NCBI RefSeq assembly: GCF_029490015.1
Contig: NZ_CP120468.1
Coordinates: 186,001 to 250,000 of the forward strand
Direction: 5' to 3'
Origin: Halobaculum limi
GTDB lineage: Archaea > Halobacteriota > Halobacteria > Halobacteriales > Haloferacaceae
DNA: 64,000 nucleotides
Under the pieces are notes generated by a model. The model saw nothing but the letters and a program-made list of their open reading frames with translations. It was not told the origin of the DNA and did not search any database. The position numbers were made by a program, and so were the translations under genes. This document shows, one piece after another, positions 1-64,000 of this stretch; position 1 is the first letter of the stretch, and each line of letters opens with the position of its first letter.

Positions 1-1244
1 CGTGGACGATGTACACGCCGCTGTCTGCCGGCGTTGGTAACGGGAACCAGATGAACGTCGGGGTCGACCTAATGCTACTCGGCTTGCACCTTTCGGGCGT
101 CTCGGCGACGATGGGTGCGATCAACTTCATCGCGACCATCTTCACCGAACGCGCCGAGGAAGTCACTTGGGCCAACCTCGACATCTTCTCGTGGACCATC
201 CTCACCCAGTCTGGGCTCATCCTGTTCGCGTTCCCCCTGCTCGGGAGCGCCCTGGTGATGCTCCTGCTGGACCGGAACTTCGCGACGACGTTCTTCGCGG
301 TCGAGGGTGGCGGTCCCATCCTCTGGCAGCACCTGTTCTGGTTCTTCGGACACCCCGAAGTGTACATCCTCGTGCTGCCGCCGATGGGTATCGTGAGCTA
401 CGTCCTGCCACGGTTCTCCGGACGGAAATTATTCGGCTTCAAGTTCGTCGTCTACTCCACGCTTGCCATCGGTGTGCTCTCCTTTGGCGTGTGGGCGCAC
501 CATATGTTCGCGACGGGCATCGACCCGCGCCTCCGCGCGAGCTTTATGGCTGTGTCGTTGGCTATCGCCATCCCATCTGCTGTGAAGACGTTCAACTGGA
601 TCACGACAATGTGGGGTGGGAACATTCGCCTCACCGCGCCGATGCTGTTCTGCATCGGCTTCGTGAGTAACTTCATCATCGGCGGCGTGACGGGCGTGTT
701 CCTCGCGTCCATCCCCGTCAACCTCATCCTGCACGACACCTACTACGTCGTCGGCCACTTCCACTACATCGTGATGGGCGCCATCACCTTCGCCGGGATG
801 GCGGGCATCTACTACTGGTTCCCGCTCGTCACCGGACGCTGGTACCAGCGTAGTCTCGCGAAGGCGCACTTCTGGCTGTGGATGATCGGCACCAACATCA
901 CGTTCTTCGCGATGGTGCTGCTCGGCTACGGCGGTATGCCGCGCCGGTACGCCACCTACCTGCCGCAGTTCGCGACGCTCCACCAGATCGCGACGCTCGG
1001 GGCGTTCATGCTCCTCGTCGGCGGGATCATCTGGGTGTACAACGTGTTCGTCTCCTGGATGGAGGGCGCGCGCGTCGAGTCGGGCGACCCGTGGCGGCTG
1101 GACGAGACGAACCTCAACACCGCCGAGTGGGACTGGTTCGACGCCAAGCGCGAGACGTCGCTCGCGGCCACCGACGGCGGTGAAGAAGTGAAAGCTGACG
1201 GCGGCGAAGTCGTCGACGACGCGGACGATAGCGACGACGAGTAA
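1..1244 (+). CDS. coxA: Cytochrome c oxidase subunit I (5'-truncated by window)
   Basis: Catalytic subunit of a heme-copper terminal oxidase in the membrane, reducing O2 to water and pumping protons. Reading is open from base 3; the start lies left of the window. Counting from the Met codon at base 9, the CuB ligand and cross-linked Tyr are in HPEVY (H115, E117, Y119), the CuB pair is H164-H165, K193 fits the K-channel lysine, and H250/H252 in GHFHY are the heme a3 and heme a ligands. The HPEVY glutamate marks an A1-type oxidase. Ten or so membrane segments are followed by an acidic halophilic tail. A T-rich stretch (about 1268-1282) after the stop is a likely terminator. Identification is secure; the N-terminal part is unseen. 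Confidence 0.96.
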   Translation, partial: WTMYTPLSAGVGNGNQMNVGVDLMLLGLHLSGVSATMGAINFIATIFTERAEEVTWANLDIFSWTILTQSGLILFAFPLLGSALVMLLLDRNFATTFFAVEGGGPILWQHLFWFFGHPEVYILVLPPMGIVSYVLPRFSGRKLFGFKFVVYSTLAIGVLSFGVWAHHMFATGIDPRLRASFMAVSLAIAIPSAVKTFNWITTMWGGNIRLTAPMLFCIGFVSNFIIGGVTGVFLASIPVNLILHDTYYVVGHFHYIVMGAITFAGMAGIYYWFPLVTGRWYQRSLAKAHFWLWMIGTNITFFAMVLLGYGGMPRRYATYLPQFATLHQIATLGAFMLLVGGIIWVYNVFVSWMEGARVESGDPWRLDETNLNTAEWDWFDAKRETSLAATDGGEEVKADGGEVVDDADDSDDE

Positions 1245-1374
1245 GCGAACCGTCGCGCCGTCACTCCCGATTTCTTTTCTCTGCTCTCCGACCGAGGAGT
1301 GACGACGCTATCCTCACCGCGCGAAGCGTCACCGCCGTCGCTGAGACGATGCAGACGACGAACCGACGACTGCG

Positions 1375-1461
1375 CTACTGCAGAACGAGGATCAGGCCAG
1401 TCGCGAACATAAGCAGGGCGATGCTGCCGAGTACGATCCCGAGGAGGTCCTTGTCGCTCAT
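1375..1461 (-). CDS. Putative 28-aa single-pass membrane microprotein
   Basis: An ATG-TAG reading frame of 28 codons on the minus strand. It encodes a short polar head (MSDKDLLG) followed by one hydrophobic helix ending in LILVLQ, so a single-pass membrane peptide. A TATA-like GGCTTTTGTCC lies about 27 nt before the ATG, the spacing seen for leaderless genes all over this window. It sits between the oxidase subunit I gene and a second small membrane protein, so a role near the respiratory chain is conceivable but only inferred. It is too short for normal ORF calling; no function is known to me. Confidence 0.62.
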   Translation of the reverse strand: MSDKDLLGIVLGSIALLMFATGLILVLQ

Positions 1462-1558
1462 ACTACATCGTGGGGGCGCGAGGACAAAAGCCCCGGCTTC
1501 CCGACCGCTCGTGCCTCGCGAGCGCAACCCCTATTCAGCCGCCGCTCGAACTCCAGTC

Positions 1559-1870
1559 GTGACTGGATCGACCGACGCGCAGTCCGACAGTGGGGCGACC
1601 GGCGGGTCACGAACCCTCGACGGACCGCGGTTCGTCCTCGTGTTGTACGTCCTGCTCACCGCTGTCGGCGGCGTCGGCGGCGTCCTCGTCGCGACGTTCG
1701 TCGACGGGATGACTGCACCCGCACTGTACGGCGTGTTCACGCTCCCACCGACGGCGCTCGGCTTCGGCCTGTACGGTGCCGTCACTATCGCGACCGTACT
1801 GGGCGTACCGCTAGCGCTCGTCGTCTACGTGTCGCGTCGGGTCGACGACCCACACGCCATCGACGAGTGA
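1559..1870 (+). CDS. Small membrane protein next to oxidase genes
   Basis: A 103-aa protein with a polar, acidic first 20 residues and three hydrophobic segments (about residues 25-45, 52-70 and 74-95). The GTG at 1559 is chosen as start because a TATA-like CCTATTCA (1530-1537) lies 26 nt upstream; a longer in-frame reading back to 1349 would place basic, non-halophilic sequence before it. Small membrane proteins of this kind commonly accompany terminal oxidase genes in haloarchaea, so it may be an oxidase accessory factor, but no catalytic motif is visible and the function is unassigned. Confidence 0.75.
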   Translation: MTGSTDAQSDSGATGGSRTLDGPRFVLVLYVLLTAVGGVGGVLVATFVDGMTAPALYGVFTLPPTALGFGLYGAVTIATVLGVPLALVVYVSRRVDDPHAIDE

Positions 1871-1938
1871 CGACGCGTCGGCGAACGAGAGCGTGTGGTG
1901 GCTCGCCTCCGTGTGCGGCACTCGCCCGCGGCGAAAGG

Positions 1939-1946
1939 ACTAATCC
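1939..1946 (+). promoter_or_regulatory. TATA-like box of the uspA-family gene
   Basis: ACTAATCC centred about 26 nt before the ATG at 1969, preceded by a purine-rich BRE-like GCGAAAGG. The spacing predicts a leaderless transcript. Confidence 0.5.
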
Positions 1947-1968
1947 CCATCCGTGAGTGGTGCGGCGT

Positions 1969-2370
1969 ATGTACAACGTAGTACTCGGCATCGACGAAGA
2001 CGAGGAGCACGCTCGCGCGGCCGCGGGCGAGGTAGCGAACCTGCCGGGCGACGGTAGCGAGGTGAAGGTGACGCTGGTTCACGTCTTCCAAGACAACCCC
2101 AGCGGCGCGTCCGCGACGCAGGTGGCGTCGGTCCGAGAGGCGCAGAAAGTGCTCGAGGAGGCAGGCTGTGAGATCGACATCAGCGAGTCCAGCGGCGACC
2201 CGGCCGACGAGATCATCGCCGTCGGCGACGAAGTCGACGCCGACCTCCTCGTCGTCGGCGGACGCAAGCGCTCGCCCGCAGGGAAGGCGCTGTTCGGGTC
2301 GGTCACGCAGACAGTCATCCTCAACGGCGGCCGCCCCGTGATGGTGACCGGCGTCGTCGACGCCGAGTAA
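1969..2370 (+). CDS. Universal stress protein, UspA family
   Basis: A 133-aa single-domain HUP-fold protein of the UspA family, cytoplasmic. It opens with the usual beta strand (MYNVVLGID). The C-terminal ATP-binding signature is present: GGRKRS, then a GKALFGSV loop with the Gly-Ser that contacts phosphate. ATG at 1969 is preferred over an in-frame GTG at 1957 because a TATA-like box lies 26 nt upstream of the ATG and the family starts here. Haloarchaea carry many paralogues; the particular stress served by this one cannot be read from the sequence. Confidence 0.93.
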   Translation: MYNVVLGIDEDEEHARAAAGEVANLPGDGSEVKVTLVHVFQDNPSGASATQVASVREAQKVLEEAGCEIDISESSGDPADEIIAVGDEVDADLLVVGGRKRSPAGKALFGSVTQTVILNGGRPVMVTGVVDAE

Positions 2371-2410
2371 CTCCCGGGCTCACGTCGCGACCAACACAAC
2401 CTCAGTTCTC

Positions 2411-2465
2411 TCGATTTTTCCGTGGATAGCGCCGCCGCTGTCGCATCGAGCAGTCGAAAAATCGA
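2411..2465. terminator. Bidirectional terminator between convergent genes
   Basis: TCGATTTTTC (2411-2420) and its exact inverse GAAAAATCGA (2456-2465) form a 10-bp inverted repeat. It lies between the stop of the stress-protein gene and the stop of the minus-strand thioredoxin-like gene. Each strand reads a T5 run after its own gene, which fits archaeal T-tract termination in both directions. Confidence 0.65.
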
Positions 2466-2484
2466 ACGAGACGCCCGCGCCGTC

Positions 2485-3198
2485 TCAGAACGCGTCGTCG
2501 ACGAGCGTCGCGACCGCCGCGGGCGACTGGTAGCCGGTCTCGGTAGCGACCGCCTCGCCGTCTTCGATACAGACGACCGCGGGTGCGACGTCGACGCCGA
2601 AGCGGTCGCGGAACGTCGGCGCTGCCTCGCCGTCGATGCCGACAACAGGCACGTCTGCGGGCAGTGAATCGAGCGTCTCGTCGAGTTCTCTCTTCATCTG
2701 CTCACAGGGGTCACAGCGGAGTCGCCACACGAACACGACCGCCCGTTCGTTGCTCGCGAGGAACGTCTCGACGTCCTCGTCGACCAGTTCGTCCATCCCC
2801 TGTGGGATGGGCGTTGCGGGGTCGATTTCGGTGACGATCGCCGCCATCGTCGCCCGTTCGACCGGGTCGGGGACGGGTTCGTCCTCGTCTTCGAAGTGCG
2901 CGCGAAGCGAGAGATACGCGACGAACTCCTCGCGCGTGACGCCCTCCTCGTCGATTCGGCGGACCGCCTCCGAGTACTCAAGGCCGAACGCGTCGGCGAC
3001 GGCCTCGGTGAACTTGTCTTCCGGGAGGTCGCCGTAGCTCTGTTCGTACAAATCGAGGATGTCGTGCAGCGCCGACGAGATGCGCAACGTTCCGTCGGCG
3101 TCCTCGCGGATGGCGCCGACCTCGATGAGTCGGTCGAGCAACGCCTCCGTGTCCGGTGGTTCCGGCGGCGTGCCCGCGTTAGGCTGGTTCGCACCCAC
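2485..3198 (-). CDS. Thioredoxin-like protein with N-terminal helical domain
   Basis: A 237-aa protein in two parts. Residues about 15-135 are acidic and helical with no recognised motif. Residues about 138-237 are a thioredoxin-like fold with the redox pair C162-C165 in RCDPCEQM and a proline-containing loop (VAPAVV) where thioredoxins have the cis-proline. No signal peptide is seen, so it should be cytoplasmic. It is the last gene of the ABC operon: its GTG start comes 2 nt after the livF stop, so co-transcription and translational coupling are likely. Possible jobs are disulfide reduction or general redox control linked to the transporter; the substrate is unknown. Confidence 0.8.
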   Translation of the reverse strand: MGANQPNAGTPPEPPDTEALLDRLIEVGAIREDADGTLRISSALHDILDLYEQSYGDLPEDKFTEAVADAFGLEYSEAVRRIDEEGVTREEFVAYLSLRAHFEDEDEPVPDPVERATMAAIVTEIDPATPIPQGMDELVDEDVETFLASNERAVVFVWRLRCDPCEQMKRELDETLDSLPADVPVVGIDGEAAPTFRDRFGVDVAPAVVCIEDGEAVATETGYQSPAAVATLVDDAF

Positions 3199-3200
3199 AG

Positions 3201-4085
3201 TTAGACACCCAGATAGCGTTCGCGCGTCTCCTCGTCGGCGCGCAGTTCTTCGGAGTCGCCGGCGAAGACGATGCTCCCCTGGTCGACGACGTACGCACGG
3301 TCTGCGATGTTCATCGCGGCGACCGCGTTCTGCTCGACCAAGAGGATAGTCGTCCCCGCCTCGGCGATACGTTCGATGGCGTTCTCGACCGTCTGGATGA
3401 TCTGCGGGGCCAGTCCCTCGTAGGGTTCGTCCAGCATCAACAGGTCCGTATCCTGCTTGAGTGCCCGCGCGATGGCGAGCATCTGCTGTTCGCCGCCCGA
3501 GAGCGTCCCCGCCTTCTGTGAGGCACGCTCCTCCAATCGTGGGAACACCTCGTACACCTCCTCAGTGCTCATTCCGGGGTGGTCCATCGACACGTTGCGG
3601 CCGACGACGTTCGACCAGTTGCGTGCCACGTCCGAGAGGTGGAGGTTCTCGGCGACGGTGAGGTTCGGGAAGACGCGTCGCTCCTCGGGCACCAGCGAGA
3701 TGCCGAGTGAGGAGACGTCTTCGGTGGAGTAGTCGGTGATCTCCGTGCCTTTGAACCGGACGACTCCGTCACGTACGTCCGGTGGCCGTGCGCCAGCGAT
3801 AGAGCGCAGCGTCGTCGTCTTCCCAGCCCCGTTGCGGCCGAGCAGCGCACACACCTCGCCCTCCTCGACGTGCATCGAGAGGTCACGCAGGATGTGACTC
3901 TGTCCGTAGTAGGAGTCGACCCCCTCGACAGAGAGCAGGTGATCCCCTTCGGCCGCGGCCGCCGTCGCCTGTTCGGCGTGGACGGCAGCCGCCTCCTCGG
4001 CCACCGCGTCGTCGGACTGTGCGTCGGCCGACTGTGCGTCTGCGGACTGTACATCGGGTGTCTGCTCGGTGGGGTCGGAGCTCAC
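3201..4085 (-). CDS. livF: HAAT-family ABC transporter ATPase, LivF type
   Basis: Nucleotide-binding subunit that powers import with LivG, LivH, LivM and the lipoprotein upstream. The ABC domain starts near residue 49, with Walker A GRNGAGKT at 83-90, signature LSGGEQQ and Walker B LMLDEP, ending in the LivF-type VEQN H-loop region. The first 48 residues are an Ala/Glu/Asp-rich extension with SADAQ repeats that LivF proteins usually lack; probably a disordered halophilic leader. The start is GTG, overlapping the livG stop by 4 nt. Confidence 0.93.
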   Translation of the reverse strand: MSSDPTEQTPDVQSADAQSADAQSDDAVAEEAAAVHAEQATAAAAEGDHLLSVEGVDSYYGQSHILRDLSMHVEEGEVCALLGRNGAGKTTTLRSIAGARPPDVRDGVVRFKGTEITDYSTEDVSSLGISLVPEERRVFPNLTVAENLHLSDVARNWSNVVGRNVSMDHPGMSTEEVYEVFPRLEERASQKAGTLSGGEQQMLAIARALKQDTDLLMLDEPYEGLAPQIIQTVENAIERIAEAGTTILLVEQNAVAAMNIADRAYVVDQGSIVFAGDSEELRADEETRERYLGV

Positions 4086-4840
4086 AGCTCCACCCCCCCG
4101 AGGTACGCCTCTTGCACTTCCTCGCTCTGTTGAACCTCGCTCGGCGTGCCATCCGCGATGACTTGCCCGCGGTTCAACACGAGGATGCGGTCGGCGATCT
4201 GGAAGATGATCTCCATGTCGTGTTCCACGATGAGGATCGTGAGTCCGAGGTCCTCCTGAAGTTCCTCCACGAGGTCCACGGTGTCTGCGGTCTCGTCCGG
4301 TGACATCCCGGCGGTCGGTTCGTCCATCAACAGCAGTTCTGGCTCGGAGGCGAGTGCGATCGCGATCTCCAGTCGACGTTTGTCCCCGTACGGAAGGCTT
4401 CCCGCCTCCACGTCGGCGTCTCCGAGCAGTCCAACCGAGTCCATCATCTCGTCGGCAGTGTCGTGGACCGCCCCGAAGCCAGAGAGCCGTTTGAGGAAGT
4501 TCAGCTGGAAGGAGCCGTGCTCGGCGGCCAGCGCCGCGATCTCGACGTTCTCGCGCACGGACATCCCGGGGAATATCGACGCCGTCTGGAACGACTTCGA
4601 GACGCCCGCCTGCACCGTCTCGTGGGGTGAGAGCGTCGTGATGTCGTTGTCGTTGAACTCGACGGTGCCGGCAGTCGGCTCCAACGCCCCCGTGATGCAG
4701 TTGATGAGCGTCGACTTCCCGGCGCCGTTCGGGCCGATGACCGCGCGGGTCTCCCCGCGGTCGACCTCGAAGGACACCTCGTCGACGGCGACGAGGCCGC
4801 CGAACTGCTTGGTCAGTCCGTCAGTTCGCAGCAACGTCAT
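4082..4840 (-). CDS. livG: HAAT-family ABC transporter ATPase, LivG type
   Basis: Second nucleotide-binding subunit, 252 aa. Walker A is GPNGAGKS near residue 37, the signature is a variant LPYGDKRRLE, followed by Walker B LLLMDEP and the H-loop VEHDME. The LivG-type insertion after Walker A (SFQTASIFPGM, with the gap before the signature) is present. ATG overlaps the livM stop, and its stop overlaps the livF start, so the four transporter genes are translated as a tightly coupled set. Confidence 0.94.
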   Translation of the reverse strand: MTLLRTDGLTKQFGGLVAVDEVSFEVDRGETRAVIGPNGAGKSTLINCITGALEPTAGTVEFNDNDITTLSPHETVQAGVSKSFQTASIFPGMSVRENVEIAALAAEHGSFQLNFLKRLSGFGAVHDTADEMMDSVGLLGDADVEAGSLPYGDKRRLEIAIALASEPELLLMDEPTAGMSPDETADTVDLVEELQEDLGLTILIVEHDMEIIFQIADRILVLNRGQVIADGTPSEVQQSEEVQEAYLGGVEL

Positions 4841-6015
4841 TCCTGCTCACCTCCGTCGGTCGCGGCCGCATCACCGCTCTCCCCATCGGAGCCGCCGGTG
4901 AGCATCGCCACGAGGTCTGCGCCCGCGCCGTAGACGCCGCGCGGGAACACCCACACGATGAACACGAAGACGGCTCCGAGAACGAACCGCCACAGCGACC
5001 CGATAGAGCCGATGACGGGCAGGCTCACTCCGGAGATGACGTTGGCGACGTACTCGAACACGAGCGCCCCCAACACGGGACCGACGAGGCTCCCCGTGCC
5101 GCCGAGGACGGTCATGATGACGAAGTCGCCCGACTGGATCCAGTACAGCCCGGTCGTCGGGTGGATGTACTGCTCGTGGATGACGAACAGCGCACCGCCG
5201 ACGCCGGCGAACACCGCGGAGATGACGAACGCCATCAGCTTGTACCGGAAGACGTTCAGGCCGACGAACTCCACGCGCTCTTCGTTCTCCCCGAGCGCCT
5301 CGAAGATGAGGCCGTACGGGGAATTGATGATCCGGTTGGCGACCCAGATGGCGACGAGGATCGACACCGCAGCGAACCCGTACATCACCGTGTACGAGTC
5401 CAGCAGCGGGATGGGCGTGAGCGTCGCGTCGAACGAGAGCGCGCCAAAGAACAGCCCATCCGCTTCGATGTTGGAGAAGCCGTTGTCGCCGTTGGTGAGC
5501 CACGATCCCGGCCCGAGCGCGTAGAAGTACAGCGCCTGGCCGAACGTCAGCGTCAGCACAGCGAAGTAGACGCCCGAGCGTCGGATCGAGACGAACCCGA
5601 TCGGCCACGCGAGCAGCGTCGCCACGACCGTCCCGACGACGACCATCAACAGCGGACTCGGGACGACCTGACTGAACAGCGCCGCCGAGTACGCCGCCGA
5701 CCCGAAGAAGGCGGCGTGCCCGAACGACAGCAGCCCAGTGTACCCGAGCAGGAGGTTGAAGCCGATGACAATGATGCCGTAGATGAGCACCAGCGACGGC
5801 AGACCGGTGTAGCCACCGATCGACACCCCGATCACGTCGCCGATCGTTCCCAGCACGTCGACGAGCAGGAACGGGAACACGACGAGCGCCGCCGCCGAGA
5901 CGACCACGACGAAGTCGTCGCGCTCACGGAGTCGCGAGAGCGGGGAGCCACCGCCGGCCGGTTCCGCCGAGTCGGCGACTGCACCGCCGTCGGTCGCGAG
6001 TTCGTCGTCGGTCAT
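4837..6015 (-). CDS. livM: HAAT-family ABC permease, LivM type
   Basis: Membrane permease of the importer, 392 aa, with an acidic cytoplasmic N-terminus (about 40 residues) and eight or nine membrane helices. The segment GYTGLLSFGHAAFFG is the usual LivM motif. The ATG at 6015 is chosen because it overlaps the livH stop in a TCAT/ATGA arrangement; a 29-residue in-frame extension upstream would be Arg/Pro-rich and lies inside livH. It pairs with LivH to form the translocation channel. Confidence 0.93.
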   Translation of the reverse strand: MTDDELATDGGAVADSAEPAGGGSPLSRLRERDDFVVVVSAAALVVFPFLLVDVLGTIGDVIGVSIGGYTGLPSLVLIYGIIVIGFNLLLGYTGLLSFGHAAFFGSAAYSAALFSQVVPSPLLMVVVGTVVATLLAWPIGFVSIRRSGVYFAVLTLTFGQALYFYALGPGSWLTNGDNGFSNIEADGLFFGALSFDATLTPIPLLDSYTVMYGFAAVSILVAIWVANRIINSPYGLIFEALGENEERVEFVGLNVFRYKLMAFVISAVFAGVGGALFVIHEQYIHPTTGLYWIQSGDFVIMTVLGGTGSLVGPVLGALVFEYVANVISGVSLPVIGSIGSLWRFVLGAVFVFIVWVFPRGVYGAGADLVAMLTGGSDGESGDAAATDGGEQE

Positions 6016-6968
6016 TCGCCCACCTCCCCGGTGCCGAACAGGCCCTCGGGCCGGAACACGAGCATCAACGCGACGAACAGGTAGAGGACGATCTGTGCCC
6101 ACTGGCTGTACGTCTGTGTCATCGCCGAGATGATCACACCCAGCACCATCCCACCGGCGATGGCCCCGCGGACGGAGCCAGCACCGCCGACGACGATGGT
6201 GAGGAACGCAGGAATCAGTGCCTGGTCGGTCCCGATCTGCGGGCTGACAGTCTGGATCGACGCGCCGATAAGGCCCGCGAACGCCGCCAGCGCAGCACCG
6301 AGCGCGAACACGAGGCTGTACGAGCGGTTGATCTTAATCCCAAGTAGTCGGACCATCTCGGAGTCACGCGTCCCCGCTTGGACGACGAGACCGAAGTCGG
6401 TACGCTCGATCGCCAGGTACGTCAGGCCGATGACGGCGAACGCGATGACGATGATGAACAGCCGCCACGATGGGAACAGTCCCACGAACGGCAAGTTCAC
6501 CGGCTGGGAGACGTTGAACCCGAACAGCGTCGACGGCGCGATCGACTGGAAGGTGTTCCCGCCGATGACGTTCTTCACCGTCTCTTCGACGATCAGCGCG
6601 AGGCCGAACGTCACGAGCAGTTGGTCGGTCTCCGGCCGGTCGTAGAACGGTTCGGCGACGAACCGTTCCATAAGTAAGCCGAGGGCGAAGCCGGCGATCG
6701 GAACGATCACGATGGCAGCCAGGAAGCCGCCCTCGAAGCCGAGCGTGGTGATTCCAGCGCTGTACAAGAACCCGTTCGTGAGCGTCGTCTCCTGAAAGAC
6801 GATCAGTCCCACGTACGCACCGACGAGATAGAGCGCGCCGTGTGCGAGGTTCAAGAACTCCATCGTCCCCAGGATGATGGTGAGGCCGATGCCCAACAAG
6901 GCGTAGATAGCGCCCTGCTGAAGCCCGTTGAGGAGTATCGATGCGATCTCGGACTGTAGGAGCAACAT
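6012..6968 (-). CDS. livH: HAAT-family ABC permease, LivH type
   Basis: Membrane permease, 318 aa, about eight helices. GLTIILGTMEFLNLAHG near the N-terminus is the characteristic LivH segment. It overlaps livM by 4 nt and lies 120 nt downstream of the binding-protein gene, a gap large enough for an internal processing or regulatory site though none is evident. Substrate type (branched-chain amino acid, short amide or urea) cannot be decided from the permease alone. Confidence 0.93.
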   Translation of the reverse strand: MLLLQSEIASILLNGLQQGAIYALLGIGLTIILGTMEFLNLAHGALYLVGAYVGLIVFQETTLTNGFLYSAGITTLGFEGGFLAAIVIVPIAGFALGLLMERFVAEPFYDRPETDQLLVTFGLALIVEETVKNVIGGNTFQSIAPSTLFGFNVSQPVNLPFVGLFPSWRLFIIVIAFAVIGLTYLAIERTDFGLVVQAGTRDSEMVRLLGIKINRSYSLVFALGAALAAFAGLIGASIQTVSPQIGTDQALIPAFLTIVVGGAGSVRGAIAGGMVLGVIISAMTQTYSQWAQIVLYLFVALMLVFRPEGLFGTGEVGE

Positions 6969-7088
6969 TATCGTTCGTGTAGGTGCGGCGTGGTCCGCAT
7001 GTGAGTAGTTATCGGTGGTGACATTCGTTAGCGTGGTCCGTTCTATCTTTCAATAAGGTGCCGATACGGGACGGCGATCAGTCGCCGA

Positions 7089-8435
7089 TCACTCGTCGCC
7101 GTACTCGCCCAGTTCACACTCGGCGGCTGGGCCAGCATCGCACGCGTAGCCGATGTCGTCGCGCGAGGTCTGAGAGACGATGTTGAGCAGTTTGTCTTCC
7201 GTCTGTTCTTCCTCGCTGGCACCCTGCATCACGAGCACGTCACGCTGGGCCTGGTGATCACACCCGCGCATCGTCTCGTCACCGAGACCGGCACCGCTGA
7301 ACTCGTAGTCCTCGAGCGCACGGATGACCTCCGGCGGGTAGAACGTCTCCGCCCGCTCGACGGCGGCGGCGTACTGGAGCGTCTGCGTGTACGCGATCCG
7401 CGCCCCGTAGCTGGGTGCGCGGTTGTGTTCCGCGCGGTACGCCTCCACGAACGACTGGGAGGCGTCGTCTTCTAGCTGCCAGTTCCAGTCGGCCGTGCCG
7501 AAGATCCCGTCGATGGAGCCACTGGCCGCCTCGGCCATCAGCCGGTTGTACAGCGGGACGACGATCTCCATGTCCTGATCGAGGCCTTGCTCGATAGCCT
7601 GCGGGAGAGAGTTCGCCGCGTCCAGTCCGTAGTGGTTGAGGACGAGGACGTCCGTCTCGTCGCGCGGCACGTCCGACAGGTACGACGAGTAGTCGGAGGT
7701 GCCAAGCGGCGTCGGCACCGACTCGATCTGACTCCAGCCGCCGACCTCGGTGAAGAACTGCTCCATCGAGGCCTGCTGAGTCTGTCCCCACGAGTAGTCT
7801 GCGTACAGTTGATAGAAGTTCAGGCCCTCGCCGTACTCGTCGCGGAGCACGGGCGCGAGCGCCTGCCCCGTCATATACGCATTGAACATCTCACGGAAGG
7901 AGTAGCGGACACACTCGCTCCCGGTCGTGTCGTTCGAGTGCGTGATGCAACACTGGAACAGGACCTTCTCCTCTTGACACAGCCCCTGCACCGCGATTGC
8001 GACACCCGAGGACGACCCTCCCGTGATCATAATCGCGTTGTCACGGTTGATCATCCGCTGTGCGGACTGGCGGGCGGTGTCGGGGTCGGTCGCAGTGTCA
8101 CCTTCGACCGACGCGACCGTCTTGCCGAGGACGCCGTCGCCCGAGAGGCCGTCCCACTCGTCGACCCAGCCGCCGCCGTTGTTCAGGTGCTCCTTCGCGA
8201 GGTTGTAGCCGCGAAGTTCGTCCGCACCCTCCTGGGAGTACGACCCGGACTGCGGGACGTTGAAGCCGAAGACGACCTCGTCGCCCTCGACGGGGTAGTT
8301 CCCCAGCGCCGGATACTCGGAGCTTCCGCCGCCACCCCCAGTACAGCCAGCCAATCCTGCGAGTCCTGCTACACCTGCCGCACCGGACGTCTTGAGCACA
8401 TCACGCCGCGTGAGTGTGGTGGTATCCCGTGCCAT
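7089..8435 (-). CDS. Tat lipoprotein substrate-binding protein of HAAT-family ABC importer
   Basis: Periplasm-facing binding protein, 448 aa, delivering substrate to LivH/LivM. R10-R11 in LTRRDVLK is a twin-arginine signal, followed by an Ala/Gly/Leu core and lipobox LAGC with C31 as the lipid anchor, then a Gly/Ser linker. The rest is a periplasmic-binding fold type I (Leu/amide-binding family). Start is ATG 8435, giving a proper Tat signal; the longer in-frame reading to 8477 crosses the promoter region. The mature part carries seven further cysteines (C153, C162, C163, C175, C392, C432, C440), unusual for an exported haloarchaeal protein, so disulfides are likely. Ligand unknown: branched-chain amino acids, amides or urea are all possible for this family. 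Confidence 0.9.
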   Translation of the reverse strand: MARDTTTLTRRDVLKTSGAAGVAGLAGLAGCTGGGGGSSEYPALGNYPVEGDEVVFGFNVPQSGSYSQEGADELRGYNLAKEHLNNGGGWVDEWDGLSGDGVLGKTVASVEGDTATDPDTARQSAQRMINRDNAIMITGGSSSGVAIAVQGLCQEEKVLFQCCITHSNDTTGSECVRYSFREMFNAYMTGQALAPVLRDEYGEGLNFYQLYADYSWGQTQQASMEQFFTEVGGWSQIESVPTPLGTSDYSSYLSDVPRDETDVLVLNHYGLDAANSLPQAIEQGLDQDMEIVVPLYNRLMAEAASGSIDGIFGTADWNWQLEDDASQSFVEAYRAEHNRAPSYGARIAYTQTLQYAAAVERAETFYPPEVIRALEDYEFSGAGLGDETMRGCDHQAQRDVLVMQGASEEEQTEDKLLNIVSQTSRDDIGYACDAGPAAECELGEYGDE

Positions 8436-8469
8436 GTCAAAACCCGTGAAAGCGACCTTAATGAACGTT

Positions 8470-8512
8470 CCGCCCATATACCCTTAACCTGTGTTAATAT
8501 ACGTAATATATG
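8470..8512 (-). promoter_or_regulatory. AT-rich promoter region of the first ABC operon
   Basis: Very AT-rich for this genome, holding several TATA-like strings on the minus strand (GGGTATATGGG, TATATTAAC, CATATATTACG) 40-75 nt before the ATG at 8435. Which box is used is unclear; more than one start site is possible. Confidence 0.5.
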
Positions 8513-8629
8513 AAAGGCACCCTCCCTATGATAATGTTTATCACACAGTGGTCGTTTCAGTCGCTCGATTAGGCAAGAAACGGAGAGCCAGTTGGAAGTA
8601 ATTCACGCTCGAACTGAGTCGTGGACCGC

Positions 8630-9304
8630 TCAGGCTAATTCGTCGGCGACGCCCGCGAGGCCGCCGACAGTGAGCGACGGTTCGACGCCGATCCGCTCGA
8701 ACGGGTCGTTGCTCCGGTCGACCCAGGCCGTCGCCATTCCGGCGTTGCCCGCGCCCGCAACGTCCCAGGCGTTGCCCGAGACGAGTCGGCAGTCCTCGAT
8801 GGCGGTGTCAGTCCGGTCGGCGGCGTTCTCGTACACCACGGGGTTCGGCTTGAACGTCCCCACCTCGTGGGCGCTGATGATGTCGTCGAGGTGGGACGCG
8901 AGGCCAGCGTTGTCCGCAAGCGTCTCCAGCATCTCTGGGTTCCCGTTCGAGAGGACGGTGACCGTGTGGCCGGCGTCCGACAGCCGCGTGAGCGTGTCGA
9001 CCGCCGCCGGGTACGCGTCGAGGTGGTTGTACGAGTCGAGGATGCGGTCGCGTGTCTGCTCGTCCGCGTCGACGCCCCACTGCGCGAGTGCGTAATCGAG
9101 AGCGTCGGCAGTTACCTCCCAGAAAGGCTGGTAGTCGTCCATCAACGCCGACTGGTAGGAATACTGGAGCTGTTTCGCCCGCCACGTCGCGTCGAGTTCG
9201 CCGACGAGCGTCGCCGAGGCGTCGAGTTCCGCCGACAGGGTGTCCGTCACACTACTCGTGTCACACAGCGTCCCGTACATATCGAAACACAGCGTCTCCG
9301 GCAT
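8630..9304 (-). CDS. HAD-superfamily type II haloacid dehalogenase
   Basis: A 224-aa hydrolase of the L-2-haloacid dehalogenase group. Motif I DMYGTLCD carries the nucleophilic Asp (D8). Motif II is VLSNGN, the conserved Lys is in TFKPNP, and the last motif reads SGNAWDVAGA as in type II dehalogenases. ATG 9304 follows an AGGAGA stretch and places motif I where the family has it; an upstream in-frame ATG at 9331 would add nine residues. Halide substrates are not certain, since many family members act on other phosphorylated or halogenated acids. Confidence 0.9.
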   Translation of the reverse strand: MPETLCFDMYGTLCDTSSVTDTLSAELDASATLVGELDATWRAKQLQYSYQSALMDDYQPFWEVTADALDYALAQWGVDADEQTRDRILDSYNHLDAYPAAVDTLTRLSDAGHTVTVLSNGNPEMLETLADNAGLASHLDDIISAHEVGTFKPNPVVYENAADRTDTAIEDCRLVSGNAWDVAGAGNAGMATAWVDRSNDPFERIGVEPSLTVGGLAGVADELA

Positions 9305-9460
9305 ACGTCTCCTGTTCACGTCGTGGGTCATAGTACCACGGGCAGCGGCGAGTCGCGACGGCCGCGAGGCGACGACTGTGCGATCGGCCCACGACTCCCG
9401 CGGCGATACCGATGGTTAGGCACCGAGGAACCGCTGGGTGGCGGCGGTAAGCGCCCGCGT

Positions 9461-9468
9461 GATTAAGT
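9461..9468 (+). promoter_or_regulatory. TATA-like box of the GNAT gene
   Basis: GATTAAGT centred about 27 nt before the ATG at 9492; predicts a leaderless transcript. Confidence 0.5.
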
Positions 9469-9491
9469 GCCTGTCCACGGTACAGTATCAC

Positions 9492-10247
9492 ATGGATCTG
9501 AGAGACGCAACGACCGAAGACGTCGAGGGCATCCGAGCGACCGCACACGCCTCGCTGACGGCGTCGTACGGGCACGCCCTCTCGACGGACCTCATCGACG
9601 AGGCCGTCGAGAACTGGTACGGCGAGGAGAGCCTCTCGGAGGCACTCACCGACGAGAACGCGGTGTTCGTCGTCGCCGTCGAGGAGGGGGATGTGGTCGG
9701 CGTCGTCCAGAGCTACTTCGTCAACCGGCGCGAACCCGTCGGCGAACTCGACTGGTTGCACGTCCACCCCGACCACCGCGGGAAGGGCATCGGCGACGAC
9801 TTGCTCGCTCGCGCGGAGACGGAACTGCTCGAACGCGGGGCCGAACGCATCGAAGGGCGCGTGTTGGCAGCCAACGAGGCTGGCGCGGAGTTCTACGAGG
9901 GCGAGGGCTTCACCGACATCGGCGAGCGAACGGTCGAAATCGGCGGTGAACCGTTCGTCGAACACGTGTACGCTCGTTTCCCCGCCGGCGGCGGCGAACA
10001 GGTGCTGACCGAGGCGCGCGTCACCGACGATGGGACGCAACTGTACGTGGCGTACGACGAGGCCGACCGCGCCTCGATCGCGCCGTTCTACGTGACGTAC
10101 GCAGACCGCGAGCGAACTGAGCGGATGGGCTACATCTGCGGCAACTGCGAGAGTTTCAGCGTCACCGTCGACACGATGGACCGCGTGCAGTGCAACGACT
10201 GTGGCAACAAGCGGAAGGCGAGCCGCTGGGACGCCGCGTACCTGTAG
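9492..10247 (+). CDS. GNAT acetyltransferase fused to a C-terminal zinc-ribbon domain
   Basis: A 251-aa two-domain protein. The first 155 residues are a GNAT N-acetyltransferase with the acetyl-CoA loop HRGKGIG after the beta-4 strand (WLHVHPDH) and a late NEAGAEFYEGEGF segment. The last 90 residues form a separate domain with two CxxC pairs (CGNC and CNDC) typical of a zinc ribbon; this tail resembles a haloarchaeal domain of unknown function (DUF5816-like, from memory). ATG 9492 is supported by the promoter 27 nt upstream. The acetylated substrate is unknown; the ribbon may recruit a protein or nucleic acid. Confidence 0.88.
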   Translation: MDLRDATTEDVEGIRATAHASLTASYGHALSTDLIDEAVENWYGEESLSEALTDENAVFVVAVEEGDVVGVVQSYFVNRREPVGELDWLHVHPDHRGKGIGDDLLARAETELLERGAERIEGRVLAANEAGAEFYEGEGFTDIGERTVEIGGEPFVEHVYARFPAGGGEQVLTEARVTDDGTQLYVAYDEADRASIAPFYVTYADRERTERMGYICGNCESFSVTVDTMDRVQCNDCGNKRKASRWDAAYL

Positions 10248-10330
10248 CGGGCACATCTGACTCGCGGCCCCGCCGTCGGCCGCTCACTCTGCGACGGGAC
10301 CAGTCTCACGACCGATACCTGCACAGCGAC

Positions 10331-10340
10331 AGTTAAGTTA
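10331..10340 (+). promoter_or_regulatory. TATA-like box of the MinD-like gene
   Basis: AGTTAAGTTA centred about 27 nt before the ATG at 10362; leaderless spacing. Confidence 0.5.
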
Positions 10341-10361
10341 CGACGTGAACGCCGTCCACGT

Positions 10362-11222
10362 ATGGACGGACGCGTACTCGCCGTCGTCGGCGCGAAGGGA
10401 GGCGTCGGCAAGACGACGACGAGCCTCAATCTCGCCGCCGCACTCGCCGAGGACGGCCGCGCGGTCGCTGTCGTCGAGGCGGACCTGGCGATGGCGAACG
10501 CCGTCGACTTCCTCGACATCCGCGTCAACGGCGGCCGGACCCTCCACGACGTCCTCGCCGGGAGCGCGGGCGTCACCGACGCCACCTACCCCGCACCCGG
10601 CGGCTTCGACGTCGTCCCTAGCGGCGTCGACCTCGACGGCTTCGTGAAGTCGGACCTCGATCGGTTCCCCGCCGCGATGGAGTCGCTGAAGGCCAGTTAC
10701 GACGCGGTCCTCGTCGACACCGGCGCGGGCGTCAGCCGCGAGACGGTCGTCCCGATGCGCGGCGCAGACGCCTCGGTACTCGTGTCCACGCCCCGGGTCG
10801 CCTCCATCCGCGACGCCGACAAGACGATGACCGTCGCCGAGCGTGCGGACGCGCCGGTCGGCGGCGTCGTCCTCACGAAGTCGGGGACGGGTCGCTCCCC
10901 GCCGGCCGACCGAATCGCCGACTTCCTCGACACCGAACTGCTCGGACACGTTCCCCACGACGAGTCCATCCCGAAGGCGCAAGACGCCGGCCAACCCGCC
11001 GTCTCCTACCGCCCCCACGGCGAGGGCGCACAAGCGTACCGAGAGGTCGCGGCCGCCCTCCGCAAGCGCCCCGACCTCCTCGGAATGACCGTCACCGCCG
11101 ACACCGGGGGCTTCCGGTTCGGCGACGACGACGGCGCGTTCGCGGACGGCGGAAGCGGCGACGGAGCGAACAGAAGCGGCGGCCCCGTCCGCGACGACGG
11201 CTTCACCGACCCGTTCGCGTAA
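10362..11222 (+). CDS. MinD/ParA-family P-loop ATPase
   Basis: A 286-aa ATPase of the SIMIBI class. The deviant Walker A GAKGGVGKTTT is at residues 10-20 with the signature Lys (KGG), Walker A' is VVEADLAMANA and Walker B VLVDTGAGV. Such proteins dimerise on ATP and position partner proteins or DNA, or act in cell-surface assembly. The C-terminal 45 residues are Gly/Asp-rich and lack an obvious amphipathic membrane-targeting helix, so it may not be a true MinD. The next gene starts 54 nt downstream on the same strand but is unrelated. Confidence 0.88.
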   Translation: MDGRVLAVVGAKGGVGKTTTSLNLAAALAEDGRAVAVVEADLAMANAVDFLDIRVNGGRTLHDVLAGSAGVTDATYPAPGGFDVVPSGVDLDGFVKSDLDRFPAAMESLKASYDAVLVDTGAGVSRETVVPMRGADASVLVSTPRVASIRDADKTMTVAERADAPVGGVVLTKSGTGRSPPADRIADFLDTELLGHVPHDESIPKAQDAGQPAVSYRPHGEGAQAYREVAAALRKRPDLLGMTVTADTGGFRFGDDDGAFADGGSGDGANRSGGPVRDDGFTDPFA

Positions 11223-11275
11223 CGCCGGCGGCGGGCGACCGCAACGACTACCGGCTAGCGACTGCCTCGCCCGCT

Positions 11276-12130
11276 ATGGACGACATCGACGACGAGACGC
11301 GCACGCGCATCGTCGCGTGGGCCGACTGCGACATCGCGAGCGTCGCCCTCCTCGACGGCGGCGAAGTCGGGACCGTCCACCGCGTCGACCTCGTAGACGG
11401 CCGCCGTGTCGTCGCCAAGACCGGGCCGACCGACCCAGGAACCGAGGCTCGGATGCTGCGTCACCTCACCGAGAATGGTGGCCTGCGCGTCCCCGACGTG
11501 TATCACGCGGGCGACGACCTCCTCGTGATGGAGTTCGTCGACGGCGACGGGCCGCTGACAGCGAGCGTCGAACGCGACCTCGCAGACCGCCTCGCAGCCC
11601 TGCACGCGACCGACGCCGACGCGTTCGGCTTCCCGTTCGACACGCTCACCGGGCCGTACGACCAGCCGAACCCGTGGACCGACTCCTGGCCGGAGTTCTT
11701 CGGTGAGCAGCGACTCCGGCACGCAGCGACGCAGGCCCACGACGAAAGCGTCCTCCCGGCGACTGATCTACAGCGAGTGGAGACCCTCGTATCCGATCTA
11801 CCAGCGATACTGGATCACGACCCGACACCGTCGCTGATTCACGGCGACGTGTGGCGCGAGAACGTCCGCACGGACGGGACACAGGTCACGGCGTTGCTCG
11901 ACCCTGCCTGCTACTACGCGGATCGAGAAGTAGAGTTGGCGTACGTCGAGTGGACCGAGACGGGCGGCGAGGCGTTCGTCGAGCGGTACCGCGAGGTCGC
12001 TGGCGTCGACGACGGCTACCGCGAGCGTGAACCCGTCTACCGACTGTACCCGTTGCTCACGCACCTACGGTACTTCGGTGAGGAGTATCTGGAGACCGTC
12101 CGCGGGACGCTGTCGACGCTCGGTTACTGA
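11276..12130 (+). CDS. Fructosamine-kinase-like phosphotransferase
   Basis: A 284-aa member of the APH/fructosamine kinase superfamily. The catalytic loop LIHGDVWRENV corresponds to HGDLWSGN of fructosamine 3-kinases, and the metal-binding segment DPACYYADRE corresponds to DPAxYYGDRE. An ATP-binding Lys is in VVAKTGP. The family phosphorylates ketosamine adducts on proteins, leading to deglycation; bacterial and archaeal members are less well characterised, so substrate is inferred. It converges on the acyl-CoA synthetase gene across a GC hairpin. Confidence 0.88.
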   Translation: MDDIDDETRTRIVAWADCDIASVALLDGGEVGTVHRVDLVDGRRVVAKTGPTDPGTEARMLRHLTENGGLRVPDVYHAGDDLLVMEFVDGDGPLTASVERDLADRLAALHATDADAFGFPFDTLTGPYDQPNPWTDSWPEFFGEQRLRHAATQAHDESVLPATDLQRVETLVSDLPAILDHDPTPSLIHGDVWRENVRTDGTQVTALLDPACYYADREVELAYVEWTETGGEAFVERYREVAGVDDGYREREPVYRLYPLLTHLRYFGEEYLETVRGTLSTLGY

Positions 12131-12136
12131 GCGACG

Positions 12137-12153
12137 CCGGTGTGTCGCACCGG
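12137..12153. terminator. GC hairpin between convergent genes
   Basis: CCGGTG (12137-12142) and CACCGG (12148-12153) form a perfect 6-bp stem with a 5-nt loop, in the 55-nt gap between two stop codons. No T-run follows, so this is a weaker terminator call. Confidence 0.4.
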
Positions 12154-12185
12154 AGCGGTGACAGCGCTGTCGACGCTGGGTCCGA

Positions 12186-13796
12186 CTATCCCTCGCCGAC
12201 CATCCGCTCTTCTTCGTCCCACTCCTTTTGCCGGAGTTCGTACTTCTGGACTTTCCCGGTCGAGGTCTTCGGCAACTGCTTCACGAACTCGATACGCGTG
12301 GGAGCCTTGAAGTGGGCCATATTGTTGCGAGCGTACTGGATCAGGTCGTCGGCGGTGACGCCCGGATCGTTCGGGTCGCCGCTGGTGGGAACGACGAACG
12401 CCTTGGGCGTCTCGCCCCAGTCGTCGTGCGGCGACGGGATGACGGCCACGTCGTCGACCTTCTCGTGGCTGAACAGCGTGTCCTCCACCTCGATGGAGGA
12501 GATGTTCTCGCCGCCGGAGATGATGATGTCCTTCTTGCGGTCCTGGATGGATATCATCCCGTTCTCGTCGACGACCGCCAGGTCGCCCATGTGGTAGTAC
12601 CCCTCGACGCGGTCGGTGAACGCCTCCTCGGTCGCGTCGGGTTTCTCCCAGTAGCCGTCCATCACCTGGTTGCCGCGGACGACGACCTCGCCGATGGTCT
12701 CGCCGTCCTCGGCGACGTCGTTGCCGTCGTCGTCGACGACGCGAATCTCGGTCCCGAGGTAGCCGAGCCCCTGCGTCTTCTTCACCGCGAAGCGGTCGTC
12801 GGAGTCGTCGTCGAAGTAGCGTCTGGCGTCGCTGGTGGTGATGAGCGGCCCGGTCTCGGTCGCGCCGTACACGTGTTTGAGGTACCAGCCGAACTCGTCT
12901 TCGACCGTCCGGATCGTCGCCTCCGGAGGGGCCGCGCCCGCGGTCGCGACGCGGACGTCCTGCCCTGCGTCGGGGTCGCCGCCCTCCTCGTCGATGTAGT
13001 CGCCGAGCATCTTCAGCACGGTCGGCGCGGCACAGAAGTACGTCACGTCCTCGTTGCGGAGTTTGTCGAAGACGTACGCGTCGTCGACGCCGCGGGTGCA
13101 GATGTGGCGCGCGCCCATCCCCGTGATGGCGTAGATGTGGCCCCACCCGTTCACGTGGAACATCGGGAGCGTCCAGAGGTAGGTGTCGTCATCGGTAATC
13201 TCCGAGTGGATGGCGACGAGGTACGCGTGAATCGTCTCCGTGCGGTGGGTGCGGCAGACGCCCTTGGGGTCGCCGGTCGTCCCCGAGGTGTAGTTGATCG
13301 TGATGATGTCGTCTTCGCTCATCTCCGGACGGTCGTAGCCGGTGCCGCCGGCGACGACGTCCTCGAAGTCCTCCCAGTCGCCCTCCACCGCGTCAGGGTC
13401 GTTCGTGATGAACGTCTCCGTCGGCACGGAGTCGCGGATAGCCTCGATCTTGTCGGCGTACGCGTAGTCGGCGTAGATAGCCTTCACGCCCGCGTCGTTG
13501 AGGATGTACTCGAAGTCCGACTCGACGAGACGATAGTTCAGCGGCGTGTGGATCGCACCGGTCTGGAAACTCCCGTACGCCGCCGCGAGGTGGTAGTGCG
13601 TGTTCGGGTCGAGGACGGCGACGCGGTCGCCCTTCTCGACGCCCCGTTCTTGCAGACCGGCCGCGAACCCGTCGGCGCGGTCGCCCAGTTCGTCGTACGT
13701 GAAGCGGTCGCCGTCCACGCCGAGGACAGCCTCGTGCCCTCCGTAGTTGCGTCGGGCACGGTCGAGGAAGTCCGTCACTAACAGCGGTTTCTCCAT
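12186..13796 (-). CDS. AMP-dependent acyl-CoA synthetase (fatty-acid CoA ligase type)
   Basis: A 536-aa member of the ANL adenylating superfamily, activating a carboxylic acid to its CoA thioester with ATP. The P-loop is YTSGTTGDPKG, then YGATETGPL (A5), a hinge region around SGGENISSIEVED (A8) and the catalytic Lys in PKTSTGKVQK (A10). The sequence resembles medium/long-chain FadD or AlkK-like enzymes rather than acetyl-CoA synthetase. ATG 13796 is the family start; a long in-frame extension to 14048 overlaps the next gene and is spurious. A TATA-like CGATTATCACG lies about 30 nt upstream. Confidence 0.92.
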   Translation of the reverse strand: MEKPLLVTDFLDRARRNYGGHEAVLGVDGDRFTYDELGDRADGFAAGLQERGVEKGDRVAVLDPNTHYHLAAAYGSFQTGAIHTPLNYRLVESDFEYILNDAGVKAIYADYAYADKIEAIRDSVPTETFITNDPDAVEGDWEDFEDVVAGGTGYDRPEMSEDDIITINYTSGTTGDPKGVCRTHRTETIHAYLVAIHSEITDDDTYLWTLPMFHVNGWGHIYAITGMGARHICTRGVDDAYVFDKLRNEDVTYFCAAPTVLKMLGDYIDEEGGDPDAGQDVRVATAGAAPPEATIRTVEDEFGWYLKHVYGATETGPLITTSDARRYFDDDSDDRFAVKKTQGLGYLGTEIRVVDDDGNDVAEDGETIGEVVVRGNQVMDGYWEKPDATEEAFTDRVEGYYHMGDLAVVDENGMISIQDRKKDIIISGGENISSIEVEDTLFSHEKVDDVAVIPSPHDDWGETPKAFVVPTSGDPNDPGVTADDLIQYARNNMAHFKAPTRIEFVKQLPKTSTGKVQKYELRQKEWDEEERMVGEG

Positions 13797-13998
13797 TGTG
13801 TCCGAACGTTCAGGTAGATTCGTGATAATCGTTGTGGGGTCGGTAACGCCTGACACGAACTCGATGGACACGACTGTCGGGGCCAGTTCCGTCGGTCCAG
13901 TGGGGACAATAGTGCTCGTGACGCCTCCCCAGCGCAGCGTACTCACACGCCACACTATCCAGATAATTGATAAGTAGACGCCCGGCGTCAGCATCCGT

Positions 13999-14241
13999 AT
14001 GGCGCTGAACGAGTTCGTCGGTCGCTTGCATCCGGACGGGAAGGCCACGGTCGCGCGTGCGGCGACCCACTACCGATGGACGCCCGGGAGTCAAAGCCGG
14101 GGACGGTGTCCCGCCTGTGACGCCGAACTGGAACTGTCCGAGCGACACGTCCTGGTGACGCTGTCTCGCGAATTCGGCGGCGACGAGCGTCACCACTTCT
14201 GTACCGAGTCGTGTGTGGCGGCGTGGCTCGGCGGCGAGTAG
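13999..14241 (+). CDS. Small CxxC zinc-finger-like protein
   Basis: An 80-aa protein with CPAC near residue 37 and HHFCTESC near residue 66, which could bind one zinc ion through Cys/His ligands. A TATA-like TTGATAAG lies about 26 nt before the ATG. It sits alone between the divergent acyl-CoA synthetase and the convergent acetyl-CoA synthetase. Small zinc-finger proteins of this type are abundant and mostly uncharacterised in haloarchaea; no function is assigned. Confidence 0.78.
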   Translation: MALNEFVGRLHPDGKATVARAATHYRWTPGSQSRGRCPACDAELELSERHVLVTLSREFGGDERHHFCTESCVAAWLGGE

Positions 14242-14289
14242 CGGCGCGAAAAACGAGACCAAACAGCGGCGGTTGGCGAACGGGTCGAC

Positions 14290-16284
14290 TCAGTCGCTCT
14301 GGACGACCTTGCGGATGTCTTCGACGATTTCGGGGTTGCGAAGCGTGGAGGTGTCGCCGAGTTCTTCCTCGTTGGCGATGTCCTCGAGGAGGCGGCGCAT
14401 AATCTTGCCAGAGCGAGTCTTCGGGAGTTCGGGCGTGAAGATGACCTGTTCGGGGCGAGCGATGGGACCGATAGCGTCGAGGACGCCCTGAACGATCTCT
14501 TGGCGGAACTCCTCGCTCTCCTCTTGCCCGTCTTCCACGATGACGTACGCGTAGACGGCCTCGCCTTTCACCTCGTGGTCGCCGCCGACGACGGCGGCCT
14601 CGGCGACGCCCTCGACGCCGACGATGGCGGACTCGATCTCCATCGTCCCGAGGCGGTGCCCGGAGACGTTGATCACGTCGTCGACGCGACCGAGGACGGT
14701 GATGTAGCCGTCCTCGTCGATCTTCGCGCCGTCTTCGGGGAAGTACACCCAGTCGTCGGGGTCGTCGGAGTCGGTGTCGGAGTACTCTGCCCAGTACTCG
14801 TTGATGAACCGCTCGTCGTTGTTGTACAGCGTCCGCAACATTCCGGGCCACGGCTTCTGGACCGTGAGGTAGCCCGCACGGCCCGGTTCGACCTCCTCAC
14901 CAGTCGTGTCGACGATCTGGACGTCGACGCCTGGCAGGGGCGGCCCGGCGGATCCGGGCTTCATATCCTTCACCCCCGGCAGCGTGGTGACCATCATCCC
15001 GCCCGTCTCCGTCTGCCACCAAGTGTCGACGACGGGGCACTCCTCATCGCCGATGTGTTTGTAGTACCACTTCCACGCACGCGGGTTGATCGGTTCCCCG
15101 ACCGTCCCCAGTAGTCGCAGGCTAGAGAGGTCGTGTCGCTCGGGGTACTCTTTCCCCCACTTCATGAACGCGCGGATGGCGGTCGGCGCGGTGTACAGTT
15201 GCGTCGCGTCGTAGTCGTCGACGATCTGCCACAGGCGGTCGCGGTCGGGGTGGTCGGGCGTCCCCTCGTACATCATCGTGGTCGTCCCGAGCGCCAGCGG
15301 CCCGTACACGATGTACGAGTGGCCGGTGATCCAGCCGATGTCGGCCGAGCAGAAGTACGTGTCCTCCGGCTTGATGTCGAGGACGGCCTGAGAGGTCCAG
15401 GCGGTCCACGCGAGGTAGCCGCCGGTGGTGTGTTTCACCCCCTTCGGCTGACCGGTGGTACCGGAGGTGTACATCAGGAACAGCATGTCCTCGGCGTCGC
15501 GGTCGACGGGGTCGACTGTCGCGCCCTCGTGGGCGGCCATCAACTCACCCCAGTCGTGCTGGGCATCCGTGAGGTCGTGGCCGAAGTCGTCGCCGTTCGG
15601 GCTGAGGCGGTCGACAACCACGGTTTCGGTGTCGTGGTCAACGCCCGCGAGTCCCTCGTTGGCTTTGTCGAGGTGGTCAAGGGGGTCGCCGCGGCGGTAG
15701 TAGCCGTCACACGTGACGAGATACTCGGAGTCGGCAGCGTTCATCCGGGTCGCCAGCGCGTCCGCCGAGAAGCCCGCGAACACGACCGAGTGGGGCGCAC
15801 CGATGCGGGCACACGCCAGCATCGCGATGGGCAGTTCCGGGATCATCGGCATGTACATCGTCACGACGTCGTCCTCGCCGACGCCCATCTCCCGGAGGGC
15901 GGCCGCGGCCTCGTTCACCTTCTCGTGAAGTTCGCTGTAGGTGAGGGTGACGTTGTCCTCGTCGACGGGTTCGCCCACCCACTCGATGGCGGCCTCGTCG
16001 CCGCGCTCGTCGAGATGACGGTCGAGACAGTTCGCGGAGGCGTTGATGGTGCCGTCCGTGAACCACTTGTAGAACGGCGGGTTGGAGTCGTCGAGCACCT
16101 GCTCGTACGGCTCCTTCCAGTCGAGGAGGTCGGCCGCTCCCTCCCAACACTCCGGCCAGTTCTCCTCGAACTCCTCGTAGATACCCGCGTCCGCGACGTT
16201 CGCCTGTTCGACGAACGAGTCGGACGGCTCGAATACCTCCTGTTCTTCGAGCCGAGCCTCGAGTTCCACGTCATCGTCTGACAT
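14290..16284 (-). CDS. acs: Acetyl-CoA synthetase (AMP-forming)
   Basis: A 664-aa enzyme converting acetate, ATP and CoA to acetyl-CoA, AMP and PPi. Features in order: a 45-residue acidic N-terminus, P-loop YTSGTTGQPKGV, the acetate-pocket segment WWQTETGG, SGHRLGTMEIE and the C-terminal catalytic Lys within PKTRSGKIMRR, the site acetylated in bacterial Acs. Length matches the family. ATG 16284 is preferred over a GTG two codons earlier; a TATA-like GTGATAAAAC lies about 30 nt upstream. Pyrophosphate formed here is removed by pyrophosphatase, also encoded in this window. Confidence 0.96.
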   Translation of the reverse strand: MSDDDVELEARLEEQEVFEPSDSFVEQANVADAGIYEEFEENWPECWEGAADLLDWKEPYEQVLDDSNPPFYKWFTDGTINASANCLDRHLDERGDEAAIEWVGEPVDEDNVTLTYSELHEKVNEAAAALREMGVGEDDVVTMYMPMIPELPIAMLACARIGAPHSVVFAGFSADALATRMNAADSEYLVTCDGYYRRGDPLDHLDKANEGLAGVDHDTETVVVDRLSPNGDDFGHDLTDAQHDWGELMAAHEGATVDPVDRDAEDMLFLMYTSGTTGQPKGVKHTTGGYLAWTAWTSQAVLDIKPEDTYFCSADIGWITGHSYIVYGPLALGTTTMMYEGTPDHPDRDRLWQIVDDYDATQLYTAPTAIRAFMKWGKEYPERHDLSSLRLLGTVGEPINPRAWKWYYKHIGDEECPVVDTWWQTETGGMMVTTLPGVKDMKPGSAGPPLPGVDVQIVDTTGEEVEPGRAGYLTVQKPWPGMLRTLYNNDERFINEYWAEYSDTDSDDPDDWVYFPEDGAKIDEDGYITVLGRVDDVINVSGHRLGTMEIESAIVGVEGVAEAAVVGGDHEVKGEAVYAYVIVEDGQEESEEFRQEIVQGVLDAIGPIARPEQVIFTPELPKTRSGKIMRRLLEDIANEEELGDTSTLRNPEIVEDIRKVVQSD

Positions 16285-16457
16285 AGTCACGCGATACGTC
16301 GGAATCGACCGTGATAAAACTGCCTCACTGCGCCGATATCGCCGCGTCGTCGCGGGGTTTCACGGAGTCGTAAATCGGCGCCTAGAGACCCGAACAGTCG
16401 GATTATCAGCACGCTCGGCCGACACGACGTCGATCCGGTGTGGTGGACGCGGCGGCC

Positions 16458-16760
16458 TCAGTCCCAAGTCACCCACGCGAGGAACGCGATGGCGACGAGT
16501 TCGAGCAGGCGAAGCCCGCCCATAGCGAAGTGTGCGATGGGCGCTTGCGCGGCGATCCACGCGCTGAGACCCGGGTGAACCAGAAACAGGTACAGTGCGA
16601 GGGCGTTCTCGGCCAACAGCACCAGCCCGAACGCCGCGAGTCCGAGGGTGTGTTTCGAGCGGAACTGGCTGTAGTTTCGTCCCCAGACGTAGCTCAGACC
16701 CAACAGGAGGACGATGTTGACGGCGGCGGCCGTCCAGATAACCTGCAGCCAGAGACTCAT
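16458..16760 (-). CDS. Conserved small membrane protein, three helices
   Basis: A 100-aa hydrophobic protein with three membrane helices (about residues 5-25, 38-60 and 76-97), joined by a basic loop RNYSQFRSKH. It looks like the many short haloarchaeal membrane proteins that lack enzymatic motifs. It lies 70 nt downstream of a winged-helix regulator gene on the same strand; the two are often paired in haloarchaea, which suggests the regulator controls or accompanies it. Function unknown. Confidence 0.8.
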   Translation of the reverse strand: MSLWLQVIWTAAAVNIVLLLGLSYVWGRNYSQFRSKHTLGLAAFGLVLLAENALALYLFLVHPGLSAWIAAQAPIAHFAMGGLRLLELVAIAFLAWVTWD

Positions 16761-16830
16761 CGACTCACCCGTAGGTAGCGGCGTACCGCGTTTATACTCT
16801 TTCCAAAATTCGACCCGAATGCGCGTTCGC

Positions 16831-17106
16831 TCATTCTACCTTCTCCATAATCTGTTCGACGGTGTCCCAGTGCTGTCGCGCCCGGTCGGTCGGGAGGTAC
16901 ACTGCCCCGTAGTCGCCTCCCTGTTTCTGTAACACGTCGTTGTCGCAGAGGACGTCGAGATGGTGCCGGACGGTGGTGTAGTCCAACTCGAGCGTCTCTG
17001 CGAGGCGGTTTGCGTTCCGTGGGCGCTCGTCGAGCGCCTTCAGGATCCGGACCCGGTTTTTGCCACCACGGGTGCCGGTGAGCACGTACCACAGAACGCC
17101 GTCCAT
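16831..17106 (-). CDS. ArsR-like winged-helix transcriptional regulator
   Basis: A 91-aa DNA-binding protein. A winged helix-turn-helix is clear: a helix RVRILKALDE, the recognition region LELDYTTVRHHLDVL and a wing around KQGGDYGAVYLP. Start is ATG 17106; an in-frame extension to 17247 is Arg-rich and overlaps the mutase promoter side, so it is not used. No sensor domain or metal-binding cysteines are present. Probable target is itself and the membrane protein immediately downstream. Confidence 0.85.
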   Translation of the reverse strand: MDGVLWYVLTGTRGGKNRVRILKALDERPRNANRLAETLELDYTTVRHHLDVLCDNDVLQKQGGDYGAVYLPTDRARQHWDTVEQIMEKVE

Positions 17107-17179
17107 CGTGTTGCTCAAACAGCGACCACCGAAGTAAGTCCACCGGAGTGCAAGACGCAGGCGGGGCGAGAGTGCGCGC

Positions 17180-18883
<1,704 letters not shown>

Positions 18884-18995
18884 AGACGCAACAACTGCCG
18901 GAAGGACCATTAACGATTCGGGTGGTGGCAGGGTGTGACCTGAACGCCGAGCGAAACACGAAACCCCGTCGCGCCCCAAGTAGGGCCGAGCGACC

Positions 18996-19439
18996 GTGCG
19001 CGAGTATCAGCGCAAGCAACTCCTCGAACGCGTCAACAAGGAAAGCGCCACCATCGGAGCGGACATCCCCGACCGCATAGAGGTGCAAGGCGAGGAGATA
19101 GACCTGCGGACGTTCGTCTTCGAGATCAAACGCCGTGACACGATCCCAGAAGGCGAACGCGAGCGTGTCGAACAGGCGAAACGAAACCTCCGACGCGAGC
19201 GACTGGAGCGTCTCGACCAGATCGAGGAGAACCGCGTCGACTTCGAGACGGGTGAGGACCTCGCGGCATCGATCATCGGCATCGACCGGGCGCTGGAGGC
19301 CCTCGACAGCCTCAACCCCGCGGACATACAGACGGAGGCGAAGCGACAGGAGGCGATGGACCAGAAGCGATGGATGAGTTTCCTCAAGAAGGCCCTCGGC
19401 CACGACGACGCCAGCGGGAGCAAGCGCGGCGGCTACTGA
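18996..19439 (+). CDS. Conserved haloarchaeal protein of unknown function, coiled-coil
   Basis: A 147-aa charged, mostly helical protein with a likely coiled coil (residues 45-75, RERVEQAKRNLRRERLERL). The start is GTG at 18996. No membrane segment, signal or catalytic motif is visible. It matches a haloarchaea-specific family (DUF5788-like, from memory). It is transcribed away from the mutase and 43 nt ahead of polX, so it may share a transcript with the repair polymerase, though a TATA-like TTCTAAG also lies before polX. Confidence 0.78.
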   Translation: MREYQRKQLLERVNKESATIGADIPDRIEVQGEEIDLRTFVFEIKRRDTIPEGERERVEQAKRNLRRERLERLDQIEENRVDFETGEDLAASIIGIDRALEALDSLNPADIQTEAKRQEAMDQKRWMSFLKKALGHDDASGSKRGGY

Positions 19440-19482
19440 CCGGCCCGTCGTTCTAAGTTCCAGCCACCCGGACGGACAGCAT

Positions 19483-21279
19483 ATGCGAAACGCCGAGGTC
19501 GCCCGCCAGTTCGAGGAGTTCGCGGACCTGTTGGAGGCGCAAGACGTGGCGTACAAGCCGAACGCCTACCGCCGCGCCGCCGAGAATATCCGTGAGCATC
19601 CGCGGGCAATCGAAGATATGGCCGCGGAGGGTGGCGAGGACGCCGTCGCCGAGATCGACCGTGTCGGCGACGCCATCGCCGCGAAGGTGGTCGAGTACCT
19701 CGATACCGGCGAGATCGGGGAGTTGGAGGAGTTGCGCGCGGAGTTACCCGTTGATATGGCGGCGCTCACTCGCGTCGAAGGTGTCGGCCCAAAGACCGTC
19801 GGCACGCTGTACGAGGAACTCGGCATTACCACGCTCGCGGAGTTGGAGGCGGCCGCAAGCGACGGGAAGATCCAGGAGGTGAAGGGGTTCGGCCCGAAGA
19901 CCGAGCAGAACATCCTCGACAACATCGCGTTCGCGAAGGAGGCGAGTCAGCGGCAACGCCTCGGCGACGCGCGACCGCTGGCTGACGACGTGATCGGTTA
20001 CCTCGACCACGAGGCGTTCGTCGAGCGGATCAGTGTAGCTGGGTCGATCCGACGGTGGAGAGACACCATCGGCGACGTGGACGTCCTCGTCGCCAGTGAC
20101 GACGGCACGCGCGTGGTGGACACGTTCACCGAGTGGCCCGGTGCCGACGACGTCATCGAGGCGGGCGAGCAGAAGGCGAGCGTCCGCGTCGACGGCATTC
20201 GGGTCGACCTCCGCGTAGTCGTCCCCGAGGAGTTCGGGGCGGCGCTGCAGTACTTCACTGGGTCCAAAGATCACAACGTCCACCTCCGCAACGTCGCCAT
20301 CGATCGGGGTCTCAAACTCAACGAGTACGGCGTGTTCGACGTCTCCGAACTGCGTTCGGATGGCCAGTCGGACGCGGACGCGTCCGACGACGTCAGCGAT
20401 GTGGACGACCCCGACGGCGGCCAACGCGTCGGCGAACGACTCGGCGGTCGCGAGGAGTCGGAGATGTACGCCGCACTCGATATGCCCGTCATCCCGCCCG
20501 AGATACGCGAAGACACCGGCGAAATCGAGGCCGCGATAGACGGCGACCTCCCGGATCTAGTCACCGAGGGCGCAATCCGTGGCGACCTCCACACTCACAC
20601 CGAGTGGTCCGACGGCGGCAACACCGTCGCAGAGATGGTGCAGGCGGCCGCCGACCGCGGCTACGACTACCACTGCGTCACCGACCACGCCGAAGGGCCG
20701 GGTGTGTTCGGCGACGCCGGCCTCTCGGACGCCGACGTGCGCGAACAGGCCGAGGAGGTCGCCGCCGTTCGCGATCAGACCGACATCGCGGTGTTCCACG
20801 GTGTCGAGGCCAACATCGACGCCGACGGCGACGTGACGACCAGCGACGACCTCCTCGCGGAGTTGGACGTCGTCGTCGCCTCGCCACACGCCGCCCTCGA
20901 CCAAGGCGAGGCAACCGACCGCCTCGTCCGCGCGGTCGAACACCCGCACGTCGACATCCTCGGCCACCCAACCGGCCGCCTGATCAACCAGCGGGCGGGC
21001 CTCGACGTCGACTTCCATCGCCTCGCCGAGGCCGCTGCCGACGCTGGAACTGCCCTCGAAGTGAACGCCAACCCCGCGCGACTGGACCTCCACGGCGAGG
21101 CCGTCCGCGCGGCCGTCGACGCCGGTGCGCCCATCGCTATCGACACCGACGCCCACTCGCCGTCGGAGTTCGACCACGTCCGCTACGGCGTCCACACCGC
21201 CCGCCGCGGGTGGGCCGAAGACGCCGACGTGGTGAACACCCGCGACGTCGACGGCCTGCGTGCGTTCCTCGACGGATGA
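19483..21279 (+). CDS. polX: Family X DNA polymerase with PHP exonuclease domain
   Basis: A 598-aa gap-filling repair polymerase. Order of parts: N-terminal 8-kDa-like region and helix-hairpin-helix motifs (VEGVGPKTV, VKGFGPKTE), the nucleotidyltransferase palm with GSIRRWRD and the metal aspartates in GDVDVLV plus VDLRVV, an acidic linker near residues 290-335, then a PHP domain. The PHP metal ligands are all present: DLHTHTEWSD, TDHAEGP, HGVEANID, SPHAAL, GHPTG and DTDAHSP, so 3'-5' exonuclease activity is expected. Its stop overlaps the start of the Mut7-C gene, so both are probably made together. Confidence 0.95.
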   Translation: MRNAEVARQFEEFADLLEAQDVAYKPNAYRRAAENIREHPRAIEDMAAEGGEDAVAEIDRVGDAIAAKVVEYLDTGEIGELEELRAELPVDMAALTRVEGVGPKTVGTLYEELGITTLAELEAAASDGKIQEVKGFGPKTEQNILDNIAFAKEASQRQRLGDARPLADDVIGYLDHEAFVERISVAGSIRRWRDTIGDVDVLVASDDGTRVVDTFTEWPGADDVIEAGEQKASVRVDGIRVDLRVVVPEEFGAALQYFTGSKDHNVHLRNVAIDRGLKLNEYGVFDVSELRSDGQSDADASDDVSDVDDPDGGQRVGERLGGREESEMYAALDMPVIPPEIREDTGEIEAAIDGDLPDLVTEGAIRGDLHTHTEWSDGGNTVAEMVQAAADRGYDYHCVTDHAEGPGVFGDAGLSDADVREQAEEVAAVRDQTDIAVFHGVEANIDADGDVTTSDDLLAELDVVVASPHAALDQGEATDRLVRAVEHPHVDILGHPTGRLINQRAGLDVDFHRLAEAAADAGTALEVNANPARLDLHGEAVRAAVDAGAPIAIDTDAHSPSEFDHVRYGVHTARRGWAEDADVVNTRDVDGLRAFLDG

Positions 21280-21782
21280 GCGACGGGCAAGACGGTCGCG
21301 CGAACGGCCGGCCACCTGACGGCACACGGATCACGCCCGAGCACGACGACCTCCTGTTGGACGTGATGCTCGGGAAACTCGCCACCTACCTCCGAATGTG
21401 TGGCTACGACGCCGTCTACGCGCTGGATGAGGGAATCGAAGCCGACGACGCAGTGCAGCGTCGCGCCGCCGCCGACGCGCGGCGACTGCTTACCCGTGAC
21501 CGCGAGTTGGCGGCGAGTACACCAGGGTCGATACTGCTCACCGCGCGCGACGTGACCGACCAACTGCGCGAACTCCGTGAGGCGGGCGTCGACCTCACCT
21601 TGGCGGCACGGCCCGCGCGATGCGGCGCGTGTAACGGCTCGGTGGACTCGCTCCCGCCGGACTGCGACCGACCCGAGTACGCACCCGACGAGGGGCCGGT
21701 GTGGCGCTGTCGCGACTGCGGGCAGTGTTTCTGGAAGGGCAGCCACTGGGACGACGTGGCGGCGACGCTGGCGGATCTGTGA
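21276..21782 (+). CDS. Mut7-C (DUF82) PIN-like RNase domain protein
   Basis: A 168-aa protein of the Mut7-C family. The PIN-like half has the conserved DVMLGKLATYLRMCGYD and the acidic TRDRELA segment; the C-terminal zinc ribbon has CGAC and CRDCGQCFWKGSHW. The eukaryotic relative is the C-terminal domain of the exonuclease Mut-7, so nuclease activity on RNA is inferred. Its ATG overlaps the polX stop (ATGA), indicating translational coupling with the repair polymerase. Confidence 0.9.
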   Translation: MSDGQDGRANGRPPDGTRITPEHDDLLLDVMLGKLATYLRMCGYDAVYALDEGIEADDAVQRRAAADARRLLTRDRELAASTPGSILLTARDVTDQLRELREAGVDLTLAARPARCGACNGSVDSLPPDCDRPEYAPDEGPVWRCRDCGQCFWKGSHWDDVAATLADL

Positions 21783-21822
21783 TCGGAAACGGCAACAGAC
21801 AACAAAAGAACGCGAGGCCGCG

Positions 21823-22845
21823 TCAGCGCGGCGTCCAGTCGTCGCAGGCGGCCATATCGTCCATCAGGTCGTCGTGGAGGCCGCAGTACGGCTGCATTCC
21901 TTGGTCCGTCCGAACGTACTGGAAGTGGCCGCAAGAGCCACAGTAGGAGTCGCCTGTCGACTTCGAACGATCGGACGGAGACGCATTCGCGGCCGCGTTC
22001 GGCGACGTTCGCTGCGGTCCGTCGGGGATCTGATCGGGACCGGACGACGACCCGCCCTGGTCGGGGCTGTCAGCCAGCGGCGTGATATCTGACGCAGATG
22101 CACCACCGTCGCTGACGGTTCCCGACTGCCCGGGTATCCGGGCCCCACCGCCGTTTCCGCCGGCCGATGCCGCTGCCTCCGCCTGTTTCTGCTTGTACTC
22201 CGGGCGGTTCGTCTGCGTCTCGACGCTGCCGTCGGGCGTCGACCCCAACAGGCCGACGCCGCCGATGGTGCCGCCTTGTCCTTTCGCGCCGCGAATCTCT
22301 TCGGCGGTCGACTTCGGCACCTCGATCACTTTCGTCTCGCCCTCGCGGACAATTTCGAGCGACACCGTGCCGCCGGGATTGTTCCGCGCCTTGAAGTTCG
22401 CGACGCCGGTGAACAGACACCAGAACGTCGTGAACGCGCCCAGAAAGTAGACGCCCGCGGTCGGAAGCGTGAGGTCGGTGAACTCACCAGCACACTGTGC
22501 GCCCGACCAGTGGCAAGGGTACGCGTGGGCGAACAACGCGACACCGAGGACGGCGACGCCGGCGCCGACGACGGCGGCCGCCTGCGTCCGCGGACTCGTC
22601 GGCATAATCACCAACACACCGAGAAACGTCGCTGGGATGCCGAGACCGGCGAGGACGCCCGCCGTCTCGCGTGCCTGTCCGAGGTTCCAACCCAGTGCGA
22701 CCGTCGTGACGTCCGTCGCCGCGACGACGATGCCCGCGACGACGAGGAGGGCACCCAGCGAGAACGCGCCGACGCCGAGGTAGAGGCGTCTGAGGCTGGC
22801 GTACTCGCCGACCTGGCCCTCGTACACCTCGGCGAGACTGCTCAT
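21823..22845 (-). CDS. Four-helix membrane protein with C-terminal Cys-rich domain
   Basis: A 340-aa protein found widely in haloarchaea (DUF7139-like, from memory). Four or five membrane helices lie in residues 20-165, followed by a basic/polar stretch with EIVREGETKVIEVP, a 100-residue Gly/Ser/Asp-rich disordered linker, and a terminal domain with CGSCGHF, CGLHDD and AACDDW that could bind zinc. The Cys-rich end presumably faces the cytoplasm. No enzymatic motif is visible; function unknown. ATG 22845 gives the N-terminal MSSLAEVYEG typical of the family. Confidence 0.8.
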   Translation of the reverse strand: MSSLAEVYEGQVGEYASLRRLYLGVGAFSLGALLVVAGIVVAATDVTTVALGWNLGQARETAGVLAGLGIPATFLGVLVIMPTSPRTQAAAVVGAGVAVLGVALFAHAYPCHWSGAQCAGEFTDLTLPTAGVYFLGAFTTFWCLFTGVANFKARNNPGGTVSLEIVREGETKVIEVPKSTAEEIRGAKGQGGTIGGVGLLGSTPDGSVETQTNRPEYKQKQAEAAASAGGNGGGARIPGQSGTVSDGGASASDITPLADSPDQGGSSSGPDQIPDGPQRTSPNAAANASPSDRSKSTGDSYCGSCGHFQYVRTDQGMQPYCGLHDDLMDDMAACDDWTPR

Positions 22846-22992
22846 ACACCGTGTTATAACAGCATCACTTAAAACGATACGTCAGACAACGGCAAGACAT
22901 CGACACGCACGCGAGGCGAGCAACGACCGACGGTTCTCCGGGCCCAACGTCGCTCCGAAAGGGTTAGGCCGTCGGTCGGCAAAGCTGCGTGT

Positions 22993-23283
22993 ATGGCCGA
23001 CGACGACGAAGCCGAGGAAGCAGAGCCCGCCGTCGAGCTCGGCGAGGGCCCCGCCGTCGAGGGCGCACCGCTGGCCCGCGTCGCCTCGCGGCTCACGTGG
23101 CCCCAAGAGAAGTCGCGTGTGCTCGACAAGGAAGGCGAGGCAGTCATCCGGACGCCGGACGGACCCCGCGAACTAGCGGACGTACTGAGCAACGTCGAGG
23201 ACACGTACTTCGACCGGCGACAGACGTTCGTCGACGCCGTCGAGGACGTCATCGGACGCGGCCCGGTCCAGACGGCCGAGTGA
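22993..23283 (+). CDS. Small acidic haloarchaeal protein of unknown function
   Basis: A 96-aa acidic protein. The centre has a conserved-looking segment (LTWPQEKSRVLDKEG then TPDGPRELADVL) and the end is helical. It resembles a haloarchaea-only family (DUF5789-like, from memory). No metal, membrane or catalytic motif is seen. A BRE/TATA-like CGAAAGGGTTAGG lies about 25-35 nt before the ATG. A prominent hairpin follows immediately after its GAG-TGA stop. Confidence 0.78.
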   Translation: MADDDEAEEAEPAVELGEGPAVEGAPLARVASRLTWPQEKSRVLDKEGEAVIRTPDGPRELADVLSNVEDTYFDRRQTFVDAVEDVIGRGPVQTAE

Positions 23284-23320
23284 CTTCTCCCACGACTTTA
23301 GTCGTGGGCTTTCTCCTCGA
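23283..23320. repeat. Solitary IS200/IS605-like terminal hairpin
   Basis: CCCACGAC-TTTA-GTCGTGGG (23289-23308), an 8-bp stem with a 4-nt loop, flanked by ACTTCT and CTTTCTCC. It starts directly after a GAGTGA stop, just as the hairpin at 51228-51247 (right end of the tnpB element) does, and shares its flanks (GACWTC before, CTT after). No tnpA or tnpB is near. It may be a solo element end or a REP-like derivative; it would also serve as a terminator for the gene before it. Confidence 0.6.
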
Positions 23321-23409
23321 TTTCGTGTAATTCCGCCGACAATATTCGACACGCGACCGGTCCCCGGCGCGTCGCCACCTTTTCCCTCGACCGCGACGAA
23401 CGATGAGCG

Positions 23410-23850
23410 ATGAGTCTACCCATCGACCCGGCAGCAATCGAGAGCGGCGACATCGGCGAGAAGCGCGCGACGTTGGAGATGAGCCACGAGGAGGCAGTCG
23501 AACACGTCCGCGAGGCGTTCACCGACAACGGATTCGGCATCCCCGTCGAGTTCTCCGTCTCAGATATGCTCAACGAGAAAATCGACGCCGGCCGCGACCC
23601 GTATCACGTCCTCGGCGCGTGTAACCCGGAGATGGCCGACCGCGCACTCGACGCCACCGACAACAGACTCGGCGCACTGATGCCGTGTAACGTCGTCATC
23701 TGGGAGGAGGAACCCGGCGTCCAGACGGTGTACCACGTCTCGATCATGCGTCTCGCCCGACTGCTCGGTCTCGACGCCGACAGCGAGGAGATGGACGACA
23801 TCATCGGCGACACCGGCGAACTCGTCGACGCGGCGTACGCCGCACTCTGA
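23410..23850 (+). CDS. DUF302-family protein
   Basis: A 146-aa single-domain protein with the DUF302 fold features: EEAVEHVREAFTDNGFGIP near residue 28, GACNPEMADRALD near 73 and MPCNVVIWEE near 94. DUF302 proteins are small cytoplasmic proteins often linked to sulfur or redox metabolism, but their biochemical role is not established. ATG 23410 is used; another ATG at 23403 is out of frame. Its stop codon directly abuts the stop codon of the convergent NreA gene with no base between. Confidence 0.88.
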   Translation: MSLPIDPAAIESGDIGEKRATLEMSHEEAVEHVREAFTDNGFGIPVEFSVSDMLNEKIDAGRDPYHVLGACNPEMADRALDATDNRLGALMPCNVVIWEEEPGVQTVYHVSIMRLARLLGLDADSEEMDDIIGDTGELVDAAYAAL

Positions 23851-25125
23851 TCAGGAGAGGAAGTCCGCGAGACTCGACTGCAGTCCGGCGACCATCGTCG
23901 ACTTCTGTCGGAGTCGTCCCAACGACACGGGTACCTGGTCGGCGACCTCGCGGACGGCGTCCTCGAACGTCTCGGCTTCGCCGTGTTCACCCTCGAAGGC
24001 GTTGCGGATGCTCTCGCGCACCTGCCAGACGCCGACCGGTCCCCAGTAGTCGTCGGAGACGTGGCGGACGACGAGCACTTTCGCTTGGCGACCTCGCTGG
24101 GAGAGGTGTTCGAGCGCGCCGAACCGGGACGCGTAGTACGCGCCAGCCGTCTCGTCGACGTACTGCGTCCGGCCCTCGCGGTTCTCGTGGGCCGACGAGA
24201 GATACGCCTCCCCCTCCGGGTCGGGGTGCCAGATGCTCCCCGGCGATTTGATCTCGACCAACTCGAACTCCCAGTCGCCGGGCGCGAGAATAACCCAGAA
24301 GGCGTTGCCGAGATACTCGTTGCGCCACACCTGCACGGTGTCGACGCTGCGGCGGTCGCGAATCGTCCCTCGGAGGTACTTGCCGATGGTGTCGTCGACG
24401 GCGGTGATGGACCAGCGGGTGGGAACGAGTCGCCGGTTCTGTCCCTGTCCGAGTGCGCCCGCCGAAAGGACCGTGTTGATGTCGTACACGTCGAATCCGC
24501 GGCGGTAGAGGTAGTTCATCGCGCCTTCGGCGCGCCAGTCGTCGTCTTCGAGCGTCTTCTTCACCGGACGCGGGACGTGCGGATTCTCCGTGAGGTCTGC
24601 GCTGGCGGCGCGGGCCCGCGGGCCAGTCGGGGTGGCGATGTCGTCGGGCGAGACGTCGTAGTCGATGTCGGGGCCGTCGTCGAGGAACACCTCCACGTCG
24701 ACGGGGCGGTCGGCGATGGCGACCTCTCGCTGGACGCCAAGGAAGCCGTCCCAGGCGTCGTTGACGTTCGCGGCGTCGCGTGCGTCGACGCCCTGATTCG
24801 AGTTGAGTAGCGAGGTGCGCCGCTCGAACACGTCGGTGATGGAGACGCCCTCGTCGTACCACGCACCGCTGGTCTCGAACGTCGCAGCGTCGGCTTCGTG
24901 ACCGACCGGGGAGAGCAGTCCCGTCGAGAGGTTCGGGTAGTTCGAGGAGCCAACGAAGATGGACGGCGAGACAGAGCCGAACACCGAGTCGCCACTGGTT
25001 GCCTCGTCGAAGCGGTGTTGGAACGACTCGAGGTGGTCCATCAACTCGTAGGACTTCTCCTGTGCGAGCCGCCTGCGCTCGGCCCGCTCGTTCACCTCGA
25101 ACTCGATAAAGTCGTCCAACTGCAC
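23851..25125 (-). CDS. nreA: NreA-family DNA repair protein with PCNA-interacting tail
   Basis: A 424-aa archaeal Nre protein, implicated in DNA damage repair. Family segments include VSPSIFVGSSNYPN near residue 50, ENPHVPRPVKKTLEDDDW and the RRLVPTRWSITAVD block near 225. The last nine residues, QSSLADFLS, match a PCNA-interacting peptide (Q-x-x-L/I-x-x-F), as known for this family, so it is probably recruited to the sliding clamp. The start is GTG 25125. No N-terminal zinc-finger cysteines are present, which fits NreA rather than NreB. Confidence 0.92.
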   Translation of the reverse strand: MQLDDFIEFEVNERAERRRLAQEKSYELMDHLESFQHRFDEATSGDSVFGSVSPSIFVGSSNYPNLSTGLLSPVGHEADAATFETSGAWYDEGVSITDVFERRTSLLNSNQGVDARDAANVNDAWDGFLGVQREVAIADRPVDVEVFLDDGPDIDYDVSPDDIATPTGPRARAASADLTENPHVPRPVKKTLEDDDWRAEGAMNYLYRRGFDVYDINTVLSAGALGQGQNRRLVPTRWSITAVDDTIGKYLRGTIRDRRSVDTVQVWRNEYLGNAFWVILAPGDWEFELVEIKSPGSIWHPDPEGEAYLSSAHENREGRTQYVDETAGAYYASRFGALEHLSQRGRQAKVLVVRHVSDDYWGPVGVWQVRESIRNAFEGEHGEAETFEDAVREVADQVPVSLGRLRQKSTMVAGLQSSLADFLS

Positions 25126-25328
25126 GGTCTGGTCGTGCTTACCGCTCGCTGACTATGAACGTTCCCCGCCGGCCGCGGCGCCGTGGCTGAAGGATATGCT
25201 GACAGGTGGCCGCCGACAGTCGCGCGACGGGTGGCCACACACCCGCGAACCGTCGCGCGACGCGAGTCAGGTCACGACCGGCGTGGCCTCGTCATCCGAG
25301 ATGAACGTTCGTCTCCGTCTCGCCCGAC

Positions 25329-26330
25329 TCAGGCGTGGATGCCCATCGCTTCGATCTGTTCTTGATACCGATTGCGGATGGTGACCTCGGTCACCTGCGC
25401 GACGTCGGCGACTTCGCGCTGGGTCTTCTTTTCGTTACACAACAACGAGGCGGCGTAGATGGCCGCCGCCGCGAACCCGGTCGGCGACTTGCCGGACAGT
25501 AGGCCCTCCTCGGCGGTCGTCTCGATAATCTCGTTGGCCTTCGATTTGACCTCCTCGCTGAGGTCGAGTTGCGACCCGAAGCGGGGGACGTACTTCTTCG
25601 GGTCGACCGGCTTCATCTCCAGTCCGAGTTCTTGGGAGATGTAGCGGTAGGTTCGACCGATCTCTTTGCGCTCGACGCGCGACACCTCCGAAATCTCCTC
25701 TAGGGAGCGCGGGATTCCCTCTTTGCGACAGGCGGCGTACAGCGTCGCGGTCGACACTCCTTCGATGGAGCGGCCGCGGATGAGGTCCTCGTTCAGCGCC
25801 CGGCGATACATCACCGACGACACCTCACGGACCGACCGGGGAACCCCGAGTGCGCTTGCCATCCGGTCGATCTCAGACAGGGCAAACTGGAGGTTGCGCT
25901 CGCCGGCGTCTTTCGTCCGAATCCGCTCTTGCCACTTGCGCAGGCGGTGCATCTGTGACCGCTTCTCGGAACTGATCGACCGGCCGTAGGCGTCCTGGTC
26001 TTTCCAGTCGATGGTAGTCGTCAGCCCTTTGTCGTGCATCGTCTCGGTGACGGGTGCGCCGACGCGCGATTTCGACTGGCGCTCGGAGTGGTTGAACGCG
26101 CGCCACTCCGGCCCGCGGTCGACGCGGTTCTCCTCGACGATGAGGCCGGTCGGTTCGTGCATCAACTCACCGTCGGCGGTCCGCACGAGGTCGTCCTCGT
26201 CGAGGTCGTCGACGTTGACCTCTTCGCCCGCGGTCGCATCCCCCTCCTCGGTATCGCTCCGCTCAGAACGGACGGCGTCGTTCTCCGACGGTCGCTCGCG
26301 CTCCCCACGCCGGCGGGTGGGCTCTGTCAT
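25329..26330 (-). CDS. tfb: Transcription initiation factor B (TFB) lacking zinc-ribbon cysteines
   Basis: General transcription factor that bridges TBP-promoter DNA and RNA polymerase, 333 aa. The B-reader/linker is intact ([10 protein letters not shown] at 71-80, then [13 protein letters not shown] and WKDQDAYG), as are two cyclin-fold repeats (about 125-225 and 230-330) with a C-terminal helix-turn-helix [19 protein letters not shown]. The N-terminal ribbon region is abnormal: where TFBs have CxxC and CxxC, residues 38-44 are VNVDDLD and residues 58-62 are HEPTG, so none of the four zinc cysteines remains. Haloarchaea have several TFB paralogues; this is probably a specialised one. Transcribed divergently from rnhA. 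Confidence 0.94.
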
Positions 26331-26413
26331 ATTCTTTCATATCGTCAAATCAAAGACAGATAAACGTTCCCGCCGATGGCAACGCTTTCGCCGCGTCGTC
26401 CGCGAGGACGGAT

Positions 26414-27004
26414 ATGCCGGTCATCGACTGCGACCCCGACCACGCCCGCGACCGCGTCACCGAGGCGGGCGTCGAGGTCGTCGACGGAAACACCGACCAC
26501 GAGCGCTGGCGCGCCGAACGCGACGGCGCAGTCGCGGTTGCGTACGACGAGAAGGTGGTCGTGCAGGGGAGCGACCCCGAGCGGCTCGCCGCACTCGTAC
26601 GCGACGGCGGCGGCCGCGGCCACGTCTACTTCGACGGCGCATCGCGCGGGAACCCCGGTCCCGCGGCTATCGGGTGGGCCATCGTCACGGGCGACGGTAT
26701 CGTGAGCGAGGGGAGCGAGCGAATTCCCGACACGACCAACAACAAGGCGGAGTACGCCGCGCTGATTCGCGCACTCGAGGCGGCACGCGACTACGGCCTC
26801 GACGAGGTGGACGTGCGTGGCGACTCCCAACTCGTCGTGAAACAGGTGCGCGGGGAGTGGAACGTGAACGAACCGACCCTGCGTGAGAAGCGAGTTCGGG
26901 CACGAGAACTGTTAGAGCGGTTCGACCGCTGGGACATCGAACACGTCCCGAGAGAGATAAACGAACGCGCCGACGAGTTGGCAAACGAGGCGTTCGAGGG
27001 CTGA
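26414..27004 (+). CDS. rnhA: Ribonuclease HI
   Basis: A 196-aa RNase H type 1 that cleaves RNA in RNA-DNA hybrids. The catalytic carboxylates are visible: D74 in YFDGASRGNPG, E113 in NNKAEYAAL, D137 in RGDSQLV and D187 in ADELANEA. Residues 1-68 are a separate acidic N-terminal domain, as in halophilic RNase HI. The gene following starts 2 nt after its stop, so they form an operon. Confidence 0.95.
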   Translation: MPVIDCDPDHARDRVTEAGVEVVDGNTDHERWRAERDGAVAVAYDEKVVVQGSDPERLAALVRDGGGRGHVYFDGASRGNPGPAAIGWAIVTGDGIVSEGSERIPDTTNNKAEYAALIRALEAARDYGLDEVDVRGDSQLVVKQVRGEWNVNEPTLREKRVRARELLERFDRWDIEHVPREINERADELANEAFEG

Positions 27005-27006
27005 CG

Positions 27007-27618
27007 ATGGAGGAGAAACCACACCCAGACCGGGAGGAAGCGGCGACAAACGAACAGGAATCCGACGAGTGGGACGAAGAGGTTCCGCGTGACACGGTGG
27101 AGGCGGCCGAACGACTCACGCGACTGGCACGTGAGGCGGTCGACGACGCAGAAGCCACCGCTTACCGCGAGGACCGCGCCGACCGACTCGCCGATCACGA
27201 CTTCACCGCCCGAGTCCGTGAGGACGACGACACCCTCGTGTTGTACCCTAGCGAGTGGATCGAAGACGGCACGGTCCAGATCGACCGCATCGAAGACACC
27301 GACCGCGCGGTCGAGGTGTCGCTGTCGGGCGCGGCCGACCCCGACGACTGGGCTGCCATCGAGGAGCACAACGCCACCCTCGTGGAGACGGTAGCCACGG
27401 ATTACGGCGAGGTACACCGGGCGAACGCTCGCGCGTTTGCGGACTTTATGAGCAACCACTACGCCAAACAGATGGAGACAGCGACCGCTGACGAGGTCCG
27501 CGAGTTCCTCTCGGAGTACTTCCCTCGCAACGCGTGGCCGTCGGAAGAACAGCGTGACGCCGTCGAGGCGTCGGTGCGGTACGTCTTCGAAGCCGCGGAC
27601 GAACGGACTCCCTTGTAA
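27007..27618 (+). CDS. RNase HI-linked haloarchaeal protein of unknown function
   Basis: A 203-aa acidic protein, starting 2 nt after the rnhA stop. An acidic 28-residue leader is followed by a mixed alpha/beta region (TLVLYPSEWIEDG near residue 78) and a helical C-terminal half (VHRANARAFADFMSNHYAKQM, EFLSEYFPRNAWPS). No metal-binding or catalytic motif is recognisable. The tight coupling to rnhA suggests a role near replication or RNA-DNA hybrid processing, but this is inference from position only. Confidence 0.82.
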   Translation: MEEKPHPDREEAATNEQESDEWDEEVPRDTVEAAERLTRLAREAVDDAEATAYREDRADRLADHDFTARVREDDDTLVLYPSEWIEDGTVQIDRIEDTDRAVEVSLSGAADPDDWAAIEEHNATLVETVATDYGEVHRANARAFADFMSNHYAKQMETATADEVREFLSEYFPRNAWPSEEQRDAVEASVRYVFEAADERTPL

Positions 27619-27674
27619 GTTCGTCCGGGTGACGACCGCAGTCGATTCGTTGATTCGTTCGGTACGGTGTCAGC

Positions 27675-28040
27675 TTACGCGTCGAGCGACGCGTCGACGA
27701 GCGAGCGCACGTCCGCCGCGCGGTCGTCATCGACGACGTACTTGTCGACAACCCAGTTAAGCCGGTCGAGGACGGCCTTGCGACCGGTCTCGGTGAGGGC
27801 GTACTGGTTCGTACGCTTGTCGAGTTCGCTCTTCTCTACCAAGTCCATCTCGACGAGGTCGTCGAGGTTGGGGTAGAGCCGACCGTGGTTGACTTCGGCG
27901 TCGTAGTAACTCTCTAACTCGCGCTTGATCGCAAGCCCGTACATCGCCTCCTCAGAGAGGATGACGAGGATGTTCTGTTGGAACGCAGTTAGGTCCCGCG
28001 CGATACTGACAGCTTCTGCTTCGACCTGTGCCTCTGACAT
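27675..28040 (-). CDS. PadR-family transcriptional regulator
   Basis: A 121-aa winged-helix regulator. The core reads LTAFQQNILVILSEEAMYGLAIKRELE, then HGRLYPNLDDLVEMDLVEK with the recognition helix, and a wing DKRTNQYALTETGRKAV; a C-terminal helix for dimerisation follows. ATG 28040 is preferred over an upstream TTG. Its TATA box (28066-28075) sits beside a short palindrome TGTTGCCAACA (28075-28085), which may be an autoregulatory operator. The effector is unknown. Confidence 0.9.
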   Translation of the reverse strand: MSEAQVEAEAVSIARDLTAFQQNILVILSEEAMYGLAIKRELESYYDAEVNHGRLYPNLDDLVEMDLVEKSELDKRTNQYALTETGRKAVLDRLNWVVDKYVVDDDRAADVRSLVDASLDA

Positions 28041-28065
28041 GGTCAACCGTTGAGAGGTGTCCAGG

Positions 28066-28085
28066 GTATATAATTGTTGCCAACA
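28066..28085 (-). promoter_or_regulatory. Promoter and candidate operator of the PadR gene
   Basis: On the minus strand, CAATTATATACCC gives a TATA box centred about 31 nt before the ATG at 28040. The palindrome TGTTG-C-CAACA (28075-28085) overlaps its upstream edge, where a repressor would block TBP/TFB access. Confidence 0.5.
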
Positions 28086-28197
28086 CGACGACTGTTTATT
28101 CAGTCAGTACGGCGGCTGAGAAAGGTCATTACGGCGGTTCCGTCGTTCGATCGGACGTGCGGTTAGCAGCCGGCTAATTTGCCGGACACACGTCTTA

Positions 28198-28227
28198 TCT
28201 ATAAATACTTGTGCCAAATAGTTGCAC
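28198..28227 (+). promoter_or_regulatory. Promoter and candidate operator of the pyrophosphatase gene
   Basis: TCTATAAATA (28198-28207) is the best TATA box in the region and predicts a start near 28230, leaving a leader of about 90 nt before the ppa ATG at 28318. GTGC-9nt-GCAC (28211-28227) lies between box and start site and shares TGCCAA with the palindrome by the divergent PadR promoter. Confidence 0.5.
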
Positions 28228-28317
28228 GGTACAACGCCACATCAAGTCAACTCGGCAGCAGAACGGGTCACGTCGTCCCGAAAGGCCTTTGCTCGCGTTG
28301 GCGGAACCGTCGGACGC

Positions 28318-28851
28318 ATGACGAACCTCTGGGAAGACCTCGAGACGGGCCCGAACGCCCCCGAAGAGATCTACGCCGTCGTCGAGTGTCTGAAGGGCGA
28401 ACGCAACAAGTACGAGTACGACAAGGATATCCCCGGCGTCGTCCTCGACCGCGTCCTCCACTCGAACGTCCACTACCCCTCCGACTACGGCTTCATCCCG
28501 CAGTCGTACTACGACGACGAGGACCCGTTCGACGTGCTCGTCCTCGTCGAAGACCAGACGTTCCCCGGCTGTGTCATCGAGGCCCGCCCGGTCGCACTGA
28601 TGAAGATGGACGACGACGGCGAACAGGACGACAAGGTCATCGCCGTCCCCACCGAGGACCCGCGCTTCGACCACATTCAGGACCTCGACGACATCCCGCA
28701 GCAGCAACTCGACGAGATAGACGAGTTCTTCGAGACGTACAAGAACCTCGAAGAGGGGAAGGAAGTCGAGACGCTCGGCTGGGAAGACAAGCAGGCTGCG
28801 ATGGACGCCATCGAACACGCGCAGGACCTTTACGACGAGCAGTTCGCGTAA
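28318..28851 (+). CDS. ppa: Inorganic pyrophosphatase (family I)
   Basis: A 177-aa soluble pyrophosphatase hydrolysing PPi to two phosphates, pulling synthetase reactions forward. Family I residues are present: KGERNKYEYDKD near residue 22, YPSDYGFIPQSY near 51, and the metal-binding DEDPFDVLVL and DDKVIAVPTEDPRF with their aspartates. ATG 28318 matches the family start; an in-frame TTG far upstream is ignored. A T5 run at about 28866-28871 after the stop is a plausible terminator. Confidence 0.96.
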   Translation: MTNLWEDLETGPNAPEEIYAVVECLKGERNKYEYDKDIPGVVLDRVLHSNVHYPSDYGFIPQSYYDDEDPFDVLVLVEDQTFPGCVIEARPVALMKMDDDGEQDDKVIAVPTEDPRFDHIQDLDDIPQQQLDEIDEFFETYKNLEEGKEVETLGWEDKQAAMDAIEHAQDLYDEQFA

Positions 28852-28978
28852 CCCGCCGAACCTCCCGATTTTTGCCGCACGCGCCGACCCGATTAGCGCC
28901 GAACATACCCCGCTCCCCCCGGATGAGTTATGCGTATGGGTAATCTTTTGATGCTAACCCGGCAAGGTGGAGGTGAGT

Positions 28979-29104
28979 ATGGCCGCCAAACAGCCCGCCG
29001 TCGGCATCAACCACCTGACCGTCGTTCCGACCAACGCGCCGTCGATAGACGAGGAGCGAGAGGCGGACGGCGACGACGCGGACGACGAGTCTCGCGACGA
29101 GTAG
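28979..29104 (+). CDS. Putative 41-aa acidic small protein
   Basis: An ATG-TAG frame of 41 codons preceded by GGTGGAGGTGAGT, a strong Shine-Dalgarno (GGAGGTG) about 7 nt before the ATG, rare in this mostly leaderless window. The product begins MAAKQPAVGINHLTVVP, then ends in a strongly acidic tail rich in Asp/Glu, a normal halophilic composition. A TATA-like TAATCTTTTG is found about 30 nt upstream. No domain is recognisable; function unknown. It sits between ppa and the rhomboid gene in the same direction. Confidence 0.6.
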   Translation: MAAKQPAVGINHLTVVPTNAPSIDEEREADGDDADDESRDE

Positions 29105-29217
29105 TCCAGTCGCTCGCTCGGTGGTTCCCCGACACCGCACACGCCGCCGCAACGACCGGTGACGACGCCCCGCAGGCCGCCGTCGGCTGTGCGTTCGACG
29201 CCCCGCTGAGGGGCAGG

Positions 29218-29225
29218 CATATAAC
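29218..29225 (+). promoter_or_regulatory. TATA box of the rhomboid gene
   Basis: CATATAAC centred about 27 nt before the ATG at 29248, giving a leaderless transcript. A CCCC-GCTGA-GGGG hairpin lies just before it. Confidence 0.55.
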
Positions 29226-29247
29226 CCGCGCGCGGTAAAGACGGGTA

Positions 29248-30177
29248 ATGGCGAAGTGCTCGGAGTGTGGCGAGTACGAGAACCTCCCGTACCAGTGCAG
29301 ACGGTGCGGGCAGTCGTTCTGTTCTGAACACCGACTCCCCGAGAATCACGAGTGTGCTGGCCTCAACGAGTGGAACGACCCGGGCGGGGTGTTCGACTCG
29401 GGATTCGACGACTCTGTAGAGAGTGGCAACTCTGGTGGCGTCGGCGCACGCGTCCGCTCCCGAATCGAGCGTGAGACGGGAACGGGCGGGATTATGGGAG
29501 CGTTCCGTGGGAACATGACGTACGTGTTCCTCGGACTGATGTGGATCACCTTCGCGGCCGAGTTCGTCGTGTTGTTCACGGCGGGCGGCGCCGCCTTCTC
29601 CAATATCTTCGTGCTCAGCACGGGTGCGCTGCAACAGGGATACGTCTGGACCATCGTCACGTCGATATTCTCCCACTCACCGGGGAGCTTCTTCCACATC
29701 GCGGGCAACTCCATCGCGCTGTACTTCTTCGGCCCCCTCGTCGAGCGATATCTCGGCTCTAAGCGGTTCACTGCGATGTTCATCATCACCGGCGCGGTCG
29801 CCGGCCTCGGACAGATCGGCGTCGGTGCCCTCCTCGGGGACCCAGTGACGGGCGTTCTCGGTGCGTCGGGGGCGATTATGGCGATCATGGGATTCCTCTC
29901 TATCGTCAACCCCAACCTCCGCGTGATGCTGCTCATCCCACCGATCCCACTCAGCATCCGCACGATCACCATCCTGTACGCCGGCCTGTCGCTGTTCGGC
30001 GTCGTCTCCGCCGGGAGCGTCATCCCCGGTGCGGGCGGCATCGCGCACGCGGCACACCTCTCGGGGCTCCTGTTAGGCGTCCTGTACGCGAACGTCGCCG
30101 ACGGTCGCCGGAACGTCCCCAACCAGATTGGGAGCGGTGGCGGCGGACTCGGCGGCCCCGGACGCGGTCGCTTCTGA
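29248..30177 (+). CDS. Rhomboid-family intramembrane serine protease with AN1-type zinc finger
   Basis: A 309-aa membrane protease that cuts helices inside the bilayer. Residues 4-36 form an AN1-like zinc finger (CSEC, CRRC, CSEH, HEC). Six membrane helices follow from residue 92. The catalytic apparatus is complete: H150/N154 in HIAGN, nucleophile S207 in GASGA and H270 in HAAHLSG. The zinc finger is cytoplasmic and may recognise substrates. A Gly-rich tail ends the protein. The next gene, endonuclease V, starts 1 nt after the stop. Confidence 0.93.
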   Translation: MAKCSECGEYENLPYQCRRCGQSFCSEHRLPENHECAGLNEWNDPGGVFDSGFDDSVESGNSGGVGARVRSRIERETGTGGIMGAFRGNMTYVFLGLMWITFAAEFVVLFTAGGAAFSNIFVLSTGALQQGYVWTIVTSIFSHSPGSFFHIAGNSIALYFFGPLVERYLGSKRFTAMFIITGAVAGLGQIGVGALLGDPVTGVLGASGAIMAIMGFLSIVNPNLRVMLLIPPIPLSIRTITILYAGLSLFGVVSAGSVIPGAGGIAHAAHLSGLLLGVLYANVADGRRNVPNQIGSGGGGLGGPGRGRF

Positions 30178-30178
30178 G

Positions 30179-30988
30179 ATGCCGACGCCGGTCCGTCCCG
30201 AGTTTCTCCCCGATCCTGCACTCGACCGCACGGCGATGGAGGCACTCCAGCGCGACATCGCCGACGCCGCCAAGTTCACCGACGACCTCGACTTCGACGC
30301 CGACGCCGTCGGTCTCGACGCTGGCCAAGCGAGCCTGTCGCGTGACCCTGCATCGGACCCACCGCTCGTCGCGGGCGTCGACCAAGCGTTCCTCGACGAC
30401 CGCGCGGTGTCTGCGGTCGTCGTGAGTCGCGGGAGCGAGGTGGTCGAACGAGCGTACGCCGTCACTGACCTCTCGATTCCGTACGTTCCGGGACTGCTCG
30501 CCTTCCGCGAGGGTGGTCCCATCGTCGACGCCCTCGCGCAACTGAACTGCGACCCCGACCTGTACGTTCTCGACGGCAGCGGCCGCATCCACTACCGGCA
30601 GGCGGGCATCGCCACCCACGTCGGCGTCCTGTTCGACACGCCGACCGTCGGCGTCGCGAAGAACCTGTTGTGCGGGACTCCGCGGGCGTCGACCGATGGA
30701 CGGCCCGCAGGCTGGCGTACGCCGATCACCGTCGAAGACGGCGACCGCGTGGACGCGCCGCGGGGGACGACCATCGGCTACGCCTACCAGTCCAGACAGT
30801 ACGACACGAACCCGATCATCAACCCGCTGTACGTGAGTCCCGGCCACCGCGTCTCCGCAGAGACTGCAGTCGAGTTGGTGGCGGCCCTCGGTGGCGAGTA
30901 CAAACTCCCCGAACCGACCCGTCTCGCCGACGCCTACGCCGACGAGGCGAAGGCGGCGGTCGCAGACGACCGTGACGGCGACGCCTGA
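30179..30988 (+). CDS. nfi: Endonuclease V (deoxyinosine-specific)
   Basis: A 269-aa repair nuclease that nicks DNA near deaminated adenine. Family motifs: VAGVDQAFLDD carrying the first metal Asp, a YVPGLLAFREGGP motif with the wedge residues and catalytic Glu, LYVLDGSGRIHYRQAGIATHVG with the second Asp, and VGVAKNLLCG. An acidic N-terminal extension of about 60 residues precedes the core. ATG 30179 immediately follows the rhomboid stop; an in-frame start further upstream lies within rhomboid and is rejected. Confidence 0.93.
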   Translation: MPTPVRPEFLPDPALDRTAMEALQRDIADAAKFTDDLDFDADAVGLDAGQASLSRDPASDPPLVAGVDQAFLDDRAVSAVVVSRGSEVVERAYAVTDLSIPYVPGLLAFREGGPIVDALAQLNCDPDLYVLDGSGRIHYRQAGIATHVGVLFDTPTVGVAKNLLCGTPRASTDGRPAGWRTPITVEDGDRVDAPRGTTIGYAYQSRQYDTNPIINPLYVSPGHRVSAETAVELVAALGGEYKLPEPTRLADAYADEAKAAVADDRDGDA

Positions 30989-31030
30989 CTCCGGGGAACC
31001 GGCCGACACTGCCATCGCGAGACGGCGGGA

Positions 31031-31036
31031 GTTAAC
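31031..31036 (+). promoter_or_regulatory. TATA-like box of the SDR gene
   Basis: GTTAAC centred about 27 nt before the ATG at 31061; leaderless spacing. Confidence 0.45.
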
Positions 31037-31060
31037 TGCCGGGCCGTCTTGGACGGCGAT

Positions 31061-31888
31061 ATGACAAGAACCGTGCTCATCACGGGGTGCTCCTCGGGCA
31101 TCGGCCGAGCGAGCGCTGAAGCGTTCCTCGACGAGGAGTGGACGGTGTACGCGACTGCGCGCAACCCCGCAGACATCGAGACGTTGGGCGAGCGCGAGAA
31201 CTGCCGTATCGCCACGCTCGACGTGACCGACCAGGAGGACGTCGAACGCGTCGTCGACCGCATCCTCGACGAGGAGGGTCGCATCGACGCCCTCGTCAAC
31301 AACGCGGGCTACGCACAGATGGGCCCCGTCGAGGAGGTGCCGACCGACGCCGTCCGCGACCAGTTTGCGGTGAACGTGTACGGCCCCCATCGCCTGATCC
31401 GTGAGGTCCTTCCGGCGATGCGCCGCCGCGAAGACGGCGCCATCGTGAACGTCTCCTCGGCGGCGGGCCGGGTCGCGTTCCCCGGCGGTGGGGCCTACTG
31501 CGGGTCGAAGTACGCGCTGGAGGCGATGAGCGACGCCCTCCGCAACGAGGTCCGCCAGTACGGCATCAGCGTCTCGCTCATCGAACCCGGGCCAGTCGAC
31601 ACCCAGTTCGACGACCGCGCCAGTTCCGAACTGGACGGCCTCGACCACACGGGCGCGTACGACTCCTTTTACGGCCTGTTCGAGGACTACGAGGCCGTCG
31701 GCAGCGGCGACGGCCTCGTCTCGGTGTCCCCCGAACGGGTCGCCGAGGACGTCGTCGACGCCGCGAGTTCGACGAAGCCGCCCGCCCGCTACCCCGTCGG
31801 CCCCCTCGCTAAGGTCGCCGAGGTCGGTCGACTCGTCCCCGCACGGTTCGCCGACTCGCTGTGGTCGCTCGCCTCGAAACTCACCTGA
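31061..31888 (+). CDS. Short-chain dehydrogenase/reductase
   Basis: A 275-aa classical SDR with a Rossmann fold. The cofactor loop is TGCSSGIGRA near residue 8, NNAGYAQMG follows beta-4, the catalytic Ser is in VNVSSAAGR and the Tyr/Lys pair in YCGSKYALEAM. The small residues after the first beta strand and Arg in ATARNP suggest NADP(H) preference. The substrate cannot be told from sequence. ATG 31061 is chosen over a GTG-like start four codons earlier because of motif position and promoter spacing. The following gene begins 6 nt after the stop. Confidence 0.92.
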   Translation: MTRTVLITGCSSGIGRASAEAFLDEEWTVYATARNPADIETLGERENCRIATLDVTDQEDVERVVDRILDEEGRIDALVNNAGYAQMGPVEEVPTDAVRDQFAVNVYGPHRLIREVLPAMRRREDGAIVNVSSAAGRVAFPGGGAYCGSKYALEAMSDALRNEVRQYGISVSLIEPGPVDTQFDDRASSELDGLDHTGAYDSFYGLFEDYEAVGSGDGLVSVSPERVAEDVVDAASSTKPPARYPVGPLAKVAEVGRLVPARFADSLWSLASKLT

Positions 31889-31894
31889 TCGGCG

Positions 31895-32203
31895 ATGACC
31901 GACGACGACCCCGACACCGAGACCGACGACCGCCTCGAACGACTCCACGACCACCTCGCGGCGACTGCCGAGCGCCCGGTCGCGCGATCTGCGAGCGCAC
32001 ACCTCGGCGAGGCAGAGGCAGTCGCCCGCGACCTCGTGCAGCGACCCGCCGACGCCGACACCGTGTGCGAGCGTGCCGGGCACATCATCAGACTCCTGCA
32101 GGAAGCCGGTGCCACCGAAGACGAGACCGCCGACGAACACGTCGCGGCGGCGCTGGAACTCGCTCGCGACCTCGCAGGCGACGACGACTCCGACCCGAGA
32201 TAG
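31895..32203 (+). CDS. Small helical acidic protein of unknown function
   Basis: A 102-aa acidic, all-helical protein, 6 nt after the SDR stop and so probably co-transcribed with it. Central helices carry SASAHLGEAEAVARDLV and VCERAGHIIRLLQEAG. No metal, nucleotide or membrane motif is visible. Its 3' end converges on the Get3 gene across 15 nt. Confidence 0.75.
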   Translation: MTDDDPDTETDDRLERLHDHLAATAERPVARSASAHLGEAEAVARDLVQRPADADTVCERAGHIIRLLQEAGATEDETADEHVAAALELARDLAGDDDSDPR

Positions 32204-32218
32204 CAGTCGTCGCGCGGC

Positions 32219-33406
32219 CTACGACAGACAGGCAGCGACGACGCGCAGGGCGGCCTCTCCACGCACTTCGTCGGCGAGCAACGGCACCCGTTTCACGTCG
32301 CGCCCGCGGTACAGATCCGTCGCCGCCGAGAGCGCGTTCTGCTGGACTTCCCACCGACGCTTGCAGAACTCACAGTCCTCCAAGTTCGGCGTGACGACCC
32401 ACGAGGGGTCCACGTCGGGACCGAACTCCGCGACCTCGCGGGGGTCTTCCATCACGCGGTTGACGACGAGCGTGTTCACCGGGATGGAGAACTCGTCGAG
32501 CCGTGAGACCAGGCGCTCAGACTCCACGACGCTCATCTCCTCGGGCACCATCACCACGCGGAAGTCCGTCTTCGTGGGATCCTGCAGCGTCTCGCGCAGG
32601 CGAGTGATCCGCTCTTGGAGTTCGTCGAGGTCGGGTTCCTCGGGGCCGCCGTCGCCCATCCCGAACATCCCCTTCATCCCATCCATCATCCCGGAGAACT
32701 GCTGACGGAGTTTCGCGATCCGACCGACCATCGAGTCCAGCATCTCCGGCAGTTGCAGGAGGCGGAGCGTGTGGCCCGTCGGAGCGGTGTCGACGACGAC
32801 GCGGTCGAACCGTGGGTCGTCGAGGTGCTCCAGCAGTTGGCGCATCGCCGCGGCCTCGTCCGCGCCGGGCATCGTCCCGCCGAGCATCCCGCCCATTGGT
32901 GAGTCACCCATCGCCTCGCCCATCCCGCCGAGGCCGCCGAGGGGATTCGCGTTCGCACCTGCGCCCGCGCCCTCAGCAGCGTCCGGGCCGCCCTCGCCGC
33001 CGACCGCGCCCTCACCGAACAGGCCCTCCTCCATCGCGGCGTCGGGGTCGATCTCGGCGGCGTACAGCGGCACGTCCTCGCGGATGCGCGACGGTCGCGC
33101 AGGAATCTTCGTGCCGAGTGTGTCCGACAGCGAGTGCGCTGGATCAGTCGAGACGACGAGTGTCGACACCCCGTCGTGGGCGCTCGCGAGCGCCGTCGCC
33201 GCCGCACACGTCGTCTTGCCGACGCCGCCTTTGCCGCCGTAGAGGACGTACTCGGGTGCGTTCGGCCCGTCGAGTCCGGCCGAACCGCGCATGTCGATAG
33301 TCGCACCCATTCGAGAGGGCTCCGGCGCGTCACCCGCGTCACCGTGGTCCGCAGGTTCGTCGGGGTCGTCTATCTCGTCGACGGCCTCCACGTCGATGTC
33401 GCTCAT
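32219..33406 (-). CDS. Get3/ArsA-family ATPase, Get3 type
   Basis: A 395-aa SIMIBI ATPase of the Get3/ArsA family. The deviant P-loop GGKGGVGKTT is at 57-66, switch I is TDPAHSLSD (88-95), switch II DTAPTGHTLR (206-215). A CxxC zinc pair (C345, C348) marks Get3 homologues that dimerise through zinc; the arsenite-binding cysteines of ArsA are not evident. A Met-rich segment (M240, M241, M244, M247, M250) lies where Get3 holds the transmembrane helix of tail-anchored clients, and a Gly/Met-rich insertion fills 145-182. Best read as a membrane-protein targeting factor; arsenic resistance is unlikely, with no ars genes near. Confidence 0.9.
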   Translation of the reverse strand: MSDIDVEAVDEIDDPDEPADHGDAGDAPEPSRMGATIDMRGSAGLDGPNAPEYVLYGGKGGVGKTTCAAATALASAHDGVSTLVVSTDPAHSLSDTLGTKIPARPSRIREDVPLYAAEIDPDAAMEEGLFGEGAVGGEGGPDAAEGAGAGANANPLGGLGGMGEAMGDSPMGGMLGGTMPGADEAAAMRQLLEHLDDPRFDRVVVDTAPTGHTLRLLQLPEMLDSMVGRIAKLRQQFSGMMDGMKGMFGMGDGGPEEPDLDELQERITRLRETLQDPTKTDFRVVMVPEEMSVVESERLVSRLDEFSIPVNTLVVNRVMEDPREVAEFGPDVDPSWVVTPNLEDCEFCKRRWEVQQNALSAATDLYRGRDVKRVPLLADEVRGEAALRVVAACLS

Positions 33407-33493
33407 TGGAAGGGGGTGGGGGCGGCACGCTTGTCTATCCGTTGGTCCGCCAACGTCGGGATCGGGATGGATTCCGACGCCGACGGTCGGCGA

Positions 33494-35284
33494 CTACTCT
33501 GCGGCCGCCACCGAGTCCAGCAGTCGGTCGACGCGTTCGGCGTACGCGCGGACGCCGCGCGCCACGGTCGCCTCGTCGGTGAAGTCGAGCGTCGGCGCGA
33601 ACGCCTCGTTCGGGCGGACGCTCCGGCCGCGAGCGAGCATCTCCCGGTACTGCTCGGGCGTGAGGTCGTCCTCCCGGAGTGCCCGCGTGAGGCTCAACGC
33701 CCCCACGGACCCGACCGCGTAGAGGTACGCGTGATACGGGTCGCGCGAGCGGTCGATCTCTTGCCACCCCGCGCCCGTCCGCTCGTCCGGCGTGATCGGT
33801 TCGCGGACGGTGTCCACGAGGCTGCGGTGACGGTCGTCGAGGTCGTCCGGCCCGGGGTCGGCGCCGTCGGCGACGGCTCTGTGGAGGCCGTGTACGAATC
33901 GCGCGCCGCGTGCCGCCCGGTACGTCGGGAGTTTGTCGAGGAACACCGCCACCGCGTGGCGGGCGTCGGCCCCCTCCCAGGTCTCCGCGAGATAGTCGGC
34001 CACCAGCGTCTCGTGTACGAACGACGGCACCTCAGCGACGTGGTCCGGGATGGCCTGGTCGACCGGTCGCTGTTCGTCGCTTGCGAGCAGCCGGTGCATA
34101 ACGTGGCCGAGTTCGTGCGCAAACAGGTAGAACGCACGGAGGCCACCGTCGTAGTTGAGCGCGACGAACGGGCCGTTCGCGACGGAGGTGAGCGCCATCG
34201 CCTTCGGTCCGCGCCGCTTGTTCGTGGTCGCGCGCACGTCGATCCGACGCTCGTCGAGCACCGACCGGAGTCGGTCGACGTACGCCGCTCCGAGCGGCGC
34301 GAGCGCCGCACACAGGAGATCAGTCGCCTCCTCGTAGGGCACCTCGGGCGGGTCGCCCGCCGCGAGCGGGACGTGGCGGTCCCACGGGCGGAGGTCGTCG
34401 CCCTCGACCACGCGGTCGCGGGCGGCCAGCAGGCGATGGTGTGGGTCGAGGCGGTCGAGGACGCCGTCGACGACCGTCTCGTAGGCGTCGACGGGGAACC
34501 GCCCCTCCAGTCGCATCGAGAGCGCCGAGTCGTATCCGCGGACCTCCGCGAGCCGCGTGTCGGCGCGGACACGTTCGACGTACGCGGCCGCCATCCCGTG
34601 TCTGTGGGTCGTGAGCGCCTCTCGGCGACGCTCGTACACCTCGCGGCGGAACGCGCGGTCGCGCGACTGCAACAGCCGCGAGACAGTGCCGGACGTGAGC
34701 GTCACCGAGTCGCCGTCCGGCGTCTCGACGGTCGGTGTCGCCACGTCGCCGTCGGTGATGGCGCGGGAGACGTCTGAGCCCGCCCGGAGGCTCGGGCCGA
34801 CGGACGCGAGCGCCGACTCCGCCGCCGGCGACAGCGCGTGGTCGGCGCCCGCAAGCAGTCGGTCGAGATACGCCGCGAAGTCTGCCAGCCGTGGGGTCGA
34901 CGCCACGAGGTCGTCCACGCGGTCACGGCCCGCCCGTCGCAGTTCCGGTTCCAGAAACGATAGCGCTTCGTCCATCGCGGCGTCCAACTCCCGGTAGCGG
35001 GCCTCTCGCTGGCGTGCCGCATCGTCGGTCGTGTCGACGTACGCGGTGAGCAGCGCGTACAGCCACAGTTCGCCGCGCCGGACGACGCGGAGATCCTCGA
35101 CGAGTTCGAGCAGGTCCGCCAGCGTCTCGCCGGACTCGACGGCGCGGCCCTCGTAGGCCTCGAGGTCGTCGAGGCGTCGCTCGACGGCGTCCGCGGCGGC
35201 GTCCCAGTCGGCGGGGGAATCGAAGACGATGGAAGGATCCCACTTCTCGCCGGCGGGAACCTCGTCCCGGTGGGGAAGCGACAT
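33494..35284 (-). CDS. pepF: M3-family oligoendopeptidase F
   Basis: A 596-aa cytoplasmic zinc metallopeptidase that degrades short peptides. The zinc motif HELGH is at 390-394 (H390, E391, H394) within YLFAHELGHVMH, and a downstream Glu near residue 418 (EVPSFVHE) is the third ligand. Further M3 signatures are GYDSALSMRLEG near 250 and DPYHAYLYAVGSV near 525. Full length for PepF. The start ATG 35284 is clear. It stands alone, 87 nt from the Get3 start, on the same strand. Confidence 0.94.
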   Translation of the reverse strand: MSLPHRDEVPAGEKWDPSIVFDSPADWDAAADAVERRLDDLEAYEGRAVESGETLADLLELVEDLRVVRRGELWLYALLTAYVDTTDDAARQREARYRELDAAMDEALSFLEPELRRAGRDRVDDLVASTPRLADFAAYLDRLLAGADHALSPAAESALASVGPSLRAGSDVSRAITDGDVATPTVETPDGDSVTLTSGTVSRLLQSRDRAFRREVYERRREALTTHRHGMAAAYVERVRADTRLAEVRGYDSALSMRLEGRFPVDAYETVVDGVLDRLDPHHRLLAARDRVVEGDDLRPWDRHVPLAAGDPPEVPYEEATDLLCAALAPLGAAYVDRLRSVLDERRIDVRATTNKRRGPKAMALTSVANGPFVALNYDGGLRAFYLFAHELGHVMHRLLASDEQRPVDQAIPDHVAEVPSFVHETLVADYLAETWEGADARHAVAVFLDKLPTYRAARGARFVHGLHRAVADGADPGPDDLDDRHRSLVDTVREPITPDERTGAGWQEIDRSRDPYHAYLYAVGSVGALSLTRALREDDLTPEQYREMLARGRSVRPNEAFAPTLDFTDEATVARGVRAYAERVDRLLDSVAAAE

Positions 35285-35333
35285 CGCCAGAGCGGTTCAC
35301 GAACCGGCCTGAAAAGTGATCGGGGTACCCCGG

Positions 35334-36434
35334 TTACTCGAAGTAGTCCGTCAGCCGTGCGGCGGCCTCCTCGGCGCGCGGCGTGACGAGTGCGAAGCGG
35401 AGCCACTCGTCGCGCGCGGACCCGAACGTCTCGCCGGGCATTCCGGCGACGCCTGCCTCGTCGATGAGGCGCTTGGCGTTCGCCATCGTACCCGGGAAGC
35501 CGTCGAAGCGCGCGAGGACGTAGAACGCGCCCTCGGGTCGGGTGTACTCCGCGCCCGCGGCGTCGAGGGCGTCGGTGAACGTCTCGACACGGTCGGACAG
35601 CAATGCCCGCGCGTCGGCGTAGTAGTCGGCGTCCGTCTCCCTGAGCGCACGCAGTACCGCCACCTGCGGCGGCCGCGAGGTGGCGACGTTGACGAGCATA
35701 TGCCGCGTCTTGGCATCGTCGACGAGCGAGTCGGGGAGGACCCCGTAGCCGACACGGAAGCCGGTGATCGCCATCGACTTCGAGTAGCCCGTGGTGACGA
35801 CCACGCGATCCGATTCGAGCGTCAGCGCCGACTCGAACTCGCCGGTGAAGTCGAAGTGGTCGTACACCTCGTCGACGACGAGCGTCGCGTCCACCTCCTC
35901 GGCGATAGCCGCGAGTTCCCGCATCGTCTCGCGTGAGTACACCGCACCTGTCGGGTTGTTCGGCGTGTTCACGAGAATGAGGCTGGTGTCGTCGCTGGCG
36001 GCCGCGCGGAAGCGGTCGGGGTCGATGGAGCCGTCACGCTCGGTCGGCACGAGCGTCGCCTCCGCGTCGAGCAGGTCGACTTTCCCTGGGTAGTACGGGT
36101 AGACAGGGTCTGCGAGGAGTACCTCTGACCCCGCGTCACGGTCGAGCGCCGCCGCCATCGCGAGGTAGTTGGCCTCGCCCGTCCCGTTCGTGACGACGAT
36201 GCGCTCGGGATCGACGTTTCGCCGGGCGGCGATCTCTTCGCGCAACTCGACCAGCCCCTCGCTCGGCGGGTACTGGAACTCGTCGGGCGTCGCGTCGGCG
36301 TACTCGCGGAGACCGTCGCGGAGTGCCGCGGGCGGTTCCCAGTCGGGGTTGCCCGACACCATATCCACCACATCTCGGTCGGCGGACGCGGCGTACTGCA
36401 TCACGTGGAAGAACTGCGGGCGCTCGTAGGTCAC
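35334..36434 (-). CDS. PLP-dependent aminotransferase, class I
   Basis: A 366-aa fold-type I aminotransferase. The PLP Lys is in TGYSKSMAITGFRVGY near residue 215, NTPNNPTGAVYS near 145 contacts the cofactor ring, VDEVYDHF carries the Asp and the C-terminal Arg for the carboxylate is in LRFALVTPR. The sequence is aspartate/aromatic-aminotransferase-like; amino acid preference is not resolved. The start is GTG 36434. Transcribed divergently from the CinA-family gene with 75 nt between. Confidence 0.92.
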   Translation of the reverse strand: MTYERPQFFHVMQYAASADRDVVDMVSGNPDWEPPAALRDGLREYADATPDEFQYPPSEGLVELREEIAARRNVDPERIVVTNGTGEANYLAMAAALDRDAGSEVLLADPVYPYYPGKVDLLDAEATLVPTERDGSIDPDRFRAAASDDTSLILVNTPNNPTGAVYSRETMRELAAIAEEVDATLVVDEVYDHFDFTGEFESALTLESDRVVVTTGYSKSMAITGFRVGYGVLPDSLVDDAKTRHMLVNVATSRPPQVAVLRALRETDADYYADARALLSDRVETFTDALDAAGAEYTRPEGAFYVLARFDGFPGTMANAKRLIDEAGVAGMPGETFGSARDEWLRFALVTPRAEEAAARLTDYFE

Positions 36435-36509
36435 GGCTTGTCAGCGATACTCTGGACGCGCGTTCCTTCACTCCCGCGGTCTTATTGTGTCGCCGCGTGT
36501 GCTGTGACT

Positions 36510-37028
36510 ATGCGCGAGTTCGCCACCGACCCGCCCGTCGAGGAACGCGTCGGCGACGCCCTCCGCGACGTCGGCCACACCGTCGCGACCGCTGAGTCGT
36601 GTACCGGCGGCCTCGTCGGGTCGCTGTTGACCGACGTTCCGGGCTCCAGCGACTACTTCGACCGCTCGGTCGTCACGTACAGTTACGACGCGAAACTGAC
36701 CGAACTGGCCGTTCCCAGAGAGTACCTCGACGAGGAGGGCGCAGTGTCGGAGCCTGTCGCCTGTTCGATGGCCCGCGGTGTCCGTGACACCGCCGGGACG
36801 AACTGGGGCGTCGCGACGACCGGAATCGCGGGGCCGGGCGGCGGAAGCGACGACAAGCCGGTCGGCACGGTGTTCATCGGCGTCGCCTCCCGCGGCGCGT
36901 GGGGAACACAGACGAGCGAGTGTACGGTCGAACGCTACGAGTTCGACGGGAGTCGCACGCAGATCAAAGAGCAGATCGCACGACAGGCGTTGGAGGACCT
37001 CCTCGACGCCGTCGAGGCACACGAGTAG
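36510..37028 (+). CDS. CinA C-terminal domain protein (PncC-type NMN amidohydrolase)
   Basis: A 172-aa single-domain CinA/PncC protein, likely converting nicotinamide mononucleotide to nicotinate mononucleotide in NAD recycling. Signature segments: TAESCTGGLVGSLLT near residue 27, VTYSYDAKLTELAVP near 57 and TTGIAGPGGGSDDKPVGTV near 100. The N-terminal CinA nucleotide-binding domain is absent, as in PncC. ATG 36510 is used; an in-frame extension to 36405 overlaps the divergent promoter. Deamidase activity is inferred from family. Confidence 0.92.
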   Translation: MREFATDPPVEERVGDALRDVGHTVATAESCTGGLVGSLLTDVPGSSDYFDRSVVTYSYDAKLTELAVPREYLDEEGAVSEPVACSMARGVRDTAGTNWGVATTGIAGPGGGSDDKPVGTVFIGVASRGAWGTQTSECTVERYEFDGSRTQIKEQIARQALEDLLDAVEAHE

Positions 37029-37107
37029 CCACAGTCGGGGACCTGAGCGGGACGCCGCCTCGGACGAGGCCGAAACCGTTTGGTCGGTGCCGCGTCCACA
37101 GTCGCTC

Positions 37108-37614
37108 GTGAACAAGAAGGGCCACGTGCTGAACGCGGCACTCCTCGCGATCGGACTGGGCTACGTCCTCCAACCGTCGGGCGACGTGGAGACGTTCCGA
37201 ACCATCGCGGAGTTGTCGGTGCCGATCGTACTCGGTGCGCTGTTTCCAGACGTCGACACCGCCTTCGGGAAACACCGCAAGACGCTGCACAATCTCCCCA
37301 TCCTGGCGGTGTTTCTGGCGTATCCGCTGTACTTCGCGAACCTCCAGTACGTCTGGATCGGCGTCGCGACGCACTACCTCCTCGATATGGTCGGGAGCAA
37401 ACGTGGAATCGCGCTGTTTTACCCCATCTCGAAGACGGAGTACGGCCTCCCGACCGGCGTGACGACCTCCAGCGACCGCGCCGACCTGCTCACGGTCGTC
37501 ATCACGGGCGCGGAACTGGCGGCGCTGGCGGCCGTGCAGTTCTACCTGGTCGACCTGAACACGGGGGCACCGCGTGAGTCGGTCGCGACGATGCTCACGT
37601 CGCTCCCGTTCTGA
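37108..37614 (+). CDS. Membrane-bound metal-dependent hydrolase, YdjM/DUF457-like
   Basis: A 168-aa membrane protein with about four hydrophobic segments. Conserved His/Asp positions could bind a metal: FPDVDTAFGKHRKTLHN near residue 45 and HYLLDMVGSKRG near 88, followed by YPISKTEYGLP. GTG 37108 is the likely start (VNKKGHVLNA); the frame is open to 36778 but that part lies in the CinA gene. Some relatives respond to DNA damage in bacteria; the reaction catalysed is unknown. Confidence 0.85.
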   Translation: MNKKGHVLNAALLAIGLGYVLQPSGDVETFRTIAELSVPIVLGALFPDVDTAFGKHRKTLHNLPILAVFLAYPLYFANLQYVWIGVATHYLLDMVGSKRGIALFYPISKTEYGLPTGVTTSSDRADLLTVVITGAELAALAAVQFYLVDLNTGAPRESVATMLTSLPF

Positions 37615-37650
37615 GGCCACGGCACGAACGGCCGCACTCGACGTCGTGAG

Positions 37651-38412
37651 TCAGTAGACGGCGACGTCGTCGAACCGGCCGTCGTAGGCGATGTGGCGCG
37701 GGTGAGTCGCCTCCATCCCGGAGAGGAACAGGCGGTCGAGTTTCCCGTAGGAGTTCTCGTAGCCGAGGTGCGCGAACTCCGCGAGGCGTCGAAGCCGCGT
37801 CGCCGGGTCGGTGTGTTTCACGACCGAGCGCGCAGACCCCTCCTTTAGCGCCTCGACCAGCGCCGCCTCGCCGCGCACGTCGCCCTCGAACTCCGTCCAC
37901 GCCGCACCGATGGTGCCGCGGAGGTGTGCGTACGACGACCCGAACGCCGGCAGGTCGAACGCCTCGGCGATACGAGTGCCGCGGTCGTTCTGGTACTCGA
38001 ACAGTTTGGCGTTGTACGTCTCGACGGCGTCGATGCGGTCGCGGTAGGCGCTCACCTCCGCACGCGTCAGGCTGACGTTCATAAACTCCGGGTGCGGGAC
38101 GAGGACGGCCGCACCCTGCCGCTCGAACTCCGCCAGCGCCGCCTCGAACGTGATGAAGTCGGGGACGGGGTCGGAGAGGCCGACGGCCAAGAGGTGGCGA
38201 CGATTTCCCCAGTCGCCGGTGAACACCTCTCGCGCCGGGACGACCGTCACCTCGTCGGTGGAGTACCGCTCGGCGCGGTCACGTATCTCGGAGAGGCGCG
38301 TGAAGTGCGGGGCGTACACCAGCGTGTCGATGCCCGACTCGCGGGCGCGGTCGACGACGCGCTCGTCGAGCACTTTCACGTGCGGGTCGACCCGCGTCCG
38401 TCCTGCGGTCAC
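37651..38412 (-). CDS. PHP-domain protein
   Basis: A 253-aa protein of the PHP phosphoesterase superfamily. The first motif is degenerate, VDPHVKVLDE instead of DxHxHT, then YAPHFTRLSE, VVPAREVF, VPHPEF near residue 110 and ETYNAK; the last His motif is SSYAHLRG. Enough metal ligands remain for activity but the altered first motif makes substrate guesses unsafe. GTG 38412 is the start fitting the family; an in-frame reading to 38553 runs into the divergent zinc-finger gene. It converges with the membrane hydrolase gene. Confidence 0.85.
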   Translation of the reverse strand: MTAGRTRVDPHVKVLDERVVDRARESGIDTLVYAPHFTRLSEIRDRAERYSTDEVTVVPAREVFTGDWGNRRHLLAVGLSDPVPDFITFEAALAEFERQGAAVLVPHPEFMNVSLTRAEVSAYRDRIDAVETYNAKLFEYQNDRGTRIAEAFDLPAFGSSYAHLRGTIGAAWTEFEGDVRGEAALVEALKEGSARSVVKHTDPATRLRRLAEFAHLGYENSYGKLDRLFLSGMEATHPRHIAYDGRFDDVAVY

Positions 38413-38473
38413 ACTCGTCGAGTCACTCGGATCGGGGTTAGGGATTCCGTTTCCCCGTCGTCCCACGGGAACG

Positions 38474-38480
38474 CTTATAC
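38474..38480 (+). promoter_or_regulatory. TATA box of the 98-aa zinc-finger gene
   Basis: CTTATAC centred about 27 nt before the ATG at 38504; leaderless spacing. Confidence 0.5.
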
Positions 38481-38503
38481 AGGTTCCTCGTCTGCGTCCG
38501 GGT

Positions 38504-38800
38504 ATGTCACGGTGGGCCTGTGGGCTCAAGGGGTGCGACGCCGCGTTCGACACCGTCGAGGACGCCGTCGTCCACCAGACGACCGCACACGAACGCCACG
38601 AGTGTCAGGTGTGCGGCACCGTCGTCCCCGACGGCTACTTCGCTATCCGGCACGCCTTCGAGGAACACACCCGCGCGGAGTTCGTTCGCGCGTACGACGC
38701 CGACTCCGACGCCGTCCGCGAGCGTGAGGCGATCAAATCCGAGATCGAAGACACCGCCGACCTCCAATCGATCGTCGACCGCATCGACGGCACAGTGTAG
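38504..38800 (+). CDS. Small C2H2-like zinc-finger protein
   Basis: A 98-aa protein with two Cys/His clusters: CGLKGC with VVHQTTAHERH, then CQVCG with RHAFEEH. The spacing suggests one or two zinc fingers of C2H2 or treble-clef type. The C-terminal 35 residues are an acidic helix. Such short zinc-finger proteins are frequent in haloarchaea and may regulate transcription or bind partner proteins; none is assigned here. The promoter spacing supports ATG 38504. Confidence 0.82.
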   Translation: MSRWACGLKGCDAAFDTVEDAVVHQTTAHERHECQVCGTVVPDGYFAIRHAFEEHTRAEFVRAYDADSDAVREREAIKSEIEDTADLQSIVDRIDGTV

Positions 38801-38855
38801 ACGGTCGCACGGCTAGTCGACGCGAACTGCGAGAGAACGGAGCGTCGTGAGCGCG

Positions 38856-39311
38856 TTAGCGCTCGTCGCTATCGAGCACGCGGATCTGGTCGCCGCGCAC
38901 CGTCACCGGAATCGGGACGGTCGCCTCGTACAGTTCGACCGTCACCTGGTCTTTGCCCTCGTCGATGCGCTGGACCTGCGCCTTCTCGCCTTTGAACGGG
39001 CCGGCGATGAGTTCGACGATGTCGCCCTCGGCGATCCCCTCGACGTCGGGCGTCGGCGACAGGAAGTGCTCGACTTCCGACATCGACGAGCGCCCGGCTT
39101 CTCCGCCCGGCCCCTCGACGAGACCGCGGGCGTGGGGAACTTCCTCCAGCACACGCCGGATCGACGCGTCGTCGTCGGCTTCGACCATCACGTAACTCGT
39201 GAGTTGGTCGGGCGCGAGGACAGCGTGAATGTCCGGCATCTCCTTGCTGGCGATCATATCGGCGACGGTGCGCTCCTGGCTGGCCGTCGTCTTCACCGAG
39301 TAGATGGGCAA
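38856..39311 (-). CDS. spt5: Transcription elongation factor Spt5
   Basis: A 151-aa archaeal Spt5/NusG homologue that binds the RNA polymerase clamp with Spt4 and raises processivity. The NGN domain spans residues 1-90 (IYSVKTTASQERTVADMI, SYVMVEAD, HARGLVEG) and a KOW domain spans 92-140 (IAEGDIVELIAGPFKGEKAQV). The start codon is TTG at 39311: it lies 1 nt after the secE stop and no ATG or GTG gives the family N-terminus. Co-transcribed with secE and the same direction as ftsZ, a gene order conserved in Euryarchaeota. Confidence 0.94.
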   Translation of the reverse strand: MPIYSVKTTASQERTVADMIASKEMPDIHAVLAPDQLTSYVMVEADDDASIRRVLEEVPHARGLVEGPGGEAGRSSMSEVEHFLSPTPDVEGIAEGDIVELIAGPFKGEKAQVQRIDEGKDQVTVELYEATVPIPVTVRGDQIRVLDSDER

Positions 39312-39312
39312 C

Positions 39313-39486
39313 TCAGATCCCTCCCGTGAACACCGTCATGATCGCGAAGATCACGAACCCGAGGAAGCCGACGAGGAAGATGCCCGCGCCGGCGATCTTG
39401 GAGATCTGGGAGAACTCCTCCCAAGAGGGCGTGCTCGCCAGTTTGAGCACCCTGACGTAGCTTGTCAGGTCGTACTTGACATCCAT
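39313..39486 (-). CDS. secE: Preprotein translocase subunit SecE
   Basis: A 57-aa tail-anchored subunit of the SecYEG translocon. The N-terminal amphipathic part DLTSYVRVLKLASTPSWEEF is followed by one membrane helix (residues about 35-54, IFLVGFLGFVIFAIM), the archaeal SecE/Sec61-gamma layout. The ATG at 39486 has a TATA-like GATATAG (39515-39521) about 32 nt upstream. The spt5 start follows 1 nt after its stop, so translation is coupled. Confidence 0.93.
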   Translation of the reverse strand: MDVKYDLTSYVRVLKLASTPSWEEFSQISKIAGAGIFLVGFLGFVIFAIMTVFTGGI

Positions 39487-39684
39487 ATCGATCCGACGTA
39501 CTTCGCCACACCTTCTATATCTGTTGCTCCGCGACGCGGGCGACAGACGCCGCCTCGCGCCCGGAGACGAGCGACGGCGGCGCTACTGGTCGCGCGAATC
39601 GAGAAAGGGCGGTGCGTCACCGCGGGACTCCGTCGACGGCGACGAGCGGGGACCGACACCGACGGTCGAGTGCGGCCGAGGCGA

Positions 39685-40872
39685 TTACTCGACGTAGTCG
39701 ATGTCTTCGAGACGGTCGCCCGCGGCCGCCTGTGCGGCCTCGTTGCGACCGTAGATCTGCGGCGACTCGACGCCCGTGACGACGATCATCGTGCGCATCT
39801 GCCCCTCCAGTTCCTCGTCGATGGAGGTGCCCCAGATGATCCGTGCGTCGGGGTCGATCCGGTCGTAAATCTCCTCGACGACGCCCTCCGCCTCCTCGAT
39901 AGACATGTCCGAGCCACCGGTGACGTTCACGAGCGCGGAGTTCGCGCCGGAGATGTCCACGTCGAGCAACGGCGAGCGCAGCGCCGACTGGACGGACTCT
40001 TGGGCTTTCGTGTCCGAATCGGACTCCCCGAGGCCGATCATCGCGACGCCACCTTTCTCCATCACGGTGCGAACGTCGGCGAAGTCGAGGTTGACGAGGC
40101 CGGGCTTGGTGATCAGTTCCGTGATGCCCTTGACCGAGCGCATCAGCACCTCGTCGGAAATCTTGAACGCCTGCCGGACCGGCAGTTTGCCGACGGCGTC
40201 GAGGAGGCGGTCGTTGGGGACGACGATCACGGTGTCGGCCACGTCGCGGAGGCGTTCGAGGCCGGCCTCCGCGTTCGTTCGGCGAACCTCGCCCTCGGCG
40301 GTGAACGGCGTCGTGACGATGGCGATGGTGAGCGCACCGATCTCACGCGCGGCCTTCGCGACGACGGGCGCGGAGCCAGTGCCGGTGCCGCCGCCGAGTC
40401 CGGCGGTGACGAACACCATGTCCGAGCCGTCGAGCGATTCGCGGATTTCCGACTGCGACTCGATAGCCGCCTCCTCGCCGACCTGCGGGAGCGACCCCGC
40501 GCCGCGGCCCTGGGTCTTCTCTTGCCCCATCAGGATCTTCGTGTCGGCCTCGATGTTGACGAGGTGTTGCACGTCGGTGTTGGCCGCCACGAGCGTCGCG
40601 CCGTGGATGCCTTCCTCGGCCATCCGGTTGACCGTGTTGCCACCGGCACCGCCACAGCCGACGACGGTGATGTTCGTCTGGAGGTCTTTCAGAACGTCTT
40701 GCAGTTCCTCGTCGGTCATCTTCCCCGAGCGCGGAGTGTCGCCCCCCGACGACTCCGAGGAACCCGTTCCCGCGGCGTCGGTGGTGTCCGTGGGCGTGGC
40801 AGCACCGTTCTGCTCCACGTCCCCGGCCTCCTCCTCGGCCTCGTTGATCGCGTCCTCAACGATGGAGTCCAT
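39685..40872 (-). CDS. ftsZ: Cell division protein FtsZ1
   Basis: A 395-aa tubulin-like GTPase that assembles the division ring. The GTP-binding tubulin signature [10 protein letters not shown] is at 159-168, with [14 protein letters not shown] at 71-84 and the T7 catalytic loop [11 protein letters not shown] near 255. The first 60 residues are an acidic, Ser/Thr-rich extension found in haloarchaeal FtsZ1. Position beside secE-spt5 is typical of FtsZ1 rather than FtsZ2. The C-terminal segment after the FtsZ fold is short. Confidence 0.96.
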
Positions 40873-40900
40873 AGGTATGAGGGGCCGTTGCCGACGGAGC

Positions 40901-40910
40901 GTTATTATCC
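40901..40910 (-). promoter_or_regulatory. TATA box of ftsZ
   Basis: GGATAATAAC on the minus strand, about 33 nt before the ATG at 40872; predicts a leader of only a few nucleotides. Confidence 0.5.
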
Positions 40911-41024
40911 TTCCCCCTCACGTCTTACGTCTGTCAGACGCCCAGTTTTGCCGTGAGTCAGCGGTTGAGTCGCCGCAGTCTGCCACTCACCCACACAATC
41001 GCTCGGTAGCGGCCCGTAGTAGTG

Positions 41025-42422
41025 TCAGATTACAAATTCTTCTTCCCGCTCGCTGGAGACGGTCTCGGGTCGGATCGTCTGACCGTTGACTTCGACCGCC
41101 TCGCCCGCCGAGAGCGCCCCGAACTTCGGCCCCTCTGGGACGCCGAGCGTCGCCGCCAGCGAGGGGTCGAACGACTCCACGCGCGCGACGACACGGTCGC
41201 CCTCGCGTGTCACGTCGTCGTACTTCTCGCGCAGGACGCCCGCAAGCGCCGCCACGAGGTCGTCGTAGGCATCGTCTACGTCGCCCGCGGCGTCCGCCAG
41301 AAGCGCCGCCCGCCTCGCCGCGCGCGTCCCGGCCTGGTCCGTCTCGAAGGCGACAGCGTGAGCCTCGACGGCCGCGCGCGTCGCCTCGGCGTCGATGCCC
41401 TGCGCCTCCGCGAGGAGTGCCGCCGGGAACTCGACGACGCGATAGGCGTCAGTCGGGTCGTCCGACCCCTCGATGTCGTCCGCCCACTGACCGAATCGCA
41501 GTCCCTCATCGACAGTCGAGAGGTCGGCTTCGAGGGCGTCGACGAGCGCCAGCGGTCGGTCGTCGACCGTCCGCACCCACGTCTCGCTGACCACCCGCAC
41601 GTCGCGGGCGGCCAGTGCCTCCCGCAGCGACGGGTACTCGCCCTCGACGAGTGCGAGTGACGCGTCGCTCGCCTCGATGACGCCGTCGAGCACTTCACCC
41701 TGCTCTTGGGGATGGCCTAGTTCTTCCAGTTGCCAGTCGGAGGCGATGTGGCCGACGCCCCACGCTGTCTCGCGGAGCACGCGTTCGAACCGGGGGGCGT
41801 AGTGGCCGCCGCCGAATCCGACGACGTGGCGAGGGCGGTCGGGGTCGCCGACGGCGACGGTCGCCCCGCGGTCGGGGAGGTCCACCACCGCCTGCGCGAC
41901 CGCCGTCGCACCGTCGGGGTCGTCCCACTGCGCTTCGTCGCTGCCGAGTTCCGCGAACACGCCCGGAACGGTCAGTTCCGTCGGCCCGTGGTGAGTACCC
42001 TCGATTGCGACGCCGTACCCCTCGGGCGCGTGTTCGTCGAACCCGGCGACGAGCGCTCGCTGGACGCCCGGACAAGCAGGCGCGAACCGTCCCGACTTGC
42101 CGCCGTACTCGGCGTCGCCGAAGTTGCCCGTGAAGTGGCAGGTGAGGAGGGGGCCGGTGTCGCCCGAGTGCCGGGAGACGAACACGAGGTAGTCGGGACG
42201 CTCGGAGAAGGCGGGCGTCGGGTCGTCCAGTCGGATGTGGAGGCCGTCGAACGATCGCAGTTCGAGACGCTCGCCCGCACGGTCGAGCGTGTGGTAGGTG
42301 CCGCCGCCGTCGGCGTCCGGGCGGTCGTCGTCGGTGCGTTCGGTCCAGTCCGCGAGGTCCAGCAGTCGCTCGGCGATGTGGGTCGAGGCGCGGTCCGCGC
42401 GGGAGACGACGATACCGATCAC
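41025..42422 (-). CDS. dtdA: D-aminoacyl-tRNA deacylase, archaeal DtdA type
   Basis: A 465-aa quality-control enzyme removing D-amino acids from tRNA. It begins with the family strand IGIVVSRADRASTHIAERL. GTHHGPTELTVP near residue 142 carries the metal/active-site histidines and VGFGGGHYAPRF near 204 is the second conserved block; CHFTGNFGDAEYGG near 94 is also typical. The start is GTG 42422. The C-terminal 200 residues form a haloarchaeal extension region rich in Asp/Ala without clear motifs. Confidence 0.92.
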   Translation of the reverse strand: MIGIVVSRADRASTHIAERLLDLADWTERTDDDRPDADGGGTYHTLDRAGERLELRSFDGLHIRLDDPTPAFSERPDYLVFVSRHSGDTGPLLTCHFTGNFGDAEYGGKSGRFAPACPGVQRALVAGFDEHAPEGYGVAIEGTHHGPTELTVPGVFAELGSDEAQWDDPDGATAVAQAVVDLPDRGATVAVGDPDRPRHVVGFGGGHYAPRFERVLRETAWGVGHIASDWQLEELGHPQEQGEVLDGVIEASDASLALVEGEYPSLREALAARDVRVVSETWVRTVDDRPLALVDALEADLSTVDEGLRFGQWADDIEGSDDPTDAYRVVEFPAALLAEAQGIDAEATRAAVEAHAVAFETDQAGTRAARRAALLADAAGDVDDAYDDLVAALAGVLREKYDDVTREGDRVVARVESFDPSLAATLGVPEGPKFGALSAGEAVEVNGQTIRPETVSSEREEEFVI

Positions 42423-42477
42423 TGGCGAGGAGTAGCGGAACGAGAGACGAATACGCGTCGGTTTGGACGCGACCGAC

Positions 42478-43803
42478 TCAGTCGGCCGGTTGCTCGGACT
42501 CGCGGCCGACAGCGTCGCTGACGGTCGACCCGGTCAGCGACGCCACGGTCTTGATCTCCGAGCGCCGCGCGATGAGCAGACCCGCCGACAAGACGAGGTA
42601 CAGAACGGTGAACGCCTGCAACAGGATGATCGAGTTGGCCTCGGCGGCCGCCTCCGTCATCGTCCGGATGAAGTAGAACTCGATGAGCACCTGCGAGAGG
42701 AACAGCGAGAGCAGCAACAGCGCCTCCCGGACGGAGATTGTGAAGTTGACCAACACCGCCAGCGCGAAGAACGACTGAGCGGCCGTGATCCAGATCTCTG
42801 CGGCCTGCTTCTCGTCGAACATCAGGACGCCGTACTGCCCCAGCGAGATGCTGTAGACGACGACGAGCGTGCCGATGAGCAGCGTCCACTGGTTGAGTTT
42901 CGAGGAGATGAGCGCGTTGAACGCCGCCGTCGACCGCGCCTTGTTCACGAGGTAGGCGGTGACGATGAGTTCGGGGCTCTCACTCGCCAGCGGCGCGATC
43001 CACTGGATCATGAAGAACTCGGGGATACCAAACTGCAGACCGAGTGCCTCCAGTCCGTGCGCGAACGGTTCGACGGCGGTGAAGATGAGTAGGCCGGAGT
43101 AGCCGAACAGCGCCAACACAGAGAGGACGCGAACCGGTTTGGCGCGTTGCTGGAGGTACGCCGGGACGCCCACCTGTTCTTCCACCTCCTCGACGTCGCC
43201 GCGGACGATGACGAGGATGTACGCGACGTACAGGCCGACGAGAAACAGCGTGTCGATAGCGCCGATACCGCCGCCGAGTGGGACGAAGAAGGCGTAGATG
43301 GTGGCGAAGAACAGGAACGTGACTTCGAGCGCGATGTCGCGGTCGAGACTGACGTAGTCGCCGAGGAAACTGCCCGTCTTAGTGACGTTCGGGTCGTCGC
43401 CCTTCTTGTACGCCTGATACACGGAGAACAGCGCGATGCCGGACCAGCCGATACCGATGAGGATGCGGTTCGCGCCAGTCATATTCGCGACCGCGAGGTT
43501 GCTGGCGGCGGCGTCACCCTGCCCGGCTTGCCACGCGTACAGGGCGTCGACGGCGTATTCGGGAGCGACCGCGAGTACCGCGAGCACCGCAATAGCGAAC
43601 GCACGCGGGACGTCTTTCTCTGCGGTCTCTGCGCCCCACGCGAGCAAGAACGACGCACCGAGGACCGCGACACCAGCGACGGTGACAGTGGTCAACACGG
43701 AGAACCCCTCGTTCGCCCCGGTCAGCCAGGACAGGATCCAGGGGAGTGTCAGCAACACCCCACCAGCGAGTCCCAACAGCGGGTGGCGAAGGCGTGAACT
43801 CAT
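42478..43803 (-). CDS. Divergent cation/Ca2+ exchanger-family membrane protein
   Basis: A 441-aa protein with about ten to twelve membrane helices. Two CaCA alpha-repeat-like regions are visible: LAVAPEYAVDALYA with NMTGANRILIGIG, and PLASESPELIVTAYL with NALISSKLNQWTLLIGT, each with the Pro-Glu that lines the ion path. Sodium-coupled calcium or related cation exchange is inferred. ATG 43803 is preferred over a GTG three codons earlier. It is the most divergent of three exchanger genes in a row, all on the minus strand. Confidence 0.82.
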   Translation of the reverse strand: MSSRLRHPLLGLAGGVLLTLPWILSWLTGANEGFSVLTTVTVAGVAVLGASFLLAWGAETAEKDVPRAFAIAVLAVLAVAPEYAVDALYAWQAGQGDAAASNLAVANMTGANRILIGIGWSGIALFSVYQAYKKGDDPNVTKTGSFLGDYVSLDRDIALEVTFLFFATIYAFFVPLGGGIGAIDTLFLVGLYVAYILVIVRGDVEEVEEQVGVPAYLQQRAKPVRVLSVLALFGYSGLLIFTAVEPFAHGLEALGLQFGIPEFFMIQWIAPLASESPELIVTAYLVNKARSTAAFNALISSKLNQWTLLIGTLVVVYSISLGQYGVLMFDEKQAAEIWITAAQSFFALAVLVNFTISVREALLLLSLFLSQVLIEFYFIRTMTEAAAEANSIILLQAFTVLYLVLSAGLLIARRSEIKTVASLTGSTVSDAVGRESEQPAD

Positions 43804-43911
43804 TACCGGCACGATGCCAGCGGCGACGCCTTACTCTTGCGCTTCGGTCCGACTGCCGAAATCAGCTGACAGAAGCGAACTCGCGCGTGTCGAGGCGCTA
43901 CCTCCCGTCGA

Positions 43912-44910
43912 TCAGGGCAACAGCAAGTAGAAGAACACGAGGTAGCCGCCGAGCAACACGGCCCCGTCGAGGCGGCCCACCTTCCCGCCGCGGGCCATCA
44001 CCGCGATGGCGGCGACGGTGAACGCGATGAGCGCCGGGAAGTCGAACGACTCGACGCTGATGGAGACGAACATCGGTGCGATGACCGCCACCAGTCCGAG
44101 GACGGCGAGGACGTTGTAGATGTTCGACCCGACGACGTTTCCGATCGAGAAGTCCGCCTGTCCACGCAGCGCCGCGACGACGCTGGCGGCGAACTCCGGC
44201 AGCGACGTGCCGAACGCCAACACCGTCAGACCGACGAGTCGCTGGGTGAAGCCGAACTGGTAGAGGATCGACCGTCCGCTGTCGATGAGCCATCGTGATC
44301 CCAGGAACAAGAACGCCAATCCGACGAGGAGGAAGGCGACGTGACGAACCGATAGTCCGGAGGCGTCGACATCCGGCATCTCCTCGACGACGCCGCCGTC
44401 GGTGACGGCTCCGGACTCGTCGACTGCGGCGGCGTCGCCGGTCGCGTCGCGGTACAGGACGTACGTGAACGCCGCGAGAACGAGCAGGAACACCGCACCT
44501 TCGGCGCGGTTGATGATCCCGTTGCGGCCGAACACGACGAGCAACACCGCCGCCAGCGCCATAAACGGGACGTGCCGACGGACCACGTCGGACGACACCG
44601 ACAGCGGACGCAACAGCGCAGAGACCCCGAGGACCAACCCGATGTTGGCGATGTTGGAGCCGACGATGGCCCCCAATCCGAGTTGCGAGTCGCCCTCGAC
44701 TCCAGTGAGAACGCCGATGAACAGTTCGGGCGCCGTGGTGGCGAACGCGACCACCGTCACGCCGACGAGCGCCGCGTGGATTCCGACGCCGAGCGCCAGC
44801 CCGGTCGCACCCTTCACGAGCGCCTCCGCGCCGAGATACAAGAACACGACTCCCAACAACAGGAACAGACCGTGTTCCGAGAGAAGTGCGTCAATCAGTT
44901 GGAACAGCAT
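43912..44910 (-). CDS. Calcium/sodium antiporter (CaCA family, YrbG-like)
   Basis: A 332-aa exchanger with ten membrane helices in two inverted halves. The alpha-1 repeat is VTVVAFATTAPELFIGVLTG with GAIVGSNIANIGLVLG, and the alpha-2 repeat is LAFGTSLPEFAASVVAA with GNVVGSNIYNVLAVLG; the Glu and Asn residues bind the ions. An acidic loop near residues 165-185 separates the halves. A TATA-like GTTTAAGTAC (44933-44942) sits 28 nt before the ATG, so it has its own leaderless promoter. Confidence 0.93.
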   Translation of the reverse strand: MLFQLIDALLSEHGLFLLLGVVFLYLGAEALVKGATGLALGVGIHAALVGVTVVAFATTAPELFIGVLTGVEGDSQLGLGAIVGSNIANIGLVLGVSALLRPLSVSSDVVRRHVPFMALAAVLLVVFGRNGIINRAEGAVFLLVLAAFTYVLYRDATGDAAAVDESGAVTDGGVVEEMPDVDASGLSVRHVAFLLVGLAFLFLGSRWLIDSGRSILYQFGFTQRLVGLTVLAFGTSLPEFAASVVAALRGQADFSIGNVVGSNIYNVLAVLGLVAVIAPMFVSISVESFDFPALIAFTVAAIAVMARGGKVGRLDGAVLLGGYLVFFYLLLP

Positions 44911-44932
44911 CGCTCGCTCGGTTCTGTCTGCC

Positions 44933-44942
44933 GTACTTAAAC
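44933..44942 (-). promoter_or_regulatory. TATA box of the second exchanger gene
   Basis: GTTTAAGTAC on the minus strand, centred 28 nt before the ATG at 44910. Confidence 0.5.
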
Positions 44943-45004
44943 GCGTGCGTCTAAATATCGCTATTGAGGAGTAGAGAGCGAGTTCGCCCGTCGCCGCGGG
45001 CGAG

Positions 45005-46093
45005 TCACACGAGCGTCATCATGTACCCGGCGTAGCCGACGAGGAGGCCGAGGCCAGCGAGGCGTCCGACCCGCCCGCGGACCACGAGGAGGAGTCCACA
45101 AACGGCGGTGGCCACCACGAGTGCTGGGAAGTCGGTGGCGACAACTTCCGACGGGACACGGATGGGCGAGACGAGCGTCAGGACGCCCAGCACCGCGAGG
45201 ACGTTATAGATGTTCGACCCGACGACGTTACCGACAGAGAAGTCTGCCTCGCCCCGGACTGCGGAGACGAGACTGGCGGCCAGTTCCGGCAGCGACGTGC
45301 CGAGTGCGAGGACCGTGACGCCGACGAGGCGGTCGGAGCCACCGAGCAGGTACAGCGCAGCCGTCCCGCCCTCGACGAGGCGGCGTGCTCCGACGAGGAG
45401 AAAGCCGAGGCCGACCGCGAGAAACAGGAGGTCGCGGGCACTGATAGCGGTCAGGCGAGCCGCCGGTGTCGTGGCCGCGGTGCCGCCGTCGGTCGCGACT
45501 GCGTCGTCCCCAGCGGACGACTCTTCGCTATCGGGAACACCCCGGAGGAGGACGACCGTGAACCCTCCGAGCGCGAGCAACAGGAGGCCACCGTCGAGCG
45601 CGCTCAGCGTGCCGTCGAGGCCGAGACCGACCAACAACAGCGCCGCGAGCGCCATGAACGGGAGGTGCCGACGGACCGTCTCACGGGAGACGACGAGCGG
45701 CCGGACGAGTGCCGAGAGGCCGAGGACGAGACCGATGTTGGCGACGTTCGACCCGATGACCGCGCCGAGACCGATGGTCGTCGTCTTCTCGACGGCACCG
45801 ACGAGGGCGACGAACAGTTCGGGCGCCGTGGTGGCGAACGCGACCACCGTCACTCCGGCGACGGCCGCACGAACGCCGACGTCCGTCGCCAGCCCCTTCG
45901 CCCCCTTCACCAGCGACTCCGCGCCGAGATACAGGAGGACGACGCCGACGAGCAACGAGATGCCCGCGCCGTTGCTCTTCAACGCGAGCCAGATCCACCG
46001 TGGATCCGTCTTCAACGCCAGCGGCGCAGAGGGAGTCGGGACGGCGGCCCCGAGGAGACTGCCGATCGAAACAGGATCGAAAGATGCGAACAC
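45005..46093 (-). CDS. Calcium/sodium antiporter (CaCA family), paralogue
   Basis: A 362-aa paralogue of the neighbouring exchanger, sharing both alpha repeats almost word for word (FATTAPELFVALVG with GAVIGSNVANIGLVLG; GTSLPELAASLVSA with GNVVGSNIYNVLAVLG). It has an N-terminal extension of about 35 residues and a different acidic middle loop. The start is GTG 46093 with a TATA-like GAGTTAACAG about 29 nt upstream. The pair probably arose by tandem duplication and may differ in ion preference or regulation. Confidence 0.92.
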   Translation of the reverse strand: MFASFDPVSIGSLLGAAVPTPSAPLALKTDPRWIWLALKSNGAGISLLVGVVLLYLGAESLVKGAKGLATDVGVRAAVAGVTVVAFATTAPELFVALVGAVEKTTTIGLGAVIGSNVANIGLVLGLSALVRPLVVSRETVRRHLPFMALAALLLVGLGLDGTLSALDGGLLLLALGGFTVVLLRGVPDSEESSAGDDAVATDGGTAATTPAARLTAISARDLLFLAVGLGFLLVGARRLVEGGTAALYLLGGSDRLVGVTVLALGTSLPELAASLVSAVRGEADFSVGNVVGSNIYNVLAVLGVLTLVSPIRVPSEVVATDFPALVVATAVCGLLLVVRGRVGRLAGLGLLVGYAGYMMTLV

Positions 46094-46169
46094 AATTGCC
46101 GGTCAGCGGATCGATCTGTTAACTCTGTCTGTGTGAATTTCAGTCGAGAGAGCCACACTACGTAGTTTT

Positions 46170-46188
46170 CTGTGACAAACGTTCACAG
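46170..46188. promoter_or_regulatory. Candidate operator palindrome
   Basis: CTGTGA-7nt-TCACAG, a perfect 6-bp inverted repeat, in the divergent space between the exchanger and shikimate dehydrogenase genes. A 10-bp palindrome ACTACGTAGT lies beside it at 46157-46166. Placement suits a regulator binding site for either gene. Confidence 0.4.
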
Positions 46189-46254
46189 CGATAGCGGGCA
46201 GGACCACGTACCGTCGTCTCCCGGACTTATCCCACGCGGTCGAGAAGTGCGCGT

Positions 46255-47091
46255 ATGGACGTCTACGGACTCATCGGGAACCCAGTCGGCCACTCGCTGT
46301 CGCCGCCGATGCACGAGGCGGCGTACGAAGAATTGGGGCTGGACGCGCGATATGTCACCTTCGAACCCGCTCCCGACGCGGGCGCAGAAGCCGTCACCGC
46401 CGCGAAGTCGCTCGGTGTCGCGGGGCTGAACGTGACGGTGCCGTTCAAGCAGGACGTACTCGAAGCGGTCGACCCCGACGACCTCGCAGCTGAGGTGGGT
46501 GCCGTCAACACCGTCGACCTCCGGACGGACCCGCCGAGCGGGTACAACACCGACGTGGCGGGAGTCCAGCGAGCGTTCGACCACCACGGCGTCGACCGCG
46601 AGGGCGCGTCGGCCGTCGTCGTCGGCGCGGGTGGTGCGGGGCGGGCGGCCGCGTTCGCCCTCGCGGAGTCGTCGGTGACGCTCCACATCGCGAACCGGAC
46701 GGCGGAGAAGGCGACGTCGCTCGCGGAAGCGGTGCGGTCCTCGATCGGGGACGACCTCGACACACCGACGACGGTGACAGCGGGCGGCTTAGACTCGCTG
46801 GCGGAGACGGTCCCGACTGCCGATGTGCTGGTGAACGCGACGACCGTCGGGATGGAGTCCGACGAGACGCCCATCCCCGCTGATCTCTTGCACGGCAACC
46901 TCGCGGTGTTGGACGCGGTGTACGCGCCGTTGGAGACCCGCCTCCTTCGCGACGCCGCGGCGGCGGGTGCGACGACCGTCGACGGCGCGTGGATGCTGTT
47001 GTTTCAGGGCGTTGAGGCGTTCGAGCGGTGGACTGGGGAGGAGGCGCCGGTGGCGGTGATGAACGAGGCGCTTCGCGAACACTTGGAGTGA
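46255..47091 (+). CDS. aroE: Shikimate dehydrogenase
   Basis: A 278-aa enzyme reducing 3-dehydroshikimate to shikimate with NADPH in the chorismate pathway. The substrate-binding half has NPVGHSLSP near residue 9 and the catalytic Lys in NVTVPFKQ near 64; [10 protein letters not shown] carries the catalytic Asp. The cofactor loop is GAGGAGRAA near 125 followed by NRT, the NADP-binding Arg. A TATA-like ACTTATCC lies 26 nt upstream. It precedes, with one gene between, an operon that consumes chorismate. Confidence 0.95.
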
Positions 47092-47134
47092 ACGGAGGGT
47101 ATCAGCGGGCCTTCAGCCTGTTTTCTGGTTTTCG

Positions 47135-47158
47135 GGCGCTGGATTTTTAAAAAGCGCC
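47135..47158 (+). promoter_or_regulatory. TATA box bracketed by an inverted repeat
   Basis: The TATA box ATTTTTAAAAA (47143-47153) is centred 28 nt before the ATG at 47177. GGCGCT (47135-47140) and AGCGCC (47153-47158) form an inverted repeat exactly around it. Just upstream, TGTTTTCTGGTTTTC (47119-47133) is a T-rich terminator candidate for aroE. Confidence 0.5.
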
Positions 47159-47176
47159 GGCGTGGTTCCGTCCAAT

Positions 47177-48001
47177 ATGGGAATCCTTCAGTCGATCAAG
47201 CGTCTGCTCGGGTTCGGGAGCGAGCAAGACAACGGCGCACGGCAGACAGAGACGTCGGTGACGGTCGAACGCGAACGCGACAAACCGGACACCGAGACGG
47301 AAGCAGCGGTCAAAGGAACGGACGACGCAGACGAGGAGACCGCCGCCGAATCCGCTGAGTCCGAGGCGTCGGCGGCGTCGGTCGACGAGTCCGAACCCGA
47401 CGACGTCGCCGGGAGCGACCCAGCGGCGACGGACCACGACGAAGCGGAGGCAGTCGACGAACCCGTTGCTACCGAGACGGACGCCGACGCGTCGACCGGG
47501 TCGCTCGTCGACGAGGCGGAAGCCAGCGAGGACCCGGCCGCGGCAGCCGAACCGGCGGAAGCCGCCGGCCCCGAGTCCGAGGACATCACCACGGACGTCG
47601 ACGACGTCGACGTGGACGCCGAGGAAGCGGTCGATGAACCCGAGGAGTCTGTCGAGGACGACGCGGAAGCCGAAGCCGACGAAATTGAGGAAGCCGACGC
47701 TGGGGACGTCGACGCCGACGAGACAGATGCTGTCGACGACGACGCAGAATCGGCGGCAGACGACGACGTAGAATCCGCGGCCGACGAGGAAGACGAAGCC
47801 GAGGCTGACGACGACGACGGCGTTCCCGTCGACGAGATCAAAGGCATCGGCCCGGCGTACGCAGACCGCCTCGCAGAGTTGGACATCCACACGGTCGCGG
47901 ATCTGGCGGCCGCAGACGCCAGTGAGGTGGCCGAAGGGACGAGCGTCTCCGAGAAACGCGTGAACCGCTGGATCGACCGCGCGACCGAGTTCGAGTCGTA
48001 G
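47177..48001 (+). CDS. Acidic protein with C-terminal helix-hairpin-helix domain
   Basis: A 274-aa protein in three parts: a short basic/hydrophobic N-terminus (MGILQSIKRLLGFG), about 190 residues of extremely acidic low-complexity sequence, and a terminal 55-residue HhH domain (VDEIKGIGPAYADRLAELDI, then SVSEKRVNRWIDRA). HhH domains usually bind DNA non-specifically or mediate protein contacts. The N-terminal amphipathic stretch may bind membrane. ATG 47177 is fixed by the promoter; no function is known. Confidence 0.85.
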   Translation: MGILQSIKRLLGFGSEQDNGARQTETSVTVERERDKPDTETEAAVKGTDDADEETAAESAESEASAASVDESEPDDVAGSDPAATDHDEAEAVDEPVATETDADASTGSLVDEAEASEDPAAAAEPAEAAGPESEDITTDVDDVDVDAEEAVDEPEESVEDDAEAEADEIEEADAGDVDADETDAVDDDAESAADDDVESAADEEDEAEADDDDGVPVDEIKGIGPAYADRLAELDIHTVADLAAADASEVAEGTSVSEKRVNRWIDRATEFES

Positions 48002-48046
48002 TCGGCGAACCGAACCCGCTTTTTCCTCCCCGTGGCACGGACAGGT

Positions 48047-49654
48047 ATGGAGACGGTCACCGACCGCAAACGGTTCCGAGCGCTCGCGGCCGACGCCCCG
48101 CCCGACGCCCGGATTCCCGTCGAGTGCCGGGTCGCGGTCGCGGACCCGTTCGACGCCTACCGCCGGGGCCGTCACGCCGACCGGCCGGGCGCGTTCTACG
48201 AGACGACGGGCGGCCAGTCGGGGTGGGGCTACTTCGGCGTCGACCCGGTCGAGACGCTGACCGTCGGCCCCGACGCCGTCGTCCGCGACCCCGACCATCC
48301 GGGCCACGGCGACTACGCCGCGCCGTCGCCGACGCTGGAAGCGCTCGACGGCCGCCTCGACGGCGAGACGCTCGTGCGCGGCGACTGCGACGTGCCGTAC
48401 CCCTGTGGCGTCCTCGGGTGGCTCTCGTACGACGTGGCCCGCGAACTGGAGTCGTTCCCCACCGACGGCGCGGTCGACGACCGCGGCCTCCCACGGTTGC
48501 AGGCGGGCGTGTACGCCACGCTCGCCGCGTGGGAGGAACCACGCGACGAGGACGGCGAGACAGTCCTTCGGATCACCTCCTGCCCCCGACTCGCTGACCA
48601 CCCGGACGCCGACGCCGCGTACGACGCCGGACACGCGGCGGCGGAGTCGCTTGCGACCCGCGCACTCGATGGCGACCCGTCGATCGGACCCCCGCCAGCG
48701 ACCGCCGCCGACGCCGTCCGTTTCGAGAGCGACTGCGGCCGCGACGCCTACGCCGACCGTGCCCGCCGCGTCAAAGAGTCGATCCGTGCTGGCGACACCT
48801 TCCAAGCGAACGTGAGCCAGCGGCTCGAAGCGCCCGCCGCAGTTCACCCCGTCACCGCCTACGCCGCGTTGCGGGCGCGCAATCCCGCGCCGTACTCCGG
48901 CTTGGTTGAGTTTCGCGGCGTCGACCTCGTGAGTGCGAGCCCCGAACTCCTCTTGCGACGCGACCCCGGCGACACAGACGCCGCCGCGAGCGACAACGCG
49001 GTTCGACTCGAAACGGAACCCATCGCGGGCACGCGACCCCGCGGCGGCGACGCCGACGCCGACGACGCCCTCGAAGCCGAACTGACGGGCGACGAGAAAG
49101 AGCGTGCGGAACACGCGATGCTGGTCGACCTCGAACGCAACGACCTCGGGAAGGTGAGTCGCTACGGCAGCGTCTCGGTGCCGGAGTACCGCCGTGTCGA
49201 CCGCTACTCGGAGGTGATGCACCTCGTCTCGCTGGTGGAGGGCACCGAACGCGTCGACCGCTCGATAGCCGACACACTCGCGGCGGTGTTTCCCGGCGGC
49301 ACCATCACCGGCGCGCCGAAGCCCAAGACTATGGACATCATCGACTCGCTGGAGGGCACCCGCCGCGGGCCCTACACCGGGTCGATGTTCGCGGCGGGGT
49401 TCGACGGCCGCCTCGTCGCCAACATCGTCATCCGCACGCTCGTGCGCACGGGCGACCGCTACCACCTCCGCGTCGGCGCGGGCATCGTCCACGACTCCGA
49501 CCCCGAGGCGGAGTACGAGGAGACGCTGGCGAAGGCGCGAGCGCTCGTTCGATCGGTGGACGATGCTCTCGATGGCCGGATGGAACTCGCCGACGACGAG
49601 AGCGTCGACGGAGAGACGGCCGGCGAGGAGACGGACTCGGAGGTGGGCGAGTGA
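48047..49654 (+). CDS. pabB: Chorismate-utilising component I (PabB/TrpE family)
   Basis: A 535-aa chorismate-binding enzyme acting with the amidotransferase encoded next. Conserved catalytic segments: [11 protein letters not shown] near residue 250, [10 protein letters not shown] near 296, [10 protein letters not shown] near 325, [13 protein letters not shown] near 360, GTITGAPKP near 420 and the C-terminal [17 protein letters not shown]. The PIAGT alanine (codon 49025-49027) is the residue of anthranilate synthase; aminodeoxychorismate synthase normally has Lys there. Downstream pabA and pabC-like genes argue for p-aminobenzoate synthesis, so the exact product is uncertain. ATG 48047 is preferred to GTG 48032. 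Confidence 0.85.
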
Positions 49655-50241
49655 CCCGCGTCCTCGTCGTCGACAACTACGACTCGTTCGCGTACAACCT
49701 CGTGCAGTACGTCGGCGAACTCGCCGACGAGGTGCTGGTCCGGCGCAACGACCGCGTCGACGTCGACGGCATCCGCGACCTCGACCCGGACGGCGTCGTC
49801 GTCTCGCCCGGCCCGGGAACTCCAGCGGAGGCGGGCGTCTCCATCCCGGTGTTCGCGGAGTTGTCGTACCCGACGCTCGGCGTCTGTCTCGGTCATCAGG
49901 CGCTGTGTGCCGCCAACGGTGCCGAAGTGACGCTCGCGCCCGACGTGGTCCACGGGAAGCCCTCCGACGTGCGCCACGACGGCCGCGGCGTCTTCCGCGG
50001 CCTCCCCGACCGCGTCGAGGTGGGGCGGTACCACTCGCTGTGTGTCGAACACGACGCCGTTCCCAACACACTCACCGAGACTGCCCGCACCGACGACGAA
50101 CGCGAGGTGGTGATGGGCGTGCGCCACACCGACCGTCCGCACGTCGGCGTGCAGTTCCACCCCGAGAGCATTCTCACGCCCGACGGGAAGGCGATGGTCC
50201 GGAACTTCATCGACATCTGCGAGCGTGGGGGATTCCGATGA
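49651..50241 (+). CDS. pabA: Glutamine amidotransferase, component II (PabA/TrpG family)
   Basis: A 196-aa class I glutamine amidotransferase supplying ammonia to component I. The nucleophilic Cys is in GVCLGHQAL near residue 80, and the His/Glu pair in HPESI near 170; the oxyanion loop is SPGPGTP. It starts with GTG 49651 overlapping the component I stop (GTGA), and its own stop overlaps the next ATG, so all three proteins are made in fixed proportion. Confidence 0.93.
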
Positions 50242-51221
50242 GCGACGACCTGCGGTACCACGTCGACGGCGACCTCGTGCCCGCGAGCGAGGCGTCGGTG
50301 TCGGTGCGCGACCGGGGCTTCCAGTACGGCGACGCCGCCTTCGAGACGGTTCGCACGTACGGCGGGACGCTCTGGCGGTGGGACGCCCACGTCGACCGCC
50401 TGTTCGACACGCTCGAGACGCTTGGGATGCCCGCCGACGAGATGGGCCTCTCGCGGCTCGACCTCCAAGCCCGTGTCCGCGACACCCTCCGCGCAAACGG
50501 CCTCCGCGACGCGTACGTGCGCCTGTCGGTCACGCGCGGGGAGACCGCCGGGTTCGCGCCGCCCGACGCCGCCGACACCGACCCGACGATAGTGATCCTC
50601 GTGAAGCCGCTTCCCCGCGGCGGCCGCAAGTCCGCGGGCGAGGAGTCGACGTGGGACGGCCCCGCAACCATCCAGACGGTGAAGACGAGACGGATGCCCG
50701 ACCGCGCGATTCCGAGCGACGCGAAGACGCACAACTACCTCAACAACGTCCTCGCCCGCGTCGAGACGCGCGTCACCGGCGCGGACGAGGCGGTGCTGCT
50801 CGACGACGAGGGGTACGTCGCCGAGTGTTCGACGGCGAACCTCTTCTTCGTCGCCGACGACGCCATTCGAACTCCGTCGCTGGAGGGGCCGGTCCTCCCT
50901 GGCGTTACCCGCGCAGAACTCCTCGACATCGCCCGCGAGGAGGGCTTCCCCGTCGAGGAGGGGCGGTACGAACCCGACGACGTGCGCGGGGCCGACGAGG
51001 CGTTCATCGCCTCGTCGATCCGCGAGATCCGACCCGTGGGCACGTACGACGGCGTCGATATCGGCGGCGGTCCGGTGACGACGCTGCTCTCGAAACTGTA
51101 CGACGACCGGGTAGAGCGCGAGTGTTACACGGGTGGCGACAGGGGCGGCGACGAGAGCGGCGACGGTGGGGGCACCGACAGTGACGACAGCGAACACGGG
51201 AACGCAGCAGCGGACGAGTGA
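50238..51221 (+). CDS. pabC: Class IV PLP enzyme, aminodeoxychorismate lyase-like
   Basis: A 327-aa fold-type IV PLP protein, the family of 4-amino-4-deoxychorismate lyase, branched-chain aminotransferase and D-amino-acid transaminase. VRDRGFQYGDAAFETV near residue 24 is the N-terminal motif; the PLP Lys is in SDAKTHNYLNN near 168; EGYVAECSTANLFF and VLPGVTRAELL follow. Operon position after component I and amidotransferase favours the lyase that forms p-aminobenzoate. A 35-residue acidic Gly-rich tail ends the protein, and the tnpB element begins right after its stop. Confidence 0.87.
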   Translation: MSDDLRYHVDGDLVPASEASVSVRDRGFQYGDAAFETVRTYGGTLWRWDAHVDRLFDTLETLGMPADEMGLSRLDLQARVRDTLRANGLRDAYVRLSVTRGETAGFAPPDAADTDPTIVILVKPLPRGGRKSAGEESTWDGPATIQTVKTRRMPDRAIPSDAKTHNYLNNVLARVETRVTGADEAVLLDDEGYVAECSTANLFFVADDAIRTPSLEGPVLPGVTRAELLDIAREEGFPVEEGRYEPDDVRGADEAFIASSIREIRPVGTYDGVDIGGGPVTTLLSKLYDDRVERECYTGGDRGGDESGDGGGTDSDDSEHGNAAADE

Positions 51222-51227
51222 CATCCT

Positions 51228-51247
51228 CCCCGTCGTAAACGACGGGG
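51228..51247. repeat. Right-end hairpin of the tnpB element
   Basis: 8-bp stem CCCCGTCG/CGACGGGG with a TAAA loop, 6 nt after the pabC stop codon. It would be the 3' part of the omega RNA and the transposase recognition hairpin. Confidence 0.75.
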
Positions 51248-51279
51248 CTTCCCGTGCCACAGGTGGGATATTTGCTGGT

Positions 51280-52530
51280 CTACGACACCACTTGTTCTCT
51301 CGTGTGAAACGTCCCGCTCTCGCGGTCGAACAAGTGTGTCGATGGCTGTGCCACACAGCCGTTACTCCTATCCTCGCCGTGAGGACTCGGAGTTATCTTC
51401 TGACGCATATTCTCCGCCCCGTTACAATCCGCGTTGGCTACTAGCTCACACGACGAGCAGACGTACAAACCACGTTCGACACGGTTCGACTTCGTGTCGT
51501 CACCACACCGTGAACACGTCTTCGACGTATCCCACTCGTTCTCTTTCAGCACCCCAACCCCTCGAATTTCGCCCTTGTAGTCGAGGTACTGGTAGATGCG
51601 GTCGAACGCCCACGTGTGGAGTTTCTTGTTGCCGGTCTTCCCCCAATCAGATTCGCGCACGTCTTCGGGCCAACTCACTGCAAGCGTGCCAACACCGCGT
51701 TCGACACACTCCGTGATGATGGCGTCTGTCAGCGTGTGGTAAAAGTGCGTCTCGCGGTCAGCGAGTTTCCTGCGTGCCCACATCGACTGCTCCGACGGCT
51801 CGCCCTCACCCTCAGTGTCGTACTCGGCTCGCGTGAAGTAGTGCTTGTCCTGCTTGAGCGAGTTACCGGGGTAGAGAACGTATTCGTCTGGGAACGCGAC
51901 CGTGGCGATGTTTGTGATACCGAGGTCAATACCGGCCACTTGGTCGCCCTCAGAGTCGGTGGTTTCGAGTTCGACTTTACAGACGAAGTGCATTTCCCAC
52001 TCGTCACCGTTCCAGACGGCGCGAACGTTCTGTACCTTGTTGACTTCCGAAAGGTCAACGTCGGGCCGAGTCTGGTACTCACAGAGGATGAAGTCTGAGA
52101 AGTGTTCTTTGAGGTTCGAGCCTTTCGAGAGTCGAACGCGATTGTTCTCAGGGTCGTGTTTGAACCCGTCTTCTTTGAACGTGACTGTACTCTTGGGTCG
52201 GGTGTCGCCGTGTTTGCGGTAGCCAGGCGGATTCGCCTCGTCAAACTTGTGTCGCAGGTCGAACCACGACTGGAAAGCGTCAGAAAGTTCTTCAATGACT
52301 TTCTGACTGGATTGTGCGTTCAGGTTTTTCCAGCACGACTGGTTCTTCATATACGATTTAAGAGAACCTTCGTTGGGAATCTTACCGATTGCGTTCCAAA
52401 CTCGGTCGGCTGTCCATCGTGCGACGTTCCAGATTTTCGAGGCGGAATCGCCGAGCGAGTCGAGGCCATCGCGTACTTGTCGGTGGTTCTGGATGGAACC
52501 AACGTAGGTACGAGTGACCTGAATCGCCAT
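51280..52530 (-). CDS. tnpB: RNA-guided endonuclease TnpB
   Basis: A 416-aa TnpB, the transposon-encoded RNA-guided nuclease related to Cas12. RuvC residues: D202 in AGIDLGITN and D368 in NADCNGAEN. The middle acidic residue lies in TLAVSWPEDVRE (282-293), which is unusual; E289 is the likely candidate. The zinc ribbon is intact: CSRC at 339-342 and CSSC at 358-361. The C-terminal tail (PHGEDRSNGC onward) is one seen in many haloarchaeal TnpBs. Full length, no frameshift. TATA-like GCATTAAC lies about 27 nt before the ATG. Confidence 0.94.
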   Translation of the reverse strand: MAIQVTRTYVGSIQNHRQVRDGLDSLGDSASKIWNVARWTADRVWNAIGKIPNEGSLKSYMKNQSCWKNLNAQSSQKVIEELSDAFQSWFDLRHKFDEANPPGYRKHGDTRPKSTVTFKEDGFKHDPENNRVRLSKGSNLKEHFSDFILCEYQTRPDVDLSEVNKVQNVRAVWNGDEWEMHFVCKVELETTDSEGDQVAGIDLGITNIATVAFPDEYVLYPGNSLKQDKHYFTRAEYDTEGEGEPSEQSMWARRKLADRETHFYHTLTDAIITECVERGVGTLAVSWPEDVRESDWGKTGNKKLHTWAFDRIYQYLDYKGEIRGVGVLKENEWDTSKTCSRCGDDTKSNRVERGLYVCSSCELVANADCNGAENMRQKITPSPHGEDRSNGCVAQPSTHLFDRESGTFHTREQVVS

Positions 52531-52628
52531 ACATAGCCTATATCCAAGTAGTTAGTTAATGCTACGATTAGCGTGGAATATCCGGTCTGTCATCGACGGT
52601 GGACTGCATAGGAAGTGTCGGATTCACT

Positions 52629-52646
52629 CCCGCCGTAAACGGCGGG
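52629..52646. repeat. Left-end hairpin of the tnpB element
   Basis: 7-bp stem CCCGCCG/CGGCGGG with a TAAA loop, about 100 nt upstream of the tnpB start, in the same strand orientation as the right-end hairpin. Confidence 0.72.
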
Positions 52647-52704
52647 ATTCTCTCCTAGCAGGAAGATAGGGAGGCATACAAGCCTGCCCACCCTCACGTC
52701 GCGT

Positions 52705-53133
52705 ATGGACGAGGCCGCACGCGTCGTCGACGCCGACGACGTGGTCGAAGGCGAGACGCTGTTGTTCACGGTCCGAGACGACGACGGCGACCTGGGCGAG
52801 GCGTTCTGCACCCGCCTGTCGGACGACACGGTCGTCGCGTACCGTAACTACTGCCAGCACTGGACGGACGTACACCTCGACAACGGCGACGGCGCGCGGG
52901 TGACGAACGGCGAAGTGTGGTGTCAAAAACACGGCGCGACGTTCCAACTCGACACTGGGTACTGCGACTTCGGCCCCTGCGAGGGGTCGGTGATGGAGTC
53001 GGTCGACGTCGTCGTCGCCGACGGCGGCGTCTACCTCGCAGACGACGAGTACGACTTCGAGCATCGGGGGCCGAGCGGCGTCGACAGCGACGCCGGAACC
53101 GGGGGCGGCCGAATCGACTTCACCGGGAACTGA
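52705..53133 (+). CDS. Rieske-type [2Fe-2S] ferredoxin-like protein
   Basis: A 142-aa soluble Rieske protein. The cluster ligands are in NYCQHWTD (C-x-H, near residue 50) and VWCQKHGATF (C-x2-H, near 72), the usual CxH...CxxH pattern, followed by a Gly-Tyr-rich GYCDFGPCEG. No membrane anchor is present, so it resembles the ferredoxin or N-terminal part of Rieske oxygenase systems rather than a cytochrome bc subunit. No oxygenase is adjacent. A TATA-like GCATACAAG lies 28 nt upstream, just outside the mobile element. Confidence 0.9.
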   Translation: MDEAARVVDADDVVEGETLLFTVRDDDGDLGEAFCTRLSDDTVVAYRNYCQHWTDVHLDNGDGARVTNGEVWCQKHGATFQLDTGYCDFGPCEGSVMESVDVVVADGGVYLADDEYDFEHRGPSGVDSDAGTGGGRIDFTGN

Positions 53134-53168
53134 ACGAGGAGTCGTGACCGCGTGTCGGTCGCCGCACC

Positions 53169-53615
53169 TCACTCGGTGGACAACGCGGTCTCTGCCGCAC
53201 CGAGGTCGGCGTCGACCGCGTCGCGCATCGCTTCGACGACGACCGTCGGATCTGCACCGGGGTCGAGCGAGACGAACAGTCCCTCGCGCCCGGTGTACAC
53301 GCGGACAACCGTGAGGTAGTCCAGTCCGGTGGCGATGTACTCGACGCCGTTAGCGATGGGGAACAAGTCGTCGACGACCAGTCCAATCTCGGAGAAGTCG
53401 ATGCCGGCGTACTCGTGGATACGGTCGAAGTGCGCAGTCATCTCCTCGTCGTCGCGGTAAAACGAGTGCGTCAGGTCGTCGACGTACGCCAACTCGTACG
53501 TCTCGGGCGTAAAGGGCGCGACGACGTGCAGCGAGTCTGCGTCGTCGAGTGCGTCTTCGATGGCCGCGATAACCGCGTCCACGTCGAACGAAACGACAGA
53601 CTCACTCGTGGTCAT
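53169..53615 (-). CDS. Haloarchaeal protein of unknown function, alpha/beta
   Basis: A 148-aa acidic protein with alternating strands and helices (VVSFDVDAVIAAIEDAL, LHVVAPFTPETYELAYVDD, IGLVVDDLFPIANGVEY, REGLFVSLDPG). No catalytic motif is recognised; it resembles small haloarchaeal sensors or regulators of unknown role. ATG 53615 is used; the frame extends to 53663 with basic residues near the tRNA gene and is not favoured. Its 3' end converges on the Rieske gene. Confidence 0.75.
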   Translation of the reverse strand: MTTSESVVSFDVDAVIAAIEDALDDADSLHVVAPFTPETYELAYVDDLTHSFYRDDEEMTAHFDRIHEYAGIDFSEIGLVVDDLFPIANGVEYIATGLDYLTVVRVYTGREGLFVSLDPGADPTVVVEAMRDAVDADLGAAETALSTE

Positions 53616-53697
53616 ACGTGTCCGGGTTGCGGTGTGCCGTGAAATAGCCCACGGTCCCCTCAAGCAGTGAAGAACGCGTAGAACGGTCGGCCAGGTA

Positions 53698-53772
53698 TAG
53701 CGGGAGGTAGATTTGAACTACCGATCTCCGGGTTATGAGCCCGGCGGAATCTCCTGGCTATCCCATCCCGCT
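53698..53772 (-). tRNA. Initiator tRNA-Met (CAT)
   Basis: A complete cloverleaf on the minus strand. Acceptor AGCGGG pairs with CCCGCT, so the first pair is A1-U72, and the anticodon loop CTCATAA has anticodon CAT inside a stem with the GGG/CCC pairs of initiators. The T-arm reads GGTAGTTCAAATCTACC. Discriminator A is at 53698 and the CCA end is not encoded. There is no intron. A1-U72 and the G-C-rich anticodon stem identify it as the initiator rather than the elongator. Confidence 0.94.
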
Positions 53773-53794
53773 ACCAGAGTAGAACGCACCGCGA

Positions 53795-53803
53795 CTTGTA
53801 AGG
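53795..53803 (-). promoter_or_regulatory. TATA-like box of the tRNA-Met gene
   Basis: CCTTACAAG on the minus strand, centred 27 nt before the mature 5' end of the tRNA. Confidence 0.45.
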
Positions 53804-53828
53804 GTTGTGTTTCACATCCCGCCGCCGT

Positions 53829-53845
53829 GTGCGTGTTTCACGCAC
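53829..53845. terminator. Hairpin after the GtrA gene
   Basis: GTGCGTG-TTT-CACGCAC, a 7-bp stem with a 3-nt loop, located 8 nt past the gtrA-family stop on the minus strand and upstream of the tRNA promoter. A likely boundary between the two transcription units. Confidence 0.5.
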
Positions 53846-53852
53846 CCGCGAG

Positions 53853-54395
53853 TCACTCCAGCACGCGCCAGGTGAACACGCTCTCGGCGACATAGTTGAG
53901 CGTGAGGCCGACGCCGATGCCGACGAGGTTGGCCACGGTGGGCCAGAGGTCCCGACCGGCGACGACGAGCGTCAGGTCCGTCTGTGCGGTGAGCAGCCAC
54001 AGCGTCGCGAACGCGACCGAGAGGCCGCCGATGCGGACGAGGTGTGAGCGACCCCACCGCCGCGCGAGTGCGAACGCTCCCGCCGCACCCTCCTTGCCGA
54101 ACGTGTAGCGGTCGTTGAGCAGGAACATCAGCGAGATGGATGCCTCCGCACCGACGGCTTTCGCCGCCAGCGGCGACGCGGCAACGGTGGTCGTGAGGAG
54201 GGCGACGATGACCGTCTCCAGCGTCGCGCCGGCGACGCCGACGGAGACGAACTGTCCGATGCGGACGCCCGACACGAGCGCAGTCAGCCCGGATTCAGCG
54301 TCTGCATCGGCGTCCGTGTTCGTGCCCGACCCGGCGTCGGTTGCCGTCCCGGTGTCGGTTCCGCCGTCGGGCGTCGCGTCGATGTCGCCGCTCAT
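53853..54395 (-). CDS. GtrA-family membrane protein
   Basis: A 180-aa GtrA-like protein with four membrane helices (from residue 47) after a 40-residue Asp/Thr-rich disordered leader. IGQFVSVGVAGATLET and the terminal LNYVAESVFTWR are family hallmarks. GtrA proteins are thought to help move polyprenyl-linked sugars across the membrane. ATG 54395 overlaps the stop of the glycosyltransferase gene by 4 nt, so the two products probably work as a pair. Confidence 0.9.
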   Translation of the reverse strand: MSGDIDATPDGGTDTGTATDAGSGTNTDADADAESGLTALVSGVRIGQFVSVGVAGATLETVIVALLTTTVAASPLAAKAVGAEASISLMFLLNDRYTFGKEGAAGAFALARRWGRSHLVRIGGLSVAFATLWLLTAQTDLTLVVAGRDLWPTVANLVGIGVGLTLNYVAESVFTWRVLE

Positions 54396-55222
54396 CGTGG
54401 CTCACCGTCGGGGTCGGTGGTCGGATCGGCGGTACCAGCGCCACGACGCTCTCGGCGGTCGACCAGCGACACCTCGTCTTCGCGGTCGAGGAGGCGGTGG
54501 AGGCGGTCGTCGCGGATGAGTCGCGCTCGGTGTCGGGCGACCAACAGCCCACGACCCATGTCGAGCGTGTCCGAGACGGGCGAGACGGTCGACCCCGGCT
54601 GGTCTTCCCACGCGACGGGCACCTCGCGCAGGCGGTAGTCGAGCGCCCCCGCGACGGCGATGAGTTCGATGTCCCACGCGAACCCAGGTTCATACAGGTG
54701 GTCGCGGATACCCATCCACGCCTCGGCTGTGAGCGCCTTCGCGCCACACTGGTAGTCGTACAACTGCGCCTCGAGCAGACGCCGGGCGACCCACGCGAAG
54801 CCGTCGCCGAGGAACCGACGGGCGAGCGTCTGGTGGGAGCGGACGATGGCGTCGGGGTGGCGCCGCGACCCGACGGCCAGGTCGACCGTCCCGTCGACGG
54901 CCGGATCGATGACCGATTCGAACGACTCGGCGGGCGTCGCGCCGTCCGCGTCCGCGAACGCGTACACGTCCGTCGAAAGCGCCTCGAACCCAGCGGTGAT
55001 GGCCGCGCCCTTCCCACGACGGCGCCGAGCCACGTTGCAGTCGACGCCCTCGGGGAGGTCGAGGTCGTCGGGGTCGGTCACCGCGGCGACGCCGACGGGG
55101 GCGTCGAGTTCGACGCGGAGTTCGTCGGGGTCGATGGTGCGACGGATCGAGCGGAGGTACGTTCGGAGCCGACCCGGTTTGGGGTTGTAGGCGGGGACGA
55201 CGACGCCGACGGTCGGCTGCAT
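54392..55222 (-). CDS. GT2 glycosyltransferase, polyprenyl-phosphate sugar transferase type
   Basis: A 276-aa GT-A fold family 2 enzyme, resembling dolichyl-phosphate glucose/mannose synthases. Segments: GVVVPAYNPKPGRL at the N-terminus, KGAAITAGFEAL near 72, the metal-binding FADADGATP (DAD) near 90, GSRRHPDA, and YDYQCGAKAL near 165. It most likely loads a sugar on dolichyl phosphate for lipid or protein glycosylation. A TATA-like GTTTTTATCTAC (55242-55253) lies 26 nt before the ATG, so the GT2-gtrA pair starts here. Confidence 0.92.
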   Translation of the reverse strand: MQPTVGVVVPAYNPKPGRLRTYLRSIRRTIDPDELRVELDAPVGVAAVTDPDDLDLPEGVDCNVARRRRGKGAAITAGFEALSTDVYAFADADGATPAESFESVIDPAVDGTVDLAVGSRRHPDAIVRSHQTLARRFLGDGFAWVARRLLEAQLYDYQCGAKALTAEAWMGIRDHLYEPGFAWDIELIAVAGALDYRLREVPVAWEDQPGSTVSPVSDTLDMGRGLLVARHRARLIRDDRLHRLLDREDEVSLVDRRERRGAGTADPTTDPDGEPR

Positions 55223-55241
55223 AGCCCACGCTTCCGTGTGT

Positions 55242-55253
55242 GTAGATAAAAAC
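55242..55253 (-). promoter_or_regulatory. TATA box of the GT2-GtrA operon
   Basis: GTTTTTATCTAC on the minus strand, centred 26 nt before the ATG at 55222. Confidence 0.5.
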
Positions 55254-55299
55254 GGTGTGAAACGGACGACGTGTGAAGTCGGTCGGGACTCGGCGGCGA

Positions 55300-55551
55300 C
55301 TACCCTGTCAGGAACGAGACGACGAACAGCACGAACCCCGTCACGCCGAGCAGCCCAAATATCGGGAGCGCGAGCACCTCCGCCTGGTCGGGGAGCGATC
55401 CGAGCGCGACGAGTGCGCGGACCGCGAGGTAGCCGAGCACGGCACCGATGAGGCCGAACCCACCGGCGAACACCAGCCGTCGGTCGCCGCGGGGGCCATC
55501 GGTGGTCACCGAGTCCGCTCCACCCGTCGCATCGACGTCGTCGGATGACAC
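55300..55551 (-). CDS. Small two-helix membrane protein
   Basis: An 83-aa protein with a polar acidic head and two membrane helices (FAGGFGLIGAVLGYLAVRAL and FGLLGVTGFVLFVVSFL). GTG 55551 is chosen because GTTAAC lies 27 nt upstream; an ATG at 55572 would add seven basic residues and sit within 7 nt of that box. It lies between the GT2 gene and the divergent DUF2298 gene. Unknown function. Confidence 0.7.
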   Translation of the reverse strand: MSSDDVDATGGADSVTTDGPRGDRRLVFAGGFGLIGAVLGYLAVRALVALGSLPDQAEVLALPIFGLLGVTGFVLFVVSFLTG

Positions 55552-55659
55552 GCGTCTACTCGCGTACCGCATCCCGTTAACCGTTTTCGCCGACTGCCGG
55601 TCCGCTGGCTTCGGCACGGAGGGAAAGGAACTTACCGCACCAGCGACCGGTGAGTACCG

Positions 55660-58065
55660 ATGGAGTACGGTCTCGTCGTCCGCTGGCTCGTCGCGTTTCT
55701 CGCGCTCGCTGCCGTCGGCGTCCCGCTGACGGCGCGGCTGTTCCCCCGCTCGGCGACGCGCGGTGCCGGATTCGCCCTCCCCGTGTCGGCGCTGACGCTC
55801 GGTCTCGTCGCCTTCTGGGCCGGGCGCGTGACGTTCGGGCCGCTCACGCTCGCCGTCGCCCTCGTCGTCCTCTGTGCGCTGGCGGCGGCGTCGCTGCTCG
55901 ACCGAGCGGCCCTCCGTGGCGGGTCGCTCGCGGTCGACGAAGACGCCGTCGACGCCCTCCCTAACCGAACCGTCCTCGTGGAGACGGCGGCGGTGTTCGC
56001 TGTCGCGTTCCTGTTCGTGGTGCTCATCCGTGCGTTCGACCCCGCTGTCGACCCGAGCGCGGGCGAGAAGTTCCTCGACTTCGGACTGCTCAAATCCCTC
56101 TTGCGCGCGACCGCGCTCCCGCCGGAGGACATGTGGTTCGCGGGCGAAGCCGTCCGCTACTACTACGGCGGCCACCTGCTCGCGGCGCTGTTCGCAATGG
56201 TGACGGCGACGCCCGCCCGATTCGCGTACAACCTCGCGCTCGCGGGCTTCTTCGGGATGCTCGTCGTCGCCGTCTACGACCTCGCGGGGAGCGTCGCCGC
56301 GAGTCGCGGGCGCTCGCGCCGCACCGCTGGCCTCCTCGGGGCGTTCCTCGTCGGCCTCGCGGGCAATCTCTGGACTGCTGGCTGGGCGCTCCTCCAAGCG
56401 TTCCCGGCGGGCCTGCGCTCGACCGTCGGCGGGGTCATCGGCTTCGACCCCGCACCCATCGCGGACGCGCCGTTCTCCTACTGGACGGCGAGCCGCGTCA
56501 TCCCCGGCACCATCAACGAGTTCCCGCTGTTCGGGTGGCTCAACGGCGACCTCCACGCCCACATGACGATGACGCCGTTCCTCCTGCTGGGAGCGGCGCT
56601 GGCGTTCGCGCTGTACCGCACTCCGGAGTCGGAGACGCGCCGTCGTCGCCTCCTCCTGTTCGGGGCGATTCCCCTCCTCGGCGGCTTCCAAGCCGTCGTC
56701 GACACCTGGAGTTTCCCGAGCGTCTTCGGACTGGCGTGGCTCGCGGTCGCCGCCGCGCCCGCCGCGCCGCGTACGCTCCTGCCCGGTCCGCTGGCCGCTC
56801 GCGTCGACGATCTCCTCGGCGAGACGGGCGACGCCGTCGCCGACGGCGGGCGACGCCTCAGCGACGAACTCGCGCGACCCGCCGTCGCCGCCGGCCTCGT
56901 CGCTGGGGCGGGCATCCTCGCACTCGTCGTCGCCGCGCCGTTCCTCGTCGGCGCGGTGACCGGGAGCGGCAGCGAGCGGTCGCTCGCGGTGTTGCCCATC
57001 GAGATGCGCTCGACGCTCAACGGCCTGCTCATCGTCCACGGCGCGTTCGTGGCGACGTTCCTCGTCGGCCTGCTGGGTGCGGTCGGGCGCTCGCGCCCGC
57101 TCGCCGTCGTCGGCGGTATCGGTGCGCTGACGGCCGCGGGTATCGCGGTCGGCCTCCCCGCGCTGGGCCCGTTCGGCGCACTCCTCGTCCTCGGGTGGGT
57201 TGCGCTCAGAACGGACCGCGCCGGGTTCGAGACGGTCCTCGTCGTCGGCGGTGCGGGTCTCGCACTCGTGGTCGAACTCGTCTTCCTGAACGAGCAGGCC
57301 GGGCCGGGACGGATGAACACCGTGTTCAAGACGTACGCGCAGGTGTGGCCGCTGTGGGCCGCCGCCGCGGGCGTCGTCCTCACGGGCCTGCTTGCGGCGG
57401 TTCCGCGTCCGGACGCCTCGCGACTGTGGCCGAGCGAGCGAACCCGCGACATCGGGGCGACGGTGTTCGTCGCACTCCTCCTCGTCTCGACAGGCGCGTA
57501 CGCTGTCTTCGCGGTGCCCGTCCACATCGACGAGGGCTACCCCGAGGAGCCGACGCTCGACGGTAAGCACTTCGTCTCCGTGTATCACCCCAGCGAGGAG
57601 CGAGCCATCGATTGGCTCGACGACCGCGAGGGCCAGCCTGCGATGCTGTCGGCTCCGGCGACGAGCGTGTATCCGGGCGCGGAGAACCGCTACGGCCACT
57701 CCCCGCAGATGTACCGCTGGCAGGCGAGTCCCGCCGCCAGCCTCACCGGCCTCCCGACGGTCGCTGGCTGGCATCACGAAGTCGGCTATCGTGGGCCGGA
57801 GGCGTACTTCTCGCGGGTGCGTGCTGTCGACGACGCGTACACTTCGAAAGCCGCCGCCGTCGAGGTGCTGCGCGAGTACGACGTGCAGTACGTCTGGGTC
57901 GGCCCCGCCGAGCGCACCCGCTACGCGGACTTCGGGATGATCGACTTCGACTCGATCCAAGGCGTCGAACGCGTGGAGGCGGCGTCGACGCCGACGGTGA
58001 CGGTGTACCGCGTGACGAACGCGGAGTTGCCCGCGGCGAGTACGGTCAACTCGACCGACGGGTAG
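55660..58065 (+). CDS. DUF2298 large multi-pass membrane protein
   Basis: An 801-aa protein of the archaeal/chloroflexi DUF2298 family with about 15-18 membrane helices. Conserved landmarks: WFAGEAVRYYYGGHLLAA near residue 165, FPLFGWLNGDLHAHMT near 288 and NTVFKTYAQVWPLWA near 550. The DLHAH motif and tyrosine-rich loop resemble membrane glycosyltransferases of the GT-C type, and the C-terminal soluble part (from 625) may face outside. A role in lipid-linked sugar transfer is inferred, supported by GT2 and GtrA genes nearby. Its last 20 nt overlap the convergent gene. Confidence 0.9.
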   Translation: MEYGLVVRWLVAFLALAAVGVPLTARLFPRSATRGAGFALPVSALTLGLVAFWAGRVTFGPLTLAVALVVLCALAAASLLDRAALRGGSLAVDEDAVDALPNRTVLVETAAVFAVAFLFVVLIRAFDPAVDPSAGEKFLDFGLLKSLLRATALPPEDMWFAGEAVRYYYGGHLLAALFAMVTATPARFAYNLALAGFFGMLVVAVYDLAGSVAASRGRSRRTAGLLGAFLVGLAGNLWTAGWALLQAFPAGLRSTVGGVIGFDPAPIADAPFSYWTASRVIPGTINEFPLFGWLNGDLHAHMTMTPFLLLGAALAFALYRTPESETRRRRLLLFGAIPLLGGFQAVVDTWSFPSVFGLAWLAVAAAPAAPRTLLPGPLAARVDDLLGETGDAVADGGRRLSDELARPAVAAGLVAGAGILALVVAAPFLVGAVTGSGSERSLAVLPIEMRSTLNGLLIVHGAFVATFLVGLLGAVGRSRPLAVVGGIGALTAAGIAVGLPALGPFGALLVLGWVALRTDRAGFETVLVVGGAGLALVVELVFLNEQAGPGRMNTVFKTYAQVWPLWAAAAGVVLTGLLAAVPRPDASRLWPSERTRDIGATVFVALLLVSTGAYAVFAVPVHIDEGYPEEPTLDGKHFVSVYHPSEERAIDWLDDREGQPAMLSAPATSVYPGAENRYGHSPQMYRWQASPAASLTGLPTVAGWHHEVGYRGPEAYFSRVRAVDDAYTSKAAAVEVLREYDVQYVWVGPAERTRYADFGMIDFDSIQGVERVEAASTPTVTVYRVTNAELPAASTVNSTDG

Positions 58066-58930
58066 CCGACCGCGACCGGCCGACGACGCGGAGACTCCGG
58101 CCGAGGACAAACCCGGCCGATCCGAGGACGACCGCGAACGCCGACGCCGCGACGACGGCGAGCGTGACGTCCACCGCCAAGCCGCCGCCGCTGATACCGC
58201 TGCGCAGGTAGTGGAGTCCCGTGCCGCCGAACAACGGCGCGAACACCATCACCCACGCGACGAGCAGGCCACCACCCCGCAGCGCCGGCACCGCCGCGAC
58301 CGCAACCCACGCGAGGATGATGACCGCACCGACCGCCGGATTACTGTATATCGGGGCGAGCGGAAAGAACAGTTCGGGGACGGAGACCGTCGTCATCGTT
58401 GGCGGCGCTTCGGGAGCGGAGCCGACGACGGCGGCCGCACTAATGAGGAGTCCCCCAGCGACGGCGAGCCATCGGAACGCCGTCTCTCGTGGACCGACGA
58501 GCACCCCACGGAAATCGTCGGCGACGACGCCGCTGTCGCTGGCGTCACGGTCGATCCACCGACCGAGTGCGTACCCCGCGGTACCGACGACGCCTGCGGC
58601 GAGGGCCGCGAAGCCGAGTGGAATGGCGACCGATTCGGGTGAAGTGACGGGTCTACGGACGAATCCCGCCCACAGCCAGCCGACGACGAGACCGAACACG
58701 AGCAACCAACTGCCGACGATACCGTCGTTCAACCGGGCGTTCGTCGCCGCGAGCGCCCCGCCGACGAGGACGAACGTGGCGACGAAGGAGGAGACTCGAT
58801 CGAAGAGCGCGGGAACGGCGGCGAACAGGTAGCCAATCAGGGCCAGCCCGAGTGCGGCCGCGAACACCGCAAGCGACCGGTAGGGGTCGCGGCCGAGGAG
58901 GGCGTCACGGAGGTCGTTCGTGGAGGACAC
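58046..58930 (-). CDS. Multi-pass membrane protein of unknown function
   Basis: A 294-aa hydrophobic protein with about eight helices and no recognisable transport or enzyme motif. GTG 58930 (VSSTNDLRDALLG) is selected because a T5-containing TATA-like CTTTTTCGGC is 27 nt upstream. Its 3' end overlaps the DUF2298 gene by 20 nt in the convergent sense, so each mRNA would carry antisense to the other. The pairing with DUF2298 suggests a related envelope function, which is only inference. Confidence 0.78.
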   Translation of the reverse strand: MSSTNDLRDALLGRDPYRSLAVFAAALGLALIGYLFAAVPALFDRVSSFVATFVLVGGALAATNARLNDGIVGSWLLVFGLVVGWLWAGFVRRPVTSPESVAIPLGFAALAAGVVGTAGYALGRWIDRDASDSGVVADDFRGVLVGPRETAFRWLAVAGGLLISAAAVVGSAPEAPPTMTTVSVPELFFPLAPIYSNPAVGAVIILAWVAVAAVPALRGGGLLVAWVMVFAPLFGGTGLHYLRSGISGGGLAVDVTLAVVAASAFAVVLGSAGFVLGRSLRVVGRSRSATRRSS

Positions 58931-59028
58931 GTCGACCGTTCGACGGGCGGGCCGAAAAAGCTGGGAGACGTGTGGCTCCGAACGGAGCGCACAGTCGAGT
59001 CGCAACCGTCGCGAGAACGAGCCCCGAC

Positions 59029-59295
59029 TTAGACGGTGAGGTCGCCGCCCTTCTTCACGATGTCGAGCGCCTCGGCGTCGATGGTGTCAACGTCGAGCCA
59101 GTGGGGGACGTACTCCTTCTTCTCGAATCTCTCGCGCTCGTCGTCGGTGCCGATGGTACACCACAACTGCGGCTCGTCGGGACCGTGGTACTCGCCCTGG
59201 CGCTGGACGGAGAAGACGCGCATCTCCTCGCCGTCGTAGTTGATGACGCCGTCCTTGCGGAGGCCGGGGTCGCCGTGGACGATGAGCTTCTTCAT
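59029..59295 (-). CDS. Small haloarchaeal protein, HAH_0734-like
   Basis: An 88-aa protein with VHGDPGLRKDGVINYDGEE at the start and GEYHGPDEPQLWCTIGTDDE in the middle. From memory it belongs to the haloarchaeal HAH_0734 family, whose role is not known. ATG 59295 has a TATA-like CTTAG 27 nt upstream. The mix of short strands and a conserved Trp-Cys suggests a compact soluble protein. Confidence 0.8.
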   Translation of the reverse strand: MKKLIVHGDPGLRKDGVINYDGEEMRVFSVQRQGEYHGPDEPQLWCTIGTDDERERFEKKEYVPHWLDVDTIDAEALDIVKKGGDLTV

Positions 59296-59443
59296 ACGCC
59301 GGGGTTGGCGGGTTCGTACACTAAGGGTTTCGATGCCGCGCGTGGCGGCGGATCGCACCGACGCAGGCCCGAGTCAGTCGCACGATCCACGGCTGGAACG
59401 ACCGAGTCAGTCGAGCCAGCGTCACCACCGGTCACCGGCGCTG

Positions 59444-60151
59444 TCACGCCTCGTGCCGCAACGCCAGTGAGTACATCCGACCCGTCGGGTCCGCACCCTC
59501 CGCAGCCAGTCGTTCGGCCCGGCGCAGGAGTGGGTCGGCGACCTCGTCCGGGACCGCCGTCGCGGCTCGTCGTGCCGCGTCGACGTGTGCATCCATATGC
59601 TCCTGCGTCCACGGCACCGGGTCGAGGAGCGTCGTCGTCCGCTCGTGGGTCCACCCGTGGCCCTCGAACAGGGTTCGGAGTTCGTCCGCCGGGTAGAACA
59701 CGTAGGCCGGTCGCGCCGCGGCGAGTTCTGCGAGCGCGTTCTCGACGGCGAAGAGCCGCCTGATACGGGAGTCGGATGGGTGGGGACCGTAGTCGTCGAT
59801 CACGAGCCAGCCACCGGGAGCGGCGACCCGCGTTAGCTCGGCGGCGACGGCCGCAGCCGTCTCGTTCGGCAAGACGTTGAACAGTCCGTGCGCCACCACC
59901 ACGTCGACAGTGTCGTCCGGGAGTGGGATCGCACCGAGATTCGCTTGGAGGACCGTCGCCGCCGGACAGCGCTCGCGTACCGTCTCAGCGTGGTCGACCT
60001 CGTCCGTCACCGAGTACACCGTCTCCGCGTCGGCCGCGAGGAGTCCCGCGGTCCCGTTGCCGACTCCAGCACCGGCTTCCAGTGCCGTCGCGCCCTCGAC
60101 GGGCACCGCTTCGAGTGCGTTCGTCACGGTGTCTGGGATGGAATCGGTCAC
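59444..60151 (-). CDS. Class I SAM-dependent methyltransferase
   Basis: A 235-aa Rossmann-fold methyltransferase. Motif I EAGAGVGNGTAGL binds AdoMet, the Asp/Glu after beta-2 is in SVTDEVDH, LPDDTVDVVVAHGLFNVLP is motif II/III and GGWLVIDDYG the post-motif. GTG 60151 is supported by a TATA-like ACATTTTTTGG about 29 nt upstream; a TTG at 60178 would lie on that box. Substrate unknown. Confidence 0.86.
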   Translation of the reverse strand: MTDSIPDTVTNALEAVPVEGATALEAGAGVGNGTAGLLAADAETVYSVTDEVDHAETVRERCPAATVLQANLGAIPLPDDTVDVVVAHGLFNVLPNETAAAVAAELTRVAAPGGWLVIDDYGPHPSDSRIRRLFAVENALAELAAARPAYVFYPADELRTLFEGHGWTHERTTTLLDPVPWTQEHMDAHVDAARRAATAVPDEVADPLLRRAERLAAEGADPTGRMYSLALRHEA

Positions 60152-60174
60152 GTGTCGATCGTACCGACCGCGTG

Positions 60175-60216
60175 CCAAAAAATGTCAGCTAAAACGACGC
60201 AGGGAAGACGTCTTCC
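60175..60216 (-). promoter_or_regulatory. Methyltransferase promoter with upstream palindrome
   Basis: TATA-like ACATTTTTTGG (60175-60185) precedes the GTG at 60151 by about 29 nt. A perfect 14-bp palindrome, GGAAGACGTCTTCC (60203-60216), lies just upstream where an activator or repressor could bind. Confidence 0.45.
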
Positions 60217-60360
60217 TGAGACTGCTGGGGAACGTTGTACAGTGGACGGTAGCCGGGCGTCGTGACGACTGGTCGGTCTGCGCTCCGAGTCGCTCCGTGA
60301 CAGGAGTCGCTGTGTGTCGGTTAGAAGAGATCCGGACGGGGTCGGGCGCGGTCCGCCCGT

Positions 60361-61113
60361 CTACCCGCCGAGGTAGAGCTTCGACACTTCGGGGTTGTCC
60401 AGCAGGTCGTCGGCGTCGTCCGCGTACGCGACGCTCCCCTGGTCGAGGACGTAGCCGGTGTCGGAGATGGCCAGTCCCTTCCGAGCGTTCTGCTCGACCA
60501 TCAGGATGGCCGTGCCGAGTTCGTTGACCTCCTGCACGTCGGCGAACACCTCGTCTGCGGTGTTGGGCGCGAGCCCCGCCGACGGCTCGTCGATGAGCAG
60601 GACGTCCGGTTCCATCACGAGCGCACGGGCGAATGCCAACACCTGTCGTTGGCCGCCCGAGAGCGTCCGCGCCTTCGCCGTCCGCTTCTCTTCGAGGATG
60701 GGGAAGCGGTCGTACAGTTGTTCGAGGACGGGTTCGAGGTCGTCGTCGCGGGCGACCCCGCCCATCCGGAGGTTCTCCTCAATGGAGAGCGTCCCGAACA
60801 CGTTGTCCGTCTGCGGGACGTAGCCGATGCCGATGCGGACGATTTCTTCGGGTGCGGTGCCACCGATGTCGTCGCCGTGATAGCGGACGTGCCCCTGCCA
60901 CGGCGTCAACATCCCGAACACCGTCTTGAGGACGGTCGACTTCCCGGCCCCGTTCGGACCGACGAGACACGCGATCTCGCCCTCCGAGAGCGTGAGCGAG
61001 AGGTCGTCGAGCACCTGCACGTCGCCGTAGCCGCTGTCGACGTTCTCGACGGAGAGGATGACGTCGTCTCCGTCGGCAGTAGCGGCGGCGGTGGCGTCGG
61101 CCTGCTGGCTCAT
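60361..61113 (-). CDS. livF: HAAT-family ABC transporter ATPase, LivF type (second system)
   Basis: A 250-aa nucleotide-binding subunit. Walker A is GPNGAGKS near residue 51, signature LSGGQRQVLAFARAL, Walker B LLIDEPSAGLAP and H-loop VEQN. A short Ala-rich leader precedes the domain. It is the last gene of the second operon; ATG 61113 overlaps the livG stop. It is clearly distinct in sequence from the livF at 3201-4085, so the two operons are old paralogues, not a recent duplication. Confidence 0.94.
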   Translation of the reverse strand: MSQQADATAAATADGDDVILSVENVDSGYGDVQVLDDLSLTLSEGEIACLVGPNGAGKSTVLKTVFGMLTPWQGHVRYHGDDIGGTAPEEIVRIGIGYVPQTDNVFGTLSIEENLRMGGVARDDDLEPVLEQLYDRFPILEEKRTAKARTLSGGQRQVLAFARALVMEPDVLLIDEPSAGLAPNTADEVFADVQEVNELGTAILMVEQNARKGLAISDTGYVLDQGSVAYADDADDLLDNPEVSKLYLGG

Positions 61114-61985
61114 ACACCACCACCTCCGAGGTACGCGTCGATCACGCGGTCGTCGCCGCGCACCCCGTCGGGCGACCCCTCGACCAGGACGCTCCCGCGG
61201 TCGAGGACGACGATCGGGTCGGCGAGATTCATAATGAACTCCATATCGTGTTCGATGATCAGGAAGGTGATGCCCTCCTCCTCGTTGAGGCGGGCGATGT
61301 GGTCGCGGAGTTTGTTCGCCAGCGTCGGGTTGACCCCGGCGACGGGCTCGTCCAGCAGCAGGATCTCAGGCTCCGCGAGCATCGCACGCGCGAGTTCGAC
61401 CAGTTTCATCTGGCCGCCAGAGAGGTCGGTCGCCGCTTGGGTCGCGAGGTGGCCAATCTCGAACTCTTCGAGGATCTGCTGGGCGTCCTCGAGGTTCGCA
61501 CGCTCCTCCTCGTGGACGGTGTCGCCGCTTGTGAACAGCGAGATGAACGACTCGCCCGTCTGCGTCTGCGGGCCGACGAGCATCGCCTCGCGGACGGTCA
61601 TCCCCTCCAACTTCCGGGGAGTCTGGAACGTCCGGATGAGGCCCTCGTCGGCGATTTCGTGCGGCTTGGCGTCAGTCACGTCGACGCCGTTGACGCGAAC
61701 CGATCCCTCGTCTTCGTCGTAGAAGCCCGAGATGAGGTTGAACAGTGTCGACTTCCCGGCACCGTTGGGGCCGATGAGCCCCGTGATGGTGCCGCGTTCT
61801 ACCTCGAAAGAGGCGTCGTCGGTGGCGACGAGGCCACCGAACGTCTTGCGGAGACCGTCGACTTCGAGGACGACGTTCTCCTTGTCGAGGTTCGCCCCCT
61901 CGTAGACCGCCGGTGACTCCGTCTCGGGCGCGTCCGCAGCCTCAGCGGCCTCCGCGCTCTCGGCGGTGTCGGCCGTGTCGCTCAC
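61110..61985 (-). CDS. livG: HAAT-family ABC transporter ATPase, LivG type (second system)
   Basis: A 291-aa nucleotide-binding subunit. Walker A GPNGAGKS near residue 75, signature LSGGQMKLVELARAM, Walker B LLLDEPVAGVNP and EHDMEFIM H-loop. A 37-residue Ala/Glu/Asp-rich leader is an acidic extension not needed for the fold. The start is GTG 61985, overlapping the livM stop. Confidence 0.94.
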   Translation of the reverse strand: MSDTADTAESAEAAEAADAPETESPAVYEGANLDKENVVLEVDGLRKTFGGLVATDDASFEVERGTITGLIGPNGAGKSTLFNLISGFYDEDEGSVRVNGVDVTDAKPHEIADEGLIRTFQTPRKLEGMTVREAMLVGPQTQTGESFISLFTSGDTVHEEERANLEDAQQILEEFEIGHLATQAATDLSGGQMKLVELARAMLAEPEILLLDEPVAGVNPTLANKLRDHIARLNEEEGITFLIIEHDMEFIMNLADPIVVLDRGSVLVEGSPDGVRGDDRVIDAYLGGGGV

Positions 61986-63166
61986 GAGCCATCACCTCCG
62001 TCGGCCGCGTGCGGTCGCTGGCGGTCCCCGTGGTCGGGGACGTCTGCCTCGTCGACGGCCGAGGGCCAGATGAGTTCACGCTGCGGCGGGAGGACGCCCT
62101 CCGGCCGGAAGCGCATAATGAGGATGATCAACGCGCCGACCGCAAGCAGGCGGAGTGGCCCGATGTCGAGCGTGATGAACTCGACGCTGTTGAGGAAGCG
62201 CGTCCCTTCGCGGATGGCGATGACGACGAAGCCGCCGAACATCGCCCCCCGGTTGGAGCCACTCCCGCCGAGGATGACCGCGATCCACACGTAGAACGTG
62301 TTGATCGGCTCGAAGTCGCCGGGGCTGACGAACAGGTTCAGGTGCGTGTAGAACACTCCCGCCAGCGCCATAATGACGCTGCCGAGAACGAACGACTGCA
62401 TCTTGAACCCGTACGTGTTCTTGCCCAGTGCCTCCGCGAGGTCCTCGTCGCCGCGGATGGTCCGCAGGACGCGCCCCCACGGCGAGCGGTGTGCTCGCTG
62501 GAGGATCAGGAACGTCACGCCGACGAACACGAACACGAGGCCGACGTTCAACAACGCCTGATAGAACGGTTGGTTCAACACGATGGGACTCCCCGGAATG
62601 ATCTCGATCCGGAGACCGGGCATCGCCTGCGGGAACGTCGACAGCACGGGCCAGCCCTCGAAGAAGCCGGGAATCCCGCGCAGACCGGCGCTGCCGTTCG
62701 TGTACTCACGTTCGTTCAGCACCACCAGCCTGACGACCTCCGCGAGGCCGAGCGAGGCGATGGCGAGGTAGTCCGCACGCAGTCGCAGCGTCGGAATGCC
62801 GATGATCACCGCGACGACGGCCGCGAGCGCGAGGCCCACGACCAGTCCCAGTAGCGGATTGAGTCCGCCCGCGATGGGGGAGTTGTCGGCCGTCAACAGC
62901 GCCGAGCCGTACGCGCCCAAGCCGAAGAACGCCGCCACGGAGAAGTTGATCAGCCCGGTGTACCCCCACTGGGCGTTCAGCCCGAACGACAGCAGGACGT
63001 ACATCCCGACCAGTCCGAGCAGGTACAGGAAGTACGTCGGCCCGAGGCCGCCGGTGACGAGACCGATGAACAGCAGGCCGAGCAAGCCGCCGATGAACGC
63101 GACGACGCCCTGTTCGGTACGTGTCAAGTCGGTGAACGACTCGCGCACGCCGCCGATGGCGCTCAC
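61982..63166 (-). CDS. livM: HAAT-family ABC permease, LivM type (second system)
   Basis: A 394-aa permease with eight to ten helices; GYTGLINFSVAAFFGLGAYG is the LivM core motif and RADYLAIASLGLAE the EAA-like cytoplasmic loop. GTG 63166 overlaps the livH stop by 4 nt. The C-terminal 35 residues are polar (VDEADVPDHGDRQRPHAAD). The binding protein of this system is not in the window and should lie to the right or elsewhere. Confidence 0.93.
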   Translation of the reverse strand: MSAIGGVRESFTDLTRTEQGVVAFIGGLLGLLFIGLVTGGLGPTYFLYLLGLVGMYVLLSFGLNAQWGYTGLINFSVAAFFGLGAYGSALLTADNSPIAGGLNPLLGLVVGLALAAVVAVIIGIPTLRLRADYLAIASLGLAEVVRLVVLNEREYTNGSAGLRGIPGFFEGWPVLSTFPQAMPGLRIEIIPGSPIVLNQPFYQALLNVGLVFVFVGVTFLILQRAHRSPWGRVLRTIRGDEDLAEALGKNTYGFKMQSFVLGSVIMALAGVFYTHLNLFVSPGDFEPINTFYVWIAVILGGSGSNRGAMFGGFVVIAIREGTRFLNSVEFITLDIGPLRLLAVGALIILIMRFRPEGVLPPQRELIWPSAVDEADVPDHGDRQRPHAADGGDGS

Positions 63167-64000
63167 GTTCCGGTCCCCCCGGCGATGCCGTTCGGCCGGA
63201 CGAGCAGCACAGCCACCATAATCACGAACGCGATGGCGTTGGCGTACTCGATGCCGATGGGAATGCCGATGTCAGTGAGGATGGGCGTCATCTGGTTGAT
63301 CATCCCGATGAGGAACCCGCCGAGCATCGCACCGTAGACGGAGCCGATACCGCCGAGGATGACGGCGGCGAACACGACCAGCAGGATGTTGAACCCCATC
63401 CGTGGGGAGATCTGGTTGTAGAGGCCGAGGAACACGCCCCCGGCACCCGCCAGGCCCGCGCCGATGACCCACGTCCACAGCGTGATGCGGTCGACGCGGA
63501 TCCCGCTGACGCGTGCCAGCGAGGGGTTGTCCGCGGTCGCACGCATCTTCCGGCCGAGGTCGGTGTACTGCAACAGCGTGTGCAGGCCGGCGACGAGAAT
63601 CGCCGCCGAGACGATGATCGCCACGTCGTGGAGCGTCATCCGAATACCGAACGGAATGAGCGCCTCGATGGGGCGGAGCACCTGGATGCCGAACTCGGTG
63701 AAGTCGCTGCCGAACTGGAACTGGATGATCGCGCGATACACGAACGCGACGCCGATGCTCGTGATGAGCATCCCGATGGAGTCGACCTCCAACGGTTCGT
63801 AGATGACCTTCTCGGTGATGACCGCGACGAGAGCGGCGACGGCGATGCCGACGACGAGTGCGAGGAAGAACCCGAGCGGAAGCCCGAGGAACCGCGCACC
63901 GAGGCCGCCGACGAACCCAAAGGTGACCAGCGCCGAGTACGCCCCCACGGTCATCGTGTCGCCGTGTGCGAAGTTGGCGAAGTCGGCGATGCTGTACACC
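63163..64000 (-). CDS. livH: HAAT-family ABC permease, LivH type (5'-truncated by window)
   Basis: At least 279 residues of a LivH permease; the reading frame is open to the right window edge and the start is outside. The visible part begins with YSIADFANFAHGDTM, the conserved region near the first helices of LivH, so only about 15-30 residues are missing. Five to seven membrane helices are visible. The stop overlaps the livM start, as in the first operon. Confidence 0.93.
   Translation of the reverse strand, partial: VYSIADFANFAHGDTMTVGAYSALVTFGFVGGLGARFLGLPLGFFLALVVGIAVAALVAVITEKVIYEPLEVDSIGMLITSIGVAFVYRAIIQFQFGSDFTEFGIQVLRPIEALIPFGIRMTLHDVAIIVSAAILVAGLHTLLQYTDLGRKMRATADNPSLARVSGIRVDRITLWTWVIGAGLAGAGGVFLGLYNQISPRMGFNILLVVFAAVILGGIGSVYGAMLGGFLIGMINQMTPILTDIGIPIGIEYANAIAFVIMVAVLLVRPNGIAGGTGT

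Follow-up and report, generated by a model that had tools for sequence, protein, structure and literature searches.

A probable haloarchaeal pabBAC operon with alanine in place of the covalent lysine of PabB

Three consecutive open reading frames on the + strand at 48047 to 51221 of the window, the whole stretch of 64,000 nucleotides that was analysed, very probably form an ordinary haloarchaeal p-aminobenzoate (PABA) operon, pabBAC. Its PabB is predicted to make 4-amino-4-deoxychorismate (ADC) without a covalent lysine, probably via 2-amino-2-deoxyisochorismate (ADIC). This product and route are inferred; what the sequence itself shows is the gene content, the motif states, the kinship with PabB and the presence of a separate anthranilate synthase. 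The genome carrying the window is haloarchaeal, with 3.48 Mb in 2 contigs, and of the named relatives found Halobaculum saliterrae comes closest (best segment 79%).

The pabB gene (48047 to 49654, + strand) encodes an ADC synthase component I of the PIAGT type, 535 amino acids long, named on its best NCBIfam model, best PDB match and tree grouping. The pabA gene (49651 to 50241, + strand) encodes a glutamine amidotransferase subunit of 196 amino acids, assigned by TIGR00566, in which the triad Cys79-His170-Glu172 was located. The pabC gene (50238 to 51221, + strand) encodes a class IV PLP protein (PF01063) of 327 amino acids with a presumed PLP lysine at position 163, a probable aminodeoxychorismate lyase. 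Four bases are shared by the stop of pabB and the start of pabA (GTGA at 49651) and again by the stop of pabA and the start of pabC (ATGA at 50238), which bears out the PabB-PabA-PabC order with start and stop overlaps given in the initial annotation.

The surrounding genes were named by eye. An aroE-like gene, for the shikimate dehydrogenase of the chorismate pathway, lies one open reading frame upstream of pabB (46255 to 47091, + strand), and a TnpB-type (IS200/IS605) protein is encoded directly downstream of pabC on the opposite strand (51280 to 52530, - strand). Two adjoining open reading frames (43912 to 44910 and 45005 to 46093, both - strand) resemble Na+/Ca2+ exchanger-type membrane proteins and are perhaps a tandem duplication.

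Component I has a match to the chorismate-binding domain PF00425, and its best PDB match is 7pi1, an ADC synthase component 1. The best NCBIfam model is TIGR01824 (PabB-clade2), where its 391.4 bits are 17 bits short of the cut-off of 408.55, so that it is filed under the wider PabB kind and not under TIGR01824 itself. It is under the cut-offs for TrpE (TIGR00564, 344.7 versus 517.7; TIGR01820, 288.3 versus 512.05). PabA reaches 211.4 bits with TIGR00566 (trpG_papA), above the cut-off of 121.05, and is well below that of the haloarchaeal TrpG model NF041322 (195.5 versus 320). The class IV protein falls short of all PabC models (TIGR03461, 125.3 versus 176.85; NF005800, 170.7 versus 308) and below the IlvE cut-off (TIGR01122, 193.3 versus 245.55). 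With no curated cut-off reached, its assignment as PabC rests on the operon and on a separate IlvE in the genome, and is therefore probable only.

An alanine at codon 49025 to 49027 (+ strand), within a PIAGT motif, had been read as the TrpE state of an anthranilate-type component. The alanine is indeed there: residue 327 of component I aligns exactly with Lys274 of E. coli PabB, the residue that forms the covalent adduct, and takes its place. According to a published account, the lysine of PIKGT bonds covalently to C2 of chorismate (PMC7552465). The accompanying statement that ADC synthases have PIKGT holds for E. coli PabB and fails for two PDB entries deposited as ADC synthase, 7pi1 and 4grh, where alignment gives PIAGT as in the window protein. 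We take these to be the PabB proteins of Bacillus subtilis and Stenotrophomonas maltophilia respectively, the latter distant in sequence from that of the window. The alanine is thus not diagnostic of TrpE and, since it occurs in other bacterial ADC synthases, is no sign of a different product.

This column is alanine in all 22 haloarchaeal loci compared and in 57 of the 58 bacterial ones. The single bacterial locus with PIKGT, L054 from a Latescibacterota genome, groups with PabB, so that alanine and lysine are both present inside the PabB group. A DNA pattern for PIAGTRPRG matched 334 of 391 Halobacteria genomes, a match that by itself is no proof of pabB in any one genome; a pattern for PIKGTRPR matched none of the 391. 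The TrpE of the genome itself has PIAGTIRRG, and falls outside the first pattern.

A second anthranilate synthase, in which component I would eliminate pyruvate and feed tryptophan or a secondary pathway, is very unlikely. It would fit the alanine at the PIKGT position, as found in TrpE, but the state of another motif is that of PabB. FPGGTITG (residues 415 to 422 of component I; 49289 to 49312, + strand) is a PabB-type motif, present in the window protein and in each of the 20 haloarchaeal rows, out of 22, that extend over it. The other five rows of the PabB group, E. coli PabB, 7pi1, 4grh, L054 and L085, all have FPGG[ST]ITG. None of the remaining 56 bacterial rows has the first glycine, nor do the three TrpE references; Ala, Met, Val or His takes its place.

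The LLES motif, which we take to be the tryptophan site of TrpE, is ETTGG in the window protein and its haloarchaeal relatives, and this loss also counts against a second anthranilate synthase. The serine is replaced by threonine in 22/22 haloarchaeal rows and is kept in 58/58 bacterial rows. E. coli PabB also retains it; the loss of LLES therefore argues against a TrpE-like control by tryptophan and is not in itself a mark of PabB. Glu300, His392 and Arg463 of component I align with Glu258, His339 and Arg410 of E. coli PabB, presumably its active-site residues, and the FPGG motif is common to both proteins.

In the tree, one group (SH-aLRT 99) unites the window protein, 20 homologues from haloarchaea and the five rows 7pi1, 4grh, E. 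coli PabB, L054 and L085, and all TrpE rows fall outside it. Two haloarchaeal sequences cut by contig ends (L027 and L031) were left out of all trees. A reduced tree, from which the long rows own_MenF, 4grh, E. coli PabB and L085 had been removed, gave a haloarchaeal/PabB group of 23 rows with support 99/96. A quick tree that also lacked L054 and L069, with 7pi1 as the sole other PabB, joined the haloarchaeal proteins to 7pi1 with support 98. These values are to be read with the long-branch warning that treekit attached to each of the three trees, in which long branches meet. Homologues of component I from species of Haloferax and Natrialba other than H. volcanii and N. magadii belong to the same group as the window protein, with no difference of note. 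By identity, the nearest bacterial homologues of component I are mostly TrpE-like.

The gene neighbourhoods of the homologues, 22 haloarchaeal and 58 bacterial, were tallied by hand. Among the closest bacterial homologues, many belong to trp operons, with trpD at 28 of the 58 loci, as a second anthranilate synthase would have it; against this, trpD was found at 0/22 haloarchaeal loci, with no match to trpD or trpF there. In 20 of the 22, pabA lies downstream of component I, the other two being cut, and pabC is found within 5 kb in 17. For the remaining five no pabC was found within reach, two of them (L027 and L031) ending at a contig end. On chromosome 2 of Haladaptatus halobius there are two pabB-pabA pairs approximately 0.7 Mb apart (L023 and L026), neither with pabC within 5 kb.

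A pabC was found at one of the 58 bacterial loci (L085). The Omnitrophica component I of this locus (L085:4971-6530) adjoins the pabC-like gene and combines PIAGT, LLES and FPGGTITG. Its best NCBIfam model is trpE_most, below the cut-off, and it is likely to be a PabB that could go unrecognised in automated annotation.

The tree, the FPGG motif, the loss of LLES and the neighbouring genes agree in placing component I with PabB and not with TrpE. The genome, moreover, already has its anthranilate synthase. Its own TrpE is of the archaeal type (TIGR01820, 579.6, above the cut-off of 512.05), and the TrpG next to it scores 358.2 with NF041322, above 320. Both trpF and trpD, named by eye, lie upstream of this pair, so that a further trpE/trpG set in the neighbourhood of trp genes, for which the initial annotation had proposed to look, does exist. 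Anthranilate synthase was accordingly rejected as the identity of component I on motif, tree and the genome's own TrpE and TrpG.

Three chorismate-binding genes were found in the genome: TrpE, an isochorismate synthase and the PabB of the window. Isochorismate synthase was rejected as an identity for component I, as another gene is above that cut-off (349.7 versus 224.75). Of the two class IV genes, one is IlvE (464.4, and also 481.2 over a cut-off of 279); it is located elsewhere, and IlvE was for this reason rejected as the identity of the third gene of the operon.

The operon is already known in haloarchaea. In Pfeiffer 2021, HVO_0710, HVO_0709 and HVO_0708 of Haloferax volcanii are named pabB, pabA and pabC (PMC8305020), and another paper gives a pabABC operon for Natrialba magadii (PMC3403918). 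These genes, with Nmag_2792-2794 in the latter species, are the same three as in the window. Pfeiffer 2021 also treats HVO_0710 and B. subtilis PabB as isofunctional, lists identities for HVO_0710 of 46% with Thermus TrpE versus 44% with B. subtilis PabB, and mentions that experimental confirmation is lacking (PMC8305020). An assay of any haloarchaeal PabB was not found in the literature searched. B. subtilis PabB resembles the window protein in its tree group as well as in PIAGT. The two organisms differ in that one glutaminase serves both PabB and TrpE in B. subtilis (PMC8305020), while PabA and TrpG are separate genes in the window's genome.

In the proposed pathway, PabA would release ammonia from glutamine and PabB would add it to chorismate, giving ADC. 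The window PabB has no active-site lysine for a covalent adduct at C2, and its route is therefore probably non-covalent, via ADIC as reported for B. subtilis. Work by Schadt in 2009 reportedly showed ADIC to be an intermediate of PABA synthesis in that species, and Bera in 2012 is said to have set the PIAGT PabBs apart as a subclass in which two ammonia equivalents are used and no covalent adduct forms. A further paper states the ADIC step of the B. subtilis route (PMC3174152), and the 2009 work is cited for B. subtilis PabB in PMC8305020. PabC would then remove pyruvate from ADC to give PABA. Of the three products that had been proposed for component I, PABA made without the lysine is the one the evidence favours; the anthranilate reading is unsupported.

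Component I could also be an ADIC synthase whose product the class IV protein turns into something other than PABA, given that PIAGT enzymes form ADIC and that the class IV protein scores below the curated cut-offs for PabC as well as IlvE. This is extremely unlikely: the operon is spread across Halobacteria like a core pathway, a FolC-FolP fusion gene for folate is present, and no other pab set was found in the genome beside that of the window. Equally improbable is that haloarchaeal PabB releases ADIC, its class IV partner makes a non-PABA metabolite and PABA comes from an archaeal dehydroquinate route. For Halobacterium salinarum, one study marks two genes for the step from chorismate to PABA, leaves PABA from dehydroquinate possible because the media contained folic acid, and notes that route as known in a methanogen (PMC4162585).

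For the pabBAC operon as an ordinary source of PABA, the FolC-FolP fusion means that PABA has a consumer, and the fusion protein would use it for folate. Caution is needed in naming these enzymes, as PIKGT versus PIAGT fails to separate PabB from TrpE. The first glycine of FPGG[ST]ITG split them without exception in the rows compared: on one side stood 26 PabB-group rows, that of the window included, and on the other the 56 remaining rows from bacteria together with the three references for TrpE.
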